A stretch of DNA of 63,037 nt from a candidate division WOR-3 bacterium (GTDB taxonomy: Bacteria; Hydrothermota; Hydrothermia; Hydrothermales; JAJRUZ01): contig JBDRZP010000015.1 of assembly GCA_039804025.1 (NCBI GenBank), positions 1 through 63,037 of the forward strand, read 5' to 3'. The notes beneath the pieces are model-generated. The model made no database searches. It was not told the DNA's origin and was given only the letters and a program-made list of their open reading frames with translations. The translations under genes were made by a program, and so were the position numbers. Each line of letters starts with the position of its first letter. Positions within the stretch are counted from its first letter, which is position 1. Below, piece by piece: positions 1-63,037 of this stretch.

Positions 1-1
1 T

Positions 2-514
2 CTTGAACTTTCAAGGGAACTTGCAAGAAGATTTAATTATCTTTTTGGTGAAACTTTTCCAATTCCTGAACCTATTCTTTCACCTTCTCCAAGGGTACCT
101 GGGATAGATAAGAGGAAAATGTCTAAATCCCTGAATAATGCTATATATCTTTCAGATTCAAAAGAAGAGGTAGAAAACAAAATAAAAAAGGCATTTACTG
201 ATCCACAAAAGATTAAACTGGGTGATAAGGGACATCCTGATGGTTGTGTTGTTTTTGCTTATCACAATCTCGTAAATAGGGAAGAAGTTCCTGAGATAAG
301 AAAAGGTTGTGAATCGGGAAAACTCGGATGTGTAGAATGTAAAAAAAACTGCGCTTTAAAAATGAATGAATTTCTTGAACCAATTAGGGAAAGAAGATTC
401 AAATTAAAGGAAGATGAAATAAAGGATATTTTAAGAGAAGGAACTGAAAAAGCAAAAAAAGTTGCAGAAAAAACCATGGAAGAGGTAAGGGAAAAGATGA
501 ATCTCTGGAGATAG
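2..514 (+). CDS. trpS: Tryptophanyl-tRNA synthetase, C-terminal part
   Basis: Class I aminoacyl-tRNA synthetase that charges tRNA-Trp in the cytoplasm. Only the last 170 codons are in the window; the frame is open at the left edge from base 2, upstream of the first internal ATG at 119. The class I signature KMSKS is visible at about bases 116-130, preceded by PRVPGIDKR. The following segment, with a cysteine cluster (CESGKLGCVECKKNC), matches the C-terminal anticodon-binding part of bacterial TrpRS proteins that carry extra cysteines. The stop TAG shares its G with the GTG start of ribE, so the two are probably co-translated. The family call is secure. Confidence 0.93.
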   Translation, partial: LELSRELARRFNYLFGETFPIPEPILSPSPRVPGIDKRKMSKSLNNAIYLSDSKEEVENKIKKAFTDPQKIKLGDKGHPDGCVVFAYHNLVNREEVPEIRKGCESGKLGCVECKKNCALKMNEFLEPIRERRFKLKEDEIKDILREGTEKAKKVAEKTMEEVREKMNLWR

Positions 515-1128
515 TGTTTACAGGAATAATAGAAAAAACTGGTAAAATAATTGATATAAAAACGAGAGGAGAAGGCAAGGAAATAAAGGTTAAGATTGAA
601 GGTTTTAATTTAAAAAAGGGAGATAGTGTAAGTATTGATGGTGTTTGTTTGACGGTTGAAGAAATAAAAGGTAATGAATATCTATTTTATCTTTCTAAAA
701 AAACTTTAAAAGATACAAAATTCGGGAAAAAACTTGAAAGGGGAATGATTGTTAATATTGAGGAATCACTAACGTTTTCAAAAAAGATAGGTGGGCATTT
801 AATTGAGGGGCATGTTGATTTTTTTACAAAAATAAAAAATATAAAAAAAATAAAGGAGGAATTTGAATTTTCCTTTGAATTAAAAAAAGAATTTAAAGAT
901 TACATTTTTAAAAAATCTTCAATAGCAATTGATGGAGTCTCTTTAACAGTTCAGGATGTAGTGGAAAATTTTTTTAAGGTAATGATTATCCCCTATACTT
1001 ATAATAATACCAATTTTAAATTTAAAAAGGTAGGCGATTATGTAAATGTAGAGTGTGATTTTTTAATAAAGGGAGTTATAAATTATATAAAAGGACTTTT
1101 ATCTTTTAAAAATTTTAAAAAAACATAA
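514..1128 (+). CDS. ribE: Riboflavin synthase, alpha subunit
   Basis: Catalyses dismutation of 6,7-dimethyl-8-ribityllumazine to riboflavin. The N-terminus MFTGIIEKTGKI is the family hallmark. The two lumazine-binding repeats are both present: about residues 1-90 (SIDGVCLTVEEI, GGHLIEGHVD) and 95-190 (SIAIDGVSLTVQDV). The length of 204 aa is usual. The start is GTG, overlapping the trpS stop by one base. No other rib gene is in the window, so it is separated from the usual rib operon. The second repeat ends in a short tail after DFLIKGV. Confidence 0.95.
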   Translation: MFTGIIEKTGKIIDIKTRGEGKEIKVKIEGFNLKKGDSVSIDGVCLTVEEIKGNEYLFYLSKKTLKDTKFGKKLERGMIVNIEESLTFSKKIGGHLIEGHVDFFTKIKNIKKIKEEFEFSFELKKEFKDYIFKKSSIAIDGVSLTVQDVVENFFKVMIIPYTYNNTNFKFKKVGDYVNVECDFLIKGVINYIKGLLSFKNFKKT

Positions 1129-1136
1129 TAAAATTA

Positions 1137-1241
1137 TTAAAATTCACTTCCCTTTTCAAAAACTTTTTTCATACAGTAGATAACAAGAGAAATGACAGTT
1201 GACCAGCCAATTATTAAAAAAATCCATCCACCTAAATTCAT
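1137..1241 (-). CDS. MetS-like small subunit of NSS transporter (34 aa)
   Basis: A 34-codon gene on the minus strand, too short for most gene finders. It starts MNLGGWIFLIIGWS, continues through one hydrophobic helix and ends in a basic/acidic tail (KKVFEKGSEF). Its ATG overlaps the TGA of the NSS transporter gene upstream (ATGA), and an AGGAG-type ribosome site lies just before it. Known small subunits such as MetS pair with neurotransmitter:sodium symporter family transporters and are needed for their activity. The size, the N-terminal GGW motif, the single helix and the coupled start all fit. Function is inferred from context. Confidence 0.8.
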   Translation of the reverse strand: MNLGGWIFLIIGWSTVISLVIYCMKKVFEKGSEF

Positions 1242-2776
1242 TCCTTCTTCTCCTTTTTAAAAGCAAAATGAACAAGTATAGAGGTAAAAACAAAAAATAG
1301 AACAATAAAAATTCTTGCTATCCATTTTCCTGGAGAAGTTTCTTTAAAAATAGAACCAAAATTCTGGAAAATCCAGAATGTAAAAATTATGATAAGGATT
1401 AAGGGTGTTATATATTTTAGAATAAAATAAAATATTTTTGGCACTTTTATATCAGCACCTTTATTTATCTCCTCCCATGCTTTATCAGGACCAAATAGCC
1501 AAATAAATATTATTGTTTCAAGTAAGGCAAAAAAAGTTATAAAAAATGTTCCAACCCAGAAATCAAGTTCATCAAGAAAACCTTTTAAAAAAATGGAAAA
1601 GTTTGCAAAAATGAAAATAAATAAACCCACCATTAAAACTGAAGGCAATCTCCTGATTTTAAATTCATCTTCAAGAAAAGCAATTGCAGGTTGAGTTAAA
1701 GCAAGAGAAGAAGTTATACCAGCAAAGAATAAAAGTGAAAACCATAAAAATCCAAAAAGAAAACCAAAAGGTAAATAAGAAAAAACTGCTGGAACAGATA
1801 CAAAACCGAGACTGAAAGCCCCGGATTGAGCAATTTCCTTTGCACTTGCAAGTCCAAAGAAGGCACAGGCTGCTGGAATTGCTATTGATCCTCCAAGAAC
1901 AACTTCAGCAAATTCATTTAAAGAAGCTGTTGAAAGACCTGAAAGGGCAATATCATCTTTTTCCTTTAAATAACTGGCATAGGTTAATATTGCTCCCATT
2001 CCAACACTTAAAGTAAAAAAAATCTGTCCTGCTGCTGAAAGCCACACATTTGGATTCAAAAGAGAAGAAAAATCAGGGTTCCATAAAAAACCGAGACCGT
2101 CAAGGACTGATACACTCGGGTCAACAGGGGAACCAAGTGTTAATACCCTTATAGCAAGGATTACAGCAAATAAAAATAAAGTTGGCATAGCAAGTTTAGC
2201 AAAAGCTTCAATACCACCTGATATTCCCTTTGCAAGAATAAAAATATTTAAAAAAAATGTTAAAAGAAAAATTAAATAAGCATAAAGAGAAGGTTTTAAA
2301 AATATAGGAGAATCACTATTAAACCCGGCATAATTTGATAAAAATGTCCCAAAAATTTTATTTATCTCTTCAAAATTTGCACCTTCAGGAACTTTTGGCA
2401 ATTTTCCAAAAAGAGAACAAAAGGCATAACCAAGTGTCCATGACTCAATGTAGATATAATAAATAACTATTGCAATAGGTCCTGCAAGTCCAATAACACC
2501 AAGATACTTTGCCAAAGGGTTTCTCCATAACTTATCAAACATACCAGGAGATGTTCCATGCCCAAATTTTCCTCCATACCTTCCGATAGCCCATTCAACC
2601 CACATAAGAGGTATGCCTAAGAGCAGAAGAGAAATAAAGTAGGGTATCATAAAAGCCCCACCCCCATTTTTAGCAGCCTGAACTGGAAATCTTAGAAAAT
2701 TACCTAACCCAACAGCATTACCAGCCATCGCTAAAATAAGACCGATCCTTGTTGCCCATCGTTGTCTTGAATTCAT
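1238..2776 (-). CDS. Sodium-dependent transporter, NSS/SNF family
   Basis: Inner-membrane Na+-coupled symporter for amino acids or related solutes (substrate unknown). The NSS signature NAVGLGNFLRFP is near residue 20, followed by GGGAFMIPYF. About twelve hydrophobic segments follow, including the unwound TM6 region (FFTLSVGMGAILTYASY). The length of 512 aa is normal. It is followed by a coupled 34-aa small subunit, as in MetPS-type systems. It is convergent with ribE. The closest described functions are methionine/alanine import and tryptophan or tyrosine transport; the sequence alone does not decide. Confidence 0.92.
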   Translation of the reverse strand: MNSRQRWATRIGLILAMAGNAVGLGNFLRFPVQAAKNGGGAFMIPYFISLLLLGIPLMWVEWAIGRYGGKFGHGTSPGMFDKLWRNPLAKYLGVIGLAGPIAIVIYYIYIESWTLGYAFCSLFGKLPKVPEGANFEEINKIFGTFLSNYAGFNSDSPIFLKPSLYAYLIFLLTFFLNIFILAKGISGGIEAFAKLAMPTLFLFAVILAIRVLTLGSPVDPSVSVLDGLGFLWNPDFSSLLNPNVWLSAAGQIFFTLSVGMGAILTYASYLKEKDDIALSGLSTASLNEFAEVVLGGSIAIPAACAFFGLASAKEIAQSGAFSLGFVSVPAVFSYLPFGFLFGFLWFSLLFFAGITSSLALTQPAIAFLEDEFKIRRLPSVLMVGLFIFIFANFSIFLKGFLDELDFWVGTFFITFFALLETIIFIWLFGPDKAWEEINKGADIKVPKIFYFILKYITPLILIIIFTFWIFQNFGSIFKETSPGKWIARIFIVLFFVFTSILVHFAFKKEKKE

Positions 2777-2823
2777 AGTAAATAATATAAGAAAAATAAA
2801 AGTCTTATATCAAAAACTTCGAT

Positions 2824-2973
2824 TTATAAGATATAATTCCTTTTTATTTTCAAAGTCCTTTCAGACCTTTTTCTCACTTTCTCCATTTCAAATGGCTTCT
2901 CTAAAACTTTACATTTTTCTTTTCTTTGAGCCTTTAGTTCCTCCCTTTGAGCCCTAAATTTATTGAGTATTTT
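2824..2973 (-). pseudogene. Possible coding remnant with coiled-coil repeat
   Basis: The 277-base gap between the NSS and PadR-like genes holds an open minus-strand frame of 49 codons with no start codon. It reads RAQREELKAQRKEK followed by CKVLEKPFEMEKVRKR. The RAQREELKAQR pattern is typical of N-terminal coiled-coil regions in some PD-(D/E)XK-like proteins. A second fragment at 44032-44163 shares the string EKCKV. This is best seen as a decayed gene piece, but chance coding in AT-rich DNA is possible. Confidence 0.3.
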
Positions 2974-3053
2974 TTAATGTAAAATTGAGTAAAATGTAAA
3001 GACTTGAAAAAATATTTTTTATAAATTATTATTAGAATGAAAATATTATCAAA

Positions 3054-3350
3054 ATGAAAATAAAATTTATTGACAGGTGTATAATAATTATGCTTGCCTC
3101 TAAAAAAATTCATGGTTATTATCTTTATAGAGAATTTAAAGATGCAGGATTTGATATATCCATGGTTAATTTTTATAAAAAATTAAAAAAACTTGAAAAT
3201 ATGGGTCTTATAAGTTCAGAATGGAGAATAGTAAATGGAAGACCCAGAAAAGTTTATTACCTTACTGAAAAAGGGGAAAAAAAACTTAAAGCTTGTAAGG
3301 AAAATTTAAAAAAATTTTTATTTAAAATAAAGGGTTCAATTCCCTTTTAA
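3054..3350 (+). CDS. PadR-like winged-helix transcriptional regulator
   Basis: A 98-aa DNA-binding protein. Residues 10-80 form a winged helix: helix region LASKKIHGYYLYREF, recognition region VNFYKKLKKLENMGLI, and wing NGRPRKVYYLTEKGEKKL, a typical PadR family wing. It lacks the long C-terminal PadR dimer domain, so it is a short-form protein. It is directly followed by the disulfide oxidoreductase gene 16 bases downstream, which may be in the same transcript. The target is unknown. Confidence 0.75.
   Translation: MKIKFIDRCIIIMLASKKIHGYYLYREFKDAGFDISMVNFYKKLKKLENMGLISSEWRIVNGRPRKVYYLTEKGEKKLKACKENLKKFLFKIKGSIPF
3329..3347 (+). promoter_or_regulatory. T-loop-like hairpin before the oxidoreductase gene
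   Basis: AAAGGG-TTCAATT-CCCTTT forms a perfect 6-bp stem with a 7-base loop. It overlaps the end of the PadR-like gene and lies 20 bases before the ATG at 3367. The loop resembles the TTCNAAT loop of other leader hairpins in this window. No convincing promoter lies just upstream, so this copy could be operon-internal or chance. Confidence 0.4.
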
Positions 3351-3366
3351 AAAAAGGAAAAAATCT

Positions 3367-4023
3367 ATGGCACTTTTAAGGGATGAAGATAGAAGGGAAA
3401 TAAAAAAATATTTTAATGAAAGATTAAAAGATGAAGTGAAACTTTTGCTCTTTACTCAGAAAATAAATTGCAGGTTCTGTAATGAAACAGAGGAACTTTT
3501 AAAAGAAATAGCAGAATTATCAAATGGTAAGATTATTCTTGAGATTAAAAATTATGCGATTGATAAAGAGGATGCTTTTAAATATGGAATTGATAAAGTT
3601 CCTGCCATAATTATTCTTGATAAAGACGGAAATGATAAGAGAATAAGATTTTTTGGAATACCAGCAGGTTATGAGTTTGCTTCTCTTTTAGAAGCAATAA
3701 GTATGGTCTCAAGAGGTGATTCTGGTTTAAGTGAAGAAATTAAAGAAAAAATAAGAGAGATAGATAAAGATATGCATTTGCAGGTTTTTGTTACACCTTC
3801 CTGTCCCTATTGTCCTCAAATGGTAGTTCTATCCCATAAATTTGCCTTTGAAAATGAAAAAATAAGAGGGGATATGATTGAAGTATCGGAATTTCCTGAA
3901 CTTGCAGAACTTTATGAGGTTATGGGTGTTCCCAAAACTGTCATAAACAATAGGACATTCATTGAAGGTGCAGTATCAGTAAAAGATTATTTAAGAAGAA
4001 TTCTTGAAGTTTTAAATTCTTAA
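3367..4023 (+). CDS. Glutaredoxin-like protein disulfide oxidoreductase (two thioredoxin folds)
   Basis: A cytoplasmic thiol-disulfide oxidoreductase of the PDO type found mainly in thermophiles. There are two thioredoxin-fold units: the N-terminal unit has a CRFC motif near residue 36 and the C-terminal unit a CPYC motif near residue 146. Each unit has its cis-proline segment (KVPAII and GVPKTV). The length of 218 aa matches archaeal and bacterial PDOs. Such proteins keep or form intracellular disulfides and work with thioredoxin-reductase-like enzymes, none of which is in the window. It lies just downstream of the PadR-like gene and is convergent with the PCC-domain gene. Confidence 0.9.
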   Translation: MALLRDEDRREIKKYFNERLKDEVKLLLFTQKINCRFCNETEELLKEIAELSNGKIILEIKNYAIDKEDAFKYGIDKVPAIIILDKDGNDKRIRFFGIPAGYEFASLLEAISMVSRGDSGLSEEIKEKIREIDKDMHLQVFVTPSCPYCPQMVVLSHKFAFENEKIRGDMIEVSEFPELAELYEVMGVPKTVINNRTFIEGAVSVKDYLRRILEVLNS

Positions 4024-4033
4024 AAATATGTTT

Positions 4034-4447
4034 TTAATCAAAAAAGAGTTTTTTTAACCCCTTTTCTTCTTTTCTTTTTACATCAATGTTTCCTTTTATA
4101 AGAAACATTTCAATTGTATTACATACTTTTGAAGAGATTAAATGTCCCCCTTTTACTTTTCCATCCCTTGTAGAAACTGTAATATGAAAATGATACGGGG
4201 GTTGTGTGGAAGGTGTTATAACACCTGAAATTCCTAAGAGTTCTAATGGTTCCTTTTCTTCATGAATTTCATACTCCTTACCATTCCAGAATCCCATTTT
4301 AATTTCTTTTACCATACCAAGGGCAGATACAACAGGCATTATTTTTTCTTTTTTAAATTCCTGAATAAATCTATCTATATTTTGAATGAAATCTTCCCCA
4401 TCATCCATTATTAAAACAATAAAGTTTCCATCGTCTTTAAATTTCAT
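4034..4447 (-). CDS. PCC-domain (DUF296) protein
   Basis: A 137-aa single-domain protein. The PCC/DUF296 signature is clear: PYHFHITVSTRDGKVKGGHL at about residues 83-102, preceded by a GISGVITPS segment. In plants this domain sits in AT-hook proteins; in bacteria it is a stand-alone trimeric protein of unknown function, sometimes called DNA-binding. No AT-hook is present here. It is monocistronic. A hairpin carrying TTCTAAT lies about 30 bases upstream. Confidence 0.85.
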   Translation of the reverse strand: MKFKDDGNFIVLIMDDGEDFIQNIDRFIQEFKKEKIMPVVSALGMVKEIKMGFWNGKEYEIHEEKEPLELLGISGVITPSTQPPYHFHITVSTRDGKVKGGHLISSKVCNTIEMFLIKGNIDVKRKEEKGLKKLFFD

Positions 4448-4475
4448 TTTATTATTTTATTTAAAAAGCTTTTAT

Positions 4476-4497
4476 TTTTTCTATTAGAAGAGAAAAA
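4476..4497 (-). promoter_or_regulatory. Leader hairpin with TTCTAAT loop (weak member)
   Basis: On the minus strand TTTTTCT-CTTCTAAT-AGAAAAA gives a 7-bp stem with an 8-base loop that contains TTCTAAT. This is the same heptamer as the loops before metK and before the gene ending at 43744. It lies about 30 bases before the PCC-domain gene. The GG/CC closure seen in the others is missing, so membership is uncertain. Confidence 0.35.
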
Positions 4498-4530
4498 TTG
4501 AGGTAAAATACAAAAGATTTTATGATAAAA

Positions 4531-4624
4531 GAAGACCATACAGGAACATTTTGTAGTATAAAATCCTTGTAATCTTATTGAGCCAGAAAAATTCAATATT
4601 GGTATGGTATTCTACATTAACTTG
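4531..4624 (+). repeat. Dispersed repeat copy A (decayed coding remnant)
   Basis: In the 210-base gap before acyP. This segment matches the reverse strand of 43816-43935 closely, with an identical core of about 29 bases (starting CCTTGTAATCTTATTGAGCC). In the shared reading frame both copies encode TI(K/Q)EHFVV..PCNLIEPEKFNI. Differences include silent third-position changes (GTA/GTG, TTC/TTT). Copy A has an in-frame TAA and a small deletion, so it cannot make the full peptide. The origin is unknown; a mobile-element remnant is one possibility. Confidence 0.75.
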
Positions 4625-4657
4625 TAAGTTAAAAAACTTTTAATTTATTCTTTATAT

Positions 4658-4936
4658 ATGAAAAAAAGAGTTCACCTCCTGATCTATGGCAGAGTTCAGG
4701 GTGTCTTTTACCGAGCATTCACAAAAGAAAAAGCTGATCTCTACGGCATTAAAGGATGGGTCAGAAATCTAAGAGATGGAAGGGTAGAAGCAGTTGGTGA
4801 AGGTGAGGAAGAATTGTTAAAAGAATGGATAAAGGACCTATGGAAAGGACCTGAGCTTGCAATTGTTAAAGAAATAAATGAAGAATGGTCAGATAACCTT
4901 GAAAATTTTCCTGATTTTGAAATAAGATACTTTTAA
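4658..4936 (+). CDS. acyP: Acylphosphatase
   Basis: A small cytosolic enzyme that hydrolyses carboxyl-phosphate bonds of acylphosphates. The 92-aa length is standard. The phosphate-binding loop GRVQGVFYRAF (about residues 11-21) supplies the catalytic arginine, and the catalytic asparagine is in GWVRNLRDGRVEA (about 33-45). The C-terminus has the usual FEIRY strand. Only nine bases separate it from purL, so it probably leads a transcript that continues through purL. Confidence 0.95.
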   Translation: MKKRVHLLIYGRVQGVFYRAFTKEKADLYGIKGWVRNLRDGRVEAVGEGEEELLKEWIKDLWKGPELAIVKEINEEWSDNLENFPDFEIRYF

Positions 4937-4944
4937 AAAAATAA

Positions 4945-7758
4945 ATGAATGTTTATAAATTTTTCATAAAAGACCTTTTCTCTGAAACTTTAAAAGATTA
5001 TCTTGAAATAGCAAAAGAACTTGGATTAAAAAATCTGGAAAATGTAGAAGAATACAGAATTCTGTGGATAAAAAGCTCTGAAAAAAAAGAAATAATTGAA
5101 AAAATACTCTTAGAATGTATAATTGATGAAAATGAAGAAAAAATTCTTGTTCTAAATAAAACAGATAACTCCTATGAAATCACTTATCACTTTGGAGTTA
5201 AAGATCCTGAAGCAGAAGAAATAGAAAGAATATTTAGTGAAAAAGGTGTTCCTATTAATGTTAAAAGAGGTAAAAAAATCATAATTAAAGGTAATTTAAA
5301 TGAAAAAGAAATTGAATATTTCGCCAAAAAAGCACTTTACAATCCAATAATTGAAATTTTTGAAAAAGAAATAATTAACCCATTTTTTGAACCCTCTGAA
5401 ATAACACCTGAAAATGAAATTGTTGAAATAAGAAATCTTAACACTAAAAACTTAATAAAACTTTCAAAGGAAAAACACTTCTATTTACTTAAAGATGAAA
5501 TGAAATTAATAAGAGATTATTACAGAAAAATTAAAAGGGAACCAACCTTAATTGAACTTGAAACTTTTGCCCAGATGTGGTCTGAACACTGTGTCCATAA
5601 AACCTTTAAAGGAGAAATAATCTATGGAAATAGAAAAATTTCTTTATTAAATGAAATCAAAAAAATATCAGAAAAAAATAGAAAAAAATTTTGCCAGGTT
5701 CTTTTTAAAGATAATGCCGGAATTTTTAAATTCGATAAAAATATTTCAATATGCGCAAAAGTTGAAACCCATAACCACCCCTCTGCTCTTGAACCTTACG
5801 GTGGAGCATCAACAGGTATTGGTGGAGTTATAAGAGATATACTTGGAGCAGGACTTTCAGCAAAACCAATAGCAAATATTGATGTCTTTTGCGTTGGCAA
5901 CCTTGATACCAAACATGAAGAACTTCCAGAAGGAATACTCCATCCTAAAAGAATCTTAAAAGGTGTTGTAAAAGGTGTTGAAGATTACGGAAACAGGATG
6001 GGAATACCAACAGTTTGTGGTGCTGTTATCTATGAAAAGGAATACCTAACAAATCCCCTTGTCTTCTGTGGCACAATAGGTATATTGCCTTCTAAATTTG
6101 TAAGAAAAAAAGTTAAACCCGGTAACTTAATAATCCTTGCAGGTGGAAAAACTGGGAAAGATGGTATACATGGAGCAACTTTCTCTTCAGCAGAACTTAC
6201 AGAAACTTCTGAAGAAGTTCATATTTCAGCAGTTCAGATCGGTGACCCAATAACAGAAAAAAAACTTCTTGATGCTATCCTTGAAGCAAGAGAAAAGAAA
6301 CTCTTTAATTTCATAACTGATGTAGGAGGCGGTGGACTATCCTCTGCAATAACAGAAAATGTTTATCCTTTTGGTGCAGAAATTCATCTTGAAAGAGTTC
6401 CTTTAAAATATAAGGGACTTTCCCCAAGAGAGATATGGATTTCTGAATCACAGGAAAGAATGATTCTTTTTGCTGATAAAAAAAATACTCTAAAATTAAA
6501 AGAAATTTTTGAAAAACACAATGTTGAAGTAACTATTTTAGGAGAAGTTAAAAAAGACGGTAAATTAAAACTCTTATACAATAATAAAATTTTTGGTGAA
6601 ATAGATATCAAGTTTATACATGAAAAAAGACCTATAATAAAAAGAAAAGTAGAAAAATTAAAAATAAAGGAAAGAAAATTTATTCCAAGAGAATTAAATC
6701 TAAATGAACTTAAGGAAATTTGCTTAAAAATTTTATCTTTACCTAATATTAGGTCAAAAGAAGAAATAATAAAAAGATATGACCATGAAGTTCAAGGAAA
6801 AACTTTTAAAAAACCATTAGAGGGAAAAATATTTAAATCTCCTTTTGATGGCAGCATAATTAAACCTATCAGAGATTCAAAAAAAGCACTTGCAATCTCT
6901 ATTGGAATTAAACCCTCTTATTCAAGAATTTCCCCTTTCAATTCAGCTTTGAATGCTGTTGATGAAGTAATAAGAAGTCTTATAAGTAAAGGGGCTAGCC
7001 CTGATAAAATTGTCTTACTTGACAACTTTTGCTTTGCAAGTCCAGAGGATAAAAGAACACTTCAAGAGATTGTAGAATCTGTTCTTGGAGCAATAGAAGG
7101 AGCAAAATTTTATAAAGTTCCTTTTATTTCAGGTAAAGATTCTCTATATAATGAATTTAAGGCAAAAAATAAGAAATATAAAATCTTACCAACAACACTA
7201 ATAACAGGAATTGGAATAGTTGATGATGAAAAAATAGTTCCCTCCTCTTATTTTAAAAGTATAAATAACCCTGTATATGTCATTGGAAAAACTAATTTAG
7301 AAGAAATTGGTGGAAGTGAATTTTTAAAAATCAAAAAAATCTTTAAAAAAGGTATTGTTCCGAAAGTTTATCCTCAAAAATTTCTTAAACTCTATAATAA
7401 AATTTACCTATCTTTAAAAAAGGAAATCTTTGAATCAACTCATGATGTAAGTGAAGGTGGCATATTTACTGCTTTAAGTGAAATGTGTTTTGCTCTTAAA
7501 AGAGGAATTGATATTGATCTTAGAAATATTAAAAGACCAGATCTGTTTTTATTTTCAGAATCAGCAGGTAGAATAATAGCAGAGATTAAAAAAGAAAGAG
7601 AAAAAGAATTTTTACTTACTTTTAAAAATTTACCTATCTTTAAACTTGGAAAAATAAATGAAAGCGGAATAATTAAAATAATAACAAGAAAAGGTGAAAT
7701 TGAATTAAAGGTAGAAGAACTTTATAAAGAATATTCGAAATCTCCTTTTTTGCCATGA
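4945..7758 (+). CDS. purL: Phosphoribosylformylglycinamidine synthase, PurSL-type long form
   Basis: Fourth step of de novo purine synthesis: ATP-dependent conversion of FGAR to FGAM with ammonia from a glutaminase partner. At 937 aa it exceeds the usual small PurL (about 730 aa) but lacks the C-terminal glutaminase of the 1300-aa form. The first about 160 residues look like a fused PurS-like pair of small domains (a repeated YEITYHFGVKDPEAEEIERI-like pattern). The synthetase core follows: FAQMWSEHCVHKTF near 211, ETHNHPSALEPYGGASTGIGG near 275, DVGGGGLSSA near 463, and the second half SGKDS near 730. A separate PurQ must exist elsewhere. Its stop overlaps the next start (ATGA). Confidence 0.93.
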   Translation: MNVYKFFIKDLFSETLKDYLEIAKELGLKNLENVEEYRILWIKSSEKKEIIEKILLECIIDENEEKILVLNKTDNSYEITYHFGVKDPEAEEIERIFSEKGVPINVKRGKKIIIKGNLNEKEIEYFAKKALYNPIIEIFEKEIINPFFEPSEITPENEIVEIRNLNTKNLIKLSKEKHFYLLKDEMKLIRDYYRKIKREPTLIELETFAQMWSEHCVHKTFKGEIIYGNRKISLLNEIKKISEKNRKKFCQVLFKDNAGIFKFDKNISICAKVETHNHPSALEPYGGASTGIGGVIRDILGAGLSAKPIANIDVFCVGNLDTKHEELPEGILHPKRILKGVVKGVEDYGNRMGIPTVCGAVIYEKEYLTNPLVFCGTIGILPSKFVRKKVKPGNLIILAGGKTGKDGIHGATFSSAELTETSEEVHISAVQIGDPITEKKLLDAILEAREKKLFNFITDVGGGGLSSAITENVYPFGAEIHLERVPLKYKGLSPREIWISESQERMILFADKKNTLKLKEIFEKHNVEVTILGEVKKDGKLKLLYNNKIFGEIDIKFIHEKRPIIKRKVEKLKIKERKFIPRELNLNELKEICLKILSLPNIRSKEEIIKRYDHEVQGKTFKKPLEGKIFKSPFDGSIIKPIRDSKKALAISIGIKPSYSRISPFNSALNAVDEVIRSLISKGASPDKIVLLDNFCFASPEDKRTLQEIVESVLGAIEGAKFYKVPFISGKDSLYNEFKAKNKKYKILPTTLITGIGIVDDEKIVPSSYFKSINNPVYVIGKTNLEEIGGSEFLKIKKIFKKGIVPKVYPQKFLKLYNKIYLSLKKEIFESTHDVSEGGIFTALSEMCFALKRGIDIDLRNIKRPDLFLFSESAGRIIAEIKKEREKEFLLTFKNLPIFKLGKINESGIIKIITRKGEIELKVEELYKEYSKSPFLP

Positions 7759-8822
7759 ATAAAAGGGCTCTTGTTCTATCTGATGCTTCATCTACCCATA
7801 CTTGGAACTGGATAGAAGGTTATAAATCTCTTGGCTATAAAGTTTACCTTTTATCCTTTGAAGAACCCCTTTTAAATACAGATAGTTTGGAGGATTTTAT
7901 TAAAATTAATTCAAGATTTAAACCCTCTTTCCCAAGATACCTTTCAGGAGCAAATGTGGTAAAAAATTTTATACATAAAATAAACCCTGATATAATCTTT
8001 GCTCATTTTATACCAAATTACGGATTTCTATCATACCTTCAGGGAGAAAAACCTTTTGTTCTTTTTTGTTGGGGTAGTGATCTTATAAAAGTTGCTTTTA
8101 AATCATTTATACATAAATTAATTTCAAAAAGAATTTTTAATAAAGCAAAACTAATAGTAGTTGATGCTAAATTTATGAAAGAAATAATTGTAACTAAATT
8201 CAAAATAAATTCAGAAAAAATTATAATAATACCTTTTGGTGTAAATAGAGAATTAAGAGAAAGAGGGAAAAATATTAAAAAAGATGATAAAAGAACTATC
8301 CTTTTTACAAATAGAAAGCTGGAAAGAATTTATAATCCCTTTGTAATTATAGATGCCCTTTCAAAAATTCAAAACAAGAATTTTAAAATTATATGGATAG
8401 CAAGGGGTTCTCTTGAAAAAAAGGTAAAGGAAATGGTATATAGAAAGGGAATCTTCGATAAGGTTGAATTTCTTGAATTTCAGGAAAGAGAAAATCTATA
8501 TAAATTGCTTGAAGAGTCTGATATATATTTATCCTCATCCCTCTATGACGGGACAAGTGTTTCATTACTTGAAGCAATGTGTTTCGGTCTTTTTCCTGTA
8601 GTTTCTGATATTCTTGGAAACAGGGAATGGATTCTTGATGGTGTGAACGGTTTTCTCTTTGATCCTTTAAACTCAGAAGAACTCAGTAAAAAAATAAAAG
8701 AAGCTATTGATAATAAAAACTTAAGAATTAAAGCTGGCGAAATAAACAAAAATATTATAGAAATGAAAGCAAACTGGGAAGATAATTTAAAGAAGTTTTA
8801 TGATAAAATAAAAAATATATGA
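7755..8822 (+). CDS. Glycosyltransferase, GT4-like
   Basis: A 355-aa GT-B fold transferase, probably acting on a surface polysaccharide or lipid acceptor. The N-terminal domain opens ALVLSDASSTHTWNWIEGYK. The C-terminal donor-binding domain has the E-x7-E type motif in DGTSVSLLEAMCFGLFPVVS (about 263-282), preceded by LYKLLEESDIYLSSS. The start overlaps the purL stop (ATGA), and the stop overlaps ftsK in the same way. This gives tight coupling with functionally unrelated genes, as often seen in compact genomes. Donor and acceptor are unknown. Confidence 0.85.
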   Translation: MNKRALVLSDASSTHTWNWIEGYKSLGYKVYLLSFEEPLLNTDSLEDFIKINSRFKPSFPRYLSGANVVKNFIHKINPDIIFAHFIPNYGFLSYLQGEKPFVLFCWGSDLIKVAFKSFIHKLISKRIFNKAKLIVVDAKFMKEIIVTKFKINSEKIIIIPFGVNRELRERGKNIKKDDKRTILFTNRKLERIYNPFVIIDALSKIQNKNFKIIWIARGSLEKKVKEMVYRKGIFDKVEFLEFQERENLYKLLEESDIYLSSSLYDGTSVSLLEAMCFGLFPVVSDILGNREWILDGVNGFLFDPLNSEELSKKIKEAIDNKNLRIKAGEINKNIIEMKANWEDNLKKFYDKIKNI

Positions 8823-10951
8823 AAAAAAACTTTGGAATTTTTCTTCTTGTTGTTTCAGTTTATATCTTGATTTCTCTTTTACCTATAAAACCAAATTTAG
8901 GAGGGAATTTTGGTGAAATTATTAAAAAATTTTTTTTAAAAGAATTCGGAATTATTTATTCCTTTTCAATAACGTTCTTTTTATTGGGACTTTCCCTTTT
9001 TTTAATTAATGAAAAATTTAAAAAATTATTCTTTACCTTAACCCTCTATTTTTTACTTTTACCTTTTGGATTATTTTTTATCTTTGAGGGGCTTATTGAA
9101 AAAAATACAAAAATATTCTTTTTTTACAAAAAAATAAGGGAACTTTTTAACGTATATCCCCTATTTATCATTTTATTCCTCCTTATTTCACCTTTTTATA
9201 TGTATCTAAAAAATTTAAAATTTAAAAAAAAGATAAAATTAGAACCAAAGATTAAAGAACAAAAGAAAGAAAAAAAAATTGAAATTAAGGAAAAAGAAGA
9301 AAATAAAGAAGGATCAATAAAAGAAATAAAAATTGATAAAGAAAAATTATTACAGATTTTTAAAATAGAGGAAATAAAAACTGAATTAAAAAAACAGGAA
9401 CTGGAAGAAGAAGCAAAAAAAATAAAAGAAAAACTTGAAGAATTTGGAATAAAGGGAGAAATTAAGGAAATTCACCCTGGACCTTTTATTACCCTTTATG
9501 AATTTGAACCTGAAAAGGGAATTCAAATTAAAAGAATTAAAAACCTTTCAGAAGACCTTGCTTTAAGAATGAAATCTTCAAGAGTTAGAGTTGTAACTCC
9601 ATTGCCCGATAAAGGAACAGTTGGTATAGAAGTTCCAAATAGAAAAAATATAACACTACGAATTGGAAACCTTTTAAATTCAAAAAACTTTTTTAAAACA
9701 AGTTTATTAACAATACCCTTTGGGGTTACAACAGATGGAAACCCCTATTTTGCTGATCTTACAAAAATGCCTCACCTTCTTATTGCAGGTGCAACAGGAA
9801 GCGGAAAATCTGTTTTTATAACCTCAATAATTGTCTCAATAATAATAAAGGCAAACCCTAACGAAGTAAAACTCCTTCTTATTGATCCAAAAAGGGTTGA
9901 ACTTTCAAGATTTGAAGGAATACCTTACCTTTTAACAAATGTTATAAACGATAGAAAAAAGGCTATTGATATCCTGAAACTTGCAACAAACTGGATGGAA
10001 GAAAGATACAAAATATTCGCAAAAGAAGGTGTAAGAGATATAGAAAGTTATAATAAAAAGAAAAAGGATAAAATGGCTTATATAGTTATAATTGTTGATG
10101 AATTTGCAGATCTCATGTTAACAGAAAAAAATAAAATTGAATACTCCATAACAAGACTTGCCCAGATGGCAAGAGCTGTTGGAATACATTTAATTATTGC
10201 TACACAGAGACCATCTGTTGATGTTATAACTGGTATAGTTAAAGCTAATTTTCCTGTAAGGGCTTCCTTTAGGTTACCAACAATAACAGATTCAAGAACA
10301 ATCCTTGATGTTTCAGGAGCCGAAAAACTTCTTGGAAGCGGTGATATGCTTTTTGTTCCTCCAGGAAAAGGTGAACCTATAAGACTTCACGGACCCTTTG
10401 TGTCTGATGAAGAAGTTGAGGAACTTGTAAAAAGAATTACAATTCCTTATTTCACAAAAAGATTTAAGGAAATAACAGGTAAAAAAATAAGTTCTGAGAA
10501 AATCGAAATTTTATATGAAAAGGGGCTAATTCCCTTTATAACAGGTCAGAGAATTGAAGCCATTGATGAAACAAAGGAACACATATTCAATTTAATGAAG
10601 GAATACTTCTCAAATATTGAAGAATTCGAAGAAAGTTTAAATCTTGTAAGAGAAAATTACTATGAAAAATTAAGTGAAATAACTTTTGAAAGTGAAGAAG
10701 AGGGAATAGAACTCATTGATATTGAAGGTAAAAAAGTTGATTCTCTCATTAAGGAAGCTGCTTATATAGTTGTTTCAAGTAAAAAAGCATCAGCAACCCT
10801 TCTTCAGAGAAAATTAAACATAGGTTTTCCAAGAGCTGCAAAAATCATTGATCAATTAGAAGAACTCGGTATAGTGGGACCTTCTGAAGGATCAAAACCA
10901 AGAAAAGTTCTTGTTTCCCTTGAAGAGCTTTCAAAACTCTTGAAATCTTGA
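8819..10951 (+). CDS. ftsK: DNA translocase FtsK/SpoIIIE
   Basis: A septum-located DNA pump that clears chromosome termini during division. The N-terminal about 140 residues carry four hydrophobic segments. A highly charged Lys/Glu linker follows (about 140-230), and then the motor domain with Walker A AGATGSGKS near residue 323 and Walker B IVIIVDEFADLM near 423. The C-terminal gamma winged-helix domain (about 640-705, KASATLLQRKLNIGFPRAAK) would read KOPS-like sequences. At 710 aa it is a short-linker member. Its TGA overlaps the TTG start of rmlD. Confidence 0.94.
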   Translation: MKKNFGIFLLVVSVYILISLLPIKPNLGGNFGEIIKKFFLKEFGIIYSFSITFFLLGLSLFLINEKFKKLFFTLTLYFLLLPFGLFFIFEGLIEKNTKIFFFYKKIRELFNVYPLFIILFLLISPFYMYLKNLKFKKKIKLEPKIKEQKKEKKIEIKEKEENKEGSIKEIKIDKEKLLQIFKIEEIKTELKKQELEEEAKKIKEKLEEFGIKGEIKEIHPGPFITLYEFEPEKGIQIKRIKNLSEDLALRMKSSRVRVVTPLPDKGTVGIEVPNRKNITLRIGNLLNSKNFFKTSLLTIPFGVTTDGNPYFADLTKMPHLLIAGATGSGKSVFITSIIVSIIIKANPNEVKLLLIDPKRVELSRFEGIPYLLTNVINDRKKAIDILKLATNWMEERYKIFAKEGVRDIESYNKKKKDKMAYIVIIVDEFADLMLTEKNKIEYSITRLAQMARAVGIHLIIATQRPSVDVITGIVKANFPVRASFRLPTITDSRTILDVSGAEKLLGSGDMLFVPPGKGEPIRLHGPFVSDEEVEELVKRITIPYFTKRFKEITGKKISSEKIEILYEKGLIPFITGQRIEAIDETKEHIFNLMKEYFSNIEEFEESLNLVRENYYEKLSEITFESEEEGIELIDIEGKKVDSLIKEAAYIVVSSKKASATLLQRKLNIGFPRAAKIIDQLEELGIVGPSEGSKPRKVLVSLEELSKLLKS

Positions 10952-11778
10952 AAATACTTTTAACAGGCGCAACTGGAATGCTTGGCAATAAAATTCTTGA
11001 AAAGATAGATTATGATTTTATAAAACCTGACAGGAAATCCCTCGATTTATCAAAACCTGAAGAACTTACAAATTTTTTAAAAAAATTACCTGAAATTGAT
11101 GGAATCTGGCATATTGCAGCATATACTGATGTGGAAAAAGCTGAAATTGACGAAGAAAACTCTTATCTTGTTAACTGGATATCAACAAAAATTCTTACTG
11201 AATTTTCAATTAAAAAAAACATAAGAATTTTATATATAAGCACAGATTATGTATTTGACGGTTTTAAAAATAGCCCCTATAAGGAGTGGGACAAAACAAA
11301 TCCTTTAAATGTCTATGGAAAAAGTAAACTCTTTGGAGAAAAAGAAGTTTTGAGGAATAAAGAAGGTCTTGTTATAAGAACATCATGGCTCTTTGGTGAA
11401 AGGGGGAAAAATTTTGTTACAAAAATTATAGAAAAAGCAGAAAAGGAAAAGGAGATAAAAGTTGTAATTGATCAATGTGGCAGTCCCACTTATACTGAGG
11501 ACCTTGCTATCGCACTAAAGATGTTGTGGGAAAAGAATGAGTCGGGTATATTTCACTTTTCAAACAAAGGTGAAGTATCTTGGTTCGAATTTGCAAAGGA
11601 AATTTTCAATTTACTTGGTATAAAAAAAGATATTAAACCCGTTTTACAAGAAGAACTCAATTTAAAGGCTAAAAGACCCTTTTATTCAGTTCTTGACACT
11701 TTTTTAATTGAGAATAAGTTAAAAATAAAAATACGTTCTTGGAAAGAAGCTCTTAAGGATTATATAGAAAATATTTAA
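10948..11778 (+). CDS. rfbD: dTDP-4-dehydrorhamnose reductase-like SDR
   Basis: A 276-aa extended short-chain dehydrogenase. The NAD(P)-binding motif GATGMLG is at residues 7-13. The catalytic YxxxK appears as NVYGKSKLFGE (about 125-135), with STDYVFDG before it, the RmlD family signature. It reduces dTDP-4-keto-L-rhamnose, giving a precursor for surface polysaccharide. The start is TTG overlapping the ftsK TGA, and the encoded MKILLTGATG fits family N-termini exactly. No rmlABC partner is visible, so a related sugar-nucleotide reductase role is possible. Confidence 0.85.
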   Translation: MKILLTGATGMLGNKILEKIDYDFIKPDRKSLDLSKPEELTNFLKKLPEIDGIWHIAAYTDVEKAEIDEENSYLVNWISTKILTEFSIKKNIRILYISTDYVFDGFKNSPYKEWDKTNPLNVYGKSKLFGEKEVLRNKEGLVIRTSWLFGERGKNFVTKIIEKAEKEKEIKVVIDQCGSPTYTEDLAIALKMLWEKNESGIFHFSNKGEVSWFEFAKEIFNLLGIKKDIKPVLQEELNLKAKRPFYSVLDTFLIENKLKIKIRSWKEALKDYIENI

Positions 11779-13484
11779 AAACTTTGACCAAGCCCAAGAT
11801 AAAGGAAAACTTCCTTTGTTTTTAGAAAATGATTATTCGTTGCGAAATCTATTCTGAAAGGAAGTATACCGAAATAATATCTAATACCTATACCAAAACC
11901 AAATGCGTTATTTCTAAAAGATTTATAGGAAAAAATATTAGAATTTGTTCCTGTGTCAAAAAACAAAACAAATTGTAAATAATCTGTTAAAAATTTTCTT
12001 GCTTCAAAATTAAATAAATAAAAGTTAGTTCCACTTCTTATACCTCTTATATCAAAATCCCCAACTGAATATCTCTTTACACCTCTTAAACTTCCTTCAC
12101 CACCCAGTAAAAACCTCTCAGAATAAGGAACTATTTCAGTTGGGAGATAAGGAATAACATGTCCTCCTGAAATTTTAAAAGCAAATGTATAAGTTTTAAC
12201 TGTTTCAAAAAAAGAATAACTATAACCTATTTTAATTATATTTTCTGTTCCACCAAAAATTGAACCGTATGTATTTATGTAACTGTGAAAGTAATAACCA
12301 CTTTTTGTATTTAGGATATTATCCCTTAAATCCTGTGAGTAAGAAAAACCCATACCATTCAAATAGAATAGATCTTCTCCTTTTTCTATACTTTTTATGT
12401 TTTGCCAAATAAAGCTATTTTCAAATACCCAAAAGTTCCTTTTTATAATATATCTTGATTGAAAACCAAACCTTCTAACATCCTCAATTCTATCAATGTA
12501 ATAAAAAGGTAAAAGTTCAAGTATATTTTTTCTTATTACAAAATTCGGATCTTGGTATCTTATTGACATTTCTTCATGTAAAAAAATTTTTGAATTAAAT
12601 TGAAATCTTGTTAAAAGAGCAAGCTTTTGTGCATTATTGAAAATATTGAGGTGTTCAAGTTCAAACTTAGCTTGGGAAAATCCATCACTTGAATAACCGT
12701 AACCTGTTCTTAAAGCCCTCATTTTCTCTTCTCTCAAATTAAAAGAAATAACTGCCTCTGTTGAATCGGAGTTGGGTAATATCTCATAACTTACACTTTT
12801 TATGATACCCAGTGAATACAGATTTTTTATTGAAATATAAATTTTATCAAAAGAGATGTATTCACCTTCCTTTAACTCTATGGCATCAAGAGCAATTTTT
12901 TTTCTTGTTTTCTGTGATAAACCTAAAACCTTTATCTCTTTTATTTTAATTTTTTTACCAGGTTTTAAATTATATAAAATTTTTAGAGTATCAGCTTTTT
13001 TTTCCTCTATTCTTTCGTAATTAAAGAAAATAAACCCATTGTTAGTGAAGTAAGTGTAAAGTTTTTCTTCAAACTGAGATAAAATATCCTCTGAATAATA
13101 AAAAGGCATTTTTTTCTTTAAAAATTTCAGAAGGTAATTAAAGGAATCGGGTAAGAGCGAAATTTCTTTGATTATTTTTCTCTCCCCTTCATAAATGTAA
13201 ACATAAAGGATATCCTTTTCATCTCTTTTTGTTATTTTATAGTCAATTATTCTAAAATCAAGATATCCATTAGTCTTATAAAAATTCTCCACCTTGTTTA
13301 AACCTGTTAAAATTAAAAAACTTTTAATTTCTTTATTAAGGGGTATTCCTGAAACTTTTATCAGTTTTTTATTGCTAAAAGCCCTTGGTTCAAGAAAATA
13401 TATATCTTTAAGTTTGTAAGTAGAAACAAGCTGATTAAAAATAAAATATACTAATAAATTATTCCAGAAGATTTGACCTATAAT
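11775..13484 (-). CDS. Omp85/BamA-family outer-membrane protein, non-ATG start
   Basis: An outer-membrane assembly or transport barrel. The reading frame extends 64 codons upstream of the first GTG at 13292 and there encodes a hydrophobic leader (FWNNLLVYFIFNQLVS) followed by POTRA-like sequence (YKLKDIYFLEPRAF, KLIKVSGIPLN). No ATG, GTG or TTG exists in this extension. An in-frame TAA stands just before AAG-ATT-ATA, and the strong ribosome site GGAAGG precedes ATT at 13484, so ATT is the best start. One or more POTRA domains occupy about residues 25-230; the rest is the surface-antigen barrel, ending in the terminal aromatic (GLGQSF). It overlaps the PpiD-like gene by 26 bases. Confidence 0.82.
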   Translation of the reverse strand: MIGQIFWNNLLVYFIFNQLVSTYKLKDIYFLEPRAFSNKKLIKVSGIPLNKEIKSFLILTGLNKVENFYKTNGYLDFRIIDYKITKRDEKDILYVYIYEGERKIIKEISLLPDSFNYLLKFLKKKMPFYYSEDILSQFEEKLYTYFTNNGFIFFNYERIEEKKADTLKILYNLKPGKKIKIKEIKVLGLSQKTRKKIALDAIELKEGEYISFDKIYISIKNLYSLGIIKSVSYEILPNSDSTEAVISFNLREEKMRALRTGYGYSSDGFSQAKFELEHLNIFNNAQKLALLTRFQFNSKIFLHEEMSIRYQDPNFVIRKNILELLPFYYIDRIEDVRRFGFQSRYIIKRNFWVFENSFIWQNIKSIEKGEDLFYLNGMGFSYSQDLRDNILNTKSGYYFHSYINTYGSIFGGTENIIKIGYSYSFFETVKTYTFAFKISGGHVIPYLPTEIVPYSERFLLGGEGSLRGVKRYSVGDFDIRGIRSGTNFYLFNFEARKFLTDYLQFVLFFDTGTNSNIFSYKSFRNNAFGFGIGIRYYFGILPFRIDFATNNHFLKTKEVFLYLGLGQSF

Positions 13485-15219
13485 CTTTTACACCTTCCTT
13501 ACTTATCAATTCCTGCTGAAATGAATTAAAAATTTTTCTCTGTAAACCTGAGAGATAATTCTGATAGTAATCATTAATTTTTGCTGATACTTCATCAGGA
13601 GAAGGCTCCTTTTTATCAATCAATTCTATAACTATAACAGAACCAGGAACATTTACTTTTTTCTTTTCACCTTTTTCCATTTTTAAAAGGGTCCCCAAAA
13701 TTCTATCAGGATCAGCTATACCAAAAACCCTATCAAAGAAATTTACATTATTAAAATCCCTGACAATAACTAAATTTTTATCATAATCCTCACCCTTTAT
13801 AATTTTCTCAGCAATATTTAAACCCATCTTCTCTTTCTTATTCCTTAAGAACATAAATTTCACCCTGCTTTTTGCCTCTTCAAATTCTTCATATTTTTCA
13901 GGAACTTTTTTAAGAATTTCTATGATATAAAATCCTTCAGGTGTCCAGAATTTTTGAAGAGAACCAATTTTTGATTTTTCTATCCACTTTTTTATATTTT
14001 CATAATCTCCAATACCAGGAATAAAAGGAATATCAAAGGGAACTTCAGTAGTTTCTTTATATTCAAGTTTATACGATTCTGCACCTTTTTTAAGACCTTC
14101 ACTTTTTGCTATCTCAAAAACATTTTTAGCCTTTTCTCTTAAGCTTGATCTTGTTTCATAAGATGTATTAATAAAAAAGCTCACTAAAACCTTATACTTT
14201 ATTTCCTTTTCTTTCTTTTCCTCAATACTGAATAAAAAGGCTGTGTCACCTAATATTTCAGGATTTGTAATTTCTTTTTCCTTATACTTATTTAAAATTC
14301 CATATTTTCTTGATTTTTCATTTGCTATGAAAGTTGTGTCTTTTCTATATTTTAAAATTCTTGTATAAGTTTTTGCTTCACCGATGTCAATCTCTTTATT
14401 TGTTAAGAGATTCTTTATTTCTTCCAGCTCTTTCAAAACACTTTCAGTATCAAGTTTTGAAGGCTTAAACTCAATTTTTACATAACCTATTTTATAAAAA
14501 CCTTTTTTCTTAAACTCTTTTTTATTTTTTTCATAATATTTCTTTAATGTATCATCATTGAATTTAAATAAAGTATCAGGTATTTGAAAATATGGTATTT
14601 GATAATACTTAAAAGTGAAACCTGTAAGTCTATTAAAAAGTTCCTTTTCTACTTCATCTCTTGAAATGTGAATCATAGATGTAATGTCAAGATTCATAAG
14701 TTCAACTGGATAGGATTCTGTAATATTTTTAGCATAAGCTAAAACAAGTTCCCTATTTTCAGGATTTTGTAAAAATTCCTGATATTTTTTAATATCAAAG
14801 GAATCCTTTTTCCAGAAGGAACTATCCCTAAGTATCTGAGGAGGAGGAAGGTTCATTATTATTGTATTTAAAAGCTGATCATCAATAATTAACTTTCTTT
14901 TTTTCTGAATTTCCGAAAATCTTATTTTAAATAAAAGTTCATTAAAGGCTCTTGACTCAAGAATCATCATATCCCTATCACTCAAATCACCTTTTGCTTC
15001 TCTTTCTTTTTCTATTAAATCATTCAATAAATTCTGGTAAGCATCATAACTAACCTGCACCTTATCTATTTCAGCTATTATTCCCCTCTGGTAAGGCTTT
15101 ACAATCTGAATACCTGCAATATTCATTCCCAATTCAAGAAAAATCCATAAAATAAAGGCAAAGGCCATAAATAAAAGCACTAATCTTGCGTTTTTTCTAA
15201 TGGATTGCATTAAAGCCAT
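13459..15219 (-). CDS. PpiD/SurA-like periplasmic chaperone or peptidyl-prolyl isomerase
   Basis: A 586-aa membrane-anchored periplasmic folding factor. The N-terminus is a short basic stretch (MQSIRKNARL) and one transmembrane helix (residues 13-35), as in PpiD. A SurA-N-like helical domain follows (about 45-200, with the repeat-like pattern DDQLLNTIIMNLP). The middle (about 235-490) could hold a parvulin-like domain, but no clear catalytic parvulin motif was picked out by eye. It lies between the V-ATPase subunit D gene and an Omp85 gene, which fits a role in outer-membrane protein assembly. Confidence 0.78.
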   Translation of the reverse strand: MALMQSIRKNARLVLLFMAFAFILWIFLELGMNIAGIQIVKPYQRGIIAEIDKVQVSYDAYQNLLNDLIEKEREAKGDLSDRDMMILESRAFNELLFKIRFSEIQKKRKLIIDDQLLNTIIMNLPPPQILRDSSFWKKDSFDIKKYQEFLQNPENRELVLAYAKNITESYPVELMNLDITSMIHISRDEVEKELFNRLTGFTFKYYQIPYFQIPDTLFKFNDDTLKKYYEKNKKEFKKKGFYKIGYVKIEFKPSKLDTESVLKELEEIKNLLTNKEIDIGEAKTYTRILKYRKDTTFIANEKSRKYGILNKYKEKEITNPEILGDTAFLFSIEEKKEKEIKYKVLVSFFINTSYETRSSLREKAKNVFEIAKSEGLKKGAESYKLEYKETTEVPFDIPFIPGIGDYENIKKWIEKSKIGSLQKFWTPEGFYIIEILKKVPEKYEEFEEAKSRVKFMFLRNKKEKMGLNIAEKIIKGEDYDKNLVIVRDFNNVNFFDRVFGIADPDRILGTLLKMEKGEKKKVNVPGSVIVIELIDKKEPSPDEVSAKINDYYQNYLSGLQRKIFNSFQQELISKEGVKDYRSNLLE

Positions 15220-15221
15220 TT

Positions 15222-15842
15222 TTAAGCCCTCTTTTTCTTTAAAAGCTTCATTCTGAATTTATCCTCTCTTTCTCTGTCCTCAAGCACTCTTCTTATATAA
15301 TTAACTTCTTCCTTAAGTTGTGGTATTATTTTCTGCTCAAGAGCATTAACTCTCCTTGTTGTTTTTTTTATCTCTTCACCTATTCGTTTAAACCTAATTT
15401 CAAGAGGAACAATTGAAAGAATCTTATCTATCAAAATTTCAAAGGAATCAGCTGTTTCGTCAATTCTTGTTGTAACTGAAAAGGGACTATAACCTCTTAA
15501 AAGTATATTTTTCTTTCCATCTTTCTTTTCAATCTCAGGTATTGAAACACCCCATACTTTTTTTTCCTTCATTTTAAGTATAAGTTCCTTAGCTGAAGCA
15601 AGGGCAGCGGATCTCAATTCTTCTGAACCATCCTTTCCGAGAGCAAAAATTAAAGTATTAACAGCCTTTGTAAGTATTTCATCAAGTTCCTTATATTCCT
15701 TTAGAAGCGGTTTTATAAGATTCAAAAATTCAGAAAGCAGAGCATCTCTTTTATTTTTGAGCAAAGAAGCACCACTTTCTGCTACTTTTATCTGCCTTTT
15801 TTTAATCAACATATTCATCCTTGTGGGAGTGATATTTTCCAT
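15222..15842 (-). CDS. atpD: V-type ATP synthase subunit D
   Basis: Central-stalk coiled-coil subunit of the rotary V/A-type ATPase. The N-terminus MENITPTRMNMLIKKRQIKV is diagnostic. Long helices with the conserved NALEQKIIPQLKEEVNYI near residue 165 close the second helix of the hairpin. The length of 206 aa is normal. No other ATPase subunit is in the window on either strand. The gene sits three bases upstream of the PpiD-like gene and may be the last gene of a V-ATPase cluster elsewhere, or an isolated copy. Confidence 0.93.
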   Translation of the reverse strand: MENITPTRMNMLIKKRQIKVAESGASLLKNKRDALLSEFLNLIKPLLKEYKELDEILTKAVNTLIFALGKDGSEELRSAALASAKELILKMKEKKVWGVSIPEIEKKDGKKNILLRGYSPFSVTTRIDETADSFEILIDKILSIVPLEIRFKRIGEEIKKTTRRVNALEQKIIPQLKEEVNYIRRVLEDREREDKFRMKLLKKKRA

Positions 15843-15865
15843 GCTATTATTATATATTAAAAATA

Positions 15866-16258
15866 ATGAAATTTTCTAAAAAGATATTTCTCCTTTTCAT
15901 ATTTTCCTCCTGCGGCTATAAAGCACCACCACCTGGAAAACCGGATTTTGAAAATCCAAAAATTAAGGTAATTAATTTAAAAGACAAAGATACTATAAGA
16001 GACACTATTAAAATATCCTTAGAAGTTGAGGATAATTCAAAAATTAAATGGGTAAAAATGATTGTGGATGGTAAAGAATTTATAATTGATACAATACCCC
16101 CTTTTGAATTTAAATTATCACCACCCCAAAAAAAAATAAATATTCTGTTTCAAGCAATGGACAAATGGGAAAATATTGGAAGTTCAAAAACTTTTGAAAT
16201 TTTTGGTCCCTTTATAGATACAGTAAAGGTTGATACTTTAAAGAAAAAGAAAAAATAA
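15866..16258 (+). CDS. Small lipoprotein with Ig-like domain
   Basis: A 130-aa exported protein. Residues 1-16 are a lipoprotein signal ending in the lipobox FSSC. A Pro-rich linker follows (APPPGKP). Residues 30-120 form one beta-sandwich, Ig-like unit resembling Big_7-type domains (VEDNSKIKWVKMIVDGKEF; IDTIPPFEF; ILFQAMDKWENIGSS). It ends in a Lys-rich tail. It starts 24 bases from the divergent V-ATPase D gene. Function unknown. Confidence 0.7.
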   Translation: MKFSKKIFLLFIFSSCGYKAPPPGKPDFENPKIKVINLKDKDTIRDTIKISLEVEDNSKIKWVKMIVDGKEFIIDTIPPFEFKLSPPQKKINILFQAMDKWENIGSSKTFEIFGPFIDTVKVDTLKKKKK

Positions 16259-16263
16259 AAAAA

Positions 16264-17529
16264 TTAATGCTTTATTTTTTCCCAGTACTTAGCATATTCA
16301 AAATCAGGACTCTGATCCTGATTGTGACACTTTTTGCAGTTTTCCTCTTTATATGTAATAGCCCTTTTATCACTTAAATGATTTCTTAAATCAACATAAT
16401 GACACTCAGAACAATGGATATTTGCAAGTTCCTTTGAACTTTCCATTGATTGAAAACCACCCAATTTACCATAACCTGTTGTATGACAGGATAAACATTT
16501 AAAGTCCCTTTCTTTTTTTAAAGAAATAAGAACATCAATTGCTTTTGAATGTTTTGTGTTTTTCCATTTTAAATATTCCTGAATATGACAATTTTTACAG
16601 GCTGAAGATAAAGGAAAACTATTTTCCCTTTGTGACCTTTCCATAAATTTTTTTCTAATATCCTCTATTTCTTTTTTCCTCATGTTCTCCCATTTTTCCT
16701 TTAATTTCTCTACCTCTAAATCCTTTTCAATTTTGTTATCAAGAGGAATATTGAGAACTTTCTTAACCTCAATTTTATTACCTTTTTTTGCAAAGAAAAC
16801 GAGTGGCATGTATAAGCCGTATCTTGAAATAGTTAAAGAATAAATTCCCTTTTCCTTTTTAAAACTAACATCAAATTTTGTTGAATTACCTATAATATTG
16901 AAAACATTACAATTTGAATCAAAGGGTAATTCAGTATTATAGGGAGTAACTATAAAAAGAATTGAACTTTCTTTCTTCAGTTTTTCTTTTAATTTATCAA
17001 ATATATTTTTTTCATATTCTGGAAGCTGTGATAATGAGCCTTTTGGAATATAAGAGGTAAAATAAATTTTTATTCCACTTAATATAAAATCTTCATAAGG
17101 AGTTAAAAGCTCACTGTACTCTGAATTCATATTGAAATAGGGATATTTCAAATTTCTTACAAGATACTCAATATCTTCTTTTCTTGATGAAGCTTCTCTG
17201 TTAAGAAGAGCCATTGCTTTAATATCCATCATCTTCAATATATCTTTAAAAATCTTTAAAAGATTTCTGTTAGAAGATGGACTCACATAATTTCCCGTGT
17301 CAAAGGTAAGGAGTTTCTTACCGTATTTTTCCTTCAATCTTTTTATAACAAAAACTCTCTTTGAAAGTTCTCCTCCTCTAAAGGGTGGATTTCCACATCC
17401 ACAGGGTTCAAAATTGTTACCAACATCAGAATTAAGTGCAATCACAAAATCAAAGGAGTCTGGATGAGGCAAATCCTTAAAGGGTGAATCTGCTGCTTTA
17501 ATAAGAAAAAGAATTAAAAAAGTTTTCAT
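16264..17529 (-). CDS. Exported tetraheme cytochrome c with UshA-like N-terminal region
   Basis: A 421-aa protein with a short signal peptide. The N-terminal about 290 residues look like a degraded 5'-nucleotidase/UshA-type metallophosphatase (NSDVGNNFEPCGCGNPP, LLTFDTGNYVSPS, GIKIYFTSYIP). The C-terminal 120 residues carry four CxxCH heme sites (CKNCH, CLSCH, CSECH, CKKCH), like cytochrome c554-type domains. It would be periplasmic or extracellular and move electrons; the acceptor is unknown. The window also encodes CcmE, which supplies heme for such proteins. The combination resembles cytochrome fusions in sulfur or nitrogen metabolism, but no substrate can be named. Confidence 0.8.
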   Translation of the reverse strand: MKTFLILFLIKAADSPFKDLPHPDSFDFVIALNSDVGNNFEPCGCGNPPFRGGELSKRVFVIKRLKEKYGKKLLTFDTGNYVSPSSNRNLLKIFKDILKMMDIKAMALLNREASSRKEDIEYLVRNLKYPYFNMNSEYSELLTPYEDFILSGIKIYFTSYIPKGSLSQLPEYEKNIFDKLKEKLKKESSILFIVTPYNTELPFDSNCNVFNIIGNSTKFDVSFKKEKGIYSLTISRYGLYMPLVFFAKKGNKIEVKKVLNIPLDNKIEKDLEVEKLKEKWENMRKKEIEDIRKKFMERSQRENSFPLSSACKNCHIQEYLKWKNTKHSKAIDVLISLKKERDFKCLSCHTTGYGKLGGFQSMESSKELANIHCSECHYVDLRNHLSDKRAITYKEENCKKCHNQDQSPDFEYAKYWEKIKH

Positions 17530-17542
17530 TTTAAATTATAAA

Positions 17543-17614
17543 CTGGGGCGGGTGGATTCGAACCACCATTCTGGGATCCAAAATCCCATGTCCTGCCGAT
17601 TAGACGACGCCCCA
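17543..17614 (-). tRNA. tRNA-Gln (anticodon TTG)
   Basis: A minus-strand cloverleaf of 72 bases. The acceptor strands TGGGGCG and CGCCCCA pair fully, with discriminator G. The anticodon loop TTTTGGA sits on a 5-bp stem, giving anticodon TTG for glutamine. The T-arm is GGTGGTTCGAATCCACC. CCA is not encoded. Its 5' 15 bases overlap the end of ispE on the same strand. Confidence 0.95.
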
Positions 17615-18433
17615 TTGTCTGCACCAGAAAATCTTTCCTTTTTGAGCTTCAATATTAATTTTATCCTCAAAAACTGATACAAGGCAAGAACCACTACCTG
17701 TTAAAAAACTTTTTAAAGCCCCTTTTTCTTTATAAAAATCAATTAAAGTTTTATATTCAGGAAATTCTTTAAAAATTATTTTTTCAAAATCGTTTTCAAT
17801 ACTATAAAGTGCCTCTTGATATTTATTCTCTTTTAACAAATTAACTACCTTATCAAAATTTTCCTCTTTTTTACTTATATTCCCTGATAGGTTTTTCGAT
17901 ATAGCACCATATGCCCACCTTGTATCTATTTTAAAACCAGGATAATGGATGAGAAAATAAAAGGGAAATTTTATATCAATTTTTTTAATCTCATTTCCTT
18001 TACCTTTTACAATTGCCGGTTCCTGAAAGATAAAAAAAGGAACATCAGAACCAATTTTTTCTGCTATAATTAACATTTCCTCAACACCAAGTTTCAATTC
18101 ATACATCTCATTTACAGCTTTTATAATACTTGCTGCATTTGAACTACCACCTCCGAGTCCACCCCCTATGGGAATTTTCTTATTTATAAAAATATCTGCA
18201 CTTAAAAATTTTCCGGTTTCTTCGCTCATAATTTTTAGGGTTTTAAAAACTATATTCTCATCACCAATTGGACCTTCAGTTGCTGTTATCCTTGTTAGTT
18301 CGGAATAATTTATTTCAATCTCATCACATAAATCAATTGGAATAAAAATAGACCTTATCTCATGAAAACCATCTTCTCTTTTAAATAAAATCCACAAACC
18401 AAAATTTATTTTAGAAGGTGAGAGAACCCTCAT
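17600..18433 (-). CDS. ispE: 4-diphosphocytidyl-2-C-methyl-D-erythritol kinase
   Basis: GHMP kinase of the MEP isoprenoid pathway; it phosphorylates CDP-ME. The N-terminus VLSPSKINFGLWILF matches the family, and the ATP-binding GHMP motif is PIGGGLGGGSSNAA (about residues 88-101). The C-terminal motif is LTGSGSCLVSVF near 243. The length of 277 aa is normal. The stop codon TAA (17600-17602) lies inside the tRNA-Gln gene, a 15-base overlap on the same strand. Its start overlaps thiE by 23 bases. It supplies precursor for the UppS gene found at 25.5 kb. Confidence 0.93.
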   Translation of the reverse strand: MRVLSPSKINFGLWILFKREDGFHEIRSIFIPIDLCDEIEINYSELTRITATEGPIGDENIVFKTLKIMSEETGKFLSADIFINKKIPIGGGLGGGSSNAASIIKAVNEMYELKLGVEEMLIIAEKIGSDVPFFIFQEPAIVKGKGNEIKKIDIKFPFYFLIHYPGFKIDTRWAYGAISKNLSGNISKKEENFDKVVNLLKENKYQEALYSIENDFEKIIFKEFPEYKTLIDFYKEKGALKSFLTGSGSCLVSVFEDKINIEAQKGKIFWCRQWGVV

Positions 18434-19061
18434 TGTATAAAAGGATTTTCTCTCTCATTTCAAAAGCATTGATAAAGGGGTCTTCTCCCTCGTAAATACC
18501 AGAGATAGCACAAATACCACATTTTACTCTGTTTAATAAAATTGAAATATTATCTTTATTTATTCCACCAATTACATATAGGGGAATTTTTAAAACATCT
18601 TTTGCTTTTTTTATGGTATCAAAAGGAACTATCTTTTTATCTTTTTTCGTGGGTGACGGAAAGGGAGAGGACATTGAAACATAGTCAGCCCCGATATTCT
18701 CTGCTTCCTTTGCTCTTTCTATACTATCATAACAGGAAACTCCAAGAATTTTATTACCAATTTTTTTTCTAACATAAGCTATATCAGCATCATCCTTACC
18801 TATATGAACACCATCTGCCTTAAGTAAAAGGGCAATTTCAGGATCATCATTTACAATAAAGGTAACACCATAAAAATCACATAATTTTTTTACACTCTTA
18901 CCTATTTTTATAATTTCTTCTTTTTCAACTCCTTTCATTCTTAATTGAAAAATTTTAACTCCTCCCAAAATGGATCTTTCTATTTTGTAAAGCAAATTAT
19001 CATCTTTTGAACCAAATATACCGTATAATAATGGTAATTTTCTCACAATTAAATATAACAA
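18411..19061 (-). CDS. thiE: Thiamine-phosphate synthase-like protein
   Basis: Joins HMP-pyrophosphate and thiazole phosphate in thiamine biosynthesis. Family motifs in order: FQLRMKG (about residue 38), FIVNDDPEIALLLKADGVHIG (about 73-93), YVSMSSPFPSPTK (about 126-138) and VIGGIN (about 162). The length of 216 aa is usual. The start could be TTG at 19061 or GTG at 19046; the second gives MRKLPLLYGIFG, closer to typical N-termini. It is divergent from the flippase gene, whose ATG is only three bases away if TTG is used. No other thi gene is nearby, so a TenI-like role is an alternative. Confidence 0.85.
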   Translation of the reverse strand: MLYLIVRKLPLLYGIFGSKDDNLLYKIERSILGGVKIFQLRMKGVEKEEIIKIGKSVKKLCDFYGVTFIVNDDPEIALLLKADGVHIGKDDADIAYVRKKIGNKILGVSCYDSIERAKEAENIGADYVSMSSPFPSPTKKDKKIVPFDTIKKAKDVLKIPLYVIGGINKDNISILLNRVKCGICAISGIYEGEDPFINAFEMREKILLYNEGSLTF

Positions 19062-19063
19062 AA

Positions 19064-20359
19064 ATGAAAAAAATTATCAAGGATACAGTAATTTTTGCTG
19101 GTGCAAATACAATTTCTTTTGTAATAAGTGCCCTGGGTGGATTTTTAGTAGCAAAAATTCTTGAACCAGAAGGTTATGGAGGATTTTCTGCTTATAAACT
19201 TTTTATTTCCTATCTCATAAATTTGCATATGGGAATTTTTCAGGGGCTTCAGAGAGAGATTCCTTTTTATAGAGCAGTTCAAAAAGAGGACAAATTGAAA
19301 TCTCTTTTAAATACAGCCTTTTCTTTTACTTTTTTAATTTCTCTTTTAAGTATTATTATTCTTCTTTTATCCTCAATTACTTCCTCAGAATTTTTCAGAA
19401 AATCCTTTTTTATAACTCTTCCACTTATACCCTTTTATTTTTTAAAAGAATTTTACAGATTTGCAATGAAGGGACTTGAAAAGTTTAAGGAACTATCCTT
19501 TTTAAATATCTTTGATTCAATAAATCTTATTGTTTTCGTAATATTTTTCTCTATTTATTTTAAGGCAGAAGGAGCAGTATTAGGTTTTGGTATATCCCAT
19601 TTTATTCTTTTCTTTTTCGCCTATTTTTTTACAAGAATTATTTTTTTTAATTTTAAAATTAAATTTGAAGATTTAAAATCTCTTTTTACAGTGGGGTTCC
19701 CTATTTTTTTTATCGGTGTATTAAATATTTTTTTATTTTCAATTGATAGAGTTTTCATTCTTGGAATTTACGGTAGAAGAGAATTTGGAATATATGCAAT
19801 GGCAATGAATTTTTTAAATCTTATATTTCAGGTACCCATAGCTGTTGCAACTATATTTTTACCTTTTCTTACAAGAAAAAAAGCAAAAGAGGGTTCTTTA
19901 AGTGAATTTATTATAAAAAGAGATTACATAATATATATTTATTTAATCTTAGTATCACTTCTTGTAATTATTTTTTATCCAATGGCTTTTTTTGTCATAA
20001 AAAGATTTTTACACAAGTATTACACAGCTCTACCACTTCTTAAATTTTTACTCTTATTTATTCCCTTCCCAACACTTAATTATTTCTTTTATTCCTTTCT
20101 TATTGCAGAAAACAAACATTTCTATATCATTCCCTATCACCTTATTTTAATTCCTTTCACAGTTATTGTGAATTCAATTTTTATTCCAAAATTTGAACTA
20201 AAAGGTGCTTGCTTATCCTATCTTATTTCGCAGTTTTTATTTACATTAATAACAATTTTTTTAACATACAGGTTTATTAAATTTAAAATTTTAAGAACAC
20301 TTACTTTTGTTGTTTTAATTTCCTTTTTACATTTTTTAATATTTGAATTAATTTTTTAA
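19064..20359 (+). CDS. Polysaccharide flippase, Wzx/MATE-like
   Basis: An inner-membrane protein of about 432 aa with twelve or more hydrophobic segments. The N-terminus MKKIIKDTVIFAGANTISF and the motif GGFLVAKILEPEGYG are typical of O-antigen/oligosaccharide flippases, which move undecaprenyl-linked sugars across the membrane. The ATG at 19064 was chosen over one 57 bases upstream, because the upstream segment overlaps the divergent thiE gene and is not family-like. A -10-like TATAAT lies at 19024-19029. It is convergent with the WbaP-like sugar transferase gene, its likely pathway partner. Confidence 0.88.
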   Translation: MKKIIKDTVIFAGANTISFVISALGGFLVAKILEPEGYGGFSAYKLFISYLINLHMGIFQGLQREIPFYRAVQKEDKLKSLLNTAFSFTFLISLLSIIILLLSSITSSEFFRKSFFITLPLIPFYFLKEFYRFAMKGLEKFKELSFLNIFDSINLIVFVIFFSIYFKAEGAVLGFGISHFILFFFAYFFTRIIFFNFKIKFEDLKSLFTVGFPIFFIGVLNIFLFSIDRVFILGIYGRREFGIYAMAMNFLNLIFQVPIAVATIFLPFLTRKKAKEGSLSEFIIKRDYIIYIYLILVSLLVIIFYPMAFFVIKRFLHKYYTALPLLKFLLLFIPFPTLNYFFYSFLIAENKHFYIIPYHLILIPFTVIVNSIFIPKFELKGACLSYLISQFLFTLITIFLTYRFIKFKILRTLTFVVLISFLHFLIFELIF

Positions 20360-21708
20360 TAAGCGTTTTTCTGAGATAAAAAGATAAAAATTGTTTTTAA
20401 AATAATCTTTAAATCTAATAGAAAAGACCAGTTGTCAATGTAATAAAGATCATATCTTAACCTTTCTTCTATTGATGTGTCACCACGCCAACCGTGAACC
20501 TGTGCCCACCCAGTTATACCTCCTTTTACTCTGTGTCTTTCATCATATCTTGGTATCTCCTTTTTAAACTTTTCCACAAAAAATGGTCTTTCAGGTCTTG
20601 GACCCACTATACTCATATCACCTTTCAGAACATTTATGAACTGGGGGAATTCATCAATACTAAATTTTCTTAAAATTCTTCCTATTTTCGTAACTCTTGG
20701 ATCAGAGGGACTTGTAAACTTCGGTTCTGGTTCTTTGTCTGCTCCAACATACATTGTTCTGAATTTATATAACATAAATATTTTACCATCCTTTCCCACC
20801 CTTTCCTGTTTATAAAAAACAGGACCCTTTGAAGTTAATTTTATTATTATTGCAATAAGAACAAAAAGTGGAAAAAGAAGGATTAAAAGAGTAAAAGAAA
20901 ATACAATATCAAAAGTTCTTTTTACAAACCTCTGGTATAGATTTAATCCCTTCTCTTTCAACTTTAAAAGGGGAATACCGTCAAAAGAAAGTGTATCAGT
21001 TCCCATTAACATAAGTTCATATATATCAGGAGCAAGGTAAATTTCCATTTTTTTCTTTTCAATTTTTTTCATGATTTCAGGTATTAAAAACTGTTTCCCA
21101 AAAGGTATGGCAAGAATAAGTGTGGTTCCTTCTGCTGGATTTTCTTCTCCACTAATAAATTCCTCAGCAGTTAAAATTTTATTAATTTTTAAACCCAGTT
21201 CAGGCTTTTCCTCAATCCTTGACCTTATAGCCCTCAATATATCTCCTTCCCCCACTATTATTGCATCCTTTTTTATAATTCCCTTTTTAAATAAAATTTT
21301 AACAACACTTCTGAATATAAATCTGAAAATAAACTCATAGAAGGAAATAAAAATAAAATAAAAAGATACTACAAGCCTTGAATATAAAATCTGCCTGTAA
21401 TAGAAAGAGATAAATGTAATAAAAAGAATATACAAAAAATTAACCTTTAAAATTTCAAAAAAAGAATCAAAAAGACTTAGGTTTTTTTCTTTCTCATAAA
21501 TTCCTTTTGACAAATAAATTAAAAGTCCTATAATAAAAACAACAAGAAATGATTTCAAATAAACCTCATAGGGTACAGGTTTCCTCCATAGGGGAATAAA
21601 TCCACTCTGAAAACGAAGCCAATATGCTGTTTTAAACCCGAAAAAAAGTGAAATGGCATCAAGAACAAAAAGGGTTATTTTTTCAAAAGGATGTCCTTTT
21701 AATCCCAT
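20356..21708 (-). CDS. Undecaprenyl-phosphate sugar phosphotransferase, WbaP-like
   Basis: Starts surface polysaccharide synthesis by moving sugar-1-phosphate to undecaprenyl phosphate. At 450 aa it has the full polytopic layout: four to five N-terminal transmembrane helices, a CoA-binding-like middle domain, another helix (DIVFSFTLLILLFPLFVLIAI is inside it) and the catalytic domain. Motifs are GPVFYKQERVGKDGK, YKFRTM, and DEFPQFINVLKGDMSIVGPR. The C-terminal YIDNWSFLLDLKI is a family signature. The gene is convergent with the flippase gene. Confidence 0.92.
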   Translation of the reverse strand: MGLKGHPFEKITLFVLDAISLFFGFKTAYWLRFQSGFIPLWRKPVPYEVYLKSFLVVFIIGLLIYLSKGIYEKEKNLSLFDSFFEILKVNFLYILFITFISFYYRQILYSRLVVSFYFIFISFYEFIFRFIFRSVVKILFKKGIIKKDAIIVGEGDILRAIRSRIEEKPELGLKINKILTAEEFISGEENPAEGTTLILAIPFGKQFLIPEIMKKIEKKKMEIYLAPDIYELMLMGTDTLSFDGIPLLKLKEKGLNLYQRFVKRTFDIVFSFTLLILLFPLFVLIAIIIKLTSKGPVFYKQERVGKDGKIFMLYKFRTMYVGADKEPEPKFTSPSDPRVTKIGRILRKFSIDEFPQFINVLKGDMSIVGPRPERPFFVEKFKKEIPRYDERHRVKGGITGWAQVHGWRGDTSIEERLRYDLYYIDNWSFLLDLKIILKTIFIFLSQKNAY

Positions 21709-21734
21709 ATTGAATTATTATAAAATAAATCTAT

Positions 21735-24035
21735 ATGAAAACTCTCAATCTAAAAGACCTTGACTATATTAGAAACTTAAAAATAAAAGTTAAAAATATT
21801 AAGGGTTTAAAACCCCTTGAAGGATTTATAGGTCAGAAAGAAGCTGTTAAAAAAATGGAATTCGGTTTAAAAATAAGTTCAAAAAGTCATCATATTTTTG
21901 TATCAGGAAAACCGGGAAGTGGAAGGACAAGTATGGTTCTGGAATATGTATCAAAAATAGCTGAAAAAATGCCTCCTCCACCTGATGTTATATATGTGTT
22001 TTCACATGAAAATCCCTTCTCCCCCAAAGCAATATTATTGGAAAATGGGCAAGGTAAAAAATTTAAAAAGGATTTTGAGGATGCTATAATTGAGAGTCTT
22101 GAAGAAATAAGAGAAATCACTAAAAAAAGGGAATTTAATGAAGCAAAGGAAAAAATTTTTAAAAATTTATTAATGCAAAGAGAAAATATCCTTAATAAAA
22201 TCTATGGAAAAGCTAAGGAACTGAATATTCTTATAAAACCAAAGGAAGACGGTTTTGACTTATTCCCTCTATTAAAAGGTAAAGTCTTAACACCAGAAGA
22301 GTATTCTGAGCTCACTCAACCGGAGAAAGAAGAATTTGAAAAGAAATTTGAAGAAATAAGAAGGGAAATTACTTCAAGGGTTTCTGAAATAGAAAAAATA
22401 AACGAAGATTTTAAAGAAAAAATAAGAAATTTACTATCAGAGTTCGGAGCAAAAACTTTATTAACCATTTTTCCACCTTTAATTGGAAAATATCTAAATA
22501 ATGAAGACATTATAAAATATGTAAAAAATTCAGTACAGGATATTTTAGAAAATTTAGACTATATAACTTCAAAACCCGATGAAGCCTATTCCTTTTTTAA
22601 AGAAAAATATAAAGTTCACCTTTTTGTGGATAATTCAAATCAGAAAGGTGCTCCAATTGTTCTTGAAACTCACCCAACCCTTTCAAGAATAATAGGAAGA
22701 ATTGAAAGGGTTCTTGAAAATCCAACACTTGATTTTTCAGGAATAATGCCAGGTGCTTTTCACAGAGCAAATGGAGGTTTCTTAATTATTCCTGCTGAAG
22801 AACTTTTAAAAATTGAACCGGCTTACACCTTTATGAAATGGACTTTAAAATCTGGTAAAATTTTAATTGAAAATTTATCGGAAGAAGAAAATATTCAAAC
22901 AACCAAAACCATCAAACCAGAACCTGTCCCTTTTAATGGAAAAGTGATTCTTATAGGCACTCCTTACACATTTTTCTACTTAAAGGAAAATGACCCTGAT
23001 TTTAATGAATTATTTAAAGTCCATATAGAATTTAAGACTGTTATGGAAAAAAGTCAAGAAAATTTAACTGATTATTTAAGATTTATAAAAACATTCTGTG
23101 ATAAAGAAAACCTTTTATATCCAGATACAAAGTCAATAAAAAAAATTTTATGGTATTCATCAAGACTCGCAGAAAACCAAAACAAACTTTCAACAAATTT
23201 TGGAGCAATATGTGACCTTTTAAGGGAAGCAAATTTTCTTGCTAAAAGTGAGAACAAAAAGGAAATAAAAGAAAATCATGTGAAAGAAATTATTAAAAAT
23301 AGATTTAAAGAAACTGAAATTGAAGAAACATATTTTGAATGGATTAAAAAGGGAATAATTCAAATCGATTTTGAAGGTAAAAAGGTTGGAACAATAAACG
23401 GACTTACTGTTCTTACTTATGGACAAATAGTCTTTGGAAGACCAGTCAGGATAACTGCAACATGCTCAGCTGGTAAAGAGGGAGTAATAGATATTGAAAG
23501 GGAAGCTGAATTATCCGGTCCTATACACACAAAAGGAACACAGATATTAAGAGGTTATCTTGGATACAAATACGGACAAAACTTTCCCATTTATATGACA
23601 GCAAGGATTGTTTTTGAACAAACTTATGAAGGTGTAGAAGGAGATAGTGCATCCCTGGCAGAACTTCTTGCAATAATTTCATCCCTTTCAGAATATCCTG
23701 TTTACCAAAACTGTGCAGTAACTGGCTCTATAAATCAATTTGGAGAAGTACAGGCAGTTGGTGGCTTAAATGAAAAAATTGAAGGAATTTATAGAGCTCT
23801 AAAATATAAAGAATTTAAAGGAAAATTCAAAGTAATAATTCCTGAATCAAATATAGCGAATCTCTGTCTTCAGGATGAAGTTCTTGAGTTTATAAAAAAA
23901 GGTAAAATAGAGATTATAGCAATTAAAAATATTGATGAAGCAATAAGAATAGTTTTTAATAGAAACCCTCAAACTGTTCATGAAAAGGTTCTCTCAAAGC
24001 TTAAAAAATATTACAAAATTTTAAAATCAGAATAA
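21735..24035 (+). CDS. Lon-like ATP-dependent protease
   Basis: A 766-aa AAA+ serine protease of the Lon-like (LonB-related) type without the classic N-terminal Lon domain. Walker A is SGKPGSGRTS near residue 58. A long charged helical insertion (about 110-260) follows. A second AAA part contains MPGAFHRANGGFLIIPAEELL, the Walker B-like region. The S16 proteolytic domain is C-terminal (about 560-740): catalytic serine in EGVEGDSASLAELLA and catalytic lysine in GGLNEKIEGIYRA. The 26-base gap from the divergent sugar transferase gene holds TATAAA. It is followed with a one-base overlap by the radical SAM gene. Confidence 0.92.
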   Translation: MKTLNLKDLDYIRNLKIKVKNIKGLKPLEGFIGQKEAVKKMEFGLKISSKSHHIFVSGKPGSGRTSMVLEYVSKIAEKMPPPPDVIYVFSHENPFSPKAILLENGQGKKFKKDFEDAIIESLEEIREITKKREFNEAKEKIFKNLLMQRENILNKIYGKAKELNILIKPKEDGFDLFPLLKGKVLTPEEYSELTQPEKEEFEKKFEEIRREITSRVSEIEKINEDFKEKIRNLLSEFGAKTLLTIFPPLIGKYLNNEDIIKYVKNSVQDILENLDYITSKPDEAYSFFKEKYKVHLFVDNSNQKGAPIVLETHPTLSRIIGRIERVLENPTLDFSGIMPGAFHRANGGFLIIPAEELLKIEPAYTFMKWTLKSGKILIENLSEEENIQTTKTIKPEPVPFNGKVILIGTPYTFFYLKENDPDFNELFKVHIEFKTVMEKSQENLTDYLRFIKTFCDKENLLYPDTKSIKKILWYSSRLAENQNKLSTNFGAICDLLREANFLAKSENKKEIKENHVKEIIKNRFKETEIEETYFEWIKKGIIQIDFEGKKVGTINGLTVLTYGQIVFGRPVRITATCSAGKEGVIDIEREAELSGPIHTKGTQILRGYLGYKYGQNFPIYMTARIVFEQTYEGVEGDSASLAELLAIISSLSEYPVYQNCAVTGSINQFGEVQAVGGLNEKIEGIYRALKYKEFKGKFKVIIPESNIANLCLQDEVLEFIKKGKIEIIAIKNIDEAIRIVFNRNPQTVHEKVLSKLKKYYKILKSE

Positions 24036-24883
24036 TGGGATATATAAGTTTATTTGACCCTTTTAAAGATGGTCTCTGTACCTGTGAAAAAAAATATACT
24101 GTCAATCCCTATACGGGTTGTAATCACAGATGCAGATACTGTTATATAACAAGTTATATAAAAGATGGATTCAAATTAAGGTTAAAGAAAAATTATATTG
24201 AGATTATAAAAAGGGAAATTAAAAAAATAAAAAATGTTTATCCTTTCAACCTTTCTTCTTCCTCTGACCCTTATCCAGAAATTGAAAAAAAATTACTTTT
24301 AACAAGAAAAACTCTTCTTCTATTAAAGGAAAAAAATTTTAAGGTTTCAATAATAACAAAGTCACCACTTGTTTTAAGGGATATTGATATACTTAGAGAA
24401 ATGAACTCTTTTGTATCTTTTACAATTACCCATTATTCAGATGAAATTTCAAGGAAAGTTGAACCATTTGCGCCACCTGCAAGTGAGAGAATAAAAGTAG
24501 CAGAAAAATTAATAAGGGAAGGAATAAAAGTTTGTATAAGAATCGATCCTGTTATTCCCGGATATAATGATAAAGAGGATATAGCTTATAAAATTTTAAA
24601 AAATCTTAATGGAGTTTTTATGGTTGTTTTTTCAACATATAAAGCAAAACCGGATAATTTTTTAAGAATGAAAGAAATATTTCCCTATTTAGAAAATTTA
24701 CCATGGGAAAAAAAGAAAATAAGAGGTTATAGGTACTTAAGTTATGATTTTAGAAGGGAAATTCTTGAAAAACTTGTAAAAGAAGCAAAAAATTATTGTG
24801 AAAAAATTGGATTATGCAGGGAAGGTTTACCGGATTTAAAAAATTCAAAATCCTGTGATCCTGTTTTTGAGTTAAATCTTTGA
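24035..24883 (+). CDS. Radical SAM protein, spore photoproduct lyase-like
   Basis: A 282-aa radical SAM enzyme. The [4Fe-4S] motif appears as CNHRCRYCY (CX3CX2C) near residue 29, preceded by NPYTGCNH, a hallmark of the SplB/Rv2578c-like group. Later family elements include SSSSDPYPEIEKKL, ITKSPLVLRD and IRIDPVIPGYND. It is a stand-alone version without the N-terminal SPL extension. No spore genes are nearby, so true photoproduct lyase activity is doubtful. It starts on the last base of the Lon-like stop codon, so the two are co-transcribed. Confidence 0.85.
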   Translation: MGYISLFDPFKDGLCTCEKKYTVNPYTGCNHRCRYCYITSYIKDGFKLRLKKNYIEIIKREIKKIKNVYPFNLSSSSDPYPEIEKKLLLTRKTLLLLKEKNFKVSIITKSPLVLRDIDILREMNSFVSFTITHYSDEISRKVEPFAPPASERIKVAEKLIREGIKVCIRIDPVIPGYNDKEDIAYKILKNLNGVFMVVFSTYKAKPDNFLRMKEIFPYLENLPWEKKKIRGYRYLSYDFRREILEKLVKEAKNYCEKIGLCREGLPDLKNSKSCDPVFELNL

Positions 24884-24908
24884 ATTTAAATATTATTTTT
24901 GATAAAAT
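24880..24908 (+). promoter_or_regulatory. Promoter for frr-uppS-cdsA
   Basis: TTGAAT (24880-24885), a 17-base spacer, and TAAAAT (24903-24908). It overlaps the stop of the radical SAM gene. The predicted start is near 24915, a few bases before the T-loop-like hairpin. Confidence 0.65.
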
Positions 24909-24913
24909 GATAG

Positions 24914-24936
24914 TTTAAGGTTCAAATCCCGTTAAA
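24914..24936 (+). promoter_or_regulatory. 5'-leader T-loop-like hairpin before frr
   Basis: TTTAA-GG-TTCAAAT-CC-cg-TTAAA: a closing GG/CC, a 7-base loop TTCAAAT, a 2-base bulge and an outer TTTAA/TTAAA stem. The core GGTTCAAATCC is identical to the T-arm core of the tRNA-Arg gene at 33733. It sits at about +1 to +20 of the predicted transcript and 17 bases before the frr ATG. Confidence 0.6.
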
Positions 24937-24952
24937 TTATTTATTATTAAAA

Positions 24953-25507
24953 ATGGAGGAAATAATTAAAGATGGTAGTGAGAGAATGCTTAAAACCATT
25001 AATACTTTAAAGGATGAACTTAAAAAATTAAGAACAGGAAGAGCCTCTCCCCACATTCTTGAAAGTATAAAAGTTAATTACTACGGGCAGGAGATTCCAA
25101 TAATCCAAATTGCAGGGATTGGTGTACCTGAACCAAGATTGATTGTTATAAAACCCTATGACAAAAATGTAACCGGTGAAATTGAAAAAGCAATTTTAAA
25201 AAGCGGAATAGGACTTAATCCAAAGGTTGAAGGTGGTGTTATAAAGATTCCTATACCACCTCTTTCTGAAGAAAGGAGAAGAGAACTTGTAAAACTTGTT
25301 AAAAAATTTGGGGAAGACTCAAAAATTGCCTTAAGAAACATAAGAAGAGATTTAATGGATAAAATAAAAGAGAAAAAAGATAAGGGAGAAATTTCAGAGG
25401 ATGATGCTGAAAGATTAAAGAAAAAGGTTCAGGATTTAACAGAGGAAAAAACAAAGGAGGTTGATGAAATAATAAAAATAAAGGAAAAGGAAATAATGGA
25501 AGAATGA
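24953..25507 (+). CDS. frr: Ribosome recycling factor
   Basis: With EF-G it splits post-termination ribosomes. At 184 aa it has the normal length. The family signature LKDELKKLRTGRASPHILE is at about residues 18-36, and the C-terminal coiled coil (DLMDKIKEKKDKGEISEDD, about 128-146) completes the tRNA-like L-shape. GGAGG lies just within the ATG context (AAATGGAGGAA). It leads the frr-uppS-cdsA cluster, a conserved bacterial order; the stop overlaps uppS (ATGA). Confidence 0.97.
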   Translation: MEEIIKDGSERMLKTINTLKDELKKLRTGRASPHILESIKVNYYGQEIPIIQIAGIGVPEPRLIVIKPYDKNVTGEIEKAILKSGIGLNPKVEGGVIKIPIPPLSEERRRELVKLVKKFGEDSKIALRNIRRDLMDKIKEKKDKGEISEDDAERLKKKVQDLTEEKTKEVDEIIKIKEKEIMEE

Positions 25508-26190
25508 AAATACCTCAGCATATAGCTATAGTAATGGACGGAAATGGTAGATGGGCAAAGGAAAGAAATTTACCAAGAATACTTGGACATAAAGAGGGAA
25601 TTGAATCTGTAAGGGAAATCGTTAGAACTGCAAGAGAAATTGGAATAAAGTACCTTTCACTTTTTACTTTTTCCACAGAGAATTGGCAGAGGCCCAAAGA
25701 GGAAGTTAAAGGACTTTTTAATCTCCTTGAATCAGTCGCAAAAAAAGAACTTAAATTTTTGATTAAAAATGGAATAAGATTAAAAGTTGTGGGGAGCAGG
25801 GAGGAATTGCCTTTAAAAACAAAAAAAATAATAGAGGAAACAGAGGAAAAAACAAAGGATAATAAAGATATGATCCTTATACTTGCTATTAATTATGGAG
25901 GAAGGAGAGAAATAATTGATGCAATAAATAAAATTTTAAAAAATGGAAAAAAAGAGATAAATGAAGAAGAATTTAAAAAATATTTATATATGCCTGAAGT
26001 TCCTGACCCTGACCTTTTAATAAGAACAAGTGGTGAAATGAGAATTTCCAATTTTTTCTTATTTCAAATTGCATATACAGAACTATATTTTACAGAAAAA
26101 TACTGGCCTGATTTCAGGAGAGAAGATTTTTTAAAGGCAATTGATGAATATACGAGAAGGAAAAGAAAATTTGGGAGGCTTTTTTCTTAG
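25504..26190 (+). CDS. uppS: Undecaprenyl (polyprenyl) diphosphate synthase
   Basis: A cis-prenyltransferase that makes the C55 lipid carrier for peptidoglycan and polysaccharide. Motif 1 is HIAIVMDGNGRWAKERNLPR (residues 6-25) with the catalytic Asp. Further motifs are LSLFTFSTENWQRPKEEV (about 52-69) and DPDLLIRTSGEMRISNFFLF (about 176-195). The length of 228 aa is typical. It starts within the frr stop (ATGA) and its end overlaps the cdsA reading frame. Confidence 0.97.
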   Translation: MKIPQHIAIVMDGNGRWAKERNLPRILGHKEGIESVREIVRTAREIGIKYLSLFTFSTENWQRPKEEVKGLFNLLESVAKKELKFLIKNGIRLKVVGSREELPLKTKKIIEETEEKTKDNKDMILILAINYGGRREIIDAINKILKNGKKEINEEEFKKYLYMPEVPDPDLLIRTSGEMRISNFFLFQIAYTELYFTEKYWPDFRREDFLKAIDEYTRRKRKFGRLFS

Positions 26191-26956
26191 AATAATAACT
26201 GGAGTAGTTTTATTTTTTATATTTTTATTATTAACACTACTTGGTGCTTTACCTTTCTTTTTTTTAATTTTTATATTCTTATTCTTTGCCCTATGGGAAT
26301 ATTTAAGAATCTTATATAATACTGGTTTTATAATTAATCCCCATTTAATTTTTATTGTTGATTTAATTTTTTTTCCATTTATTATTTTCTTCCCTCATAT
26401 AAGACTTTCACTGTTAATGTTAATGATTGTTATGTTCTTTTTTTTATCCTTTCTTTCAGCAGAAAAAAGAAAAGGATTTAATTTTTTGGCATCTGGTATT
26501 GTGTCAATATTTTATTTAGTTATTCCTTCAACTTTATTTTATCAAATACGAACACTTTTTGGGTTAAAACATATAATTTTTTTATTAGGATGTGTAATAT
26601 TTTTTGATTCTTTTTCATATTTTGTTGGGAATTTGTTTGGTAAGAGAAAAATCTGGGAGAGAATTTCCCAGAATAAAACTATTGAAGGATTTTTTGGTGG
26701 TTTTTTGTCAGTTTTAATTTTTTCAATAATTTTTTCATTTTTTTTCAGAGAAAATATTCTAAAAAATATAATCCCTGGAATTTTTATTTCTATTTTTGCT
26801 TTTTTTGGGGACCTATGGGAATCTATGCTAAAAAGGGAAATGGGTGTAAAAGATTCCTCCAATATTTTACCAGGACACGGAGGTTTTCTTGATCGTATTG
26901 ATTCCCTTTTATTATCTATCTATTTTTATTTTCTTTATATTGCCAATATAGTTTAA
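26171..26956 (+). CDS. cdsA: Phosphatidate cytidylyltransferase
   Basis: An integral membrane enzyme making CDP-diacylglycerol from phosphatidate. It has about seven to eight hydrophobic segments, and the CDP-alcohol signature is near the C-terminus: FGDLWESMLKREMGVKDSS, then LPGHGGFLDRIDSL. The frame is open from 26141 (TTG-ATG), but a TTG at 26171 preceded by GAGAAGGA gives MGGFFLRIITG, the expected N-terminus; the choice is not certain. It overlaps the end of uppS. It is convergent with metK. Confidence 0.92.
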   Translation: MGGFFLRIITGVVLFFIFLLLTLLGALPFFFLIFIFLFFALWEYLRILYNTGFIINPHLIFIVDLIFFPFIIFFPHIRLSLLMLMIVMFFFLSFLSAEKRKGFNFLASGIVSIFYLVIPSTLFYQIRTLFGLKHIIFLLGCVIFFDSFSYFVGNLFGKRKIWERISQNKTIEGFFGGFLSVLIFSIIFSFFFRENILKNIIPGIFISIFAFFGDLWESMLKREMGVKDSSNILPGHGGFLDRIDSLLLSIYFYFLYIANIV

Positions 26957-28105
26957 TTATAACAGTTCTCTAAATTCTTCCTTGCTATCGGTTCTTTCCC
27001 AGGTAAATCCCTCCTCTTCTCTCCCAAAATGCCCATAACAAGCAGTTCTCTTGTAAATGGGTCTCCTTAATTCAAGAAAATCTATTATACCTCTTGGAGT
27101 AAGATCAAACCTTTCTCTTATAAACTTAACAATTTTTTCTTCAGATACTTTTCCAGTATCATAAGTATTTACATATAGAGCAACAGGTTCAGCTACACCT
27201 ATGGCATAAGCAATCTGAATTTCACAGGTCTCTGCAATTCCTGAAGCAACTATATTTTTAGCAAGATACCTTGCCATATAAGAAGCAGATCTATCTACCT
27301 TTGTTGGATCTTTCCCTGAAAAACAACCACCACCATGTCTTGCATATCCACCATATGTATCAACCATAATCTTTCTTCCTGTTAAACCTGTATCTGCTTG
27401 TGGTCCACCAATTACAAATCTACCAGTTGGATTTATATAAATTTTCACATTATCGTCCATCATCTCCCTTGGTATAATCTTCTCAATAACAACTTCAATC
27501 AAATCCTCCCTTAACTCCTTTATCGAAACATCAGGATCATGCTGAGCAGAAAGAACAATTGCTGTTACCTTATCAGGTTTTCCATCTATGTATCTAACTG
27601 TCACCTGGGATTTACCATCAGGCCTCAGATAGGGTAAAGTTCCATTTTTTCTCACATCAGCAAGCCTTTTACAAAGTTTATGGGCAAGCATTATAGGAAG
27701 GGGCATAAGTTCTTCAGTCTCGTTAATTGCAAAACCAAACATCATACCCTGATCACCTGCGCCACCTGCATCAACTCCCATAGCAATATCAGGAGCTTGT
27801 GATTGAATAGCAGTAAGAACAGCTACAGTTTCATAATCTAATCCATAAGCTGGGTTAGTATAACCAGCTAATTTTATTGTTTCTCTTACAATATCAGGTA
27901 TTTCAACATAACAATCTGTTGTAATTTCACCAGCAATAACAAACATTCCCCTTGAAGTTAAAGACTCACATGCAACCCTTGCATCAGGGTCTTTTTCAAT
28001 TATAGCATCAAGAATAGCATCTGAAACCTGATCACAGAGTTTATCCGGATGTCCTTCTGTTACTGATTCTGAGGTAAAATATGAAATACCTTTAAGTTTC
28101 CTCAA
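26957..28105 (-). CDS. metK: S-adenosylmethionine synthetase
   Basis: Makes SAM from methionine and ATP. At 382 aa it has the bacterial length. Motifs: [20 protein letters not shown] (about residues 9-28), [12 protein letters not shown] (about 115-126, the ATP site) and [19 protein letters not shown] (about 256-274). The start is TTG (28105), with GGAG six to ten bases ahead. The long leader carries a promoter and a T-loop-like hairpin, not a SAM riboswitch as far as can be seen. SAM is the precursor of the aminopropyl donor for the nearby speE. Confidence 0.97.
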
Positions 28106-28129
28106 CTTTTTATCTCCAATTTAAGAAAT

Positions 28130-28142
28130 GGGATTAGAACCC
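28130..28142 (-). promoter_or_regulatory. 5'-leader T-loop-like hairpin before metK
   Basis: On the minus strand GGG-TTCTAAT-CCC forms a 3-bp GC stem with a 7-base loop. Flanking A and T runs can extend the stem past one mismatch. It lies about 8 bases after the predicted transcription start and 25 bases before the metK TTG. Confidence 0.6.
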
Positions 28143-28156
28143 TTTTTTTGAATTTA

Positions 28157-28186
28157 ATAATAATTAATTTAAAATAAAAAGTTCAA
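28157..28186 (-). promoter_or_regulatory. metK promoter
   Basis: Minus strand: TTGAAC (28181-28186), an 18-base spacer, and TATTAT (28157-28162). It lies in the 89-base gap between pdaD and metK, so metK has its own transcript. Confidence 0.6.
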
Positions 28187-28194
28187 ATAAATAA

Positions 28195-28647
28195 TTAAAA
28201 AATTGCGCAACCTGCAAAAACACAGGTAAAGTCTTTAACTTTTCTTTCAATAGAAACAATCTCTATCTTTTTTATCCTTATTCCTCTGTCATTCATTGCA
28301 GTCTCAAGCATCCTTTTAACCTCCTCTATACCTTTTTCTTTTTTCTCGTAAGAACTCCACTCCATTATTATTCCAATATCTTTTTCTTTTTCAGGTATTG
28401 CAACTCCACAAACAGCTGAAATTATTTCACCCTTTTTATCAGAAATTAGATATCCATAAGCGATATAAAGAATTGAAGATGGAGCTAAATCAATTTTTTC
28501 TTTTTTCTCAACACCGGGAGGAAGAATACTTGAAATTTTTACAAGATTATAGTTTTCTATTTTGGCACTCCTTAAGGCTCTATCAAAGGAAAGAAGTTTA
28601 GTTTCTCCTACACCAAATCCACTTGTTAAAAAATAATTTTTAAACAT
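28195..28647 (-). CDS. pdaD: Pyruvoyl-dependent arginine decarboxylase
   Basis: Decarboxylates arginine to agmatine using a self-made pyruvoyl group. A 150-aa proenzyme. The cleavage site is the Ser-Ser pair in VKISSILPPGVE (about residues 36-47); cleavage leaves a beta chain ending in Ser and an alpha chain with N-terminal pyruvoyl. The downstream LYIAYGYLIS and IMEWSS segments match the family (PvlArgDC). Its start overlaps the speE stop, so agmatine is produced next to the aminopropyltransferase that may use it. MetK lies downstream with a separate promoter. Confidence 0.93.
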   Translation of the reverse strand: MFKNYFLTSGFGVGETKLLSFDRALRSAKIENYNLVKISSILPPGVEKKEKIDLAPSSILYIAYGYLISDKKGEIISAVCGVAIPEKEKDIGIIMEWSSYEKKEKGIEEVKRMLETAMNDRGIRIKKIEIVSIERKVKDFTCVFAGCAIF

Positions 28648-29563
28648 CTCCTTCCCAGATAAAAGGGTTTTTATCAGTCAAAATCCTTCCTTTAGTATTT
28701 AATGATGATTTAAAATATTCAGGTAAAAAGAATATTTTTTTTACATAATCAGGATTTAAAAAATTCAAATACTTAAAAATTTCATTTTCTCTTTTATTTT
28801 CTAATCTGTTTAAAAGTTCTTTTAAGTTTAAATTTTCCTTAAAGGAAATTACAAAGCCCCAGGACATATGAAAAGAGGGTACAAATATCTCATATATAAA
28901 AACAGAGGGAAAAATTTCTTTTAAAGTTTTATAAAGTGAAAGAATAAAATCATAATAATAAATAACTGTTGAGCCAGCTTGGAAAACACTTATACCACCC
29001 TTTTTTAATTTTTTATCAAGAATTTTAAAATAATCCTCTGTAAATAAAAGAGCAGATGGTCCACCTTCTATTGGTTCTGTAAGATCTGATATATAAATAT
29101 CAATGGAATCATCACTCAAAGACTCTATATCCTTCCTTGCATCTTTATAAACAATTTCTGCCCTTTCATCATCAAATGAATTTCTATGCCATTCTGGTAA
29201 ATAAACTTTACACAGGTTTACAAATTCTTCATCTATATCACACATTCTAACTTTTTTTACACTCCAGTGTTTTAAAACTTCCCTCAAAGTAGCCCCTTCA
29301 CCTCCTCCAGCTATGTATATATACTCTGGATTTGAATGTAAAAGAAGGGCAGGATGAACAAGTGACTCATGATATATAAATTCATCACATTCAGCACTCT
29401 GTATTTTTTCATCAAGAAAAACTGTTTTACCAAGTAGGGAAACCCTCACAATGTCAACTTTTTGAAATTTTGTGTGCCCAGTATATAAAATATCCTCAAT
29501 TTTATAATAGAAAAGTATTTTATTTAAAAAAGATTCAACATAATATTTATTTTTTATATTCAA
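28640..29563 (-). CDS. speE: Polyamine aminopropyltransferase (SpeE family)
   Basis: Transfers aminopropyl from decarboxylated SAM to a polyamine or agmatine. A 307-aa Rossmann methyltransferase-like fold. The dcSAM motif is AGGGEGATLREVL (about residues 85-97), then DIDEEFVNLC. The usual spermidine synthase active-site segment is here DLTEPIEGGPSALLF (about 160-174), closer to thermospermine-synthase-type EGGP than to the standard DPxGPA form. With pdaD adjacent, N1-aminopropylagmatine or thermospermine is a likely product. No speD is in the window. Confidence 0.88.
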   Translation of the reverse strand: MNIKNKYYVESFLNKILFYYKIEDILYTGHTKFQKVDIVRVSLLGKTVFLDEKIQSAECDEFIYHESLVHPALLLHSNPEYIYIAGGGEGATLREVLKHWSVKKVRMCDIDEEFVNLCKVYLPEWHRNSFDDERAEIVYKDARKDIESLSDDSIDIYISDLTEPIEGGPSALLFTEDYFKILDKKLKKGGISVFQAGSTVIYYYDFILSLYKTLKEIFPSVFIYEIFVPSFHMSWGFVISFKENLNLKELLNRLENKRENEIFKYLNFLNPDYVKKIFFLPEYFKSSLNTKGRILTDKNPFIWEGDV

Positions 29564-30254
29564 TTTTTCTTATCTCCTTTAAAACTGCCCTTACAGAACC
29601 AAACCATACTCTTGTTGACATATAAAGGGGAACCTTTTTCTCATCATCAGAAAGCCAGATTTCAAGTCCACCCTTTCCACCAAAAATTGCTTCAAGGCCT
29701 GATTTACCTTTATATTCACCTGATTTTTCCATAAGTAATATAAGTTTTATTGCATCTTTTTCACCAATAAGAGTTTTAAGCTTTTGTTTTTTTTCCACAA
29801 GTGTATAAATTTTATAAATCTTTCTATCTGCAAATAAAAGGAGTTTAAGAGTATCCCCGATTTTAAAATTTTCGTTCCTTAATTTATAAAAAATAGACAA
29901 AACATCATAAGCACCTTTTTCCATTTTACTCACTTTACCATCTGAATCATACACTTTTAAGCTATCATAATCAAATTTATACCACATGCTTTTTTTCCAT
30001 GTCCCTTCATGCAGGTTTTTTTCTTGTTTTAAAGGTAAAAAATTAGAATCTGAATAAGTATCAATCCTATCGTTAACATAAAAAATAACTGAAAAAAATT
30101 TATTTGTATGTCCCTGTGCCTGAAAATGAAAAATAGAATCACTTTTTAAAACTCTCAAATATGCAATACCAGCCCCAAAAGCACCATAATAAACATGAAA
30201 TACAAGTTCCTCTCCTTCTGAAAAGGCTAGATTTAAAAGAAAAAATAAAATCAT
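29547..30254 (-). CDS. DUF3108-like exported protein
   Basis: A 235-aa protein with a short N-terminal signal (MILFFLLNLAFSEGEEL). The beta-rich body follows the DUF3108 pattern: LVFHVYYGAFGAGIAYLRV near the start, then FSVIFYVNDRIDTYSD and a C-terminal GGLEIWLSDDEKKVPLYMS. Members are periplasmic or outer-membrane-linked proteins of unknown function. Its stop overlaps the speE start by 17 bases. It lies 17 bases upstream of the SDH operon end and on the same strand, so it may be co-transcribed with it. Confidence 0.75.
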   Translation of the reverse strand: MILFFLLNLAFSEGEELVFHVYYGAFGAGIAYLRVLKSDSIFHFQAQGHTNKFFSVIFYVNDRIDTYSDSNFLPLKQEKNLHEGTWKKSMWYKFDYDSLKVYDSDGKVSKMEKGAYDVLSIFYKLRNENFKIGDTLKLLLFADRKIYKIYTLVEKKQKLKTLIGEKDAIKLILLMEKSGEYKGKSGLEAIFGGKGGLEIWLSDDEKKVPLYMSTRVWFGSVRAVLKEIRKIEYKK

Positions 30255-30270
30255 TCTATCTTAATCATAA

Positions 30271-31080
30271 TCAAACAGATTTAGGTGGGGCCTTTGGAAC
30301 TTTGTCCTTATTAGGTCCTTCAGGATAGGGAGGAACAATATTATTACCTTTTTTCTCTTTTAATAAACCAAAGGTTTTCTTTAAAATCAATCTTTTCAAA
30401 AGTTGAATTGCAAGAGCTGGGTCAACACCCTTGGGACAGGCTTTTGAACACCCACCAGCAAAATGACAGTTTAAAACACCATGACTTTTGGAAACAATTT
30501 CAAGCCTTTCAAATAATCCCTCATCTCTGGAATCAACACAGTATCTATAAGCCTGAGCAAGTACATAAGGTTCTAAAAAATCTTCATCAGTTGAGGATAC
30601 GGGACAGGAAGAAATACAGAGGCCACACTGAATACAATAACTGAACTGCAGATACTCAAGTAATTCAGAAGGGGTTTGTTTATATTCTCTTGTGGGGCTT
30701 TCTTGTTCTTTTTCATCTTTTCTTATTAAATAGGGTTTAATTTTCTTATGCTTCATAAAAGCACTTTGTAAATCTGGAACAAGGTCTCTTATCAAAGTTA
30801 AATTTGGAATTGGCTCAACCTTAATTTTTCCATTTTCAACAATTTTCTTAATCTGAGTATGACAGGCAAGTTCTGGTTTTCCATTTATAATCATTCCACA
30901 TGAACCACATATTCCCATTCTGCAGGAAAACCTTAAACTTAAGGTTGGATCAAGGTTTTCTTTTATATAAAGTAAGGCATCAAGAACAGTCATTCCCTCT
31001 TTAACTTCTATCTCAAACTTATCAAAACCATTCTTTGCGAGTTCAGGTATATATCTTTTGATAATAAATTTAACTTTCAT
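30271..31080 (-). CDS. sdhB: Succinate dehydrogenase/fumarate reductase iron-sulfur subunit
   Basis: Electron-transfer subunit of complex II. A 269-aa protein. The N-terminal ferredoxin domain holds the [2Fe-2S] ligands in CRMGICGSCG (about 53-62) and a Cys about 12 residues later. The C-terminal domain holds [4Fe-4S] and [3Fe-4S] ligands in CIQCGLCISSCP (about 147-158) and CHFAGGCSKACPKGVDP (about 201-217). It is last of four genes in the order A-C-D-B. Its start overlaps the stop of the second membrane subunit. Confidence 0.94.
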   Translation of the reverse strand: MKVKFIIKRYIPELAKNGFDKFEIEVKEGMTVLDALLYIKENLDPTLSLRFSCRMGICGSCGMIINGKPELACHTQIKKIVENGKIKVEPIPNLTLIRDLVPDLQSAFMKHKKIKPYLIRKDEKEQESPTREYKQTPSELLEYLQFSYCIQCGLCISSCPVSSTDEDFLEPYVLAQAYRYCVDSRDEGLFERLEIVSKSHGVLNCHFAGGCSKACPKGVDPALAIQLLKRLILKKTFGLLKEKKGNNIVPPYPEGPNKDKVPKAPPKSV

Positions 31081-31436
31081 TATACCCCTCCTGCTTTAAT
31101 TGTTGTATATGTTCCAAAAATAAAGAGAAATATTCCTAAAATCCAGAAAATATAAACAACTATTTTTTCATATCTTTTACCAAAATCTGTTTCAATCAGT
31201 ATATTCTTGAGTCCGTAAAAACCATGAAATAAGGCAAAAAATAAAAATAAAATATAAAGGGTGCTAAGAGTAACATTCCTTGCCCTTTCTAAAACACTCT
31301 CCCATTCAAGAGGATCTCTTCCAAAACCAATTTTTTCCATTAACTTATAAAAATGCATCATAAATATATGTCCTAAAAGTAAAACAAAAAGAATTAAACC
31401 TGCAAGGTAATGTAAAATCCAGTATTTTGCTTTCAT
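31080..31436 (-). CDS. sdhD: Complex II membrane anchor subunit D
   Basis: A 118-aa membrane protein with three hydrophobic helices. Histidines placed for heme b binding occur in LHYLAGLILFVLLLGHIFMM (helix 1) and FHGFYGLKNIL (helix 2). It resembles the smaller anchor of archaeal or Bacteroidetes-like complex II. It lies between the other anchor and the iron-sulfur subunit, with one base of overlap downstream. Confidence 0.82.
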   Translation of the reverse strand: MKAKYWILHYLAGLILFVLLLGHIFMMHFYKLMEKIGFGRDPLEWESVLERARNVTLSTLYILFLFFALFHGFYGLKNILIETDFGKRYEKIVVYIFWILGIFLFIFGTYTTIKAGGV

Positions 31437-31445
31437 TTTTACCTC

Positions 31446-31895
31446 CTATTTAAAAATAAAAAACTCCTTGAATCCAAAAACTATATAAATAAAGAAAACT
31501 ATCATTAAAAAATATAAAAAAACTCTTGGTCTTTTTAAAGAAGATGCAACATAGGGATATTCAGGTCTTTTAGGTTTTCCTAAGAGAAATCCGAATTCTG
31601 TAATAACAAGTCTTAAACCATTTATTGCATGAAATCCAACTACAAGAACAAGTAGATATTCAAGAAAATGGATAAGGTTATGATAAAAACCTTCACCAAT
31701 TGACCCTACCATTTTCATTGCACTAATCCAGGCATCCTTTCCAAAAGCTCTTGAACCAACAACTATAATATGAAGGCATAAATATAGAATCAGTATAATC
31801 CCTGTAAATCTATGAAAACCAAAAAGCCACCTTTCAAAATTTGCCTTTTTTTCAGGCAAAAACCAAGCTTTAATTCCTTTAAAATTCTTTTTCAT
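31446..31895 (-). CDS. sdhC: Complex II membrane anchor subunit C (cytochrome b)
   Basis: A 149-aa membrane protein. Helix 1 contains FHRFTGIILILYLCLHIIVV, a cytochrome b556-like pattern with two histidines. A later helix has GFHAINGLRLVITEFG, the conserved His-Gly-Leu-Arg quinone/heme motif. Together with subunit D it anchors the catalytic subunits and exchanges electrons with quinone. A ribosome site (GGAGG) lies before ATG. The gap of 14 bases from the flavoprotein gene shows one operon. Confidence 0.87.
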   Translation of the reverse strand: MKKNFKGIKAWFLPEKKANFERWLFGFHRFTGIILILYLCLHIIVVGSRAFGKDAWISAMKMVGSIGEGFYHNLIHFLEYLLVLVVGFHAINGLRLVITEFGFLLGKPKRPEYPYVASSLKRPRVFLYFLMIVFFIYIVFGFKEFFIFK

Positions 31896-31909
31896 TTAAT
31901 TTCCTCCTT

Positions 31910-33628
31910 TTAATATTTTCTCTCTTCAGGTTTCCAGTAAGTTATATTTACAGGGATATATTCTATCCTCACACCGTCTTTTTCATCTTTATAAGCCAAA
32001 GTATGCTTCAAAAATTTCTCATCATCCCTTTTCGGAAAATCAATTCTTGCATGTGCCCCCCTTGATTCCTCTCTTTTTAAAGCTGAAATTGTAACAACCT
32101 CAGCCACATCAAGCATATTCTCAAGTTCTAAAGCATTTATAAGCTCAGTATTATAAACCTTACTTTTATCTTCTAATCTTATATACTTATATTTTTCTTT
32201 CAATTCCTTAATTTTTTGTAAGGCTTTTTCAAGTCCTTCTCTATCTCTAAAAACTCCCACATAGGTATCCATTGTTTTTCTTAATTCTCTCCTTATTTCG
32301 TATAAATTTTCAGAACCCTTTTTCCCTAAAAGCTTATTGAAAACTCTGTCATATTCATCCTTTACAATTTCTTCCATTTTTTGTGGCTCTTCAGCTTCTT
32401 TTAAATATTCAACTGCCTTTTCACCTGTTATTGCTCCCCAAACAAGACATTCTGCTGTAGAGTTTGTACCCAATCTGTTTGCACCATGTAATGAGAGGCA
32501 GGCAACCTCACCTGCTGCCCAGATATTAGAAGTTCCATAGACCTTTCCATCAATATTACAATGTATTCCCCCCATTGTATAATGCTGAACAGGTCTCACA
32601 GGAAGAGGTTTTTCAATTATATCTATACCCACATATTTTATTCCCACTTCTCTTACAAGAGGTAATCTTTCTAGTAATCTTTCTCTTCCAAGATGAGTTA
32701 AATCAAGATGAATATAATCCAATCCATCAGGACCTTCAAAACCTCTACCCTCTCTTATTTCTGTCATCATAGACCGGGAAACTATATCTCTTGGAGCGAG
32801 TTCCATCATTTTAGGTGCATATTTTTCCATGAATCTTTCACCTTTATTATTTTTTAGATACCCACCCTCACCCCTTGCACCCTCAGTAATAAGAATCCCC
32901 GAGGGAACAAGACCTGTTGGATGAAATTGCATAAATTCCATATCCTTAAGGGGTATACCTTCCCTGAAAGCAAGTGCATAACCATCCCCTGTTACACTGT
33001 GAGAGAATGTTGTAAAGGCATAAATTCTACCAGCTCCACCTGTTGCTATTATACAGGCTTTACCGTAAAAACAAGCCATTTCACCTCCACTCATATTATA
33101 GGCAACACATCCGTGAAATTTACCATCTTTAATTAAAAGTTTTGTAACAAAATACTCATCAAATCTGTCCCAATTATCATATTTCTGCAATCTGTTATAA
33201 AGGGTGTGCATTTCAAAAAATCCTGTTTTATCTTCTGCAAAAAGAGCTCTTGGGTAAGAGTGCCCTCCAAATGGTCTTTGATTTATTCTCCCATCTTCCC
33301 TTCTTGACCAGGGGATTCCCCAATGTTCAAGTAAATAGATTTCTTCAATTATTTTTTCAACAAATCTGAAAACAACATCCTGGTCAGCAAGAAAATCAGA
33401 ACCTTTAACTGTGTCCCATGCATGTAAAAGGGGAGAATCTCCGTCAGCCTGATTTATGGCAGCCCCGGTCCCCCCCTCTGCACAAACACTATGGGAACGC
33501 ATTAACTGAACTTTTGAAATTAAAGCTATCTTGACTTTACCATCTGATTTTCTTGAAGCCTCAAGAGCTGCTCTTAATCCAGCAAGACCGGAACCTAAAA
33601 TAATCAAATCGTAATAATGGACTTCCAT
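31910..33628 (-). CDS. sdhA: Succinate dehydrogenase/fumarate reductase flavoprotein subunit
   Basis: Catalytic FAD subunit interconverting succinate and fumarate. At 572 aa it has the normal size. The N-terminal FAD-binding motif is [14 protein letters not shown]. The covalent-FAD segment is [16 protein letters not shown] (about 44-59), where the His binds FAD. The active-site motifs are [13 protein letters not shown] (about 232-244) and the Arg-rich [17 protein letters not shown] (about 378-394). It is the first gene of the A-C-D-B operon. Direction of the reaction cannot be told from sequence. Confidence 0.95.
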
Positions 33629-33649
33629 TTAAAAAAGTTAATTAATAAG

Positions 33650-33662
33650 GGATTTGGACCCT
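33650..33662 (-). promoter_or_regulatory. 5'-leader T-loop-like hairpin before sdhA
   Basis: Minus strand: (A)GGG-TCCAAAT-CCC(T) with a 4-bp stem and a 7-base loop. The second loop base is C instead of T. It lies about 8 bases after the predicted start and 22 bases before the sdhA ATG. Confidence 0.5.
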
Positions 33663-33676
33663 AAAGGGAAGGTTAA

Positions 33677-33706
33677 TTTTAGGAAAAATAAAAATAAAAT
33701 TTCAAA
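33677..33706 (-). promoter_or_regulatory. sdhACDB promoter
   Basis: Minus strand: TTGAAA (33701-33706), an 18-base spacer, and TAAAAT (33677-33682). The segment between this and tRNA-Arg also holds TATAAT without a clear -35. Confidence 0.55.
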
Positions 33707-33732
33707 TTATACTATTTTTAAGACTTTTTATA

Positions 33733-33808
33733 AACCCCCGGCGGGATTTGAACCCGCAACCTCCTGGTCCGAAGCCAGGCGCTCTCTATCCTGTTGAGCT
33801 ACGGGGGC
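33733..33808 (-). tRNA. tRNA-Arg (anticodon TCG)
   Basis: A 76-base minus-strand cloverleaf. The acceptor GCCCCCG pairs with CGGGGGT (one G-T end pair). The anticodon loop CTTCGGA on stem CCTGG/CCAGG gives anticodon TCG for arginine. The T-arm is GCGGGTTCAAATCCCGC. CCA is not encoded. It lies four bases downstream of tRNA-His and is probably on the same primary transcript. Confidence 0.94.
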
Positions 33809-33812
33809 ATAA

Positions 33813-33887
33813 GGTGGGCGAGGGGACTCGAACCCCCAGCCTCTGGAGCCACAGTCCAGCGCTCTAACCAGTTGAGCTACGCCCACC
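33813..33887 (-). tRNA. tRNA-His (anticodon GTG)
   Basis: A minus-strand cloverleaf whose encoded extra 5' G (position -1) faces C73, the identity element of tRNA-His. The acceptor is GTGGGCG/CGCCCAC, the anticodon loop CTGTGGC gives GTG, and the T-arm is GGGGGTTCGAGTCCCC. A TATAAT (minus strand, 33909-33914) lies about 20 bases upstream and likely drives both tRNAs. Confidence 0.96.
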
Positions 33888-33889
33888 AT

Positions 33890-33918
33890 TTGATTTTCTA
33901 TTTATTTAATTATAAAAT
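33890..33918 (+). promoter_or_regulatory. tatA promoter, divergent from the tRNA promoter
   Basis: TTGATT (33890-33895), a 17-base spacer, and TAAAAT (33913-33918). A second TATAAT follows at 33918-33923. It overlaps the -10 of the minus-strand tRNA promoter, giving a compact divergent control region. Confidence 0.55.
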
Positions 33919-33936
33919 ATAATATCTTTATTTTTA

Positions 33937-33955
33937 AAAAGGTTCAAATCCTTTT
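33937..33955 (+). promoter_or_regulatory. 5'-leader T-loop-like hairpin before tatA
   Basis: AAAAGG-TTCAAAT-CCTTTT: a perfect 6-bp stem with a 7-base loop, with core GGTTCAAATCC as in the T-arm of the adjacent tRNA-Arg gene. It is about 12 bases after the predicted start and 15 bases before the tatA ATG. A GGGAG ribosome site follows the hairpin. Confidence 0.65.
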
Positions 33956-33970
33956 AAAAGGGAGAAAAAA

Positions 33971-34171
33971 ATGAATATAGGTTTCCAAGAAATATTATTA
34001 ATTTTTTTAATTATTTTACTTCTCTTCGGGGCTAAAAAATTACCTGAACTTGCAAGAGGTCTTGGAACCGCTTTAAAGGAGTTTAGAAAAGCCTTAAGAG
34101 AAACTGAAGATTCTATTAAAGAAATAAAAGAAGATACTGAAAAAAATACTAAGGAAGAAAAGAAAATTTAA
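33971..34171 (+). CDS. tatA: Sec-independent translocase TatA
   Basis: A pore-forming subunit for export of folded proteins. A 66-aa protein: one N-terminal helix (FQEILLIFLIILLLFGAKKL), the FGAKKLPELARGLG hinge and amphipathic helix, then an acidic/basic tail. The Phe-Gly at the hinge is conserved. No tatB or tatC is beside it. It is convergent with the acyl-CoA synthetase gene, whose stop is one base away. Confidence 0.94.
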   Translation: MNIGFQEILLIFLIILLLFGAKKLPELARGLGTALKEFRKALRETEDSIKEIKEDTEKNTKEEKKI

Positions 34172-34172
34172 A

Positions 34173-36260
34173 TTAAACTCTTATCCTCGCATCTGCAATA
34201 AAGGCTCCTTTACCCTTTTCAAATACAAAAACTGGATTTAAATCCATTTCTTTTATTTCATTAGCAAATTGAGAAAAAGATGATAATCTCAAAATAAAAT
34301 CCTTAACTTTTTCTATATCCCGCTCCTTTTCACCTCTTACACCTTTTAAAAATGGATAAAACTTTATTTCTCTTATCATATCATCAGCTTCTTCCACTGA
34401 AACAGGACTTAGTCTGAAGGTTACATCTTTAAAAACCTCAACAAAAATTCCTCCGAGCCCGAATAATAAAATATGACCGAACCTTTCATCCTTTTTTAAA
34501 CCAAGAATTATTTCCTTAAAATCACCTTTAACCATTTTCTGAATGATAGCTTTTTCATAATTTTTAATTTTTCTCTTGAAACTTTCTTTCATTTTTCTAT
34601 AAGCATTTAAAAGTTCCTTTTCATCTTTTATATCAAGAATCACTCCACCTTCATCCATTTTATGAACAACTTCTCCTGAAGCAATTTTTAAAACACAGGG
34701 AAAACCGATTTTTTTAATTTTTTTTATTAAATCTTCTTCATTAGAAGCCCTTTCCCATGGCAAAACCTCAAAACCTGCTCTTTCAAGAATTTCAAAACAT
34801 AAATCAAGGTCTATGAAAGTTTCACTTTTTTCTTTCTTTAAAAGTTCTTTTATATTTCCATCAAATTTAAAATTTTTATATGTTTCTTTTTTTTCCTTTA
34901 TAAAATTAGAATATTTAAGGGAATGTGCAAGAGCCCTTGCTGCTACATCAGGAAATCTATAAAAGGGAATACCTTCTTCTCTCAAAATATTTACACCCTT
35001 TTCTACATCCACAACACCCATTAAAACAGTCACAAAAGTTTTTTCCTTTCTTTTTGCATAATTTACAATTACTCTTGCAACTTTTTCTATGTCAATCATT
35101 CTCTGTGGTGCCATTAAAAAATAAACAGCATCAATATTTTTATCCTCATAAAGCGCCTTTATTGCAACTTCAAATTTTTCAGCATCTGCTTCAGCAAGTA
35201 AATCTACGGGATTTTTTAAAGAAGCATGTGGAGATACAAAGGGTTTAATTTTATTTTTTGTCTCCTCTGAAAGTTCATTTACTTTTAAACCTTTTTCAAT
35301 TAAAGCATCAGTTGCAACAATTCCAGGTCCTCCTGCATTTGTAACTATTCCGACCCTGTTTCCCTTTGGATAGGGTTGAGAAGCAAAAAGGGAAGCATAT
35401 TCAAAAAGCTCTAAAGGAGAACTGACTTCAATAACTCCTGCCTGTTTAAAAACTGTTCTATAAACAAGTGGTTCTCCTGCAAGAGAGCCAGTATGAGAGG
35501 AAACAGCTCTTGCACCCTCAGGACTCATTCCAGCTTTTAATGCTAAAATTGGCTTTTTCTTAGACACCCTTTTTGCAACTTCAATAAACTTCCTTCCGTT
35601 TTTTAATTCTTCAATATACATAAGAATTACTTTAGTTTTATCATCATTTCCAAGATATTCAAGAAGTTCAACTTCATCTATATCAACTTTATTACCCATA
35701 CTTATAACCTTTGAAAAACCTATTCCCCTTGATTTTGCAAAATCAAGAACCGCCACACAGATTGCTCCACTCTGTGATATAAAAGAAATTTCACCTTCCT
35801 TTGGCATATCACTTGCAAAATTTGTTGTAAACCTTACTTCTGGATCAGTATTAATCACACCTATACAGTTGGGACCTAAAATTCTTATTCCCCTTTCTTT
35901 TGAAATTTTTTCTATTTCCTTTTCAAGTTTTTCTCCCTCAGGGCCTGCTTCTTTAAAACCTGCACTTATTATAATAGAAGCTTTTATTCCCTTATCGGAA
36001 CACCCCTTTAACACCTCAGGAACATATAAAGAAGGGACAAGAATAACTGCAAGCTCTGGAACATCTGGAACATCCTCTATTTTTTTGTAACACCTATTTC
36101 CTAAAATACTCTCAGCATTTGGATTGACAATATAAATAGTCCCCTTATAACCTGAAAGTATCATATTTTTTAAAGTCACATATCCTACACTTCCTTCTTT
36201 TCGTGAAGCTCCTATTAAAAGAACACTTTTAGGGTTTAAAAGAACCGAGAGTTCTTTCAT
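34173..36260 (-). CDS. ADP-forming acetyl/acyl-CoA synthetase (fused alpha-beta)
   Basis: Converts acyl-CoA, ADP and phosphate to acid, ATP and CoA, or the reverse. About 695 aa holding both subunits. The N-terminal CoA-binding domain begins [20 protein letters not shown]. The ligase-CoA part contains the phospho-His site AVSSHTGSLAGE. The C-terminal ATP-grasp begins near residue 490 (FPCVLKIASGEVVHKMDEGG). The start was placed at the ATG at 36260, after GGAGGGAGGGTGGGT, instead of 36293, because family proteins begin with [12 protein letters not shown]. It overlaps the adenosyltransferase gene. Confidence 0.93.
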   Translation of the reverse strand: MKELSVLLNPKSVLLIGASRKEGSVGYVTLKNMILSGYKGTIYIVNPNAESILGNRCYKKIEDVPDVPELAVILVPSLYVPEVLKGCSDKGIKASIIISAGFKEAGPEGEKLEKEIEKISKERGIRILGPNCIGVINTDPEVRFTTNFASDMPKEGEISFISQSGAICVAVLDFAKSRGIGFSKVISMGNKVDIDEVELLEYLGNDDKTKVILMYIEELKNGRKFIEVAKRVSKKKPILALKAGMSPEGARAVSSHTGSLAGEPLVYRTVFKQAGVIEVSSPLELFEYASLFASQPYPKGNRVGIVTNAGGPGIVATDALIEKGLKVNELSEETKNKIKPFVSPHASLKNPVDLLAEADAEKFEVAIKALYEDKNIDAVYFLMAPQRMIDIEKVARVIVNYAKRKEKTFVTVLMGVVDVEKGVNILREEGIPFYRFPDVAARALAHSLKYSNFIKEKKETYKNFKFDGNIKELLKKEKSETFIDLDLCFEILERAGFEVLPWERASNEEDLIKKIKKIGFPCVLKIASGEVVHKMDEGGVILDIKDEKELLNAYRKMKESFKRKIKNYEKAIIQKMVKGDFKEIILGLKKDERFGHILLFGLGGIFVEVFKDVTFRLSPVSVEEADDMIREIKFYPFLKGVRGEKERDIEKVKDFILRLSSFSQFANEIKEMDLNPVFVFEKGKGAFIADARIRV

Positions 36261-36780
36261 ACCCACCCTCCCTCCTTGTAATTTCTCTTCCAAGCAAAAA
36301 TAAATAATCAGATAATCTATTAAGAAACTTTAGGACAACTTTAGCGGATTTAAATTCATCAAGAAGAGCAGCTACACTCCTCTCAGCTCTTCTTGAAACA
36401 GCTCTTGCTAAATGAAAATATAAAGATGCCAAAGTCCCTGATGGTAGGATGAACTCTTTAAGGGGACCCAAACTTTCACTTAATTTAGAAATTTTTTCTT
36501 CAAGTTCCTTAAAAATATTTTCATTCAATTCTGGACCTTTTTCTTCTTCAGGAATAATAAGCTGAGCTCCTGCAATAAAGATAAGTTTTTGGAGTTTTTC
36601 AACTTCCTCTTTTAAATCTTGATCCCGAGAGTAAAAGTAACAAAATCCTAAAAGTGAATTCAATTCATCTAAATCTCCAAGAGCATGGAATATTTTAGAA
36701 TCCTTTCTTTCTAATTTGTTTTTCCAGTAAGAAGAAAAACCCTCGTCCCCCTTACCTGTGAAAACCTTTGTAATTCTCAA
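36229..36780 (-). CDS. Cob(I)alamin adenosyltransferase, PduO type
   Basis: Transfers adenosyl from ATP to cob(I)alamin. A 183-aa helical-bundle protein. The ATP-binding N-terminus is [16 protein letters not shown] (about 4-19). A conserved [12 protein letters not shown] (about 36-47) follows, and the active-site helix is [15 protein letters not shown] (about 125-139). The start is TTG, sharing bases with the rpmA stop. It lies between ribosomal protein genes and an acyl-CoA synthetase. No B12-dependent enzyme and no cobalamin riboswitch is visible. Confidence 0.92.
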
Positions 36781-37043
36781 TTAGAAAGTTCGCTTTCTGT
36801 ATACACAGAAACATAAACTCTATTCTTTTTCCTTTCAAATTTAACAAACCCTTCTTTTAAAGCAAATAAAGTATCATCTCCCCCTCTTTTAACATTCCAG
36901 CCAGGCCAGAATCTTGTGCCTCTCTGTCTGACAAGCACTTCTCCAGCTTTAACAAACATTCCGTCCCATCTCTTTATTCCGAGGTATTTAGAGTGAGAAT
37001 CCCTTCCATTTTTGGATGAACCCATTCCTTTTTTGTGTGCCAT
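36777..37043 (-). CDS. rpmA: 50S ribosomal protein L27
   Basis: An 88-aa large-subunit protein near the peptidyl transferase centre. The N-terminus [20 protein letters not shown] is the family signature, with no cleavable Firmicutes-type extension. The downstream [19 protein letters not shown] also matches. It follows rplU by 14 bases, the universal L21-L27 order. An Obg GTPase gene, the common third member, is replaced here by an adenosyltransferase gene. Confidence 0.97.
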
Positions 37044-37057
37044 TTTTTAACCTCCTT

Positions 37058-37375
37058 TTAAATTTCAATTTTCTCTATTTTAACCTCTGTAACCTTCTGC
37101 CTGTGTCCTTTTTTTCTCCTATAATTTTTCTTGGGTTTCATTTTAAAAACAATTACTTTTTTTAACTTTTTCAAAGGATTCAAAACCCTTGCTTTCACTT
37201 TCACATTCTCAAGATAAGGTGAACCTATTTTATATTTTCCATTCTCTTTAAGTAAAAGGACCTTATCAATAACAATTTCATCCCCTTCTTTTACATCAGG
37301 AAGAAGGGGAACTAAAATTCTTTTTCCTTCTTTCACAAAGAATTGTTCTCCTTTAAATTCAATTATTGCCCACAT
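37058..37375 (-). CDS. rplU: 50S ribosomal protein L21
   Basis: A 105-aa 23S rRNA-binding protein. The N-terminus MWAIIEFKGEQFFVKEGKRI and the C-terminal basic signature KPKKNYRRKKGHRQKVTEVK (about 80-99) identify it. GGAG lies before ATG. A promoter with a 17-base spacer is visible upstream. It is the first gene of the L21-L27-adenosyltransferase-acyl-CoA synthetase run. Confidence 0.97.
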   Translation of the reverse strand: MWAIIEFKGEQFFVKEGKRILVPLLPDVKEGDEIVIDKVLLLKENGKYKIGSPYLENVKVKARVLNPLKKLKKVIVFKMKPKKNYRRKKGHRQKVTEVKIEKIEI

Positions 37376-37406
37376 GGTTTCTCCTTTTTTAAAAAATTGA
37401 TTATTA

Positions 37407-37435
37407 ATTTTAATAAAAATTTTTTAAAATTTCAA
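37407..37435 (-). promoter_or_regulatory. rplU promoter
   Basis: Minus strand: TTGAAA (37430-37435), a 17-base spacer, and TAAAAT (37407-37412), 31 bases before the rplU ATG. The leader has no T-loop-like hairpin. Confidence 0.65.
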
Positions 37436-37440
37436 GTTTT

Positions 37441-39675
37441 TTATCTTAAAACAGTAAACTTTTTAACTTTTTTCTCCCTCCCTTTTAAAACTGCAAAATA
37501 TATTCCCTCATTTAATTTATTCTCAAATTTTATCCTGTAAATCCCTGGCTCAAACTCTTTATTTATAATATTTAAAACCTTTCTTCCTGAAACATCATAA
37601 ATTGAAAGTGCTATTTTTATTACCCTGCTTTTTCTCAATTTTTATTTTTAAAATAGAATCAAGAATCGGCGAAACAACCTGCTTTTCATAAATCTCATAA
37701 TTATTCTTCTTTATATGCCATAAACCAAGAGGATGATTATTTATATAGTTTTCTGTGAAAAAGTCATCTTTAAAAATTTTTTGATGTTTAGGCCTTCTTT
37801 CTTTATAGATGTAAATTCCCAGTAATTTCCCTCTAATTTTTTCCCAAATTTTATATATTTAGGGTTTCCATCTACCACCCTCTCATATGCAACCCATAAA
37901 GTATCATAATGAGATGTTAAAGTCGGAGATTTTCCGAAACTTATTTTCTTCTGATTCCATGTAAGACCATTATCAATTGAATAGGCGTGATAAATACCCA
38001 TATTGTGTGAATAAACAGTATGTATAATGTTTCCAATTCTTATAATATTCTTATTACTTGATGAGCATAGGTTTATACTATTTACATCTCATGATGCAAT
38101 AATTGGAGATGTTGTAGCCCATTTTTCATTAGAAAATTCTGAATAAATTCCATCCCTATATGCTCTTACTCTATAAAAGTAGTCCTTAAATTTTGAGACA
38201 TAGTTATCGGTCCATGTAATTTCTCCTGTTCCCTGCCCTTGTGTTGGATATATATAAATTGAATGCCAATTTTCATTTATCCCTTTCCTCCATATTTCAT
38301 AACCTGATTCATAGTTTGAATTGTCATTCCAGGTTAAAGTGATAGAATTATAAGGATAAGAAGAATTTGCTGAAAGGTTTGTAGGGCGGTTTAAATAATG
38401 GGACAACATAATAACAGTTGTATCCATTTTCATATATTGATTTGACCATAAGTTTTGTGCTGAAATTTTTATAAAATATTTACCAGAAGGAACAAAATTC
38501 CCGCTATAATCCTTCATATCCCAGTATACAGTATGATGACTCATTGGGAAATAATAATTACTATAAAGTGTTCTCACATAACTCCAATTTTGATTATATA
38601 TTACAATCGTAACTTTCCCGTTCCATGTAATTGTGAAATTTATCTTTACAAGTAATTCATTTTGAGAGGTATTTAGGTTCAATATGTCCATCCCTGGGAT
38701 ATAGTGCTGTCCACCGCTCGAATCACTCCATTGCTCAACTATAAAAATATTGCCATAACCTTTTGGAATGGAAATCTCCAGTGGTAAAATAAATTCATTT
38801 TCTCCAACCCCCTTTTTTCCAATTTTACATAAAGGCTCTAAATCAGGTGTAAATTTCTCTAAAAAACAGTTCACCATGTTAGTTACCCATACTCCTCCTT
38901 CGTAGTCCACTTCTATTGAGGAATAACAGGGTTCGTTTAAAGAAAACTCTTTCGCCCATTGATAGTTGTTCTGACCCAGGTATTTTATTTTTACTATTCT
39001 TTTGTTCCCCTGATCTAATACATATAAAAAATTCCCCCATAAACTTTTTGCTATTCCTATGGGAAAACTAAATTTACCTACTCCTTGACCCCTTTCTCCA
39101 TAACTATCTATAAGCTCTCCATTTGTATTGAAATGATAAATCTTTGAATCGTAAACATCTAATACCCATATTTCATCATCACATGGATCATTTAATGTGC
39201 CTTTAATATCTAAATCTACATCTTCTGGTAACCTAAAAATTCCCTCACCAATAGAAGTTGAATAAAAAAGTTTTTTATTTTGGAAATCATAAATCAATTT
39301 TACTATTCTTCCGTTAAATTTATCTACTACATAAACTTCACTTGCAGGTGAACTTGTAAGTTTTATTGGTGTCCTGAATTTGCCTTTACCTGTTCCAAAC
39401 TCATCAAATGCCCTTAACCAGTTATCATTATAATCTCCATAAATAATTCTATCACAAGGACCATCTGCAGCAATCCCTATTAGCCACCAACCTCCACTTG
39501 GCTTTTGTCTAAAACAACAAGCACTTGAAGTAGGATACATAAAAAGAGGGGTCCCTAAATATTCTTCTGCCATACTTTTTGTAACTTTATCCTGAAATAA
39601 AATAGTGGTCTTACTCATTTGAGCATTTATAATCTCTAATGAAATAAAAATAAAAAATAAAATTATTTTATTCAT
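37441..39675 (-). pseudogene. Disrupted exported NHL/FlgD-like/FN3 protein with T9SS-like C-terminal domain
   Basis: Minus strand. The intact 5' part (39675-38089, 528 codons) has a signal peptide, NHL-type repeats (GTGKGKFRTPI, GKFSFPIGIAKS), a FlgD-Ig-like unit (GNFVPSGKYFIKI) and an FN3 domain, then TGA at 38089-38091. The same frame continues past this stop for about 95 codons (SSNKNIIRIGN, AYSIDNGLTWNQKK: BNR-like). A frameshift near 37790 moves coding to RPKHQKIFKDDFF, and a second near 37630 leads to IYDVSGRKVLNI and GIYFAVL, a type IX-like sorting domain ending at 37441. One stop and two frameshifts argue for decay; errors in the assembly are the alternative. Confidence 0.8.
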
Positions 39676-39684
39676 CAGCCCCCC

Positions 39685-41202
39685 TTAATTCTTCTTTGTT
39701 TTATTTATCTCTTCTATCATTTTATTTTTGATTTCTTTAAAATTTTCTTTCCAGATTTTTATATACACATTCTTCTCCTCACTCTTTTCAGTTTCTCCAA
39801 GTCTTTGAGCAATCAATTCAAATAAAGAAATATCTCTAAGAGAATATGACCTCTGATATAAAAATAAAATATCAAACAGTATAAGATCCTCATAATAAGG
39901 AAAATCTTTCATCTTCTGAATATCCTTATAATATTCCGAATTTCTGAAATCCTCATAACTCATCGACTCAGAAAATATTACCATCGAATCAAGGATTGTT
40001 AAGCCTACATATGGCAAATAAGGGGAATTTTTATTTTCTTTCTTTAATATCTCATAGATTTCCACCCTTTTTTTATTTTTATCTCTTTTTGTATATTTTT
40101 TAACTTTCTTAACAGGAGGTTCAATATGACTCCACATAACACGGTCAAAATAAGAAATAGCAAGTTCTTTTTCTTTTTTGTTAGGATATTCTTTAATATA
40201 AAAAGGAACCCATTCATTTTTTCGACTACCCTCTTTAAATCCTCTTTTTAACTTAACCCAGTACTTACCGGGAGAAAGAGTTATATATCTTGTAAACTTG
40301 TAATAAACTGTATCATTTGGTAATACTTTAGAAGAAAAAGTATAAGCCAAGGTATACATAATATTAGGTTTAATTTTTTTAATTTCCCCTCTTTTATCTT
40401 TAAGAAGAAGCGTAATTTCTAGATCTAAGAATAAATCCTGTATATTATGGATGAATCCCCCGACCATAATAGGTTTTTTCCCTCCATTAATTATCCAGAC
40501 TTTGAAAGTTAAAGGTTCTCCTACATAGAAAGTATCTTTATAAAGAGTTAAAGATTCTCTAACAGAATTTAAAAAGTTTGAAAATGAATTTTCCAAATTA
40601 CTGGAAAAAGCCAATATCTGGTTGGAAGTAGGGAGATTCCTTAGTGAAACTTTGTGAGAAATACAGAATTCAGCAGGAAGATTGGACGAAGTGAATGTGT
40701 AATCCATAATGCATCCAATAGGTACAGGATGATTTTTAAAGGCTAACTGATGTCCTATTTCGTGAGCTAAAACACTTCCATTTGCAACCCGGTGTAAGCT
40801 TCCAAAATATTTTTTTATTGGTTCCACAAAAATTACTGAGCCTTTAAAAGAATTATGATATGTAATTCCCCAAAGATAAGGATTTTGCTTAAACTTTGAA
40901 ACTACTGCTAAATAAAACATAGTGTTCAAAGATTTATGCAAATTTATATAACTATACGGACCAATTTCTTTTACTGAATCATAACTTAAAGTTTCATTAT
41001 AAATAAAAGTTAATTTTTTGTTGGTATTTCCACAGTTTTTTACTTGATTTTCTATAATAAAGGTATTAATATTATAGCCACTCATTATATCCGCTTCTGT
41101 TTCACCCCATTTACCTGCACCTATACCAGGAGATTCTCCACAGGATACAATAAAAATTGATAAAATTACATAGATTATAACTTTCAATTTTTTTATTCTC
41201 AT
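39685..41202 (-). CDS. Lipoprotein with metzincin-like zinc motif
   Basis: A 505-aa exported protein. The N-terminal signal ends in the lipobox IVSC. A zinc-binding motif HEIGHQLAFKNH is at about residues 145-156, followed by GCIMDYTFTSS, which resembles the Met-turn of metzincins. The spacing to the third His is one residue longer than the standard HExxHxxGxxH. The middle (about 215-340) looks like a beta-sandwich (TLYKDTFYVGEPLTFKVWII). The C-terminal 150 residues are helical and charged. It lies in the block of decayed exported genes but is itself intact. Substrate unknown. Confidence 0.7.
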   Translation of the reverse strand: MRIKKLKVIIYVILSIFIVSCGESPGIGAGKWGETEADIMSGYNINTFIIENQVKNCGNTNKKLTFIYNETLSYDSVKEIGPYSYINLHKSLNTMFYLAVVSKFKQNPYLWGITYHNSFKGSVIFVEPIKKYFGSLHRVANGSVLAHEIGHQLAFKNHPVPIGCIMDYTFTSSNLPAEFCISHKVSLRNLPTSNQILAFSSNLENSFSNFLNSVRESLTLYKDTFYVGEPLTFKVWIINGGKKPIMVGGFIHNIQDLFLDLEITLLLKDKRGEIKKIKPNIMYTLAYTFSSKVLPNDTVYYKFTRYITLSPGKYWVKLKRGFKEGSRKNEWVPFYIKEYPNKKEKELAISYFDRVMWSHIEPPVKKVKKYTKRDKNKKRVEIYEILKKENKNSPYLPYVGLTILDSMVIFSESMSYEDFRNSEYYKDIQKMKDFPYYEDLILFDILFLYQRSYSLRDISLFELIAQRLGETEKSEEKNVYIKIWKENFKEIKNKMIEEINKTKKN

Positions 41203-41236
41203 TCCTTTATCCTCTTTTCAAAATTTTTATTTGGTC

Positions 41237-41252
41237 AAAGTATTCGAACTTT
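41237..41252 (-). promoter_or_regulatory. 5'-leader hairpin with TTCGAAT before the metzincin-like gene
   Basis: Minus strand AAAGT-TCGAAT-ACTTT: a 5-bp stem; the loop region contains TTCGAAT, the classic tRNA T-loop. GG/CC closure is absent. It begins about five bases after the predicted start and lies 35 bases before the ATG. Confidence 0.45.
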
Positions 41253-41262
41253 ATCATAATTT

Positions 41263-41288
41263 ATTATAAGATTAAAAAAACTTGTCAA
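41263..41288 (-). promoter_or_regulatory. Putative promoter with short spacer
   Basis: Minus strand TTGACA (41283-41288) and TATAAT (41263-41268), separated by only 14 bases. A very similar arrangement is found at 43795-43819. The 129-base gap here otherwise holds nothing recognised. Confidence 0.45.
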
Positions 41289-41331
41289 GGGAAATTATAA
41301 AATCCATTTCTTTCTCCAATATTTTCGCTTA

Positions 41332-43083
41332 TTAACTTCCTATTTTTAAAAATATAAACTTTTTCCTTTCCCCCTTCCATTTTATAAAATAAATTCCGTT
41401 TGAAAGATTTTTTGGCTTAAAGACATAAAAATGCTTACCCTTTTCTAATCTCCCTAAATTTATTATCTCCCTTAACCTTCCTGAGACATCAAGAACTTCC
41501 AATTTTACATAAGATGAAGATAAAAGATTTAAAAATAAATAACCCTCACTTCTAATCAAAGACGGATAAAAAATAAAAAACTCATCATTCTGAGACATAT
41601 TAAACTCAGTTCCTTTGTAAATATACATCTTTTTATAATGAGCTGCAATAACATAAGGACCATAAAATATAGGCCAGAACCAAGAATTTAACCAGGGAAT
41701 GTATTTATCTGTATATTTAGTTCTAAAAAGTGTATCTCCATTTTGTAAATCAATTGAATACAAATTATCTCCTGCTGCCCAAAAAATCTTATTCTCTGTG
41801 ATAGTAATACTTGTTGTGCCACCTGAATCTACAGGATGAATTTTCCAGATCTCATCACCTGTGTCTGCATGTAATTTGTAAATAGTTCCAAATCTAGTGC
41901 ATAAAAGCCAAGTATCATAAAGTGAAGGAGTCGGGAGAATAAACTTTCCAAACTCATTTTTCCTCCATAAAATTTCTGTTAGGTTTTTATTCACACAATA
42001 CAAAGTTTCAGACGCAAAGAAGTATATGTTTGTAGGGTATTTTACTAAAGGAAACCTATTGTCAATCCATCCTGAAGGGTCAAATTTGCATATTTCCTCA
42101 CCTGTATATCTATTTAAAGATAAAAATGGGCTTTCATCGGCTCCTGCAAATAGGTAATCATCAATTATTGCTCCACCTCCTGCATATGGCCAAGCTTCCG
42201 CATATATAGTATCTCTCCAGATAATCTTCCCTCTATTTTTTATACCATACATAACCCCTTGTAAATTTGAAACATAAATAAAAGTATCCACCGGGACAGG
42301 CTGAAATTCAACAGTGAATAAGGGTATTCCCCAAATTGAGTCACCTCTTTTTGCATTAAGTAAAAATAATGTCGCCATTGTTGTATCAAAAGAAATGCTT
42401 GTCCCTGCTAAGAGAAGTGTATCATTTATAAGTGAAGTTGTCCATACATTCGCAGTTAACCCTTTCTTCCATAAAATTTTTCCACTTTCTATATCTATTG
42501 CTCTTAAAAATCTTCCACCATCACCTACATAAATCACACCATTTGAAGATATTGATGCAGAAATCATTAAAAAATCGTTATGAACAAGTTTATAAGTCCA
42601 TTTATAATTCAAAGGTGGATATACAGAATAAGGATATTCTCCTGTATGTTGTGGATTCACCTAAAACATTCGCCAACTTGGATATCTGCCATAATCATAA
42701 GAATGTGAAAAATTAGAAATACTCTCTTCTTTTTCTCTAATAAAAAAATTGTTAGAGACTTTTAAATTTTTTAATTCAATAACCTCTTCATATTTTTGAC
42801 CATCCCATTTTAAATAAACAACCTTTATCCTCCCTTTTTCTTTAACCTTATCAAAAATTTTGTTTTCAACGGGTCTAAATACCCATAATAAAGTGTCCTC
42901 TATATCTTTATCAGGAAAAGAATATCTTTTTACTGCAACCGCATAGTAATTTTTACCTGAAGGTGAATAAAAAATTCCCACCCCTTTTAAAGGTTCTGTG
43001 CTTTTAAAAGTAAATAAAATTCCTTTATTCTCTATAAACTCAGCATTAAAAGCAAAAATAATTAATATTAAAAGTGAAACCAT
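41332..43083 (-). pseudogene. PQQ-type beta-propeller protein with T9SS-like tail, split by in-frame TAG
   Basis: Minus strand. The frame runs 43083 to 41332 with one TAG at 42661-42663. Before the stop: a signal peptide (MVSLLILIIFAFNA), a beta domain, and GRYPSWRMF. Directly after it, in the same frame: VNPQHTGEYPYSVYPP, then PQQ propeller repeats (SSNGVIYVGDGGRFLRAID, GKILWKKGL, DTGDEIWKIHP) and a C-terminal sorting-like domain (VLDVSGRLREI, NGIYFIKW). The classic propeller start is W-x-MF-x-x-N-P-Q-H-T-G, so the TAG falls inside a conserved motif. Either a young pseudogene, a sequencing error or readthrough. Downstream translation might restart at GTG 42660. Confidence 0.82.
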
Positions 43084-43084
43084 A

Positions 43085-43744
43085 TCACCACTTATATTTT
43101 ATCCCTATTGTCATTCTCCCAAGTTTTCCTTCTTGATAGTTTAAGGGAAAAGCAAGTCCACCTAAAACTAAGAAATCTTTTTGAACTTTTATTTTTTCCC
43201 CTTTTCGTTCCCATTCCAAATTCAAAAGTCCATAAAATAGAGAGTAAGTTTCCCAAAAAATTCCAAACCTCTTAAAGATTTCTTTCTCAACACCAAATAT
43301 TAAAGGGAAACCTAAAATATCTCCATCAAAATTTACCTCTATAAAAGTGTCTAAAACTGAATTTCTAAATGTCTTATCATAATAGAAAATATTTATTAAA
43401 GAAGATGAAACACCAGGACCAAAATAAAAATCAAATTCTTTTAAGAATATAGAAAACAAAAAAGAAAACTCTACACATATCTCTTTGAAATGTAAACTCT
43501 TTTCCGAAGAATATGGTGGATCAGAATAATAATTTTTAGTCCAGCCATCAATGAGACTATAATTTATTTTTAAAAGCATATTTTCCTTTTTCAAAGAAAC
43601 ACCAATATTAAATCCTTTGGGAACTGTAACATTTATTTCTACAAATGGAAGGTAATAACCATATGGAAGAAAATAATAGGAAGATGTAAAACCTGTATAG
43701 ATATTATAATCTAAATAAAGAAATAAAATAATTAAATTATACAT
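43085..43744 (-). CDS. Hypothetical exported beta-rich protein
   Basis: A 219-aa protein with a hydrophobic start (MYNLIILFLYLDY) and a body rich in aromatic residues and alternating strands (FNIGVSLKKENMLLKINYSL, FKEICVEFSFLFSIF, LGRMTIGIKYKW). The terminal aromatic (YKW) and strand pattern suggest a small outer-membrane beta-barrel; no family was recognised. It is first in a transcript with the split PQQ gene, whose start is one base beyond this stop. Confidence 0.55.
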   Translation of the reverse strand: MYNLIILFLYLDYNIYTGFTSSYYFLPYGYYLPFVEINVTVPKGFNIGVSLKKENMLLKINYSLIDGWTKNYYSDPPYSSEKSLHFKEICVEFSFLFSIFLKEFDFYFGPGVSSSLINIFYYDKTFRNSVLDTFIEVNFDGDILGFPLIFGVEKEIFKRFGIFWETYSLFYGLLNLEWERKGEKIKVQKDFLVLGGLAFPLNYQEGKLGRMTIGIKYKW

Positions 43745-43767
43745 AATAACCTGTTAACTTAAAATAT

Positions 43768-43786
43768 GTAAGGATTAGAACCATAC
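43768..43786 (-). promoter_or_regulatory. 5'-leader T-loop-like hairpin
   Basis: Minus strand GTA-T-GG-TTCTAAT-CC-T-TAC: GG/CC closure, one T-T mismatch, then three outer pairs. The loop heptamer is the same as in the metK leader. It lies 24 bases before the ATG of the gene ending at 43744. Confidence 0.6.
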
Positions 43787-43794
43787 ATTAATTT

Positions 43795-43819
43795 ATTATA
43801 GTATAAAAAAAATTGTCAA
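43795..43819 (-). promoter_or_regulatory. Putative promoter with short spacer
   Basis: Minus strand TTGACA (43814-43819) and TATAAT (43795-43800), 13 bases apart. The -35-like box overlaps the last codons of repeat copy B. Confidence 0.4.
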
Positions 43820-43935
43820 GGTAAATGTGAAATACCATAACATTTTAGTATATTAAATTTTTCTGGCTCAATAAGATTACAAGGAGTGCCTACCACAAAA
43901 TGTTCCTTTATGGTCCTCTTTAAACCTCTAAACAT
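43816..43935 (-). repeat. Dispersed repeat copy B with a 39-codon open frame
   Basis: Minus strand. It matches copy A (4531-4624). It has an ATG at 43935 and reads MFRGLKRTIKEHFVV, then GTPCNLIEPEKFNILKCYGI and SHLP before TGA. Changes between the copies are partly silent, so the element once coded for protein. Whether this 39-aa frame is a live small protein or a fragment of a larger gene is unknown. It lies in a 507-base gap (43745-44251) that otherwise holds a promoter, a leader hairpin and one more coding fragment. Confidence 0.7.
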
Positions 43936-44031
43936 AAAAATTTACTTCTTAAATTTAAAAGGGTTCTTTGCTTTTTTCTGGCCTATATTTCCAAATTTGA
44001 TAATTTATTTTCTAAATTTTTCCCCCTTATT

Positions 44032-44163
44032 TTAATCTTTATTATAAAACTTCATTCCAAAAACTTTACACTTTTCCTTTGCCTCTTCCCTTATGTAAGT
44101 AGAAACTATAAAAAGCTCGGGCTTTACCACTCTCTTCCTATTATAAAACTCCCCCCAATCCTC
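44032..44163 (-). pseudogene. C-terminal fragment resembling PD-(D/E)XK coiled-coil nucleases
   Basis: Minus strand, 43 codons without a start codon, closed upstream by TAA. It contains VVKPELFIVSTYIREEAKEK and then CKVFGMKFYNKD. This resembles the C-terminal end of DUF3782-like, coiled-coil-plus-nuclease proteins (pattern: hydrophobic strand, YI-x-EEAKE, then a strand). The plus-strand neighbour at 44252 encodes just the coiled-coil type of N-terminus. Family assignment is from memory and is weak. Confidence 0.4.
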
Positions 44164-44251
44164 TTAGTTTTTTTAACAAATCTGGGATTTTGTTATTATT
44201 AAAATTTTTTATTTTTTGATTTTAAATAAATCTTTATTTTAAAATTAAAAA

Positions 44252-44719
44252 ATGACAACAGAAACAGTGAATACACTTGCACTTATTTTAGGAGTTCTTG
44301 CCTTAATTCAACCCTTTATTTTATCTTATTTCACAAATAAACTCATACAAAAGGAAGATGAAAGAGCAAAGAAAATGATTGAAGCAACACAAAAAATGAT
44401 TGAAGCAACTCAAAGAATGATTGAAGAAAGCAAAAAAGATACACAAAAAATGATTGAAGAAAGTAAAAAAGATACAGAAAAAATAATTGAAGAGAGCAAA
44501 AAAGATACACAAAGAATGATTGAAGAAAGTAAAAAAGATACAGAAAGAATAATTGAAGAAAGTAAAAAAAATACAGAAAGAATACTTGAAAGAACTCAAG
44601 AAATGATTAATGAAGGGAATAAAAGACTTGAAAGATTTATAATGGAAACTCAGAGAATGATTGACGAAGGAAATAAAAGACTTGAAATACTTCTATCAGA
44701 AGTTATTAAAAGAGTTTAA
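44252..44719 (+). CDS. Membrane-anchored coiled-coil repeat protein
   Basis: A 155-aa protein. Residues 5-30 form one transmembrane helix (TLALILGVLALIQPFILSYF). Residues 40-150 are an uninterrupted coiled coil built from two module types: 7-residue KMIEATQ-like units and 11-residue RMIEESKKDTE-like units. There are about five consecutive 11-residue units, then a 7-11-7-11 pattern (RILERTQ, EMINEGNKRLE, RFIMETQ, RMIDEGNKRLE). The DNA repeats with a 33-base period and so could change length by slippage. It may be a truncated relative of DUF3782-type proteins. Function unknown. Confidence 0.75.
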   Translation: MTTETVNTLALILGVLALIQPFILSYFTNKLIQKEDERAKKMIEATQKMIEATQRMIEESKKDTQKMIEESKKDTEKIIEESKKDTQRMIEESKKDTERIIEESKKNTERILERTQEMINEGNKRLERFIMETQRMIDEGNKRLEILLSEVIKRV

Positions 44720-44767
44720 GTAATTCCCTGTCCCTTTTCTCAGCATTCAACATTACCATCTTTAATC

Positions 44768-46471
44768 TCAGGTAATTTTTATTATAAACTCTGTCCCTTT
44801 ACCTTCCTCTGAACTCACAGAAATTTCAAATCCATGACTTTCTATAATTCTCTTTACAGTGAAAAGACCAAGTCCTGTTCCACTTTTTTTTGTTGTAAAA
44901 TAAGGCTCGAAAATTCTATCTAAATTTTCTCTTTTTATACCTATTCCGTAATCTTTTACCTTTATCATTAATCTCCCCTTTTCCTCAAAAATTTCTATAT
45001 CTATCCTTCCACCCTCAGGCTGAGCCTCTATAGCATTTCTTATCAGATTCAAAAAAACTTTTTCCATCTGATTCAAATCAAAAAATACTTCTTTATTTAA
45101 GCCTTTTACAACTATTTCAATTTTATTATCTTTTAAATCCCCTTCAATTTTTTTAATAACACTTTCTATAAAATCCTTTACTTTTACCTTCTCTTTTTTA
45201 AGATAAAAAGGTCTTAATAAATTCATAAATTCTTCAATAGAATTTGTTAAAGAATTTAAAGCTTTTTCAAACTCAGGATAATCCTCCTTTATTTTATCCT
45301 TTAATCTGTATGATATTAATTTCAGGGAATTCAAAGGATTCTTTATTTCATGAGCAAAACTTGATAAAATCCTCAAAATACCCTCCTCCTCTTTCTTTTT
45401 CTCCCTTTCTTTAAATAATTCCATAAACTCATTGATCTTTAAAAAAATTACAAAATTATTATTTCTTTCCACAAAATAATAATCTTCATTTAATCTACAT
45501 AAAATCTGCCTTTTATCTTTAAAATCCAAATTTGACAAGTTAATTTCTTTACCACAAACTTTTTTCAATTTATTATTTTCTATTTTATAAATGGAGTAAT
45601 CTGACAAAATTAAAGAAGGAAAATATTTAAATCTCTCATAAAAACTTAAAATAAATAAAAGAAGGGAAAAAACAAATAAAAAAACTCCTGATATAAGTAT
45701 AAGGTTAATAACAAAAATCCTGTTTCTAAACCTGTCAAGTGAAATACCAAGACGGAGAATACCAATAGGAGTATTTCTGAAAAAAAAGGCTTTTAAAACC
45801 TCAAGTATCTCCTCTTCATAAATTTTTCTTTTCTGTATAAGAATCCTATTTTTATTTATTATTTTATCAATCAAATCCTTCTCATTAATAGGCTCAATAT
45901 TTTTTGAAGAAAAAACAGTTTCACCATTTGATTCAAGAGAAATATATTCTATTCTTTCTTCTTTACTTAATTTTTCAAGCATTTTCTTTAAGCCTGATTC
46001 AGTCTTTTTTTCTTTAAGATCCCTTATATCCTTTATCATTAGAATGTAATAATTTCCTTTATCTAATAAATAAAAAAGGGAATCACCCTCTATTGACTCA
46101 ATCCTTCCCTTCTCAAAAACTTTTTTTTCTATTACAGAATTTTTCTTTCTACCTGTTGAGGAAATCACCTTTAAATTTTTATCTAAAATTGTTATTTCAT
46201 AAAAATTATTTACAAGAGCTATTTTCAAAAGAGAATCTTCCTTTAAATCTGGAGCTAAAAAATCCGATAAATTATCAAGATTTTTATAGTAAAGCTCATC
46301 AATAAAGTAAGAGGCATTTAAAATTGATTCAAAAGAAGGTTCAAAAAGATTTATAAGTTCCTCAGCCTCCTTCTTTATTTCTGAATTTTCTTTAATCTTT
46401 AACAATAAAGAAAGAATTAACAAAACCAGAGAGAAAAAAATAAAAACAAAAAATAATCTTAAAAATTTCAT
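44768..46471 (-). CDS. Sensor histidine kinase
   Basis: A 567-aa membrane kinase. TM1 is at residues 3-25 and TM2 at about 250-275, enclosing an extracytoplasmic sensor of about 220 residues. The H-box is SSFAHEIKNPLNSLKLISYR (about 368-387), the N-box NLIRNAIEAQPEGG (about 479-492), and the G-boxes DYGIGI and TGLGLFTVKRIIESHG. Its ATP domain resembles NtrB/AtoS-like kinases. No response regulator gene is adjacent. It follows ccmE by 38 bases on the same strand. Confidence 0.9.
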   Translation of the reverse strand: MKFLRLFFVFIFFSLVLLILSLLLKIKENSEIKKEAEELINLFEPSFESILNASYFIDELYYKNLDNLSDFLAPDLKEDSLLKIALVNNFYEITILDKNLKVISSTGRKKNSVIEKKVFEKGRIESIEGDSLFYLLDKGNYYILMIKDIRDLKEKKTESGLKKMLEKLSKEERIEYISLESNGETVFSSKNIEPINEKDLIDKIINKNRILIQKRKIYEEEILEVLKAFFFRNTPIGILRLGISLDRFRNRIFVINLILISGVFLFVFSLLLFILSFYERFKYFPSLILSDYSIYKIENNKLKKVCGKEINLSNLDFKDKRQILCRLNEDYYFVERNNNFVIFLKINEFMELFKEREKKKEEEGILRILSSFAHEIKNPLNSLKLISYRLKDKIKEDYPEFEKALNSLTNSIEEFMNLLRPFYLKKEKVKVKDFIESVIKKIEGDLKDNKIEIVVKGLNKEVFFDLNQMEKVFLNLIRNAIEAQPEGGRIDIEIFEEKGRLMIKVKDYGIGIKRENLDRIFEPYFTTKKSGTGLGLFTVKRIIESHGFEISVSSEEGKGTEFIIKIT

Positions 46472-46509
46472 TAATTAATTTAAAAAAAATTTAAAAAAAT
46501 ATCAAACTT

Positions 46510-46914
46510 TTATTTTTCTTTTGCTTCTTTTGCCTGATACTTTGAAGGACACTGGGTTAAAAGGAAATGTGCTTTAAAAAGGTTATCGGCTTTATAATAA
46601 ACTCCTTCAACAACAACCTGTGCCTCAGGCTGAAAGAGCATATCAGGTGCCGTTCCTTTGTATATAACCTTGATCTTATTTTCATTATTACCAATTTCAA
46701 ATTCTACAATATTACCCTTTTTATTCACAGTTCCAGGAACAACCTTACCCTGCAATCTTATTGTCTTTCCGTCAACATAGGGATTTTTCTGGAAAAATTC
46801 TTCAACTGTATAGTAATAAACCCATGTTTTTTTCAAGCCTGTAAAAATTAAATAAATAGTTCCAAGGAAAAATAAGAGAGTTATTATCCCAATTTTAATT
46901 TTTTTATTTTTCAT
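46510..46914 (-). CDS. ccmE: Cytochrome c maturation protein CcmE, CxxxY variant
   Basis: Periplasmic heme chaperone of the System I cytochrome c pathway. One N-terminal anchor helix (KIGIITLLFFLGTIYLIFTG), then an OB-fold (IRLQGKVVPGTVNKKGN, IKVIYKGTAPDMLFQ, AQVVVEGVYY). In standard CcmE heme binds a His in HxxxY; here the site reads CPSKY, the CxxxY form known from some archaea and Desulfovibrio-type bacteria. The start was placed at the ATG at 46914 (MKNKKIKIG), not 46932. It overlaps the sigma factor gene. Likely client: the tetraheme protein at 16.3 kb. Confidence 0.88.
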   Translation of the reverse strand: MKNKKIKIGIITLLFFLGTIYLIFTGLKKTWVYYYTVEEFFQKNPYVDGKTIRLQGKVVPGTVNKKGNIVEFEIGNNENKIKVIYKGTAPDMLFQPEAQVVVEGVYYKADNLFKAHFLLTQCPSKYQAKEAKEK

Positions 46915-47404
46915 AGTTATAATTATAAACATATTTTCTTATTTTTTCAAGAATTCTTAAATATTTAACCCTCAAAGTATTTTCATTAATAGAAAGAATC
47001 TCAGAAATCTCTCTAAATTTTAAATTTTCATAAAATCTTAAAATAATTATTTCTCTTTCTTCTTCCTCTAAATTTTCTAATATTTTTTTAACAAACTCTA
47101 TCTTTTTTATTTTATCAGCTGGGTCTTCACTTTTAATATCAAAAATTTCCTCATTTAATTCTACAAACTTTATATTTTTTTCTCTTCTTTTTAAATCTAT
47201 TAATCTGTTTCTTGCCATTTTCAAAAGATAAGCTTTTATATTTTCCAAATTTTTTAATCTATCAAATAATTTCCAGAATTTTATAAAAACATCCTGCAAA
47301 ATATCTTCTGCTTCTTCTCTTGAAAGGGAGAGAAACAAAAGATAAGAATAAACATCTTTACTGAATTTTTTATAAATTATTTCAAGTTCCTTTTCCTTAT
47401 TCAA
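46904..47404 (-). CDS. ECF-type RNA polymerase sigma factor
   Basis: A 166-aa group 4 sigma factor. Region 2 (residues 8-75) contains EEAEDILQDVFIKFWK and IKAYLLKMARNRLIDLKRR. Region 4 (about 110-160) contains LEEEEREIIILRFYENLKFREI and a helix-turn-helix (LSINENTLRVKYLRILEKIRK). Directly upstream are a bactofilin-like membrane protein gene and a zinc-finger membrane protein that could be its anti-sigma factor. It overlaps ccmE downstream. Confidence 0.92.
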   Translation of the reverse strand: MNKEKELEIIYKKFSKDVYSYLLFLSLSREEAEDILQDVFIKFWKLFDRLKNLENIKAYLLKMARNRLIDLKRREKNIKFVELNEEIFDIKSEDPADKIKKIEFVKKILENLEEEEREIIILRFYENLKFREISEILSINENTLRVKYLRILEKIRKYVYNYNYEK

Positions 47405-47421
47405 AATTCTTTAAACTATTT

Positions 47422-48459
47422 TTAACTTTTTATTCCAAGTCTTGAAACAAAAAGAATTCCAATACCAATAGTAAAAACAAGATAGAAATTAAAAAACAAA
47501 AAGGAAAAAACAAAAATCTTTAAAAGTGTATATAACAAACCTTCTGCCTCTAAGGATAAAACAAGAGCTGAAATAAGTGAGATTATCAGAAAATAAAACA
47601 CTGCTACAATAATAGGAATAAAATCATTTTTATAATTTATTTTAAACCTCTGAAGTATAATTCTTCCCCAGGATATAATAACAGATGAAGAACCATATAA
47701 TAGAAAAAGAGGAGTTGAAATAAGTATAAAAAGTGCAAGGGGTATACCGAGAATTGTAACAAAAAGAAAAATTAAAAAAGGAAAATAAAAAAGCTGAAAT
47801 AATAGACCTATTCCCAGGGATTTCCATAAATTTAATTCCAGTTCTTTAGTCATATTCTCAACAGTGCCTGGAAAAGCTAATTTAACAATAAAAACTAAAA
47901 AACCAAAAATTATCACAAATGAGAAAAATATAAGAATTTTTTTTGGAAACTCTGAAAAAAATTTCTTTTCTTCTTTTTCCATTTTTTCCACTTTTTCTTC
48001 CTCTTTTTCTTTAATTGTATCTTTTTCAACTTCCTCTTTCAATTCTACTTTTTTCTTTCCTTCTGTTACATAAACTCCTTTTACAAATAGCTTAATCAAC
48101 TTTAATGGAGAAAGTAAAGGACCAAGACCTAAATTAACTTTTTCTCCTTCAACCCTTGCTTCTTTAGATATATCTAATTTACCCCCAACCACCGCGAGAT
48201 CCCCTTTAATTAATGCACCCTTTAGAACTTTAACATCTCCCATTACAACTGCTAAATCACCTTCTATTAAGCCTTCAATTTCTACATTTCCATTAATAAC
48301 CGCAAGATCCCCTAAAATACCTCCTTTAACTTCAAGATCTTTGCCAATAACAGAAAAATCACTTTTAATAGTATCATTTTTTTCAACAATCACTTTATCC
48401 TCAAGTTCAGTGTAATTTTTTTGAGCATTAAAAATTAAATAAATAAAAAGTAAAAACAT
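47422..48459 (-). CDS. Bactofilin-like (polymer-forming) membrane protein
   Basis: A 345-aa protein. The N-terminal signal is MFLLFIYLIFNAQ. Residues 35-110 form a short right-handed beta-helix with three GDLAV-type turns (KGGILGDLAVINGNVEIEG, EGDLAVVMGDVKV, IKGDLAVVGGKLDIS), as in polymer-forming bactofilin-type proteins. A Lys/Glu linker (about 140-175) and four transmembrane helices (about 178-340) follow. The order is the reverse of cytosolic bactofilins: an exported beta-helix before a membrane domain. It sits between the putative anti-sigma and the sigma factor genes. Confidence 0.75.
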   Translation of the reverse strand: MFLLFIYLIFNAQKNYTELEDKVIVEKNDTIKSDFSVIGKDLEVKGGILGDLAVINGNVEIEGLIEGDLAVVMGDVKVLKGALIKGDLAVVGGKLDISKEARVEGEKVNLGLGPLLSPLKLIKLFVKGVYVTEGKKKVELKEEVEKDTIKEKEEEKVEKMEKEEKKFFSEFPKKILIFFSFVIIFGFLVFIVKLAFPGTVENMTKELELNLWKSLGIGLLFQLFYFPFLIFLFVTILGIPLALFILISTPLFLLYGSSSVIISWGRIILQRFKINYKNDFIPIIVAVFYFLIISLISALVLSLEAEGLLYTLLKIFVFSFLFFNFYLVFTIGIGILFVSRLGIKS

Positions 48460-48461
48460 TT

Positions 48462-48968
48462 TTACACCATTAAAGTTTTGATAGGGATTGAACCTTTTTT
48501 AAATATAAGGTATAAAACAGTTAAAAAAAGAAAGAAACTTAAAAATAAAGGTATTAAAAAATATAAAAATACATTTAAAAGTATAGGGAACAAAGGCTTG
48601 AACTTTATAAAGAAGAAAAGTAATTTTTCCAATAAATCTTTTATGTTAATTATTGAAAGCAAAAAATTTATAAAAAGGGTGATAAAAATATTTTTGATTA
48701 TAAAAAAGAAAAAATTAATTAATAAGGAAAACGATAACATATAAAGAGAGAGTGTTTTAACAAAAACTTTTTCAAATCTGATTCTTTTTTTAATAGCAAG
48801 AAAAACACCTTTATCCGGCTCTAAACTTTTTAAATCTTCAAAACTCCTGTGTAAAAAATCTGAAATATTAAAAAAGGATTTACAGAGACTACAACTATAG
48901 ATATGCTTCCAATCCTCTTTTTCAAGAGTTTCTTTTAAAATCCATTGATTTAATCTTTCACATTCCAT
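48462..48968 (-). CDS. Zinc-finger membrane protein, putative anti-sigma factor
   Basis: A 168-aa protein. The N-terminal 35 residues carry a Cys near the start and the zinc motif HIYSCSLC (H-x3-C-x2-C), as in ZAS-type anti-sigma factors. Residues 75-165 form two or three transmembrane helices in an extremely Phe/Leu/Ile-rich stretch. It lies two genes upstream of an ECF sigma factor on the same strand. Anti-sigma function is inferred from motif and neighbourhood. Confidence 0.65.
   Translation of the reverse strand: MECERLNQWILKETLEKEDWKHIYSCSLCKSFFNISDFLHRSFEDLKSLEPDKGVFLAIKKRIRFEKVFVKTLSLYMLSFSLLINFFFFIIKNIFITLFINFLLSIINIKDLLEKLLFFFIKFKPLFPILLNVFLYFLIPLFLSFFLFLTVLYLIFKKGSIPIKTLMV
48483..48495 (-). 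promoter_or_regulatory. T-loop-like hairpin before the bactofilin-like gene
   Basis: Minus strand AGG-TTCAATC-CCT: a 3-bp stem and a 7-base loop, inside the last codons of the zinc-finger gene and 24 bases before the next ATG. A weak TATATT lies nine bases upstream. Confidence 0.4.
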
Positions 48969-48999
48969 ATTAAATAAAACGAATAAATTTTAAAATTTG

Positions 49000-50295
49000 T
49001 TACATTAATTCTATTTTATGTTCAGGGAAAATATCACTTAAAAAAGAATAATCGTAATTTTCAGGAACTACTATAGCCCCACATATGTTTTCATAATCAT
49101 AAAAATTTTTTATAAATTCAAACAATTCTTCCTTATTTGTTTCTAAAATTTTATTTAAGGTATCGTAAAGGTAAGAAGGTTTAAGTTCATAATATAAGGC
49201 AGAGAGTAAAATATTTGTGATCTGGGGATAGGTTTCAATTTCTCTTGGTATGGAACCCTTGAAAAAACCTTTTGCTTCTTTCAATTCCCTTTCCTTTAAC
49301 CCTTTTAATTTAAATTTTTTGATTTCATCAATTAAAATTTTCATTGCCCTTTCAAAATTTTCTGTCCCTGTCTGGAAGTAATAATAAAAGGCACCTTTAA
49401 AAGGATCAAGGTTATTAAATTTTGAATAAATTGTGTAAACAAATCCAAGTTCATTCCTAATCTTTGTATAAAGTCTTGAAGCAACTGCTCCTCCCCCGAG
49501 TATATAGTTAGAAAGAATTAACTTATGATAATTCTTATCCTTTCTGTTTAAAGAAAATTGTCCAAGTCTTACAAATACCTGATTAACTTTCTTTTTTATT
49601 AAAAAAATTTTCTTATCAACTTTATCCTTTTTAAACTCTGGATAATTAAAATTAAACTCATCTAAGTTTTCAAAAAAATCTTCAAACTTTTTTAAAAATA
49701 TGTCAAAATCAATAGAACCTGTTCCTGCTATGAAAATTTTTCTTCTCAAAACTTTTTCTCTGTAAAATTCTTCAATATCTTTTTTTTCTATTGAATTAAT
49801 ACTCTCTACGTAACCTTCAAGGGGATGTGATAGGGGTGTATTTTCGTATAAAACTTCATAAAATTTTTTTGATATTACAGTTTCAGGATCTTCTTCATCT
49901 TGTAAAATTTCTGAAATTATTCTATTTTTTTCTTTTTCAATTTCTTCTTCTTTAAAAGGAGGATAAAAAATTAATTCCCTTATAAAATCAACTATTCTTT
50001 CAAAAAATTTATCTTCTGAAAGGATTTTTATAGAGAGCATATTTTTTGAACTTGTAATGTTAAACTTAGCCCCAATATTATCAAAAAATTCCCTTATCTT
50101 AAAAGTAGAAAGTGTATCATGACCCTTGTCAATAAGACTTGAAGTAAGATAAAATAAACCTTCTTTACCTTTTGGATCTAAATAACTTCCTGAACAGAAT
50201 CCTATCGCAAAAGAAATTAAAGGTAACTCATCATTTTTTACATAATAAACTTTTATTTTATTTGAAATTTCACCTTTGTAAACTTTCTCTAACAT
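49000..50295 (-). CDS. M16 family peptidase-like subunit, catalytically inactive
   Basis: A 431-aa protein of the pitrilysin family. The N-terminal domain has the fold pattern ISFAIGFCSGSYLDPKGKEG but lacks HxxEH: the position reads LTSSLIDKGHDT. The C-terminal half has the RxxxY-type segment GGGAVASRLYTKIRNELGFVY near residue 268, which in such pairs helps bind substrate. It forms an operon with the active M16 gene upstream (7-base overlap), matching the two-subunit arrangement of bacterial MPP-like proteases. Confidence 0.88.
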   Translation of the reverse strand: MLEKVYKGEISNKIKVYYVKNDELPLISFAIGFCSGSYLDPKGKEGLFYLTSSLIDKGHDTLSTFKIREFFDNIGAKFNITSSKNMLSIKILSEDKFFERIVDFIRELIFYPPFKEEEIEKEKNRIISEILQDEEDPETVISKKFYEVLYENTPLSHPLEGYVESINSIEKKDIEEFYREKVLRRKIFIAGTGSIDFDIFLKKFEDFFENLDEFNFNYPEFKKDKVDKKIFLIKKKVNQVFVRLGQFSLNRKDKNYHKLILSNYILGGGAVASRLYTKIRNELGFVYTIYSKFNNLDPFKGAFYYYFQTGTENFERAMKILIDEIKKFKLKGLKERELKEAKGFFKGSIPREIETYPQITNILLSALYYELKPSYLYDTLNKILETNKEELFEFIKNFYDYENICGAIVVPENYDYSFLSDIFPEHKIELM

Positions 50296-51521
50296 AAAAT
50301 TAAATAATTCGCCTTTTCTTTTTTAATATATTTTCTTGCTGTCTCAATTATTTCATCCTTGTTAATTTGTTCTACTTCATCAAGATAGGTAAAAATCCTG
50401 TCAAACATATCATTCAGCTCGAAATGGGATACAATCTGACCCCTACCTGATGTACTCTGCATTCTATACAAAAATTCTGAAGATAACATATTTTTAACTT
50501 TCTGGACTTCTTCATCTTTAATATCTCCCTCCAGCATTTTCTCTATCTCCTTCCAGAAAATTTCTATAACATTATCAAAGTCAGCATCTTTGTTTAGTAT
50601 TGCGTAAAATATAAAAAGACCTATATCAAGTTTCTCTTCACAGAAGGTAGAAATTTCATTACATAGATTTTTTTCAAGAACTAAAATTTTTTCAAGTCTT
50701 GAACTCTCCATTCCACCAAGTAAAGCTGAAAATAAGCTTAATTTGATAAAATCTGGATGACTGAAGGAAACTGAATGGAAACTTATACCGAGTATTTTTA
50801 AGAAATCCTTTTCCCTTATCACCATCTTTCTTTCAAAATTCTGTTCCGGTTCATAAAATATCTTTCTTTCAATTTTATTCTTCTTCTCAATTTTTGCAAA
50901 ATTTCTTTTTAAGGATTTTAAAACTTCCTTTTCTTCAAATCCACCTGTAATAACAATAAAAGCATTTGAAGGTGAATAAAATTTATCATACCATTTTTCT
51001 AAATCCCTCTTTGTAATATTTAGGATATCCTGTTCAAAACCAATTACCGGGTATCTGTAAGGGTGAATTGTATAAGAAAGAAGGGAAAAATTTTCCCAAA
51101 ACTTGCCAAAGGGTGAATTTTCTATCCTTTCTTTTCTTTCCTCAATAACAACATTTTTTTCTGACTCAAACTCTTCAAGATTTAAATTTACCATTCTATC
51201 TGCTTCCATTTCAATAACTTTGAAAATAGCATCCTTTGGAACAGTTTCATAATAAAAGGTAAAATCTTCTGTTGTAAAGGCATTATCAATTCCACCCATC
51301 TTTTGAATTATTTTTGAAAATTCTTCTGGTTTTAATTTCTTTGTTCCTTTAAACATCATATGTTCTAAAAGATGGGATATACCTCTTTTCCCTTCAATTT
51401 CATCCCTTGAACCTACTTTATAAACAATATAGAAACTCACAATTTCTCTTCTCATGGGTATAAGTAAAATCTTTAAACCGTTATCAAGAAAACATCTTTT
51501 TACTTCAAATTTTATTCTCAT
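50289..51521 (-). CDS. M16 family zinc metallopeptidase, catalytic subunit
   Basis: A 410-aa protein. The inverted zinc motif HxxEH is in ISHLLEHMMFKGTKK (about residues 47-61), with the distal Glu in the EFESEKNVVIEERKERIEN region (about 123). The family segment GGMDNAFT-like reads GGIDNAFTTEDFTFYY. No signal peptide is seen, so it may be cytoplasmic, or exported together with its partner by an unrecognised route. It probably degrades peptides with the inactive subunit encoded next. Confidence 0.92.
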   Translation of the reverse strand: MRIKFEVKRCFLDNGLKILLIPMRREIVSFYIVYKVGSRDEIEGKRGISHLLEHMMFKGTKKLKPEEFSKIIQKMGGIDNAFTTEDFTFYYETVPKDAIFKVIEMEADRMVNLNLEEFESEKNVVIEERKERIENSPFGKFWENFSLLSYTIHPYRYPVIGFEQDILNITKRDLEKWYDKFYSPSNAFIVITGGFEEKEVLKSLKRNFAKIEKKNKIERKIFYEPEQNFERKMVIREKDFLKILGISFHSVSFSHPDFIKLSLFSALLGGMESSRLEKILVLEKNLCNEISTFCEEKLDIGLFIFYAILNKDADFDNVIEIFWKEIEKMLEGDIKDEEVQKVKNMLSSEFLYRMQSTSGRGQIVSHFELNDMFDRIFTYLDEVEQINKDEIIETARKYIKKEKANYLILC

Positions 51522-51523
51522 TT

Positions 51524-52618
51524 TTAAATTAAAGATTTTAAAAAATTATAAAGTTTTTCTGCAATTACCTCATAGGTAAAATTCTCCTTAACCCTTTTAA
51601 AACCCTTTCTTATGAGCTCATCTCTCAGGGTTTTGTCAAGATATAACCTTTCCATACATCTAAAAAGTTCCTCTGAATTACCTTCTTTAAACAAAAGCCC
51701 TGCATCCCCTATCACTTCAGGAATCGCACCTGAATCAGAACCAATAACTGGAACACCTCCAGCCATTCCTTCTACTAAAACTCTACCAAACTGCTCCTTC
51801 CACCCTTTTCCTGTAAGAGAAGGAAGAATAAGAAAATCAATTGATTTATAAACTGAATAGACCTCTTCATGAGATATATAAGGTAACATGTAAAAATTAA
51901 CTTTCTTTGATATTAATAGATTTTTAATATTTACCCTCTCTTTACCCTCACCAACTAAAAGAAGTGTACCCTTTTTATATTTTTTATAGAATTTTTCAAA
52001 GGCATCTATCAGAACATAAACACCTTTAATTTTTGTGAGTCTCCCAATATAGGCAAATATTGGTTTTTCTAAGGTTTCTAAAATTTCAATTTTTTTAGAT
52101 TCATTAAATTTAAAAGGGTCTACTCCAAGGTAAAATCTAAAAATTTTTTTATTGTAACCCCATTTTCTTAAAACTACTTCTGCCTCCTTTGAAACTGCAA
52201 GTGCCCCTTTTGATCTCTTAAAAACATAATTTTGCATTTTTCTAATTGGAATTGGAAAATTTTTATAAATATTCTGAGCACTGAAAAATACAAAGGGCAC
52301 TTTTTTAAAAAAAAGAGAAAATTCAAAGGTAGAAGTTGAATAACTTTCTTCAAGAAAAATAACAAAATCAGGTTTTTCTAACTTTATCTCTTTTAAATAA
52401 AAGGAAAAAAAGAATTGAAATTGAATATTTTTTAAAAAAAACCAATTTAAAGGTATAATCTCAACACCTTCTTCAACTATTTTTTTTCTCAATAAAGGTT
52501 TTTCACCAAGATCACCCCTCCATGTATAGGGAACAAAAATTTTAATATTTTTTATATATTTTCTTAAGTAAAAGAATTGTTCCCTATTTCTCCTATGTAA
52601 GGAGGCGTGATTGAAAAT
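51524..52618 (-). CDS. Glycosyltransferase, GT4 family, non-ATG start
   Basis: A GT-B glycosyltransferase of about 364 aa. The first ATG/GTG/TTG-type start is TTG at 52492, but the same frame continues upstream with family-like N-terminal sequence (FNHASLHRRNREQFFYLRKY, FVPYTWRGDLGEKPL). No ATG, GTG or TTG occurs between the preceding in-frame stop and 52492. Candidate starts are ATT at 52618 and ATA at 52633, which overlaps the secretin stop. The C-terminal donor domain shows FAYIGRLTKIKGV, LLLVGEGKE, FGRVLVEGMAGGVPVIGSDS and GDAGLLF. Acceptor unknown. Confidence 0.83.
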   Translation of the reverse strand: MFNHASLHRRNREQFFYLRKYIKNIKIFVPYTWRGDLGEKPLLRKKIVEEGVEIIPLNWFFLKNIQFQFFFSFYLKEIKLEKPDFVIFLEESYSTSTFEFSLFFKKVPFVFFSAQNIYKNFPIPIRKMQNYVFKRSKGALAVSKEAEVVLRKWGYNKKIFRFYLGVDPFKFNESKKIEILETLEKPIFAYIGRLTKIKGVYVLIDAFEKFYKKYKKGTLLLVGEGKERVNIKNLLISKKVNFYMLPYISHEEVYSVYKSIDFLILPSLTGKGWKEQFGRVLVEGMAGGVPVIGSDSGAIPEVIGDAGLLFKEGNSEELFRCMERLYLDKTLRDELIRKGFKRVKENFTYEVIAEKLYNFLKSLI

Positions 52619-52632
52619 AAAAAGGCTCTCTA

Positions 52633-54318
52633 TTACTCTGTTATTATATTCGGTGTTATAAATATCACAATTTCCCTTTCTTCAACAGAACCTGTTCTTC
52701 CTCCAAAAAGAGCTCCAATCAGAGGTATATTTTTCAATATAGGGATACCACTTGAGGCTCTTGATCTTTTAGTACTTACAAGACCACCTATAACGGCTGT
52801 TTCACCGTTACCAAGCAAAACCCTTGTCTCAGCCTCATTTGTAAGAATTGTAAGCTGTCCTGTAGGAGTTGGCTCACCTGCCTGAGATACCTCAGTCTTT
52901 AAGTCAAGAGTTACCTGGTTCTGGGAATTTACATGTGGTGTGACTTCAAGTTTTATACCAACATCTACAAGTCTTGTTATTGGGTTACCACCAACATCAG
53001 TAGTTATAAAGGGTATTTTAACTCCACCAATTATTTTTGCTTGTTTGTTATCAGTAACAGTAATTTTAGGAGAAGATATAACTCTTGCAAATTCTTCAGA
53101 CTCAAGAGTAGCAAGTATTGTAAAAAGGTCAGTTTGAGGTGATAGATAACCAACAGTAAATCTTAAACCAGGAGCTGCGGGTAAAGTTACAGCTCCAGCT
53201 TCAGAAAAACCGGTTCCTTCTGGTCCAGGTTCAGAAGGAGATTCACTTGGATTCCTACCAATATAAACCTGCTGTGAAGGGATTCCCTGGACTATTCCAG
53301 TATATCTTCCTCCCCATTTTATTCCCAGTTCTTTTAACTTTCTTGTGTTGATTTCAACAATCCTTGCTTCTATTGCTACTTGTGGTGTTTTTACATCAAG
53401 GGATTTAATAATCTGCTCCACTTTTTGCTGTATATCCTCAATATCAGTTACAATAACTGAATTTGTATGTTCATCTTTTTCTATTCTACCTCTCTCTGTT
53501 AAAAGTTTTTGAAGTGATGTTGAAACCTCATCAGGTTTTGTAAATTCAAGCTTATAAATTCTTGTTACAAGAGGTTTTAAAAGCTGTGCCTCCTGTTCAG
53601 CCTTCCTTCTCTCTATCTCTTCCCTTTTTAGCTTATCAGGAGGAGCAATTCTCAAAACACCGTTTTCTTCAATATAAGATAATCCAACTGTTTTCAAAAC
53701 AAGTTCAAGAGCAGTCCTCCATGGTATATTGTTAACCATAACAGTAACCTTCCCTTTTACATCAGTTGTGTAAACCACATTCAAACCAACATATTCAGCA
53801 ATACCATTAATAACAGTAACTATATCTGCATTTTCAAGATTAAGTGAAATTCTCGGTTCACCTGGTTTAACGGTTGAAGGTCCAGTAGAAACAGGGGGTT
53901 TTTCTTCAATTTCAGTCGTGAATTCAGGTTTTCCTTCTTTTAAAGTATAAATACCTTCAGAACCACCTGTATTTAATAGATAAAAAGAAATTCCCTCAGC
54001 TGTTCTTACATCATAACTTTCAAAGGTAGAAGTGGTATATAAAAAAATTCTTGTTAAAGCAACACGTTGAAAGGTTTCAAGTGTAATTTTTTCGATTCCT
54101 GCCCTATTTATTACATAGGATCCAGGTGCAATCATTGTTTTATTAGTATGAACATCAAGAGCTATAACATTTGAAGTTGGTTTAAATACTGTATAAGAAA
54201 CATCTTCTGGAACAAGTATAGTAACTATGGTATTTGTCCCCTCACCCTGTATTCTTATATCACTTATTTGAGCAAATAAAGAAAATACAAAAATTAAATT
54301 TAAAATAAATTTATACAT
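52633..54318 (-). CDS. pilQ: Secretin with AMIN domain, PilQ-like
   Basis: An outer-membrane gate of a type IV pilus or type II secretion system. A 561-aa protein: signal peptide, one AMIN domain (about 20-120), an STN/N0 domain (about 150-220, ISLNLENADIVTVINGIAEY), an N1-like domain (about 240-310), then the secretin barrel (about 320-560). The barrel has VAIEARIVEINTRKLKELGI and the C-terminal signature GETAVIGGLV, then NIPLIGALFG. AGGAGG lies before the ATG. No pilMNOP genes are in the window. It lies between a lipoprotein gene and the glycosyltransferase. Confidence 0.92.
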   Translation of the reverse strand: MYKFILNLIFVFSLFAQISDIRIQGEGTNTIVTILVPEDVSYTVFKPTSNVIALDVHTNKTMIAPGSYVINRAGIEKITLETFQRVALTRIFLYTTSTFESYDVRTAEGISFYLLNTGGSEGIYTLKEGKPEFTTEIEEKPPVSTGPSTVKPGEPRISLNLENADIVTVINGIAEYVGLNVVYTTDVKGKVTVMVNNIPWRTALELVLKTVGLSYIEENGVLRIAPPDKLKREEIERRKAEQEAQLLKPLVTRIYKLEFTKPDEVSTSLQKLLTERGRIEKDEHTNSVIVTDIEDIQQKVEQIIKSLDVKTPQVAIEARIVEINTRKLKELGIKWGGRYTGIVQGIPSQQVYIGRNPSESPSEPGPEGTGFSEAGAVTLPAAPGLRFTVGYLSPQTDLFTILATLESEEFARVISSPKITVTDNKQAKIIGGVKIPFITTDVGGNPITRLVDVGIKLEVTPHVNSQNQVTLDLKTEVSQAGEPTPTGQLTILTNEAETRVLLGNGETAVIGGLVSTKRSRASSGIPILKNIPLIGALFGGRTGSVEEREIVIFITPNIITE

Positions 54319-54331
54319 TTAAAACCTCCTT

Positions 54332-54925
54332 TTATCCTTGATCAGCAAAATCAGAAACTTCCAAGGTTATTTCAATACTAACTGGATCAAGAATTTTACC
54401 TGAATAATATTCATGAGAATAAAAAGTATATCTTGCCTTTAAATATAAAACCTCAGGATTCCTATTTTTCCAAACATTATAAAAAGGGTTATACATTTCC
54501 TTTATATAGGAAGGAAGAAGAGGTAAAGTAAGGGTAACTGGAGAGTTCTTTTTTAATTCTACAGGTAAGACATATTTCAAATGTGAATAAGTCGGAATAG
54601 AAACATTACCTTGGTAAGGAGGAGCAACATTAAATGAAATCTTTTTTGGGGGTGATTGGGACATATCATAAAATTCAATATTAAAACTATCAATACTTAA
54701 AATCGGAGAATAACCTTCTTCACTTGTATTATGAGCATCGAAGGTAAAAGTGGCTGAAAGAGTATCATAAGGGAAAAAATAAGTTGAATCCTGTTCATTG
54801 AAAGAAACAATATCAATTCCAAGACTATAACTGGAAACCGAAACCCTTAAAAGATAAATCCCTTCTCTTTCTTTACATGAATAAAAAAACATAATAGTCA
54901 TAAGGAGGACTAAAATCCTCTTCAC
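54332..54925 (-). CDS. Hypothetical lipoprotein
   Basis: An exported protein of about 197 aa. The start was placed at GTG 54925, because GGAGG lies right before it; the ATG at 54937 includes that ribosome site. It then reads MKRILVLLMTIMFFYSC with a lipobox Cys. The body is beta-rich (YLLRVSVSSYSLGIDIVSFN; SPILSIDSFNIEFYDMS), perhaps one Ig-like domain. It is first in a transcript with the secretin gene 13 bases downstream, so it may be a pilotin or accessory protein; this is a guess from position only. Confidence 0.6.
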   Translation of the reverse strand: MKRILVLLMTIMFFYSCKEREGIYLLRVSVSSYSLGIDIVSFNEQDSTYFFPYDTLSATFTFDAHNTSEEGYSPILSIDSFNIEFYDMSQSPPKKISFNVAPPYQGNVSIPTYSHLKYVLPVELKKNSPVTLTLPLLPSYIKEMYNPFYNVWKNRNPEVLYLKARYTFYSHEYYSGKILDPVSIEITLEVSDFADQG

Positions 54926-54947
54926 AATTTCCTCCATTTTTTCAAAA

Positions 54948-54958
54948 GGGTTTGAACC
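54948..54958 (-). promoter_or_regulatory. 5'-leader T-loop-like hairpin before the lipoprotein-secretin operon
   Basis: Minus strand GG-TTCAAAC-CC, extendable by A/T pairs after a T-T mismatch. It is about 10 bases after the predicted start of a near-consensus promoter and about 22 bases before the GTG start. Confidence 0.55.
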
Positions 54959-54974
54959 ATTTTTAAAGTATTTT

Positions 54975-55003
54975 ATTATATAGCAAAAATTTTAATTTGT
55001 CAA
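54975..55003 (-). promoter_or_regulatory. Consensus sigma-70-like promoter
   Basis: Minus strand TTGACA (54998-55003), exactly 17 bases, TATAAT (54975-54980): a perfect consensus. It drives the lipoprotein-secretin-glycosyltransferase-M16 run. Confidence 0.8.
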
Positions 55004-55049
55004 CTTGAATTTTTAGAAAAAAATCTTTATTTTTTATTATCTTAAAATA

Positions 55050-56024
55050 ATGAAAAAAATTTATGTAAAAGATTTAATAAAATCAGAAGGAAGTTTTGAA
55101 GATATATTTTATTTGCATTCTCTTAAAAACTCGTCAGGTAAAAAGGGAGACTATATTGAACTCTTAATCTCTGATAAAACAGGAGAATTAAAAGCTTATC
55201 TTTTTGATATAAATGTTAATTTGGAGGAAGGAATATATAAAGTAAAGGGAGAAATAGGAGTATATAAGGAGGAAAAAAGAGTAATAATAAAAGAAGCTGA
55301 AAAAGTTGAAGAGGTTGAATCAATAAAAGAGGAATTTATCCCTGCATCACCGATTCCAAAGGAAATTCTTAAAAAGGAAATCTTAAAAGAAATAGATTCT
55401 CTTAATAACATCTTTTTAAAGGAATTACTTTCAAAAATTTTTAAAGGAGAATTTCTTGAAAATTTCCTTGAAGCACCAGCTGCTGTTAAATACCACCATG
55501 CTTACTCAGGAGGGCTTGCTGAACATACACTTAATGTAGTAAAAATAGTAAAAGCCATTTCTGAATGTTATAATTCTATAAACAGGGATTTACTTATAGC
55601 AGGTGCTCTTTTACATGACTTAGGAAAAGTTTTATCATACAAAATAGATTTTAAATCAAGTATGACAGATGAAGGAAGGCTTCTTGACCATATATATCTT
55701 GGAATGAAAAAAATTGATGAGGAAATTGAAAAATTCAACAAAGAAAGAGAATCTGGGGGAATATTTAAATCAAAATTTCCAGAAGATTTGAGGCTCAATC
55801 TTTTGCACCTTATAGCATCACATCATGGAACAAAAAGTCAGGGAGCTTTAACTCTCCCAATGACAAAAGAAGCCTATATCCTTTATATGGCTGATATGCT
55901 TGATGCTGAGATTTATAAATTTGATGAAGCAATAAAAATGGCACAAGAGGGTGAAAGATGGTCACCCTATCATTCTAAATTAAAAAAATCTGTATTTTTA
56001 GGAGGTGAAATAGAAAATGATTAA
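55050..56024 (+). CDS. OB-fold plus HD-domain nuclease, YhaM-like
   Basis: A 324-aa protein. The N-terminal OB-fold (about 15-85, [19 protein letters not shown]) binds nucleic acid. The HD hydrolase domain (about 150-290) has [15 protein letters not shown], the HD pair in [11 protein letters not shown], and SHHGTKSQG. This is the layout of the 3'-5' exoribonuclease YhaM and relatives. Its end overlaps secA by eight bases, so the two are coupled. Confidence 0.87.
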
Positions 56025-58983
56025 AAAAATTTTAAAAAAAATATTCGTCTCAAGAAATGAAAGAGTTATAAGGAAATTATGGCCTATAGTTAAAAAGGTA
56101 AACGAAATATACGAAACTTACCATCATCTTACTGATGAAGACCTGATTAAAAAAACTGAAGAATTTGTCCAGAGACTAAAAGATGGTGAAAGTGATATGG
56201 AAATTCTACCTGAAGCTTTTGCCCTTGTTAAAGAAGCTTGCAGAAGACTTGTTGGAAAAAAGTGGAAAATAACTGGCCAGGATTATGAATGGGATATGAT
56301 TCCCTTTGATGTTCAGATTCTTGGTGCTATAGTTTTGCATCAAGGTAAAATAGCAGAAATGGCAACAGGTGAAGGTAAAACCCTCGTTGCCACAATGCCA
56401 CTTTACCTTAATTCACTTATTGGAAGAGCAAGAGGATTAAAAGGTGATAAAAGATTTTTAGTTAATGGCTCACCAAGGGGAATAAACCACCTTGTTACAG
56501 TAAATGATTATCTTGCAAGGAGAGATAGAGAATGGATGGGACCTGTTTATGAGATGCTTGGACTTGAAGTTGGGGTAATTCAGAGTGGTATGGAACCAGA
56601 GGAAAGAAAACCCGAATATAACAAAGATATAACCTATGGAACAAATAATGAATTCGGATTTGATTATTTAAGAGACAATATGGTTTACAGAAAAGAAGAC
56701 AAAGTCCAAAGAGGTCATATATACGCAATAGTTGATGAAATTGACTCCATTTTAATAGATGAAGCAAGAACTCCGCTTATAATATCTGGACCAATAGAAA
56801 GAACAAGCAATTATTTATATAAAGAAGCTAAACCCCATGTAGAAAGAGTTGTTAAAAAACAGATGCTACTTGTTAATCAAATTTTAAATGAAGCAGAAAA
56901 AGATTTAAGCCAGGGGAAAAAAGAAGAAGCAGCTGAAAAAATACTTCTTGCTAAAAAAGGTGCTCCCAAATCAAGAAAACTTTTTAAACTCTTACAAGAA
57001 CCAGATATATTAAAACTTACAGAAAAAATTGAACTTGAACTTTTAAAAGAAAAGAAAATAAGAGAATTTGAAAGCGAACTTTTTTACGTGATAGATGAAA
57101 AATCTCATAATGTAGATTTAACAGAAAAAGGAAGAAAAGAATTTTTGACCATAGATAAAGATTTATTTGTTTTACCTGATCTTTCAATTGAATTAACAAA
57201 AATTGAAAAGGATGAAACTCTTTCACCAAGAGAAAAATTTTATGAAAAGGAAAAAGTAATAAGAGAATATTCAGAAAAATCTGAAAAAATTCATGCTATA
57301 AAGCAACTTTTGAAAGCTTACTCCCTTTTTGAAAAAGATGTAGATTATGTAGTTATGGATGGAAAAGTAATCATCGTTGACGAATTTACAGGAAGATTGA
57401 TGCCTGGAAGAAGATGGTCAGATGGGTTACATGAGGCAGTTGAAGCAAAAGAGGGGGTTGAAATACAAAGGGAAACTCAAACACTTGCAACAATTACACT
57501 TCAAAATTATTTCAGAATGTATGAGAAACTTGCCGGAATGACTGGAACAGCTATAACAGAAGCTCAAGAATTCTGGGAGATTTATAAACTTGACGTCATT
57601 GTTATACCAACAAACAAACCTGTTATTAGAGTTGATCTTCCTGATATCATATTTAAAACAAAAAAGGAAAAATACCAGGCAGTTATTGAAGAAATAAAGA
57701 AAAACTTTAAAATTGGAAGACCTGTTCTTGTGGGAACAACTTCTGTTGAAGTCTCGGAATTACTTTCAAGAATGTTAAAAAGAGAAGGAATACCTCATCA
57801 TGTTTTAAATGCTAAATATCATCAACAGGAAGCAGAAATAATTGCAAGAGCAGGACAGAAGTATGCTGTGACAATTGCAACAAACATGGCGGGAAGAGGC
57901 ACTGATATAAAGCTGGGAGAAGGTGTTAGAGAACTTGGGGGACTTTACATTATAGGAACAGAAAAACATGAAGCGAGGAGGATTGATAGGCAATTAAGGG
58001 GAAGAGCAGGCAGACAGGGTGACCCTGGAACAACAAAATTCTTTTTATCACTTGAAGATGACCTTTTGAGACTATTTGGTTCTGACAAAGTAAAAGAGTT
58101 AATGGAAAGATTTGGAAAAAAGGATGAAGGACCCATTGAAAGTAAACTTGTTACAAGGGCTCTTGAAACAGCACAGAAAAGAGTTGAAATGCAGAACTTT
58201 GAAATCAGAAAAAGACTTCTTGAATATGATGATGTGATGAATAAGCAGAGAGAGGTAATCTATGGTTTGAGAAATGAGATCTTAGAAGGAGAAAATATGA
58301 AAGAACTCATTTTGAACGATTATGTCCTTGATCTTGTAGAGGAATTAATGGAAAGATTTTTAGCTTCAGAAGAAAAGGAAGAATGGAGTATTGATGAATT
58401 TCTGGGGGAACTATCATATCATTTTCTTGCTGATTTTTCTGATTTAAAAGAAATTGAAGATAAAAATAAAATCAAAGAAGAAGTTCTAAAAAGGATTAAG
58501 GAACTCTATGAAATGAGAGAGGAAATATTTGGACAGGAAAGAATGAGAGATTTGGAAAGAGCTAGTCTTCTTTTCACTCTTGATACAGCCTGGAGAGAGC
58601 ACCTTTACGCTTTAGATCACTTAAGAGAAGGAATATACTTAAGAGCATATGGTCAAAAAGACCCCCTGATTGAATATAAACAGGAAGCATACAGAATGTT
58701 TGAGGAACTTTTAAGAAGGATAAGAAATGAAACAATACACAGACTTTTCCATGCTAAAATTGTTGAAGCAGAAAGAAAAGTTGATTTAAGTAAATTAAGG
58801 GAAATTCGACCTGAACTTGTAAGAACCTTAAGTATCTCAAAAAAAGAAGAGGAAAGTAAAAGTGAAGTAAAAACTCTTTCACCCAGTTTCACTATAAAAA
58901 GAGATATACCAAAGGTTGGCAGAAATGATCCTTGTCCCTGTGGAAGCGGTAAAAAATATAAGAAGTGCCATGGTAAAACTTGA
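56017..58983 (+). CDS. secA: Protein translocase ATPase SecA
   Basis: Motor of Sec protein export. 988 aa, longer than E. coli SecA (901 aa). Walker A is MATGEGKT (about 114-121). The Walker B/DEAD region is [22 protein letters not shown] (within 245-266). A helical insertion of about 60 residues follows at about 275-345. NBD2 contains [16 protein letters not shown] and [18 protein letters not shown]. The C-terminal zinc SEC-C motif is [19 protein letters not shown], which binds SecB or ribosomes. It overlaps the YhaM-like gene. Confidence 0.96.
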
Positions 58984-59029
58984 AAATAAGTTTAAAAAAA
59001 GTTTATAATAATAAAAAGGAGTAAGGAAA

Positions 59030-59524
59030 ATGAAGGGTAAGGACACAAGGAGTTATATTTATAAATTAAAAGATCCATATATGGATAAAAATTTATATGT
59101 GGACCCCACAATTTGTCCTACCTGCGGTCTTCTTTACCACAGAAAAAGATGGATCAATAATCCTGAACTCTTGAAGGAATTGAAAGGAAACCATAAAGAA
59201 ATACAACAGAAAGAATGTCCTGCTTGTAGAAAAATAAGGGATAAATATCCTCTCGGAATTATAGAGATTTTTGGTGATTTTGTGGAGCAAAAAAACGAAG
59301 AAATTCATTCAAGGATAAAACATATTGCAGGTGAGGAGTTTACTCATAACCCCCTTGAGAGAATAATGAGTGTAAAAAATGAAAAGAATAGGATAATTAT
59401 TGAAACTACAACAGAACATCTTGCGGAAAAAATAGGTAAAAAAATTGCAAAAACTTTTAATAAAAAAGTTAAAATAAGTTTTTCAGACACTGAGAAATTT
59501 GTTAGAGTTTTTGTAAGTGATTAA
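59030..59524 (+). CDS. BCAM0308-like zinc-ribbon protein
   Basis: A 164-aa cytosolic protein. Two CxxC pairs form a zinc ribbon: ICPTCGLLYHRKRW (about 27-40) and CPACRKIRDKYPLGI (about 66-80). The C-terminal half (about 100-162) is an alpha-beta domain (IIIETTTEHLAEKIGKKIAK). It matches the uncharacterised BCAM0308 family, which has some resemblance to NMD3-like zinc ribbons. It lies 46 bases after secA, with a TATAAT-like box in between, and 18 bases before the DUF502 gene. Confidence 0.75.
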   Translation: MKGKDTRSYIYKLKDPYMDKNLYVDPTICPTCGLLYHRKRWINNPELLKELKGNHKEIQQKECPACRKIRDKYPLGIIEIFGDFVEQKNEEIHSRIKHIAGEEFTHNPLERIMSVKNEKNRIIIETTTEHLAEKIGKKIAKTFNKKVKISFSDTEKFVRVFVSD

Positions 59525-59542
59525 AAAGGGGGGAGTAAGAAA

Positions 59543-60175
59543 ATTAAAAAGTATCTCATAACGGGTATTGCTTCACTTTTTCCTATTTTTGTAACTTTAT
59601 ATATTCTCTATATTATAATTAAGTTTGCTGGAACCAATATTGGAAATTTTTTTGTAAAGATAGGAATTCTAAGAACAGAAAATGTTTTTGTTTCAACCGT
59701 TTTTGGACTAATTTTTTCTTTTATATTTATTTACCTTGTTGGTTTTTTTGTTACAACTTTAATAGGTAAAAGAATATTTGAGTATGGGGAAAATTTTTTA
59801 GTAAAACTTCCTTTAATAAGAGGTTTTTATTCTGGAGCAAAAAAATTAACTGATGCTATTTTTTCCCAGAAAACAGCCTTTAAAAAGGTTATCTTTGTAG
59901 AATTTCCAATGGAGGGACATTATGCAATAGGTTTTGTAACTTCTGATAAAAAATGGGAAATTAATGGGAAAAAGTTTGTAAATATCTTTATACCAACGAC
60001 TCCGAACCCCACAAGTGGATGGTATTTAATAGTCCCGGAAGATAAAATTTTTTATTTAGAACTTTCTGTTGAAGAGGCTTTAAAAGCGATCGTTTCAGCA
60101 GGTATAGTTTTGCCTGAAAAAAAAGATATATATGCTCTTTTTAAAGAATATGTTCAAAATATTCAAAAGAAATAA
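59543..60175 (+). CDS. DUF502 membrane protein with ATT start
   Basis: A 210-aa membrane protein. It has two N-terminal transmembrane helices (LITGIASLFPIFVTLYILYI and FVSTVFGLIFSFIFIYLVGF) and a soluble beta domain (VIFVEFPMEGHYAIGFVTSD; IFIPTTPNPTSGWYLIVPED), the DUF502 pattern. The first ATG in this frame is 59909, in the middle of the protein. Upstream to the in-frame TAA (59522) there is no ATG, GTG or TTG. GGGGGGAG at 59528-59535 precedes ATT at 59543, which gives the family-like N-terminus KKYLITGIASLFP. Function unknown. Confidence 0.85.
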   Translation: MKKYLITGIASLFPIFVTLYILYIIIKFAGTNIGNFFVKIGILRTENVFVSTVFGLIFSFIFIYLVGFFVTTLIGKRIFEYGENFLVKLPLIRGFYSGAKKLTDAIFSQKTAFKKVIFVEFPMEGHYAIGFVTSDKKWEINGKKFVNIFIPTTPNPTSGWYLIVPEDKIFYLELSVEEALKAIVSAGIVLPEKKDIYALFKEYVQNIQKK

Positions 60176-60896
60176 AAAGGAAAAATTTACTGAAAAGGAA
60201 AATATAGAAGATTTCATAGAAGGAATCAAAAAACTATCTGAAAAAAGAATACAGGAAGTTATGATACCAAGAATAGATATGATATGTGTCAGTCATGAGG
60301 ACACAATAAGCGAAGCCTTAAAGATATTTAAAGAATATCCTTTTTCAAGAATGCCTGTAATTAGAGAAAAAAAAGATGAAGTAATAGGTATATTATTTTT
60401 TAAAGAAATTTTACTTATGGATCCATCAGAGTATAGTAAAAAGAAAGTTACAGAAGTCATGAAAGCTCCTTATTATTTTCCAGAAAATAAAAATGCTCTT
60501 GAAGCTTTAAAGGAAATGAGAAACAAAAGAGTGCACTTTGCACTTGTTGTTGATGAATTCGGAAATGTAACCGGACTTATAACTCTCGAAGACCTTGTTG
60601 AAGAAATAGTAGGTGAAATAGTTGATGAGCTCGACCGTGATATAATTATAAAGCCTCAAAAAATTAAAGATGGATACATAATACCTGGAAGAATGCCTGT
60701 TGATGAACTTTCTAATTTAATTGATATAGAAAAGTATGATGAAGAGGAGGTATTGACAGCTGCAGGTTATATAATTGAAAAAATAAAAAGAATCCCGGAA
60801 AAAGGGGAAAAAATAAAAATTGGTAAATATTTATTTGAAATTCTTGATGCCTCAGAATCAAGAATAAATAAAATAAAAATCACAAAAATAAGTTAA
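60150..60896 (+). CDS. CorC-like CBS-pair protein
   Basis: A protein of about 248 aa. Two CBS domains (about 50-165: MIPRIDMICVSHEDTISEAL; HFALVVDEFGNVTGLITLED) are followed by the transporter-associated CorC/HlyC domain (about 175-248). It lacks the DUF21 membrane domain, so it is the soluble CorC type, linked to Mg/Co efflux. The ATG at 60150 (MFKIFKRNKKEKF) is preferred over 60132; both overlap the DUF502 gene, which suggests co-translation. Confidence 0.88.
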   Translation: MFKIFKRNKKEKFTEKENIEDFIEGIKKLSEKRIQEVMIPRIDMICVSHEDTISEALKIFKEYPFSRMPVIREKKDEVIGILFFKEILLMDPSEYSKKKVTEVMKAPYYFPENKNALEALKEMRNKRVHFALVVDEFGNVTGLITLEDLVEEIVGEIVDELDRDIIIKPQKIKDGYIIPGRMPVDELSNLIDIEKYDEEEVLTAAGYIIEKIKRIPEKGEKIKIGKYLFEILDASESRINKIKITKIS

Positions 60897-60900
60897 ATTA

Positions 60901-61644
60901 TTAAAAAGTAATTTTCATATTATCATAAGCAAGGGTAAAGGGAATATTATATTTACTTAAAAAATCTGAAATATTTCTAAACCCATATTTTAATAGCTTC
61001 ATACCGAAATGTGTCAAAATTAATTTCTTTGGCTTTGTAATTTCATAGACATAAGGTATATCCTGTAAACTTATATGATATACATCTTCTTTGGGCTCAA
61101 GCAAAACACAGTTAACAAGCAAATAATCTAAATTACTGTAAAACTTCAATATGTGTTCATCAGGTCTCGTATCTACAAGGTAACCGAAAGAAAAATTTTC
61201 TATAATAAACCCGAAACACTCAACTCCCCTGTGATTATGCATGATTGATGTTTTAAATTTTAATCCCCCAGCATCATATAGATTTTCAGGTTTTGTAATT
61301 ATAATTTCACTTAAATATTCTCTTAAATATTGAAGTAAAATATTTTCTCTTAAAACTTCCTCTGGAGTAAATAAAACTCCCCTTTTTTTAAGCCCACCTT
61401 CTGTCATCCCCTCTACTAATATATTCAATTCCCCTGTATGGTCTAAGTCTTTATGAGTTACCCATATATGAGTTATTTTGTTTGGATAAATTTTATTTTT
61501 TAAAAGGCCCTGTAAGGCACCAGGGCCAGGGTCAATATGAATCAAAAAATTTCCCCCCTTTATAATAAAACCACCACTTGATCTTATTCCTTGAAACACA
61601 ACAATCCTACCTCCACCAGAACCAAGAATAATTAATTCAATCAA
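60901..61644 (-). CDS. MBL-fold metallohydrolase, RNase Z-like layout
   Basis: A 247-aa metallo-beta-lactamase fold protein. The N-terminus LIILGSGGGRIVV and GGFIIKGGNFLIHIDPGPGA match RNase Z/CPSF-like members. The metal motif reads THKDLDHTGEL (about 63-73): standard HxHxDH with the second His replaced by Asp. Later ligands are HNHRGVECFGF (about 135), VDTRPD and LTHFG (about 216). The substrate is unknown. It overlaps the DUF523 gene by eight bases. Confidence 0.83.
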   Translation of the reverse strand: MIELIILGSGGGRIVVFQGIRSSGGFIIKGGNFLIHIDPGPGALQGLLKNKIYPNKITHIWVTHKDLDHTGELNILVEGMTEGGLKKRGVLFTPEEVLRENILLQYLREYLSEIIITKPENLYDAGGLKFKTSIMHNHRGVECFGFIIENFSFGYLVDTRPDEHILKFYSNLDYLLVNCVLLEPKEDVYHISLQDIPYVYEITKPKKLILTHFGMKLLKYGFRNISDFLSKYNIPFTLAYDNMKITF

Positions 61645-62074
61645 TCCCCTCTACATAAAATCCTTTTTCAATTAAAATCCGAGTAAAAACACCGGCACCC
61701 TTTTTTAACTTTGTTATATTTTTATCAACATAAAAGTGGACATAATTAACACCACAGGAAGGACTTTTTTCTTTTAAAAAAACTTTTTTTATACCCAAAT
61801 TTTCTAAAATTTTTAAGGCTCTTTTTGCACCCTTAACAAAATAATGGGTTTTATCCTCTCCACTTTCATTTTCTAAAACACTCTCTTCCTTAATAGAACA
61901 GGGCTTTCTTGGAACTGAAAGACCAGAAAGAATCTCAGGGCATATAGGGACTAAAATGTATTTTTGAGATAACTTGTCTAAAATTTCCTTATTTTTTTTA
62001 TCTTTACCATCAAATCTAAAAGGATAACCTAAAATACAGGCAGATATCGCTACTTTTTCTTTTTCAATACTCAA
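61637..62074 (-). CDS. DUF523 family protein
   Basis: A cysteine-containing protein of about 145 aa. Motifs: AISACILGYPFRFDGKDKKN (N-terminal), VPICPEILSGLSVPRKPCSI, and KSPSCGV (about 97-103). All match DUF523/YbbK. The start was placed at TTG 62074, inside the last codons of the Wzc-like gene. The longer frame to 62167 lies wholly in that gene and is not family-like. Function unknown; conserved cysteines suggest metal or thiol chemistry. Confidence 0.83.
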   Translation of the reverse strand: MSIEKEKVAISACILGYPFRFDGKDKKNKEILDKLSQKYILVPICPEILSGLSVPRKPCSIKEESVLENESGEDKTHYFVKGAKRALKILENLGIKKVFLKEKSPSCGVNYVHFYVDKNITKLKKGAGVFTRILIEKGFYVEGID

Positions 62075-63037
62075 CTGGGTACCCGTAATCTCTATAAGGC
62101 TTATAATAAGGATAATAATAGTAAGTTCTTGTTTTAAAAGGAGAAGGTGTAACTTTATTAACAACAAAACCTATTATTTTTCCACCTGATCTTTGAAGGG
62201 ATGAAATAGTATATTCAAGAGTTTCCCTTCTTGTATAATCAAACTGCAAAACAATTATAGAACCATCAATACAACTTGAAATAACAGCTGCATCTACAAA
62301 CAAAGTAAGGGGGGGCGAATCCACAATAACAATATCAAAATCTTTCTTTAATTCCTCAACTAATTTTTTAAATTTTTCAGAAGATAAAAGTTCTGTAGGA
62401 TTTGGAGGAATTTTACCGGGAGCAATGTAATAAACATTCTCAATATAGGTATCATAAATTATCTCCTCTTTTCTAACTTCACCAAGGAGATAATCGGTTA
62501 AACCTTTTTCTTTTTCACCAAAAATTTTGGGGAGACCAGGTTTTCTTAAATCACCCTCTATAAGGATGGTTTTTATACTTGCCATCTGAAATATGATAGA
62601 TAGATTAACGGAAATCGTAGTTTTCCCTTCATTAGGTTGGCTGCTTGTTATAAGAATTGTCTTTATTTCTTCTCCAACTTTCAGAAATTTTAAATTACTT
62701 CTCAAAGTCCTAAAACTTTCCATGTAAAGGGAACCTCTTTTCTGTCGAGTTAGGGTAATCTTTTCTGAATCATCTGTTTTGACAAAAGGAATTGTAGCAA
62801 GAATAGGTATTTCTGGATAACTTGATTTAATTTCATCAACATCTCTTATCCTTGTATCAAGGTATTCAAGTAAAAATACAAGTGATAAAGCAAGACCAAA
62901 ACCTATGACAATTGCAAAAAGCAAGTTCTGTCTTTTTTTAGGATAAACAGGAAATTCTGGCGGTATAGAAGGCTCAACAATTACAAAACTGGACACTTGA
63001 CCAACCTCCTGAAGTTTTGCTTCCTCATATCTCTTTT
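62064..63037 (-). CDS. Wzc-type tyrosine autokinase, C-terminal part
   Basis: Controls chain length and export of surface polysaccharide. Partial: the frame runs off the right edge (KRYEEAKLQEVGQVSSFVIV at the edge is the family's periplasmic end). Next is a proline-rich PPEFPVYPKK, TM2 (LLFAIVIGFGLALSLVFLLEY), then the BY-kinase domain: Walker A SSQPNEGKTTIS, Walker A' IEGDLRKPG, and Walker B VIVDSPPL. The C-terminus is a Tyr cluster (TRTYYYYPYYKPYRDYGYP), the autophosphorylation tail. It fits with the flippase and WbaP-like genes at 19-21.7 kb. Confidence 0.92.
   Translation of the reverse strand, partial: KRYEEAKLQEVGQVSSFVIVEPSIPPEFPVYPKKRQNLLFAIVIGFGLALSLVFLLEYLDTRIRDVDEIKSSYPEIPILATIPFVKTDDSEKITLTRQKRGSLYMESFRTLRSNLKFLKVGEEIKTILITSSQPNEGKTTISVNLSIIFQMASIKTILIEGDLRKPGLPKIFGEKEKGLTDYLLGEVRKEEIIYDTYIENVYYIAPGKIPPNPTELLSSEKFKKLVEELKKDFDIVIVDSPPLTLFVDAAVISSCIDGSIIVLQFDYTRRETLEYTISSLQRSGGKIIGFVVNKVTPSPFKTRTYYYYPYYKPYRDYGYPVEY

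Follow-up and report, generated by a model that had tools for sequence, protein, structure and literature searches.

A tRNA T-arm-like hairpin at a set distance upstream of start codons in one WOR-3 family: a candidate translation-initiation element

Leader hairpins in the 63-kb window

The window, by which we mean the whole 63-kb stretch of DNA that was analysed, is contig C15 of a 2.12-Mb WOR-3 MAG (G000), and several of its genes are preceded by short hairpins that resemble the T-arm of a tRNA. In the leader of tatA, the product of which matches the Pfam family TatA_B_E (4.6e-20), the hairpin AGGTTCAAATCCT (33940..33952, plus strand) stands 19 nt before ATG 33971 and is a covariance-model hit of 29.7 bits. 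The corresponding hairpin of frr, GGTTCAAATCC (24919..24929, plus strand), lies 23 nt before ATG 24953 (RRF in Pfam, 5.1e-64), and that of metK, GGGTTCTAATCCC (28130..28142, minus strand), lies 25 nt before TTG 28105 (S-AdoMet_synt in Pfam) and has U at position 57, which is a purine in tRNAs. Upstream of sdhA, which encodes a FAD_binding_2/Succ_DH_flav_C protein according to Pfam, the hairpin GGGTCCAAATCCC (33649..33661, minus strand) is found 21 nt before ATG 33628, with C in place of U55; the sdhA ortholog of another genus (L031, upstream of 3001) is preceded by GGTCCGATTCC, which has C55 too but differs at positions 57 and 59. A further hairpin, GGTTCTAATCC (43772..43782, minus strand), is located 27 nt before ATG 43744 of a gene for a 219-aa protein with no Pfam match, and GGTTCAAACCC (54948..54958, minus strand) is located 22 nt before GTG 54925 of the gene for a probable lipoprotein, VKRILVLLMTIMFFYSC. 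We note that this GTG is more likely to be the start of the lipoprotein gene than the listed ATG 54937 (minus strand), because a GGAGG sequence and the hairpin spacing both indicate the GTG; the spacing rule would in this way also affect gene calling. Two more hairpins are situated at operon junctions, within the 3' end of the upstream gene: GGGTTCAATTCCC (3332..3344, plus strand), inside ORF 3054-3350 and 23 nt before ATG 3367 of a gene for a thioredoxin-like protein, and AGGTTCAATCCCT (48483..48495, minus strand), inside ORF 48462-48968 and 24 nt before ATG 48459.

The original prediction had listed ten such sites, eight of which (those at 3329, 24914, 28130, 33650, 33937, 43768, 48483, and 54948) fit one element. 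The remaining two do not belong to it: the sequence at 4476 (CTTCTAATAG) is a misfit, and that at 41237 (AAAG-TTCGAATA-CTTT) has an 8-nt loop. The identity noted between the core of some hairpins and the T-arm core of the tRNA-Arg gene (33744..33754, minus strand) is correct; the latter is a real tRNA counterpart and served as a reference outside the leader set. Matches to the strict pattern GGTTCNANYCC, the T-arms of tRNA genes included, number 10 in the window, where shuffled sequence gives 0.55 on average. Rfam and ARAGORN together give three tRNAs in the whole window and none at the leader sites and, as nothing outside the hairpin is conserved either, a tRNA or tRNA-derived gene (RF00005) was rejected as an identity for the element. 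Rfam also returned no riboswitch or T-box match in the window; the element is thus no described Rfam family, and a T-box riboswitch, with its stem I, its specifier, and its antiterminator, was rejected on this ground.

With regard to the SdhA protein itself, it shares 85% identity with its counterpart in the MAG "candidate division WOR-3 bacterium Dive96_bin10.253", and the SdhA proteins of two archaeal MAGs (L034 and L035) are 64-65% identical to that of the WOR-3 bacterium, which possibly reflects gene transfer between archaea and the latter.

Form, abundance, and range of the element

The consensus of the leader sites, N-G-G-U-U-C-N-A-N-Y-C-C-N', describes a 3-bp hairpin bearing the 7-nt T-loop of tRNAs, i.e. 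a miniature T-arm of 2-3 base pairs with G53-C61 as the closing pair and U54-U55-C56-N-A58-N-Y as the loop. Enrichment upstream of start codons was seen for 7-nt loops only, and the enriched loops were of the form TTC-N-A-N-Y. A mismatch scan of the sites showed G53, A58, and C61 to be invariant and U54, U55, C56, and the outer G-C pair to vary rarely; in a scan that permitted the variant, U55 was replaced by C in 9 of 169 leader sites. Position 57 was a pyrimidine in 26 of the 169 leader sites and a purine in all 22 tRNA T-loops compared. In a set of 81 sites conforming to GTTCNANNC, the first pair outside G53-C61 was formed in every case (77 G-C, 2 A-T, and 2 C-G) and the second in 61 cases compared with 43 expected (p<0.0005), while pairing further out was at background. 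Double-sided changes in the stem outnumbered those in shuffles by 57 to 30 (0/500 shuffles reached the observed value). No conserved sequence or pairing was found in the flanks of the hairpin and, because nothing outside it is conserved, it has no D-arm partner. The bare hairpins fold only weakly, with a median of -2.9 kcal/mol at 37 °C and 0 at 65 °C, and this weak stability at 65 °C suggests that the hairpin is stabilised by its partner or by modification of the T-loop.

A longer form was observed in the ndk leader (~7797-7807, plus strand, in L148 of G000:C14) and that of its ortholog in G030, of the same genus, in which the T-loop sits atop a stem of ~9-10 bp (AAGGGGAGG-TTCAATG-CCTCCCCTT). 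T-rich sequence follows this hairpin, which may double as a terminator for the gene upstream.

The statistics on abundance and position were drawn from 861 kb of G000, 400 kb of G030 (same genus as G000), 566 kb of G028 (another genus of the same family), and 360 kb of G027 (same order). In the whole of G000, the pattern GGTTCNAAYCC occurs 123 times and the reversed pattern twice; because the tRNAs number 47, over half of these matches lie outside tRNA T-arms. The recurrent leader hairpin is thus real and more extensive than was originally claimed, with an excess of ~40- to 60-fold over the control. The 861 kb of G000 contain 108 non-tRNA strict sites, 81 of which precede a start codon by 10-40 nt on the sense strand and 2 of which do so on the antisense strand; of the rest, 16 are intragenic and 9 are placed otherwise. 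These figures bear out the expected enrichment upstream of genes and, together with the stem covariation, the proposal of an RNA-level element with a constant loop, a variable stem, and a fixed strand. About one tenth of the sampled genes carry the hairpin, a share somewhat inflated by sampling, because about half of the G000 stretches and the later G028 stretches were picked around known hits; the first contiguous 463 kb of G000, which include the window, show the same pattern. The genes served, named from Pfam matches in the window and from the N-terminal sequence, without a family search, outside it, form a functional mixture in which much core machinery is represented (rpsO, rpmF, rpsT, dnaA, dnaN, ftsZ, groES, and dnaK). 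A signal-peptide regulon was rejected: the difference of 47% versus 28% in G000 (p=4e-4) was not significant in G028 and G030 and is not explanatory.

The hairpin is conserved across genera, as had been anticipated for orthologous leaders. All 12 orthologs compared in G028 have retained it (12 of 12, Fisher 4e-14) at 72% median protein identity and with leaders that are largely unalignable; their hairpins show changes in loop and stem, and the spacing is held within 15-34 nt. In G030, 18 of 19 orthologs keep it, and the single apparent loss is a start miscall, the hairpin being present in that leader. Further, a covariance model trained on 87 leader hairpins gave at least 20 hits at E<0.1 in ~270 kb of G028 outside the training set and none at that threshold in 360 kb of G027, in which T-arm-led genes amount to 0 of 341 and Shine-Dalgarno (SD) sequences are commoner in most gap classes. 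When the motif was searched for together with an ATG at 17-28 nt, the four genomes of the family gave 154, 105, 139, and 190 hits, 143 other genomes of the phylum gave 3 to ~32 (mostly tRNA genes followed by an ATG among the places listed), and 23 further genomes, mostly from other phyla, gave 6-39, with the top count in a 9-Mb genome. The element is therefore restricted to one WOR-3 family, and the ~165 other genomes have counts at the level of tRNAs. Two scans of viral contigs produced no convincing T-arm-led phage, as the hits resemble phage tRNA T-arms or chance matches. We also considered that the matches are chance occurrences or debris of tRNA genes, which do contribute part of the raw matches. 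This explanation is ruled out because orthologs hold the hairpin in a conserved position, across genera and with changed flanks; it also fails to account for the excess over the control, for single hairpins with no other tRNA part conserved, and for their absence from G027.

Position relative to promoters and start codons

The end of the hairpin and the start codon are 18-29 nt apart, with a mode of 20-24 nt, and the distance is 24 nt in genes with an SD sequence and 21 nt in genes without one (p=5e-5). The promoter situation was examined at 125 sites from G000 and G030, which are close relatives, so that the sites are not fully independent. Fifty of these are free-standing sites that follow a promoter, the -10 box of which precedes the start codon by 35-65 nt; a -10 box was found within 35 nt of the hairpin in 44 of the 50 compared with 16 of 50 in the control. 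Another 47 are operon-type sites, which lie directly behind or within the 3' end of the upstream gene and have a promoter signal equal to background. The remark in the original prediction that, where a promoter can be read, the hairpin begins ~1-12 nt past the predicted transcription start thus applies to some of the sites only. Because the hairpin-start spacing is the same at promoter-linked and promoter-less operon-junction sites, we conclude that the anchor of the hairpin is the start codon and not the transcription start, and that its positioning is independent of promoters.

These findings bear on two explanations that do not involve translation. First, the hairpin could be an mRNA stability or processing element that protects the 5' end or provides a cleavage site separating operon transcripts. 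The predicted -10 boxes shortly before the free-standing sites agree with the former role and the operon sites, often close behind the upstream stop codon, with the latter. However, neither role accounts for the 18-29 nt spacing, a cap makes no sense within operons, and a cleavage site is redundant right after a promoter; we therefore regard this explanation as distinctly unlikely. In particular, a general role as a 5'-end stability cap, as once proposed, is contradicted by the 47 of 125 sites behind or inside an upstream gene, and the nuclease role proposed alongside it is less likely because the free-standing sites are already near the predicted 5' end. Second, palindromic GG...CC arms and the proximity of many sites to promoters are what a dyad operator recognised in DNA by a transcription factor would show, but such an operator is very improbable given the strand bias (81 versus 2), the asymmetric loop matching the T-loop core, the fixed distance to the start codon, and the existence of promoter-less operon-junction sites.

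Among same-strand genes with gaps of 40-100 nt, 18-48% have a T-arm; the proportion is 1-3% where a gene overlaps or adjoins its upstream neighbour, an arrangement in which translational coupling is to be expected. Further, 36-42% of divergent first genes in G000, G028, G030, and G027 have a TATAAT-like -10 box 3-11 nt (mostly 5-8 nt) before the start codon, which implies that they are expressed as leaderless mRNAs. With ~40% of the divergent first genes of G000, this resembles the leaderless mRNAs of Deinococcus-Thermus, in which the -10 box adjoins the ORF (PMC12340547), whereas the -10 box of T-arm genes is 35-65 nt upstream of the start. Leaderless-type starts are also common in G027, the outgroup without T-arms, and the T-arm genes appear as the leadered counterpart of the leaderless-type first genes. 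SD sequences occur in 35% of T-arm genes and 29% of other genes, a difference that is not significant; because T-arm genes make no less use of the SD sequence than other genes do, the hairpin is not a simple gene-by-gene substitute for the SD sequence.

A candidate role in translation initiation and its relation to known systems

In bacteria, translation starts are known to be marked mainly by SD pairing, by the lack of a leader, or by leaders that are A/U-rich or bind S1. The mRNA exits a ribosome positioned on a start codon ~15-20 nt upstream, which would place the hairpin at this exit: with its 3' end 18-29 nt upstream, it would lie just beyond the point where the mRNA leaves a ribosome that is set to begin at the start codon. 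We infer that the hairpin acts in translation, enhancing it by way of a binding partner, and consider it, with a probability of roughly 0.6, to be a cis-acting translation-initiation element. Either the ribosome or a T-loop-binding protein attached to the initiation complex may recognise the folded T-loop, which could as a docking handle help to position the ribosome on messages that have a leader and on operon-internal ones. More tentatively, and at somewhat under even odds, the element would be a new kind of start signal, i.e. a genome-wide mRNA mimic of the T-arm whose three-dimensional T-loop is read by the ribosome or an initiation factor and that evolved in one WOR-3 family beside leaderless and SD-led initiation.

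A T-loop-binding protein, as proposed originally, is a possible receptor. In a rival explanation, the hairpin would be an operator for a T-loop-binding translational regulator (TruB, TrmFO, TrmI, or another binder), which perhaps modifies it and represses or activates a regulon. TruB and TrmFO are encoded in the genome, and the loop fits the codes of T-loop writers, GUUYRANYC for TruB (PMC7912444) and GUUCNANNC for TRMT6/61A (PMC11549392). Most sites conform to the TruB/Pus4 code (53-GUUYRANYC-61), the exceptions being those with a pyrimidine at 57 (26/169) or C55 (9/169), which count against a regulator; as C55 is moreover kept across genera at sdhA, modification at 55 is not essential at every site. 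Further, pairing above expectation comprises G53-C61 and the next two pairs, so that covariation spans 3 bp and not the 5 bp reportedly needed by the modification enzymes (PMC7912444), and the functional mixture of T-arm genes, with core machinery among them, is unlike a regulon. We therefore hold a regulator of this kind to be unlikely.

A search for the receptor of the proposed initiation element gave no lead, which counts against this reading, as does the weak folding of the isolated hairpins. TruB is present as a single copy and TrmFO is ordinary, providing no copy-number lead. In 16S rRNA, the anti-SD sequence is intact (tail GGATCACCTCCTTT) and the complement of the motif, GGATTTGAACC, is absent; base pairing with 16S rRNA was therefore rejected. 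The stretch of 23S rRNA that was aligned around the L1 stalk showed no obvious change. There is no expansion of PUA proteins and no consistent extra tRNA_bind or PUA protein. A stand-alone tRNA_bind protein of 113-117 aa (Trbp111/CsaA-like) was observed at G000:C1:53431-53718 and G028:C30:34221-34508; it was rejected as the receptor of the family, as it was not seen in G029 or G030 (nor in the outgroup G027). Separately, we note that near-5' parts of the 16S rRNA of G000 (L190, G000:C3:13282-14834) read like another lineage (e.g. GTGCCTAATGCATGCAAGTCGAGCG), while G030, G028, and G027 mutually agree at these stretches; the 16S sequence of G000 is possibly an assembly chimera.

The element shares features with other known systems as well. 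Like the SD sequence, it would be a short cis-acting signal in genome-wide use that precedes the start codon by a set distance; unlike it, the T-arm has no complementarity to 16S rRNA, lies farther upstream (18-29 nt), and is a folded hairpin, and the two coexist in about one third of T-arm genes. Like yjdF and tRNA-like leaders, it is an RNA of tRNA-like form that precedes a start codon, and in the favoured reading it would act in the manner of such leaders, pared down to the T-arm. The precedent is that translation in vitro rose 2-6.3 fold when tRNAs or tRNA-like leaders were placed upstream of the SD sequence; the yjdF aptamer, when grafted, also raises in vitro translation, and in its folded state it binds 70S ribosomes with nanomolar affinity (PMC9142559). 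However, yjdF is a single ligand-responsive, tRNA-sized aptamer with a D-loop/T-loop elbow, whereas the WOR-3 element is a 3-bp T-arm only, occurs in more than 100 leaders per genome, and has no D-arm and no ligand pocket that we could see; with unconserved flanks and no Rfam riboswitch match in the window, nothing of a yjdF-type elbow or aptamer junction was found. Finally, it resembles the mRNA hairpins modified by TRUB1/Pus4 and TRMT6/61A in eukaryotes, which share the local code and a short stem-loop (PMC11549392); the eukaryotic sites are rare, scattered, and not tied to start codons, whereas the WOR-3 sites occur densely, keep a fixed position, and tolerate C55. No genome-wide T-arm start element was found described in the open-access literature, and novelty is provisional, as subscription papers were outside the scope of the search.

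The element is compact enough for cell-free testing. If the proposed role is true, a T-loop would be usable as a portable docking handle in mRNA, and bacteria of this WOR-3 family would have a further start signal in the form of a small folded RNA, derived from tRNA and held at a fixed distance from the start codon, in about one tenth of their genes.
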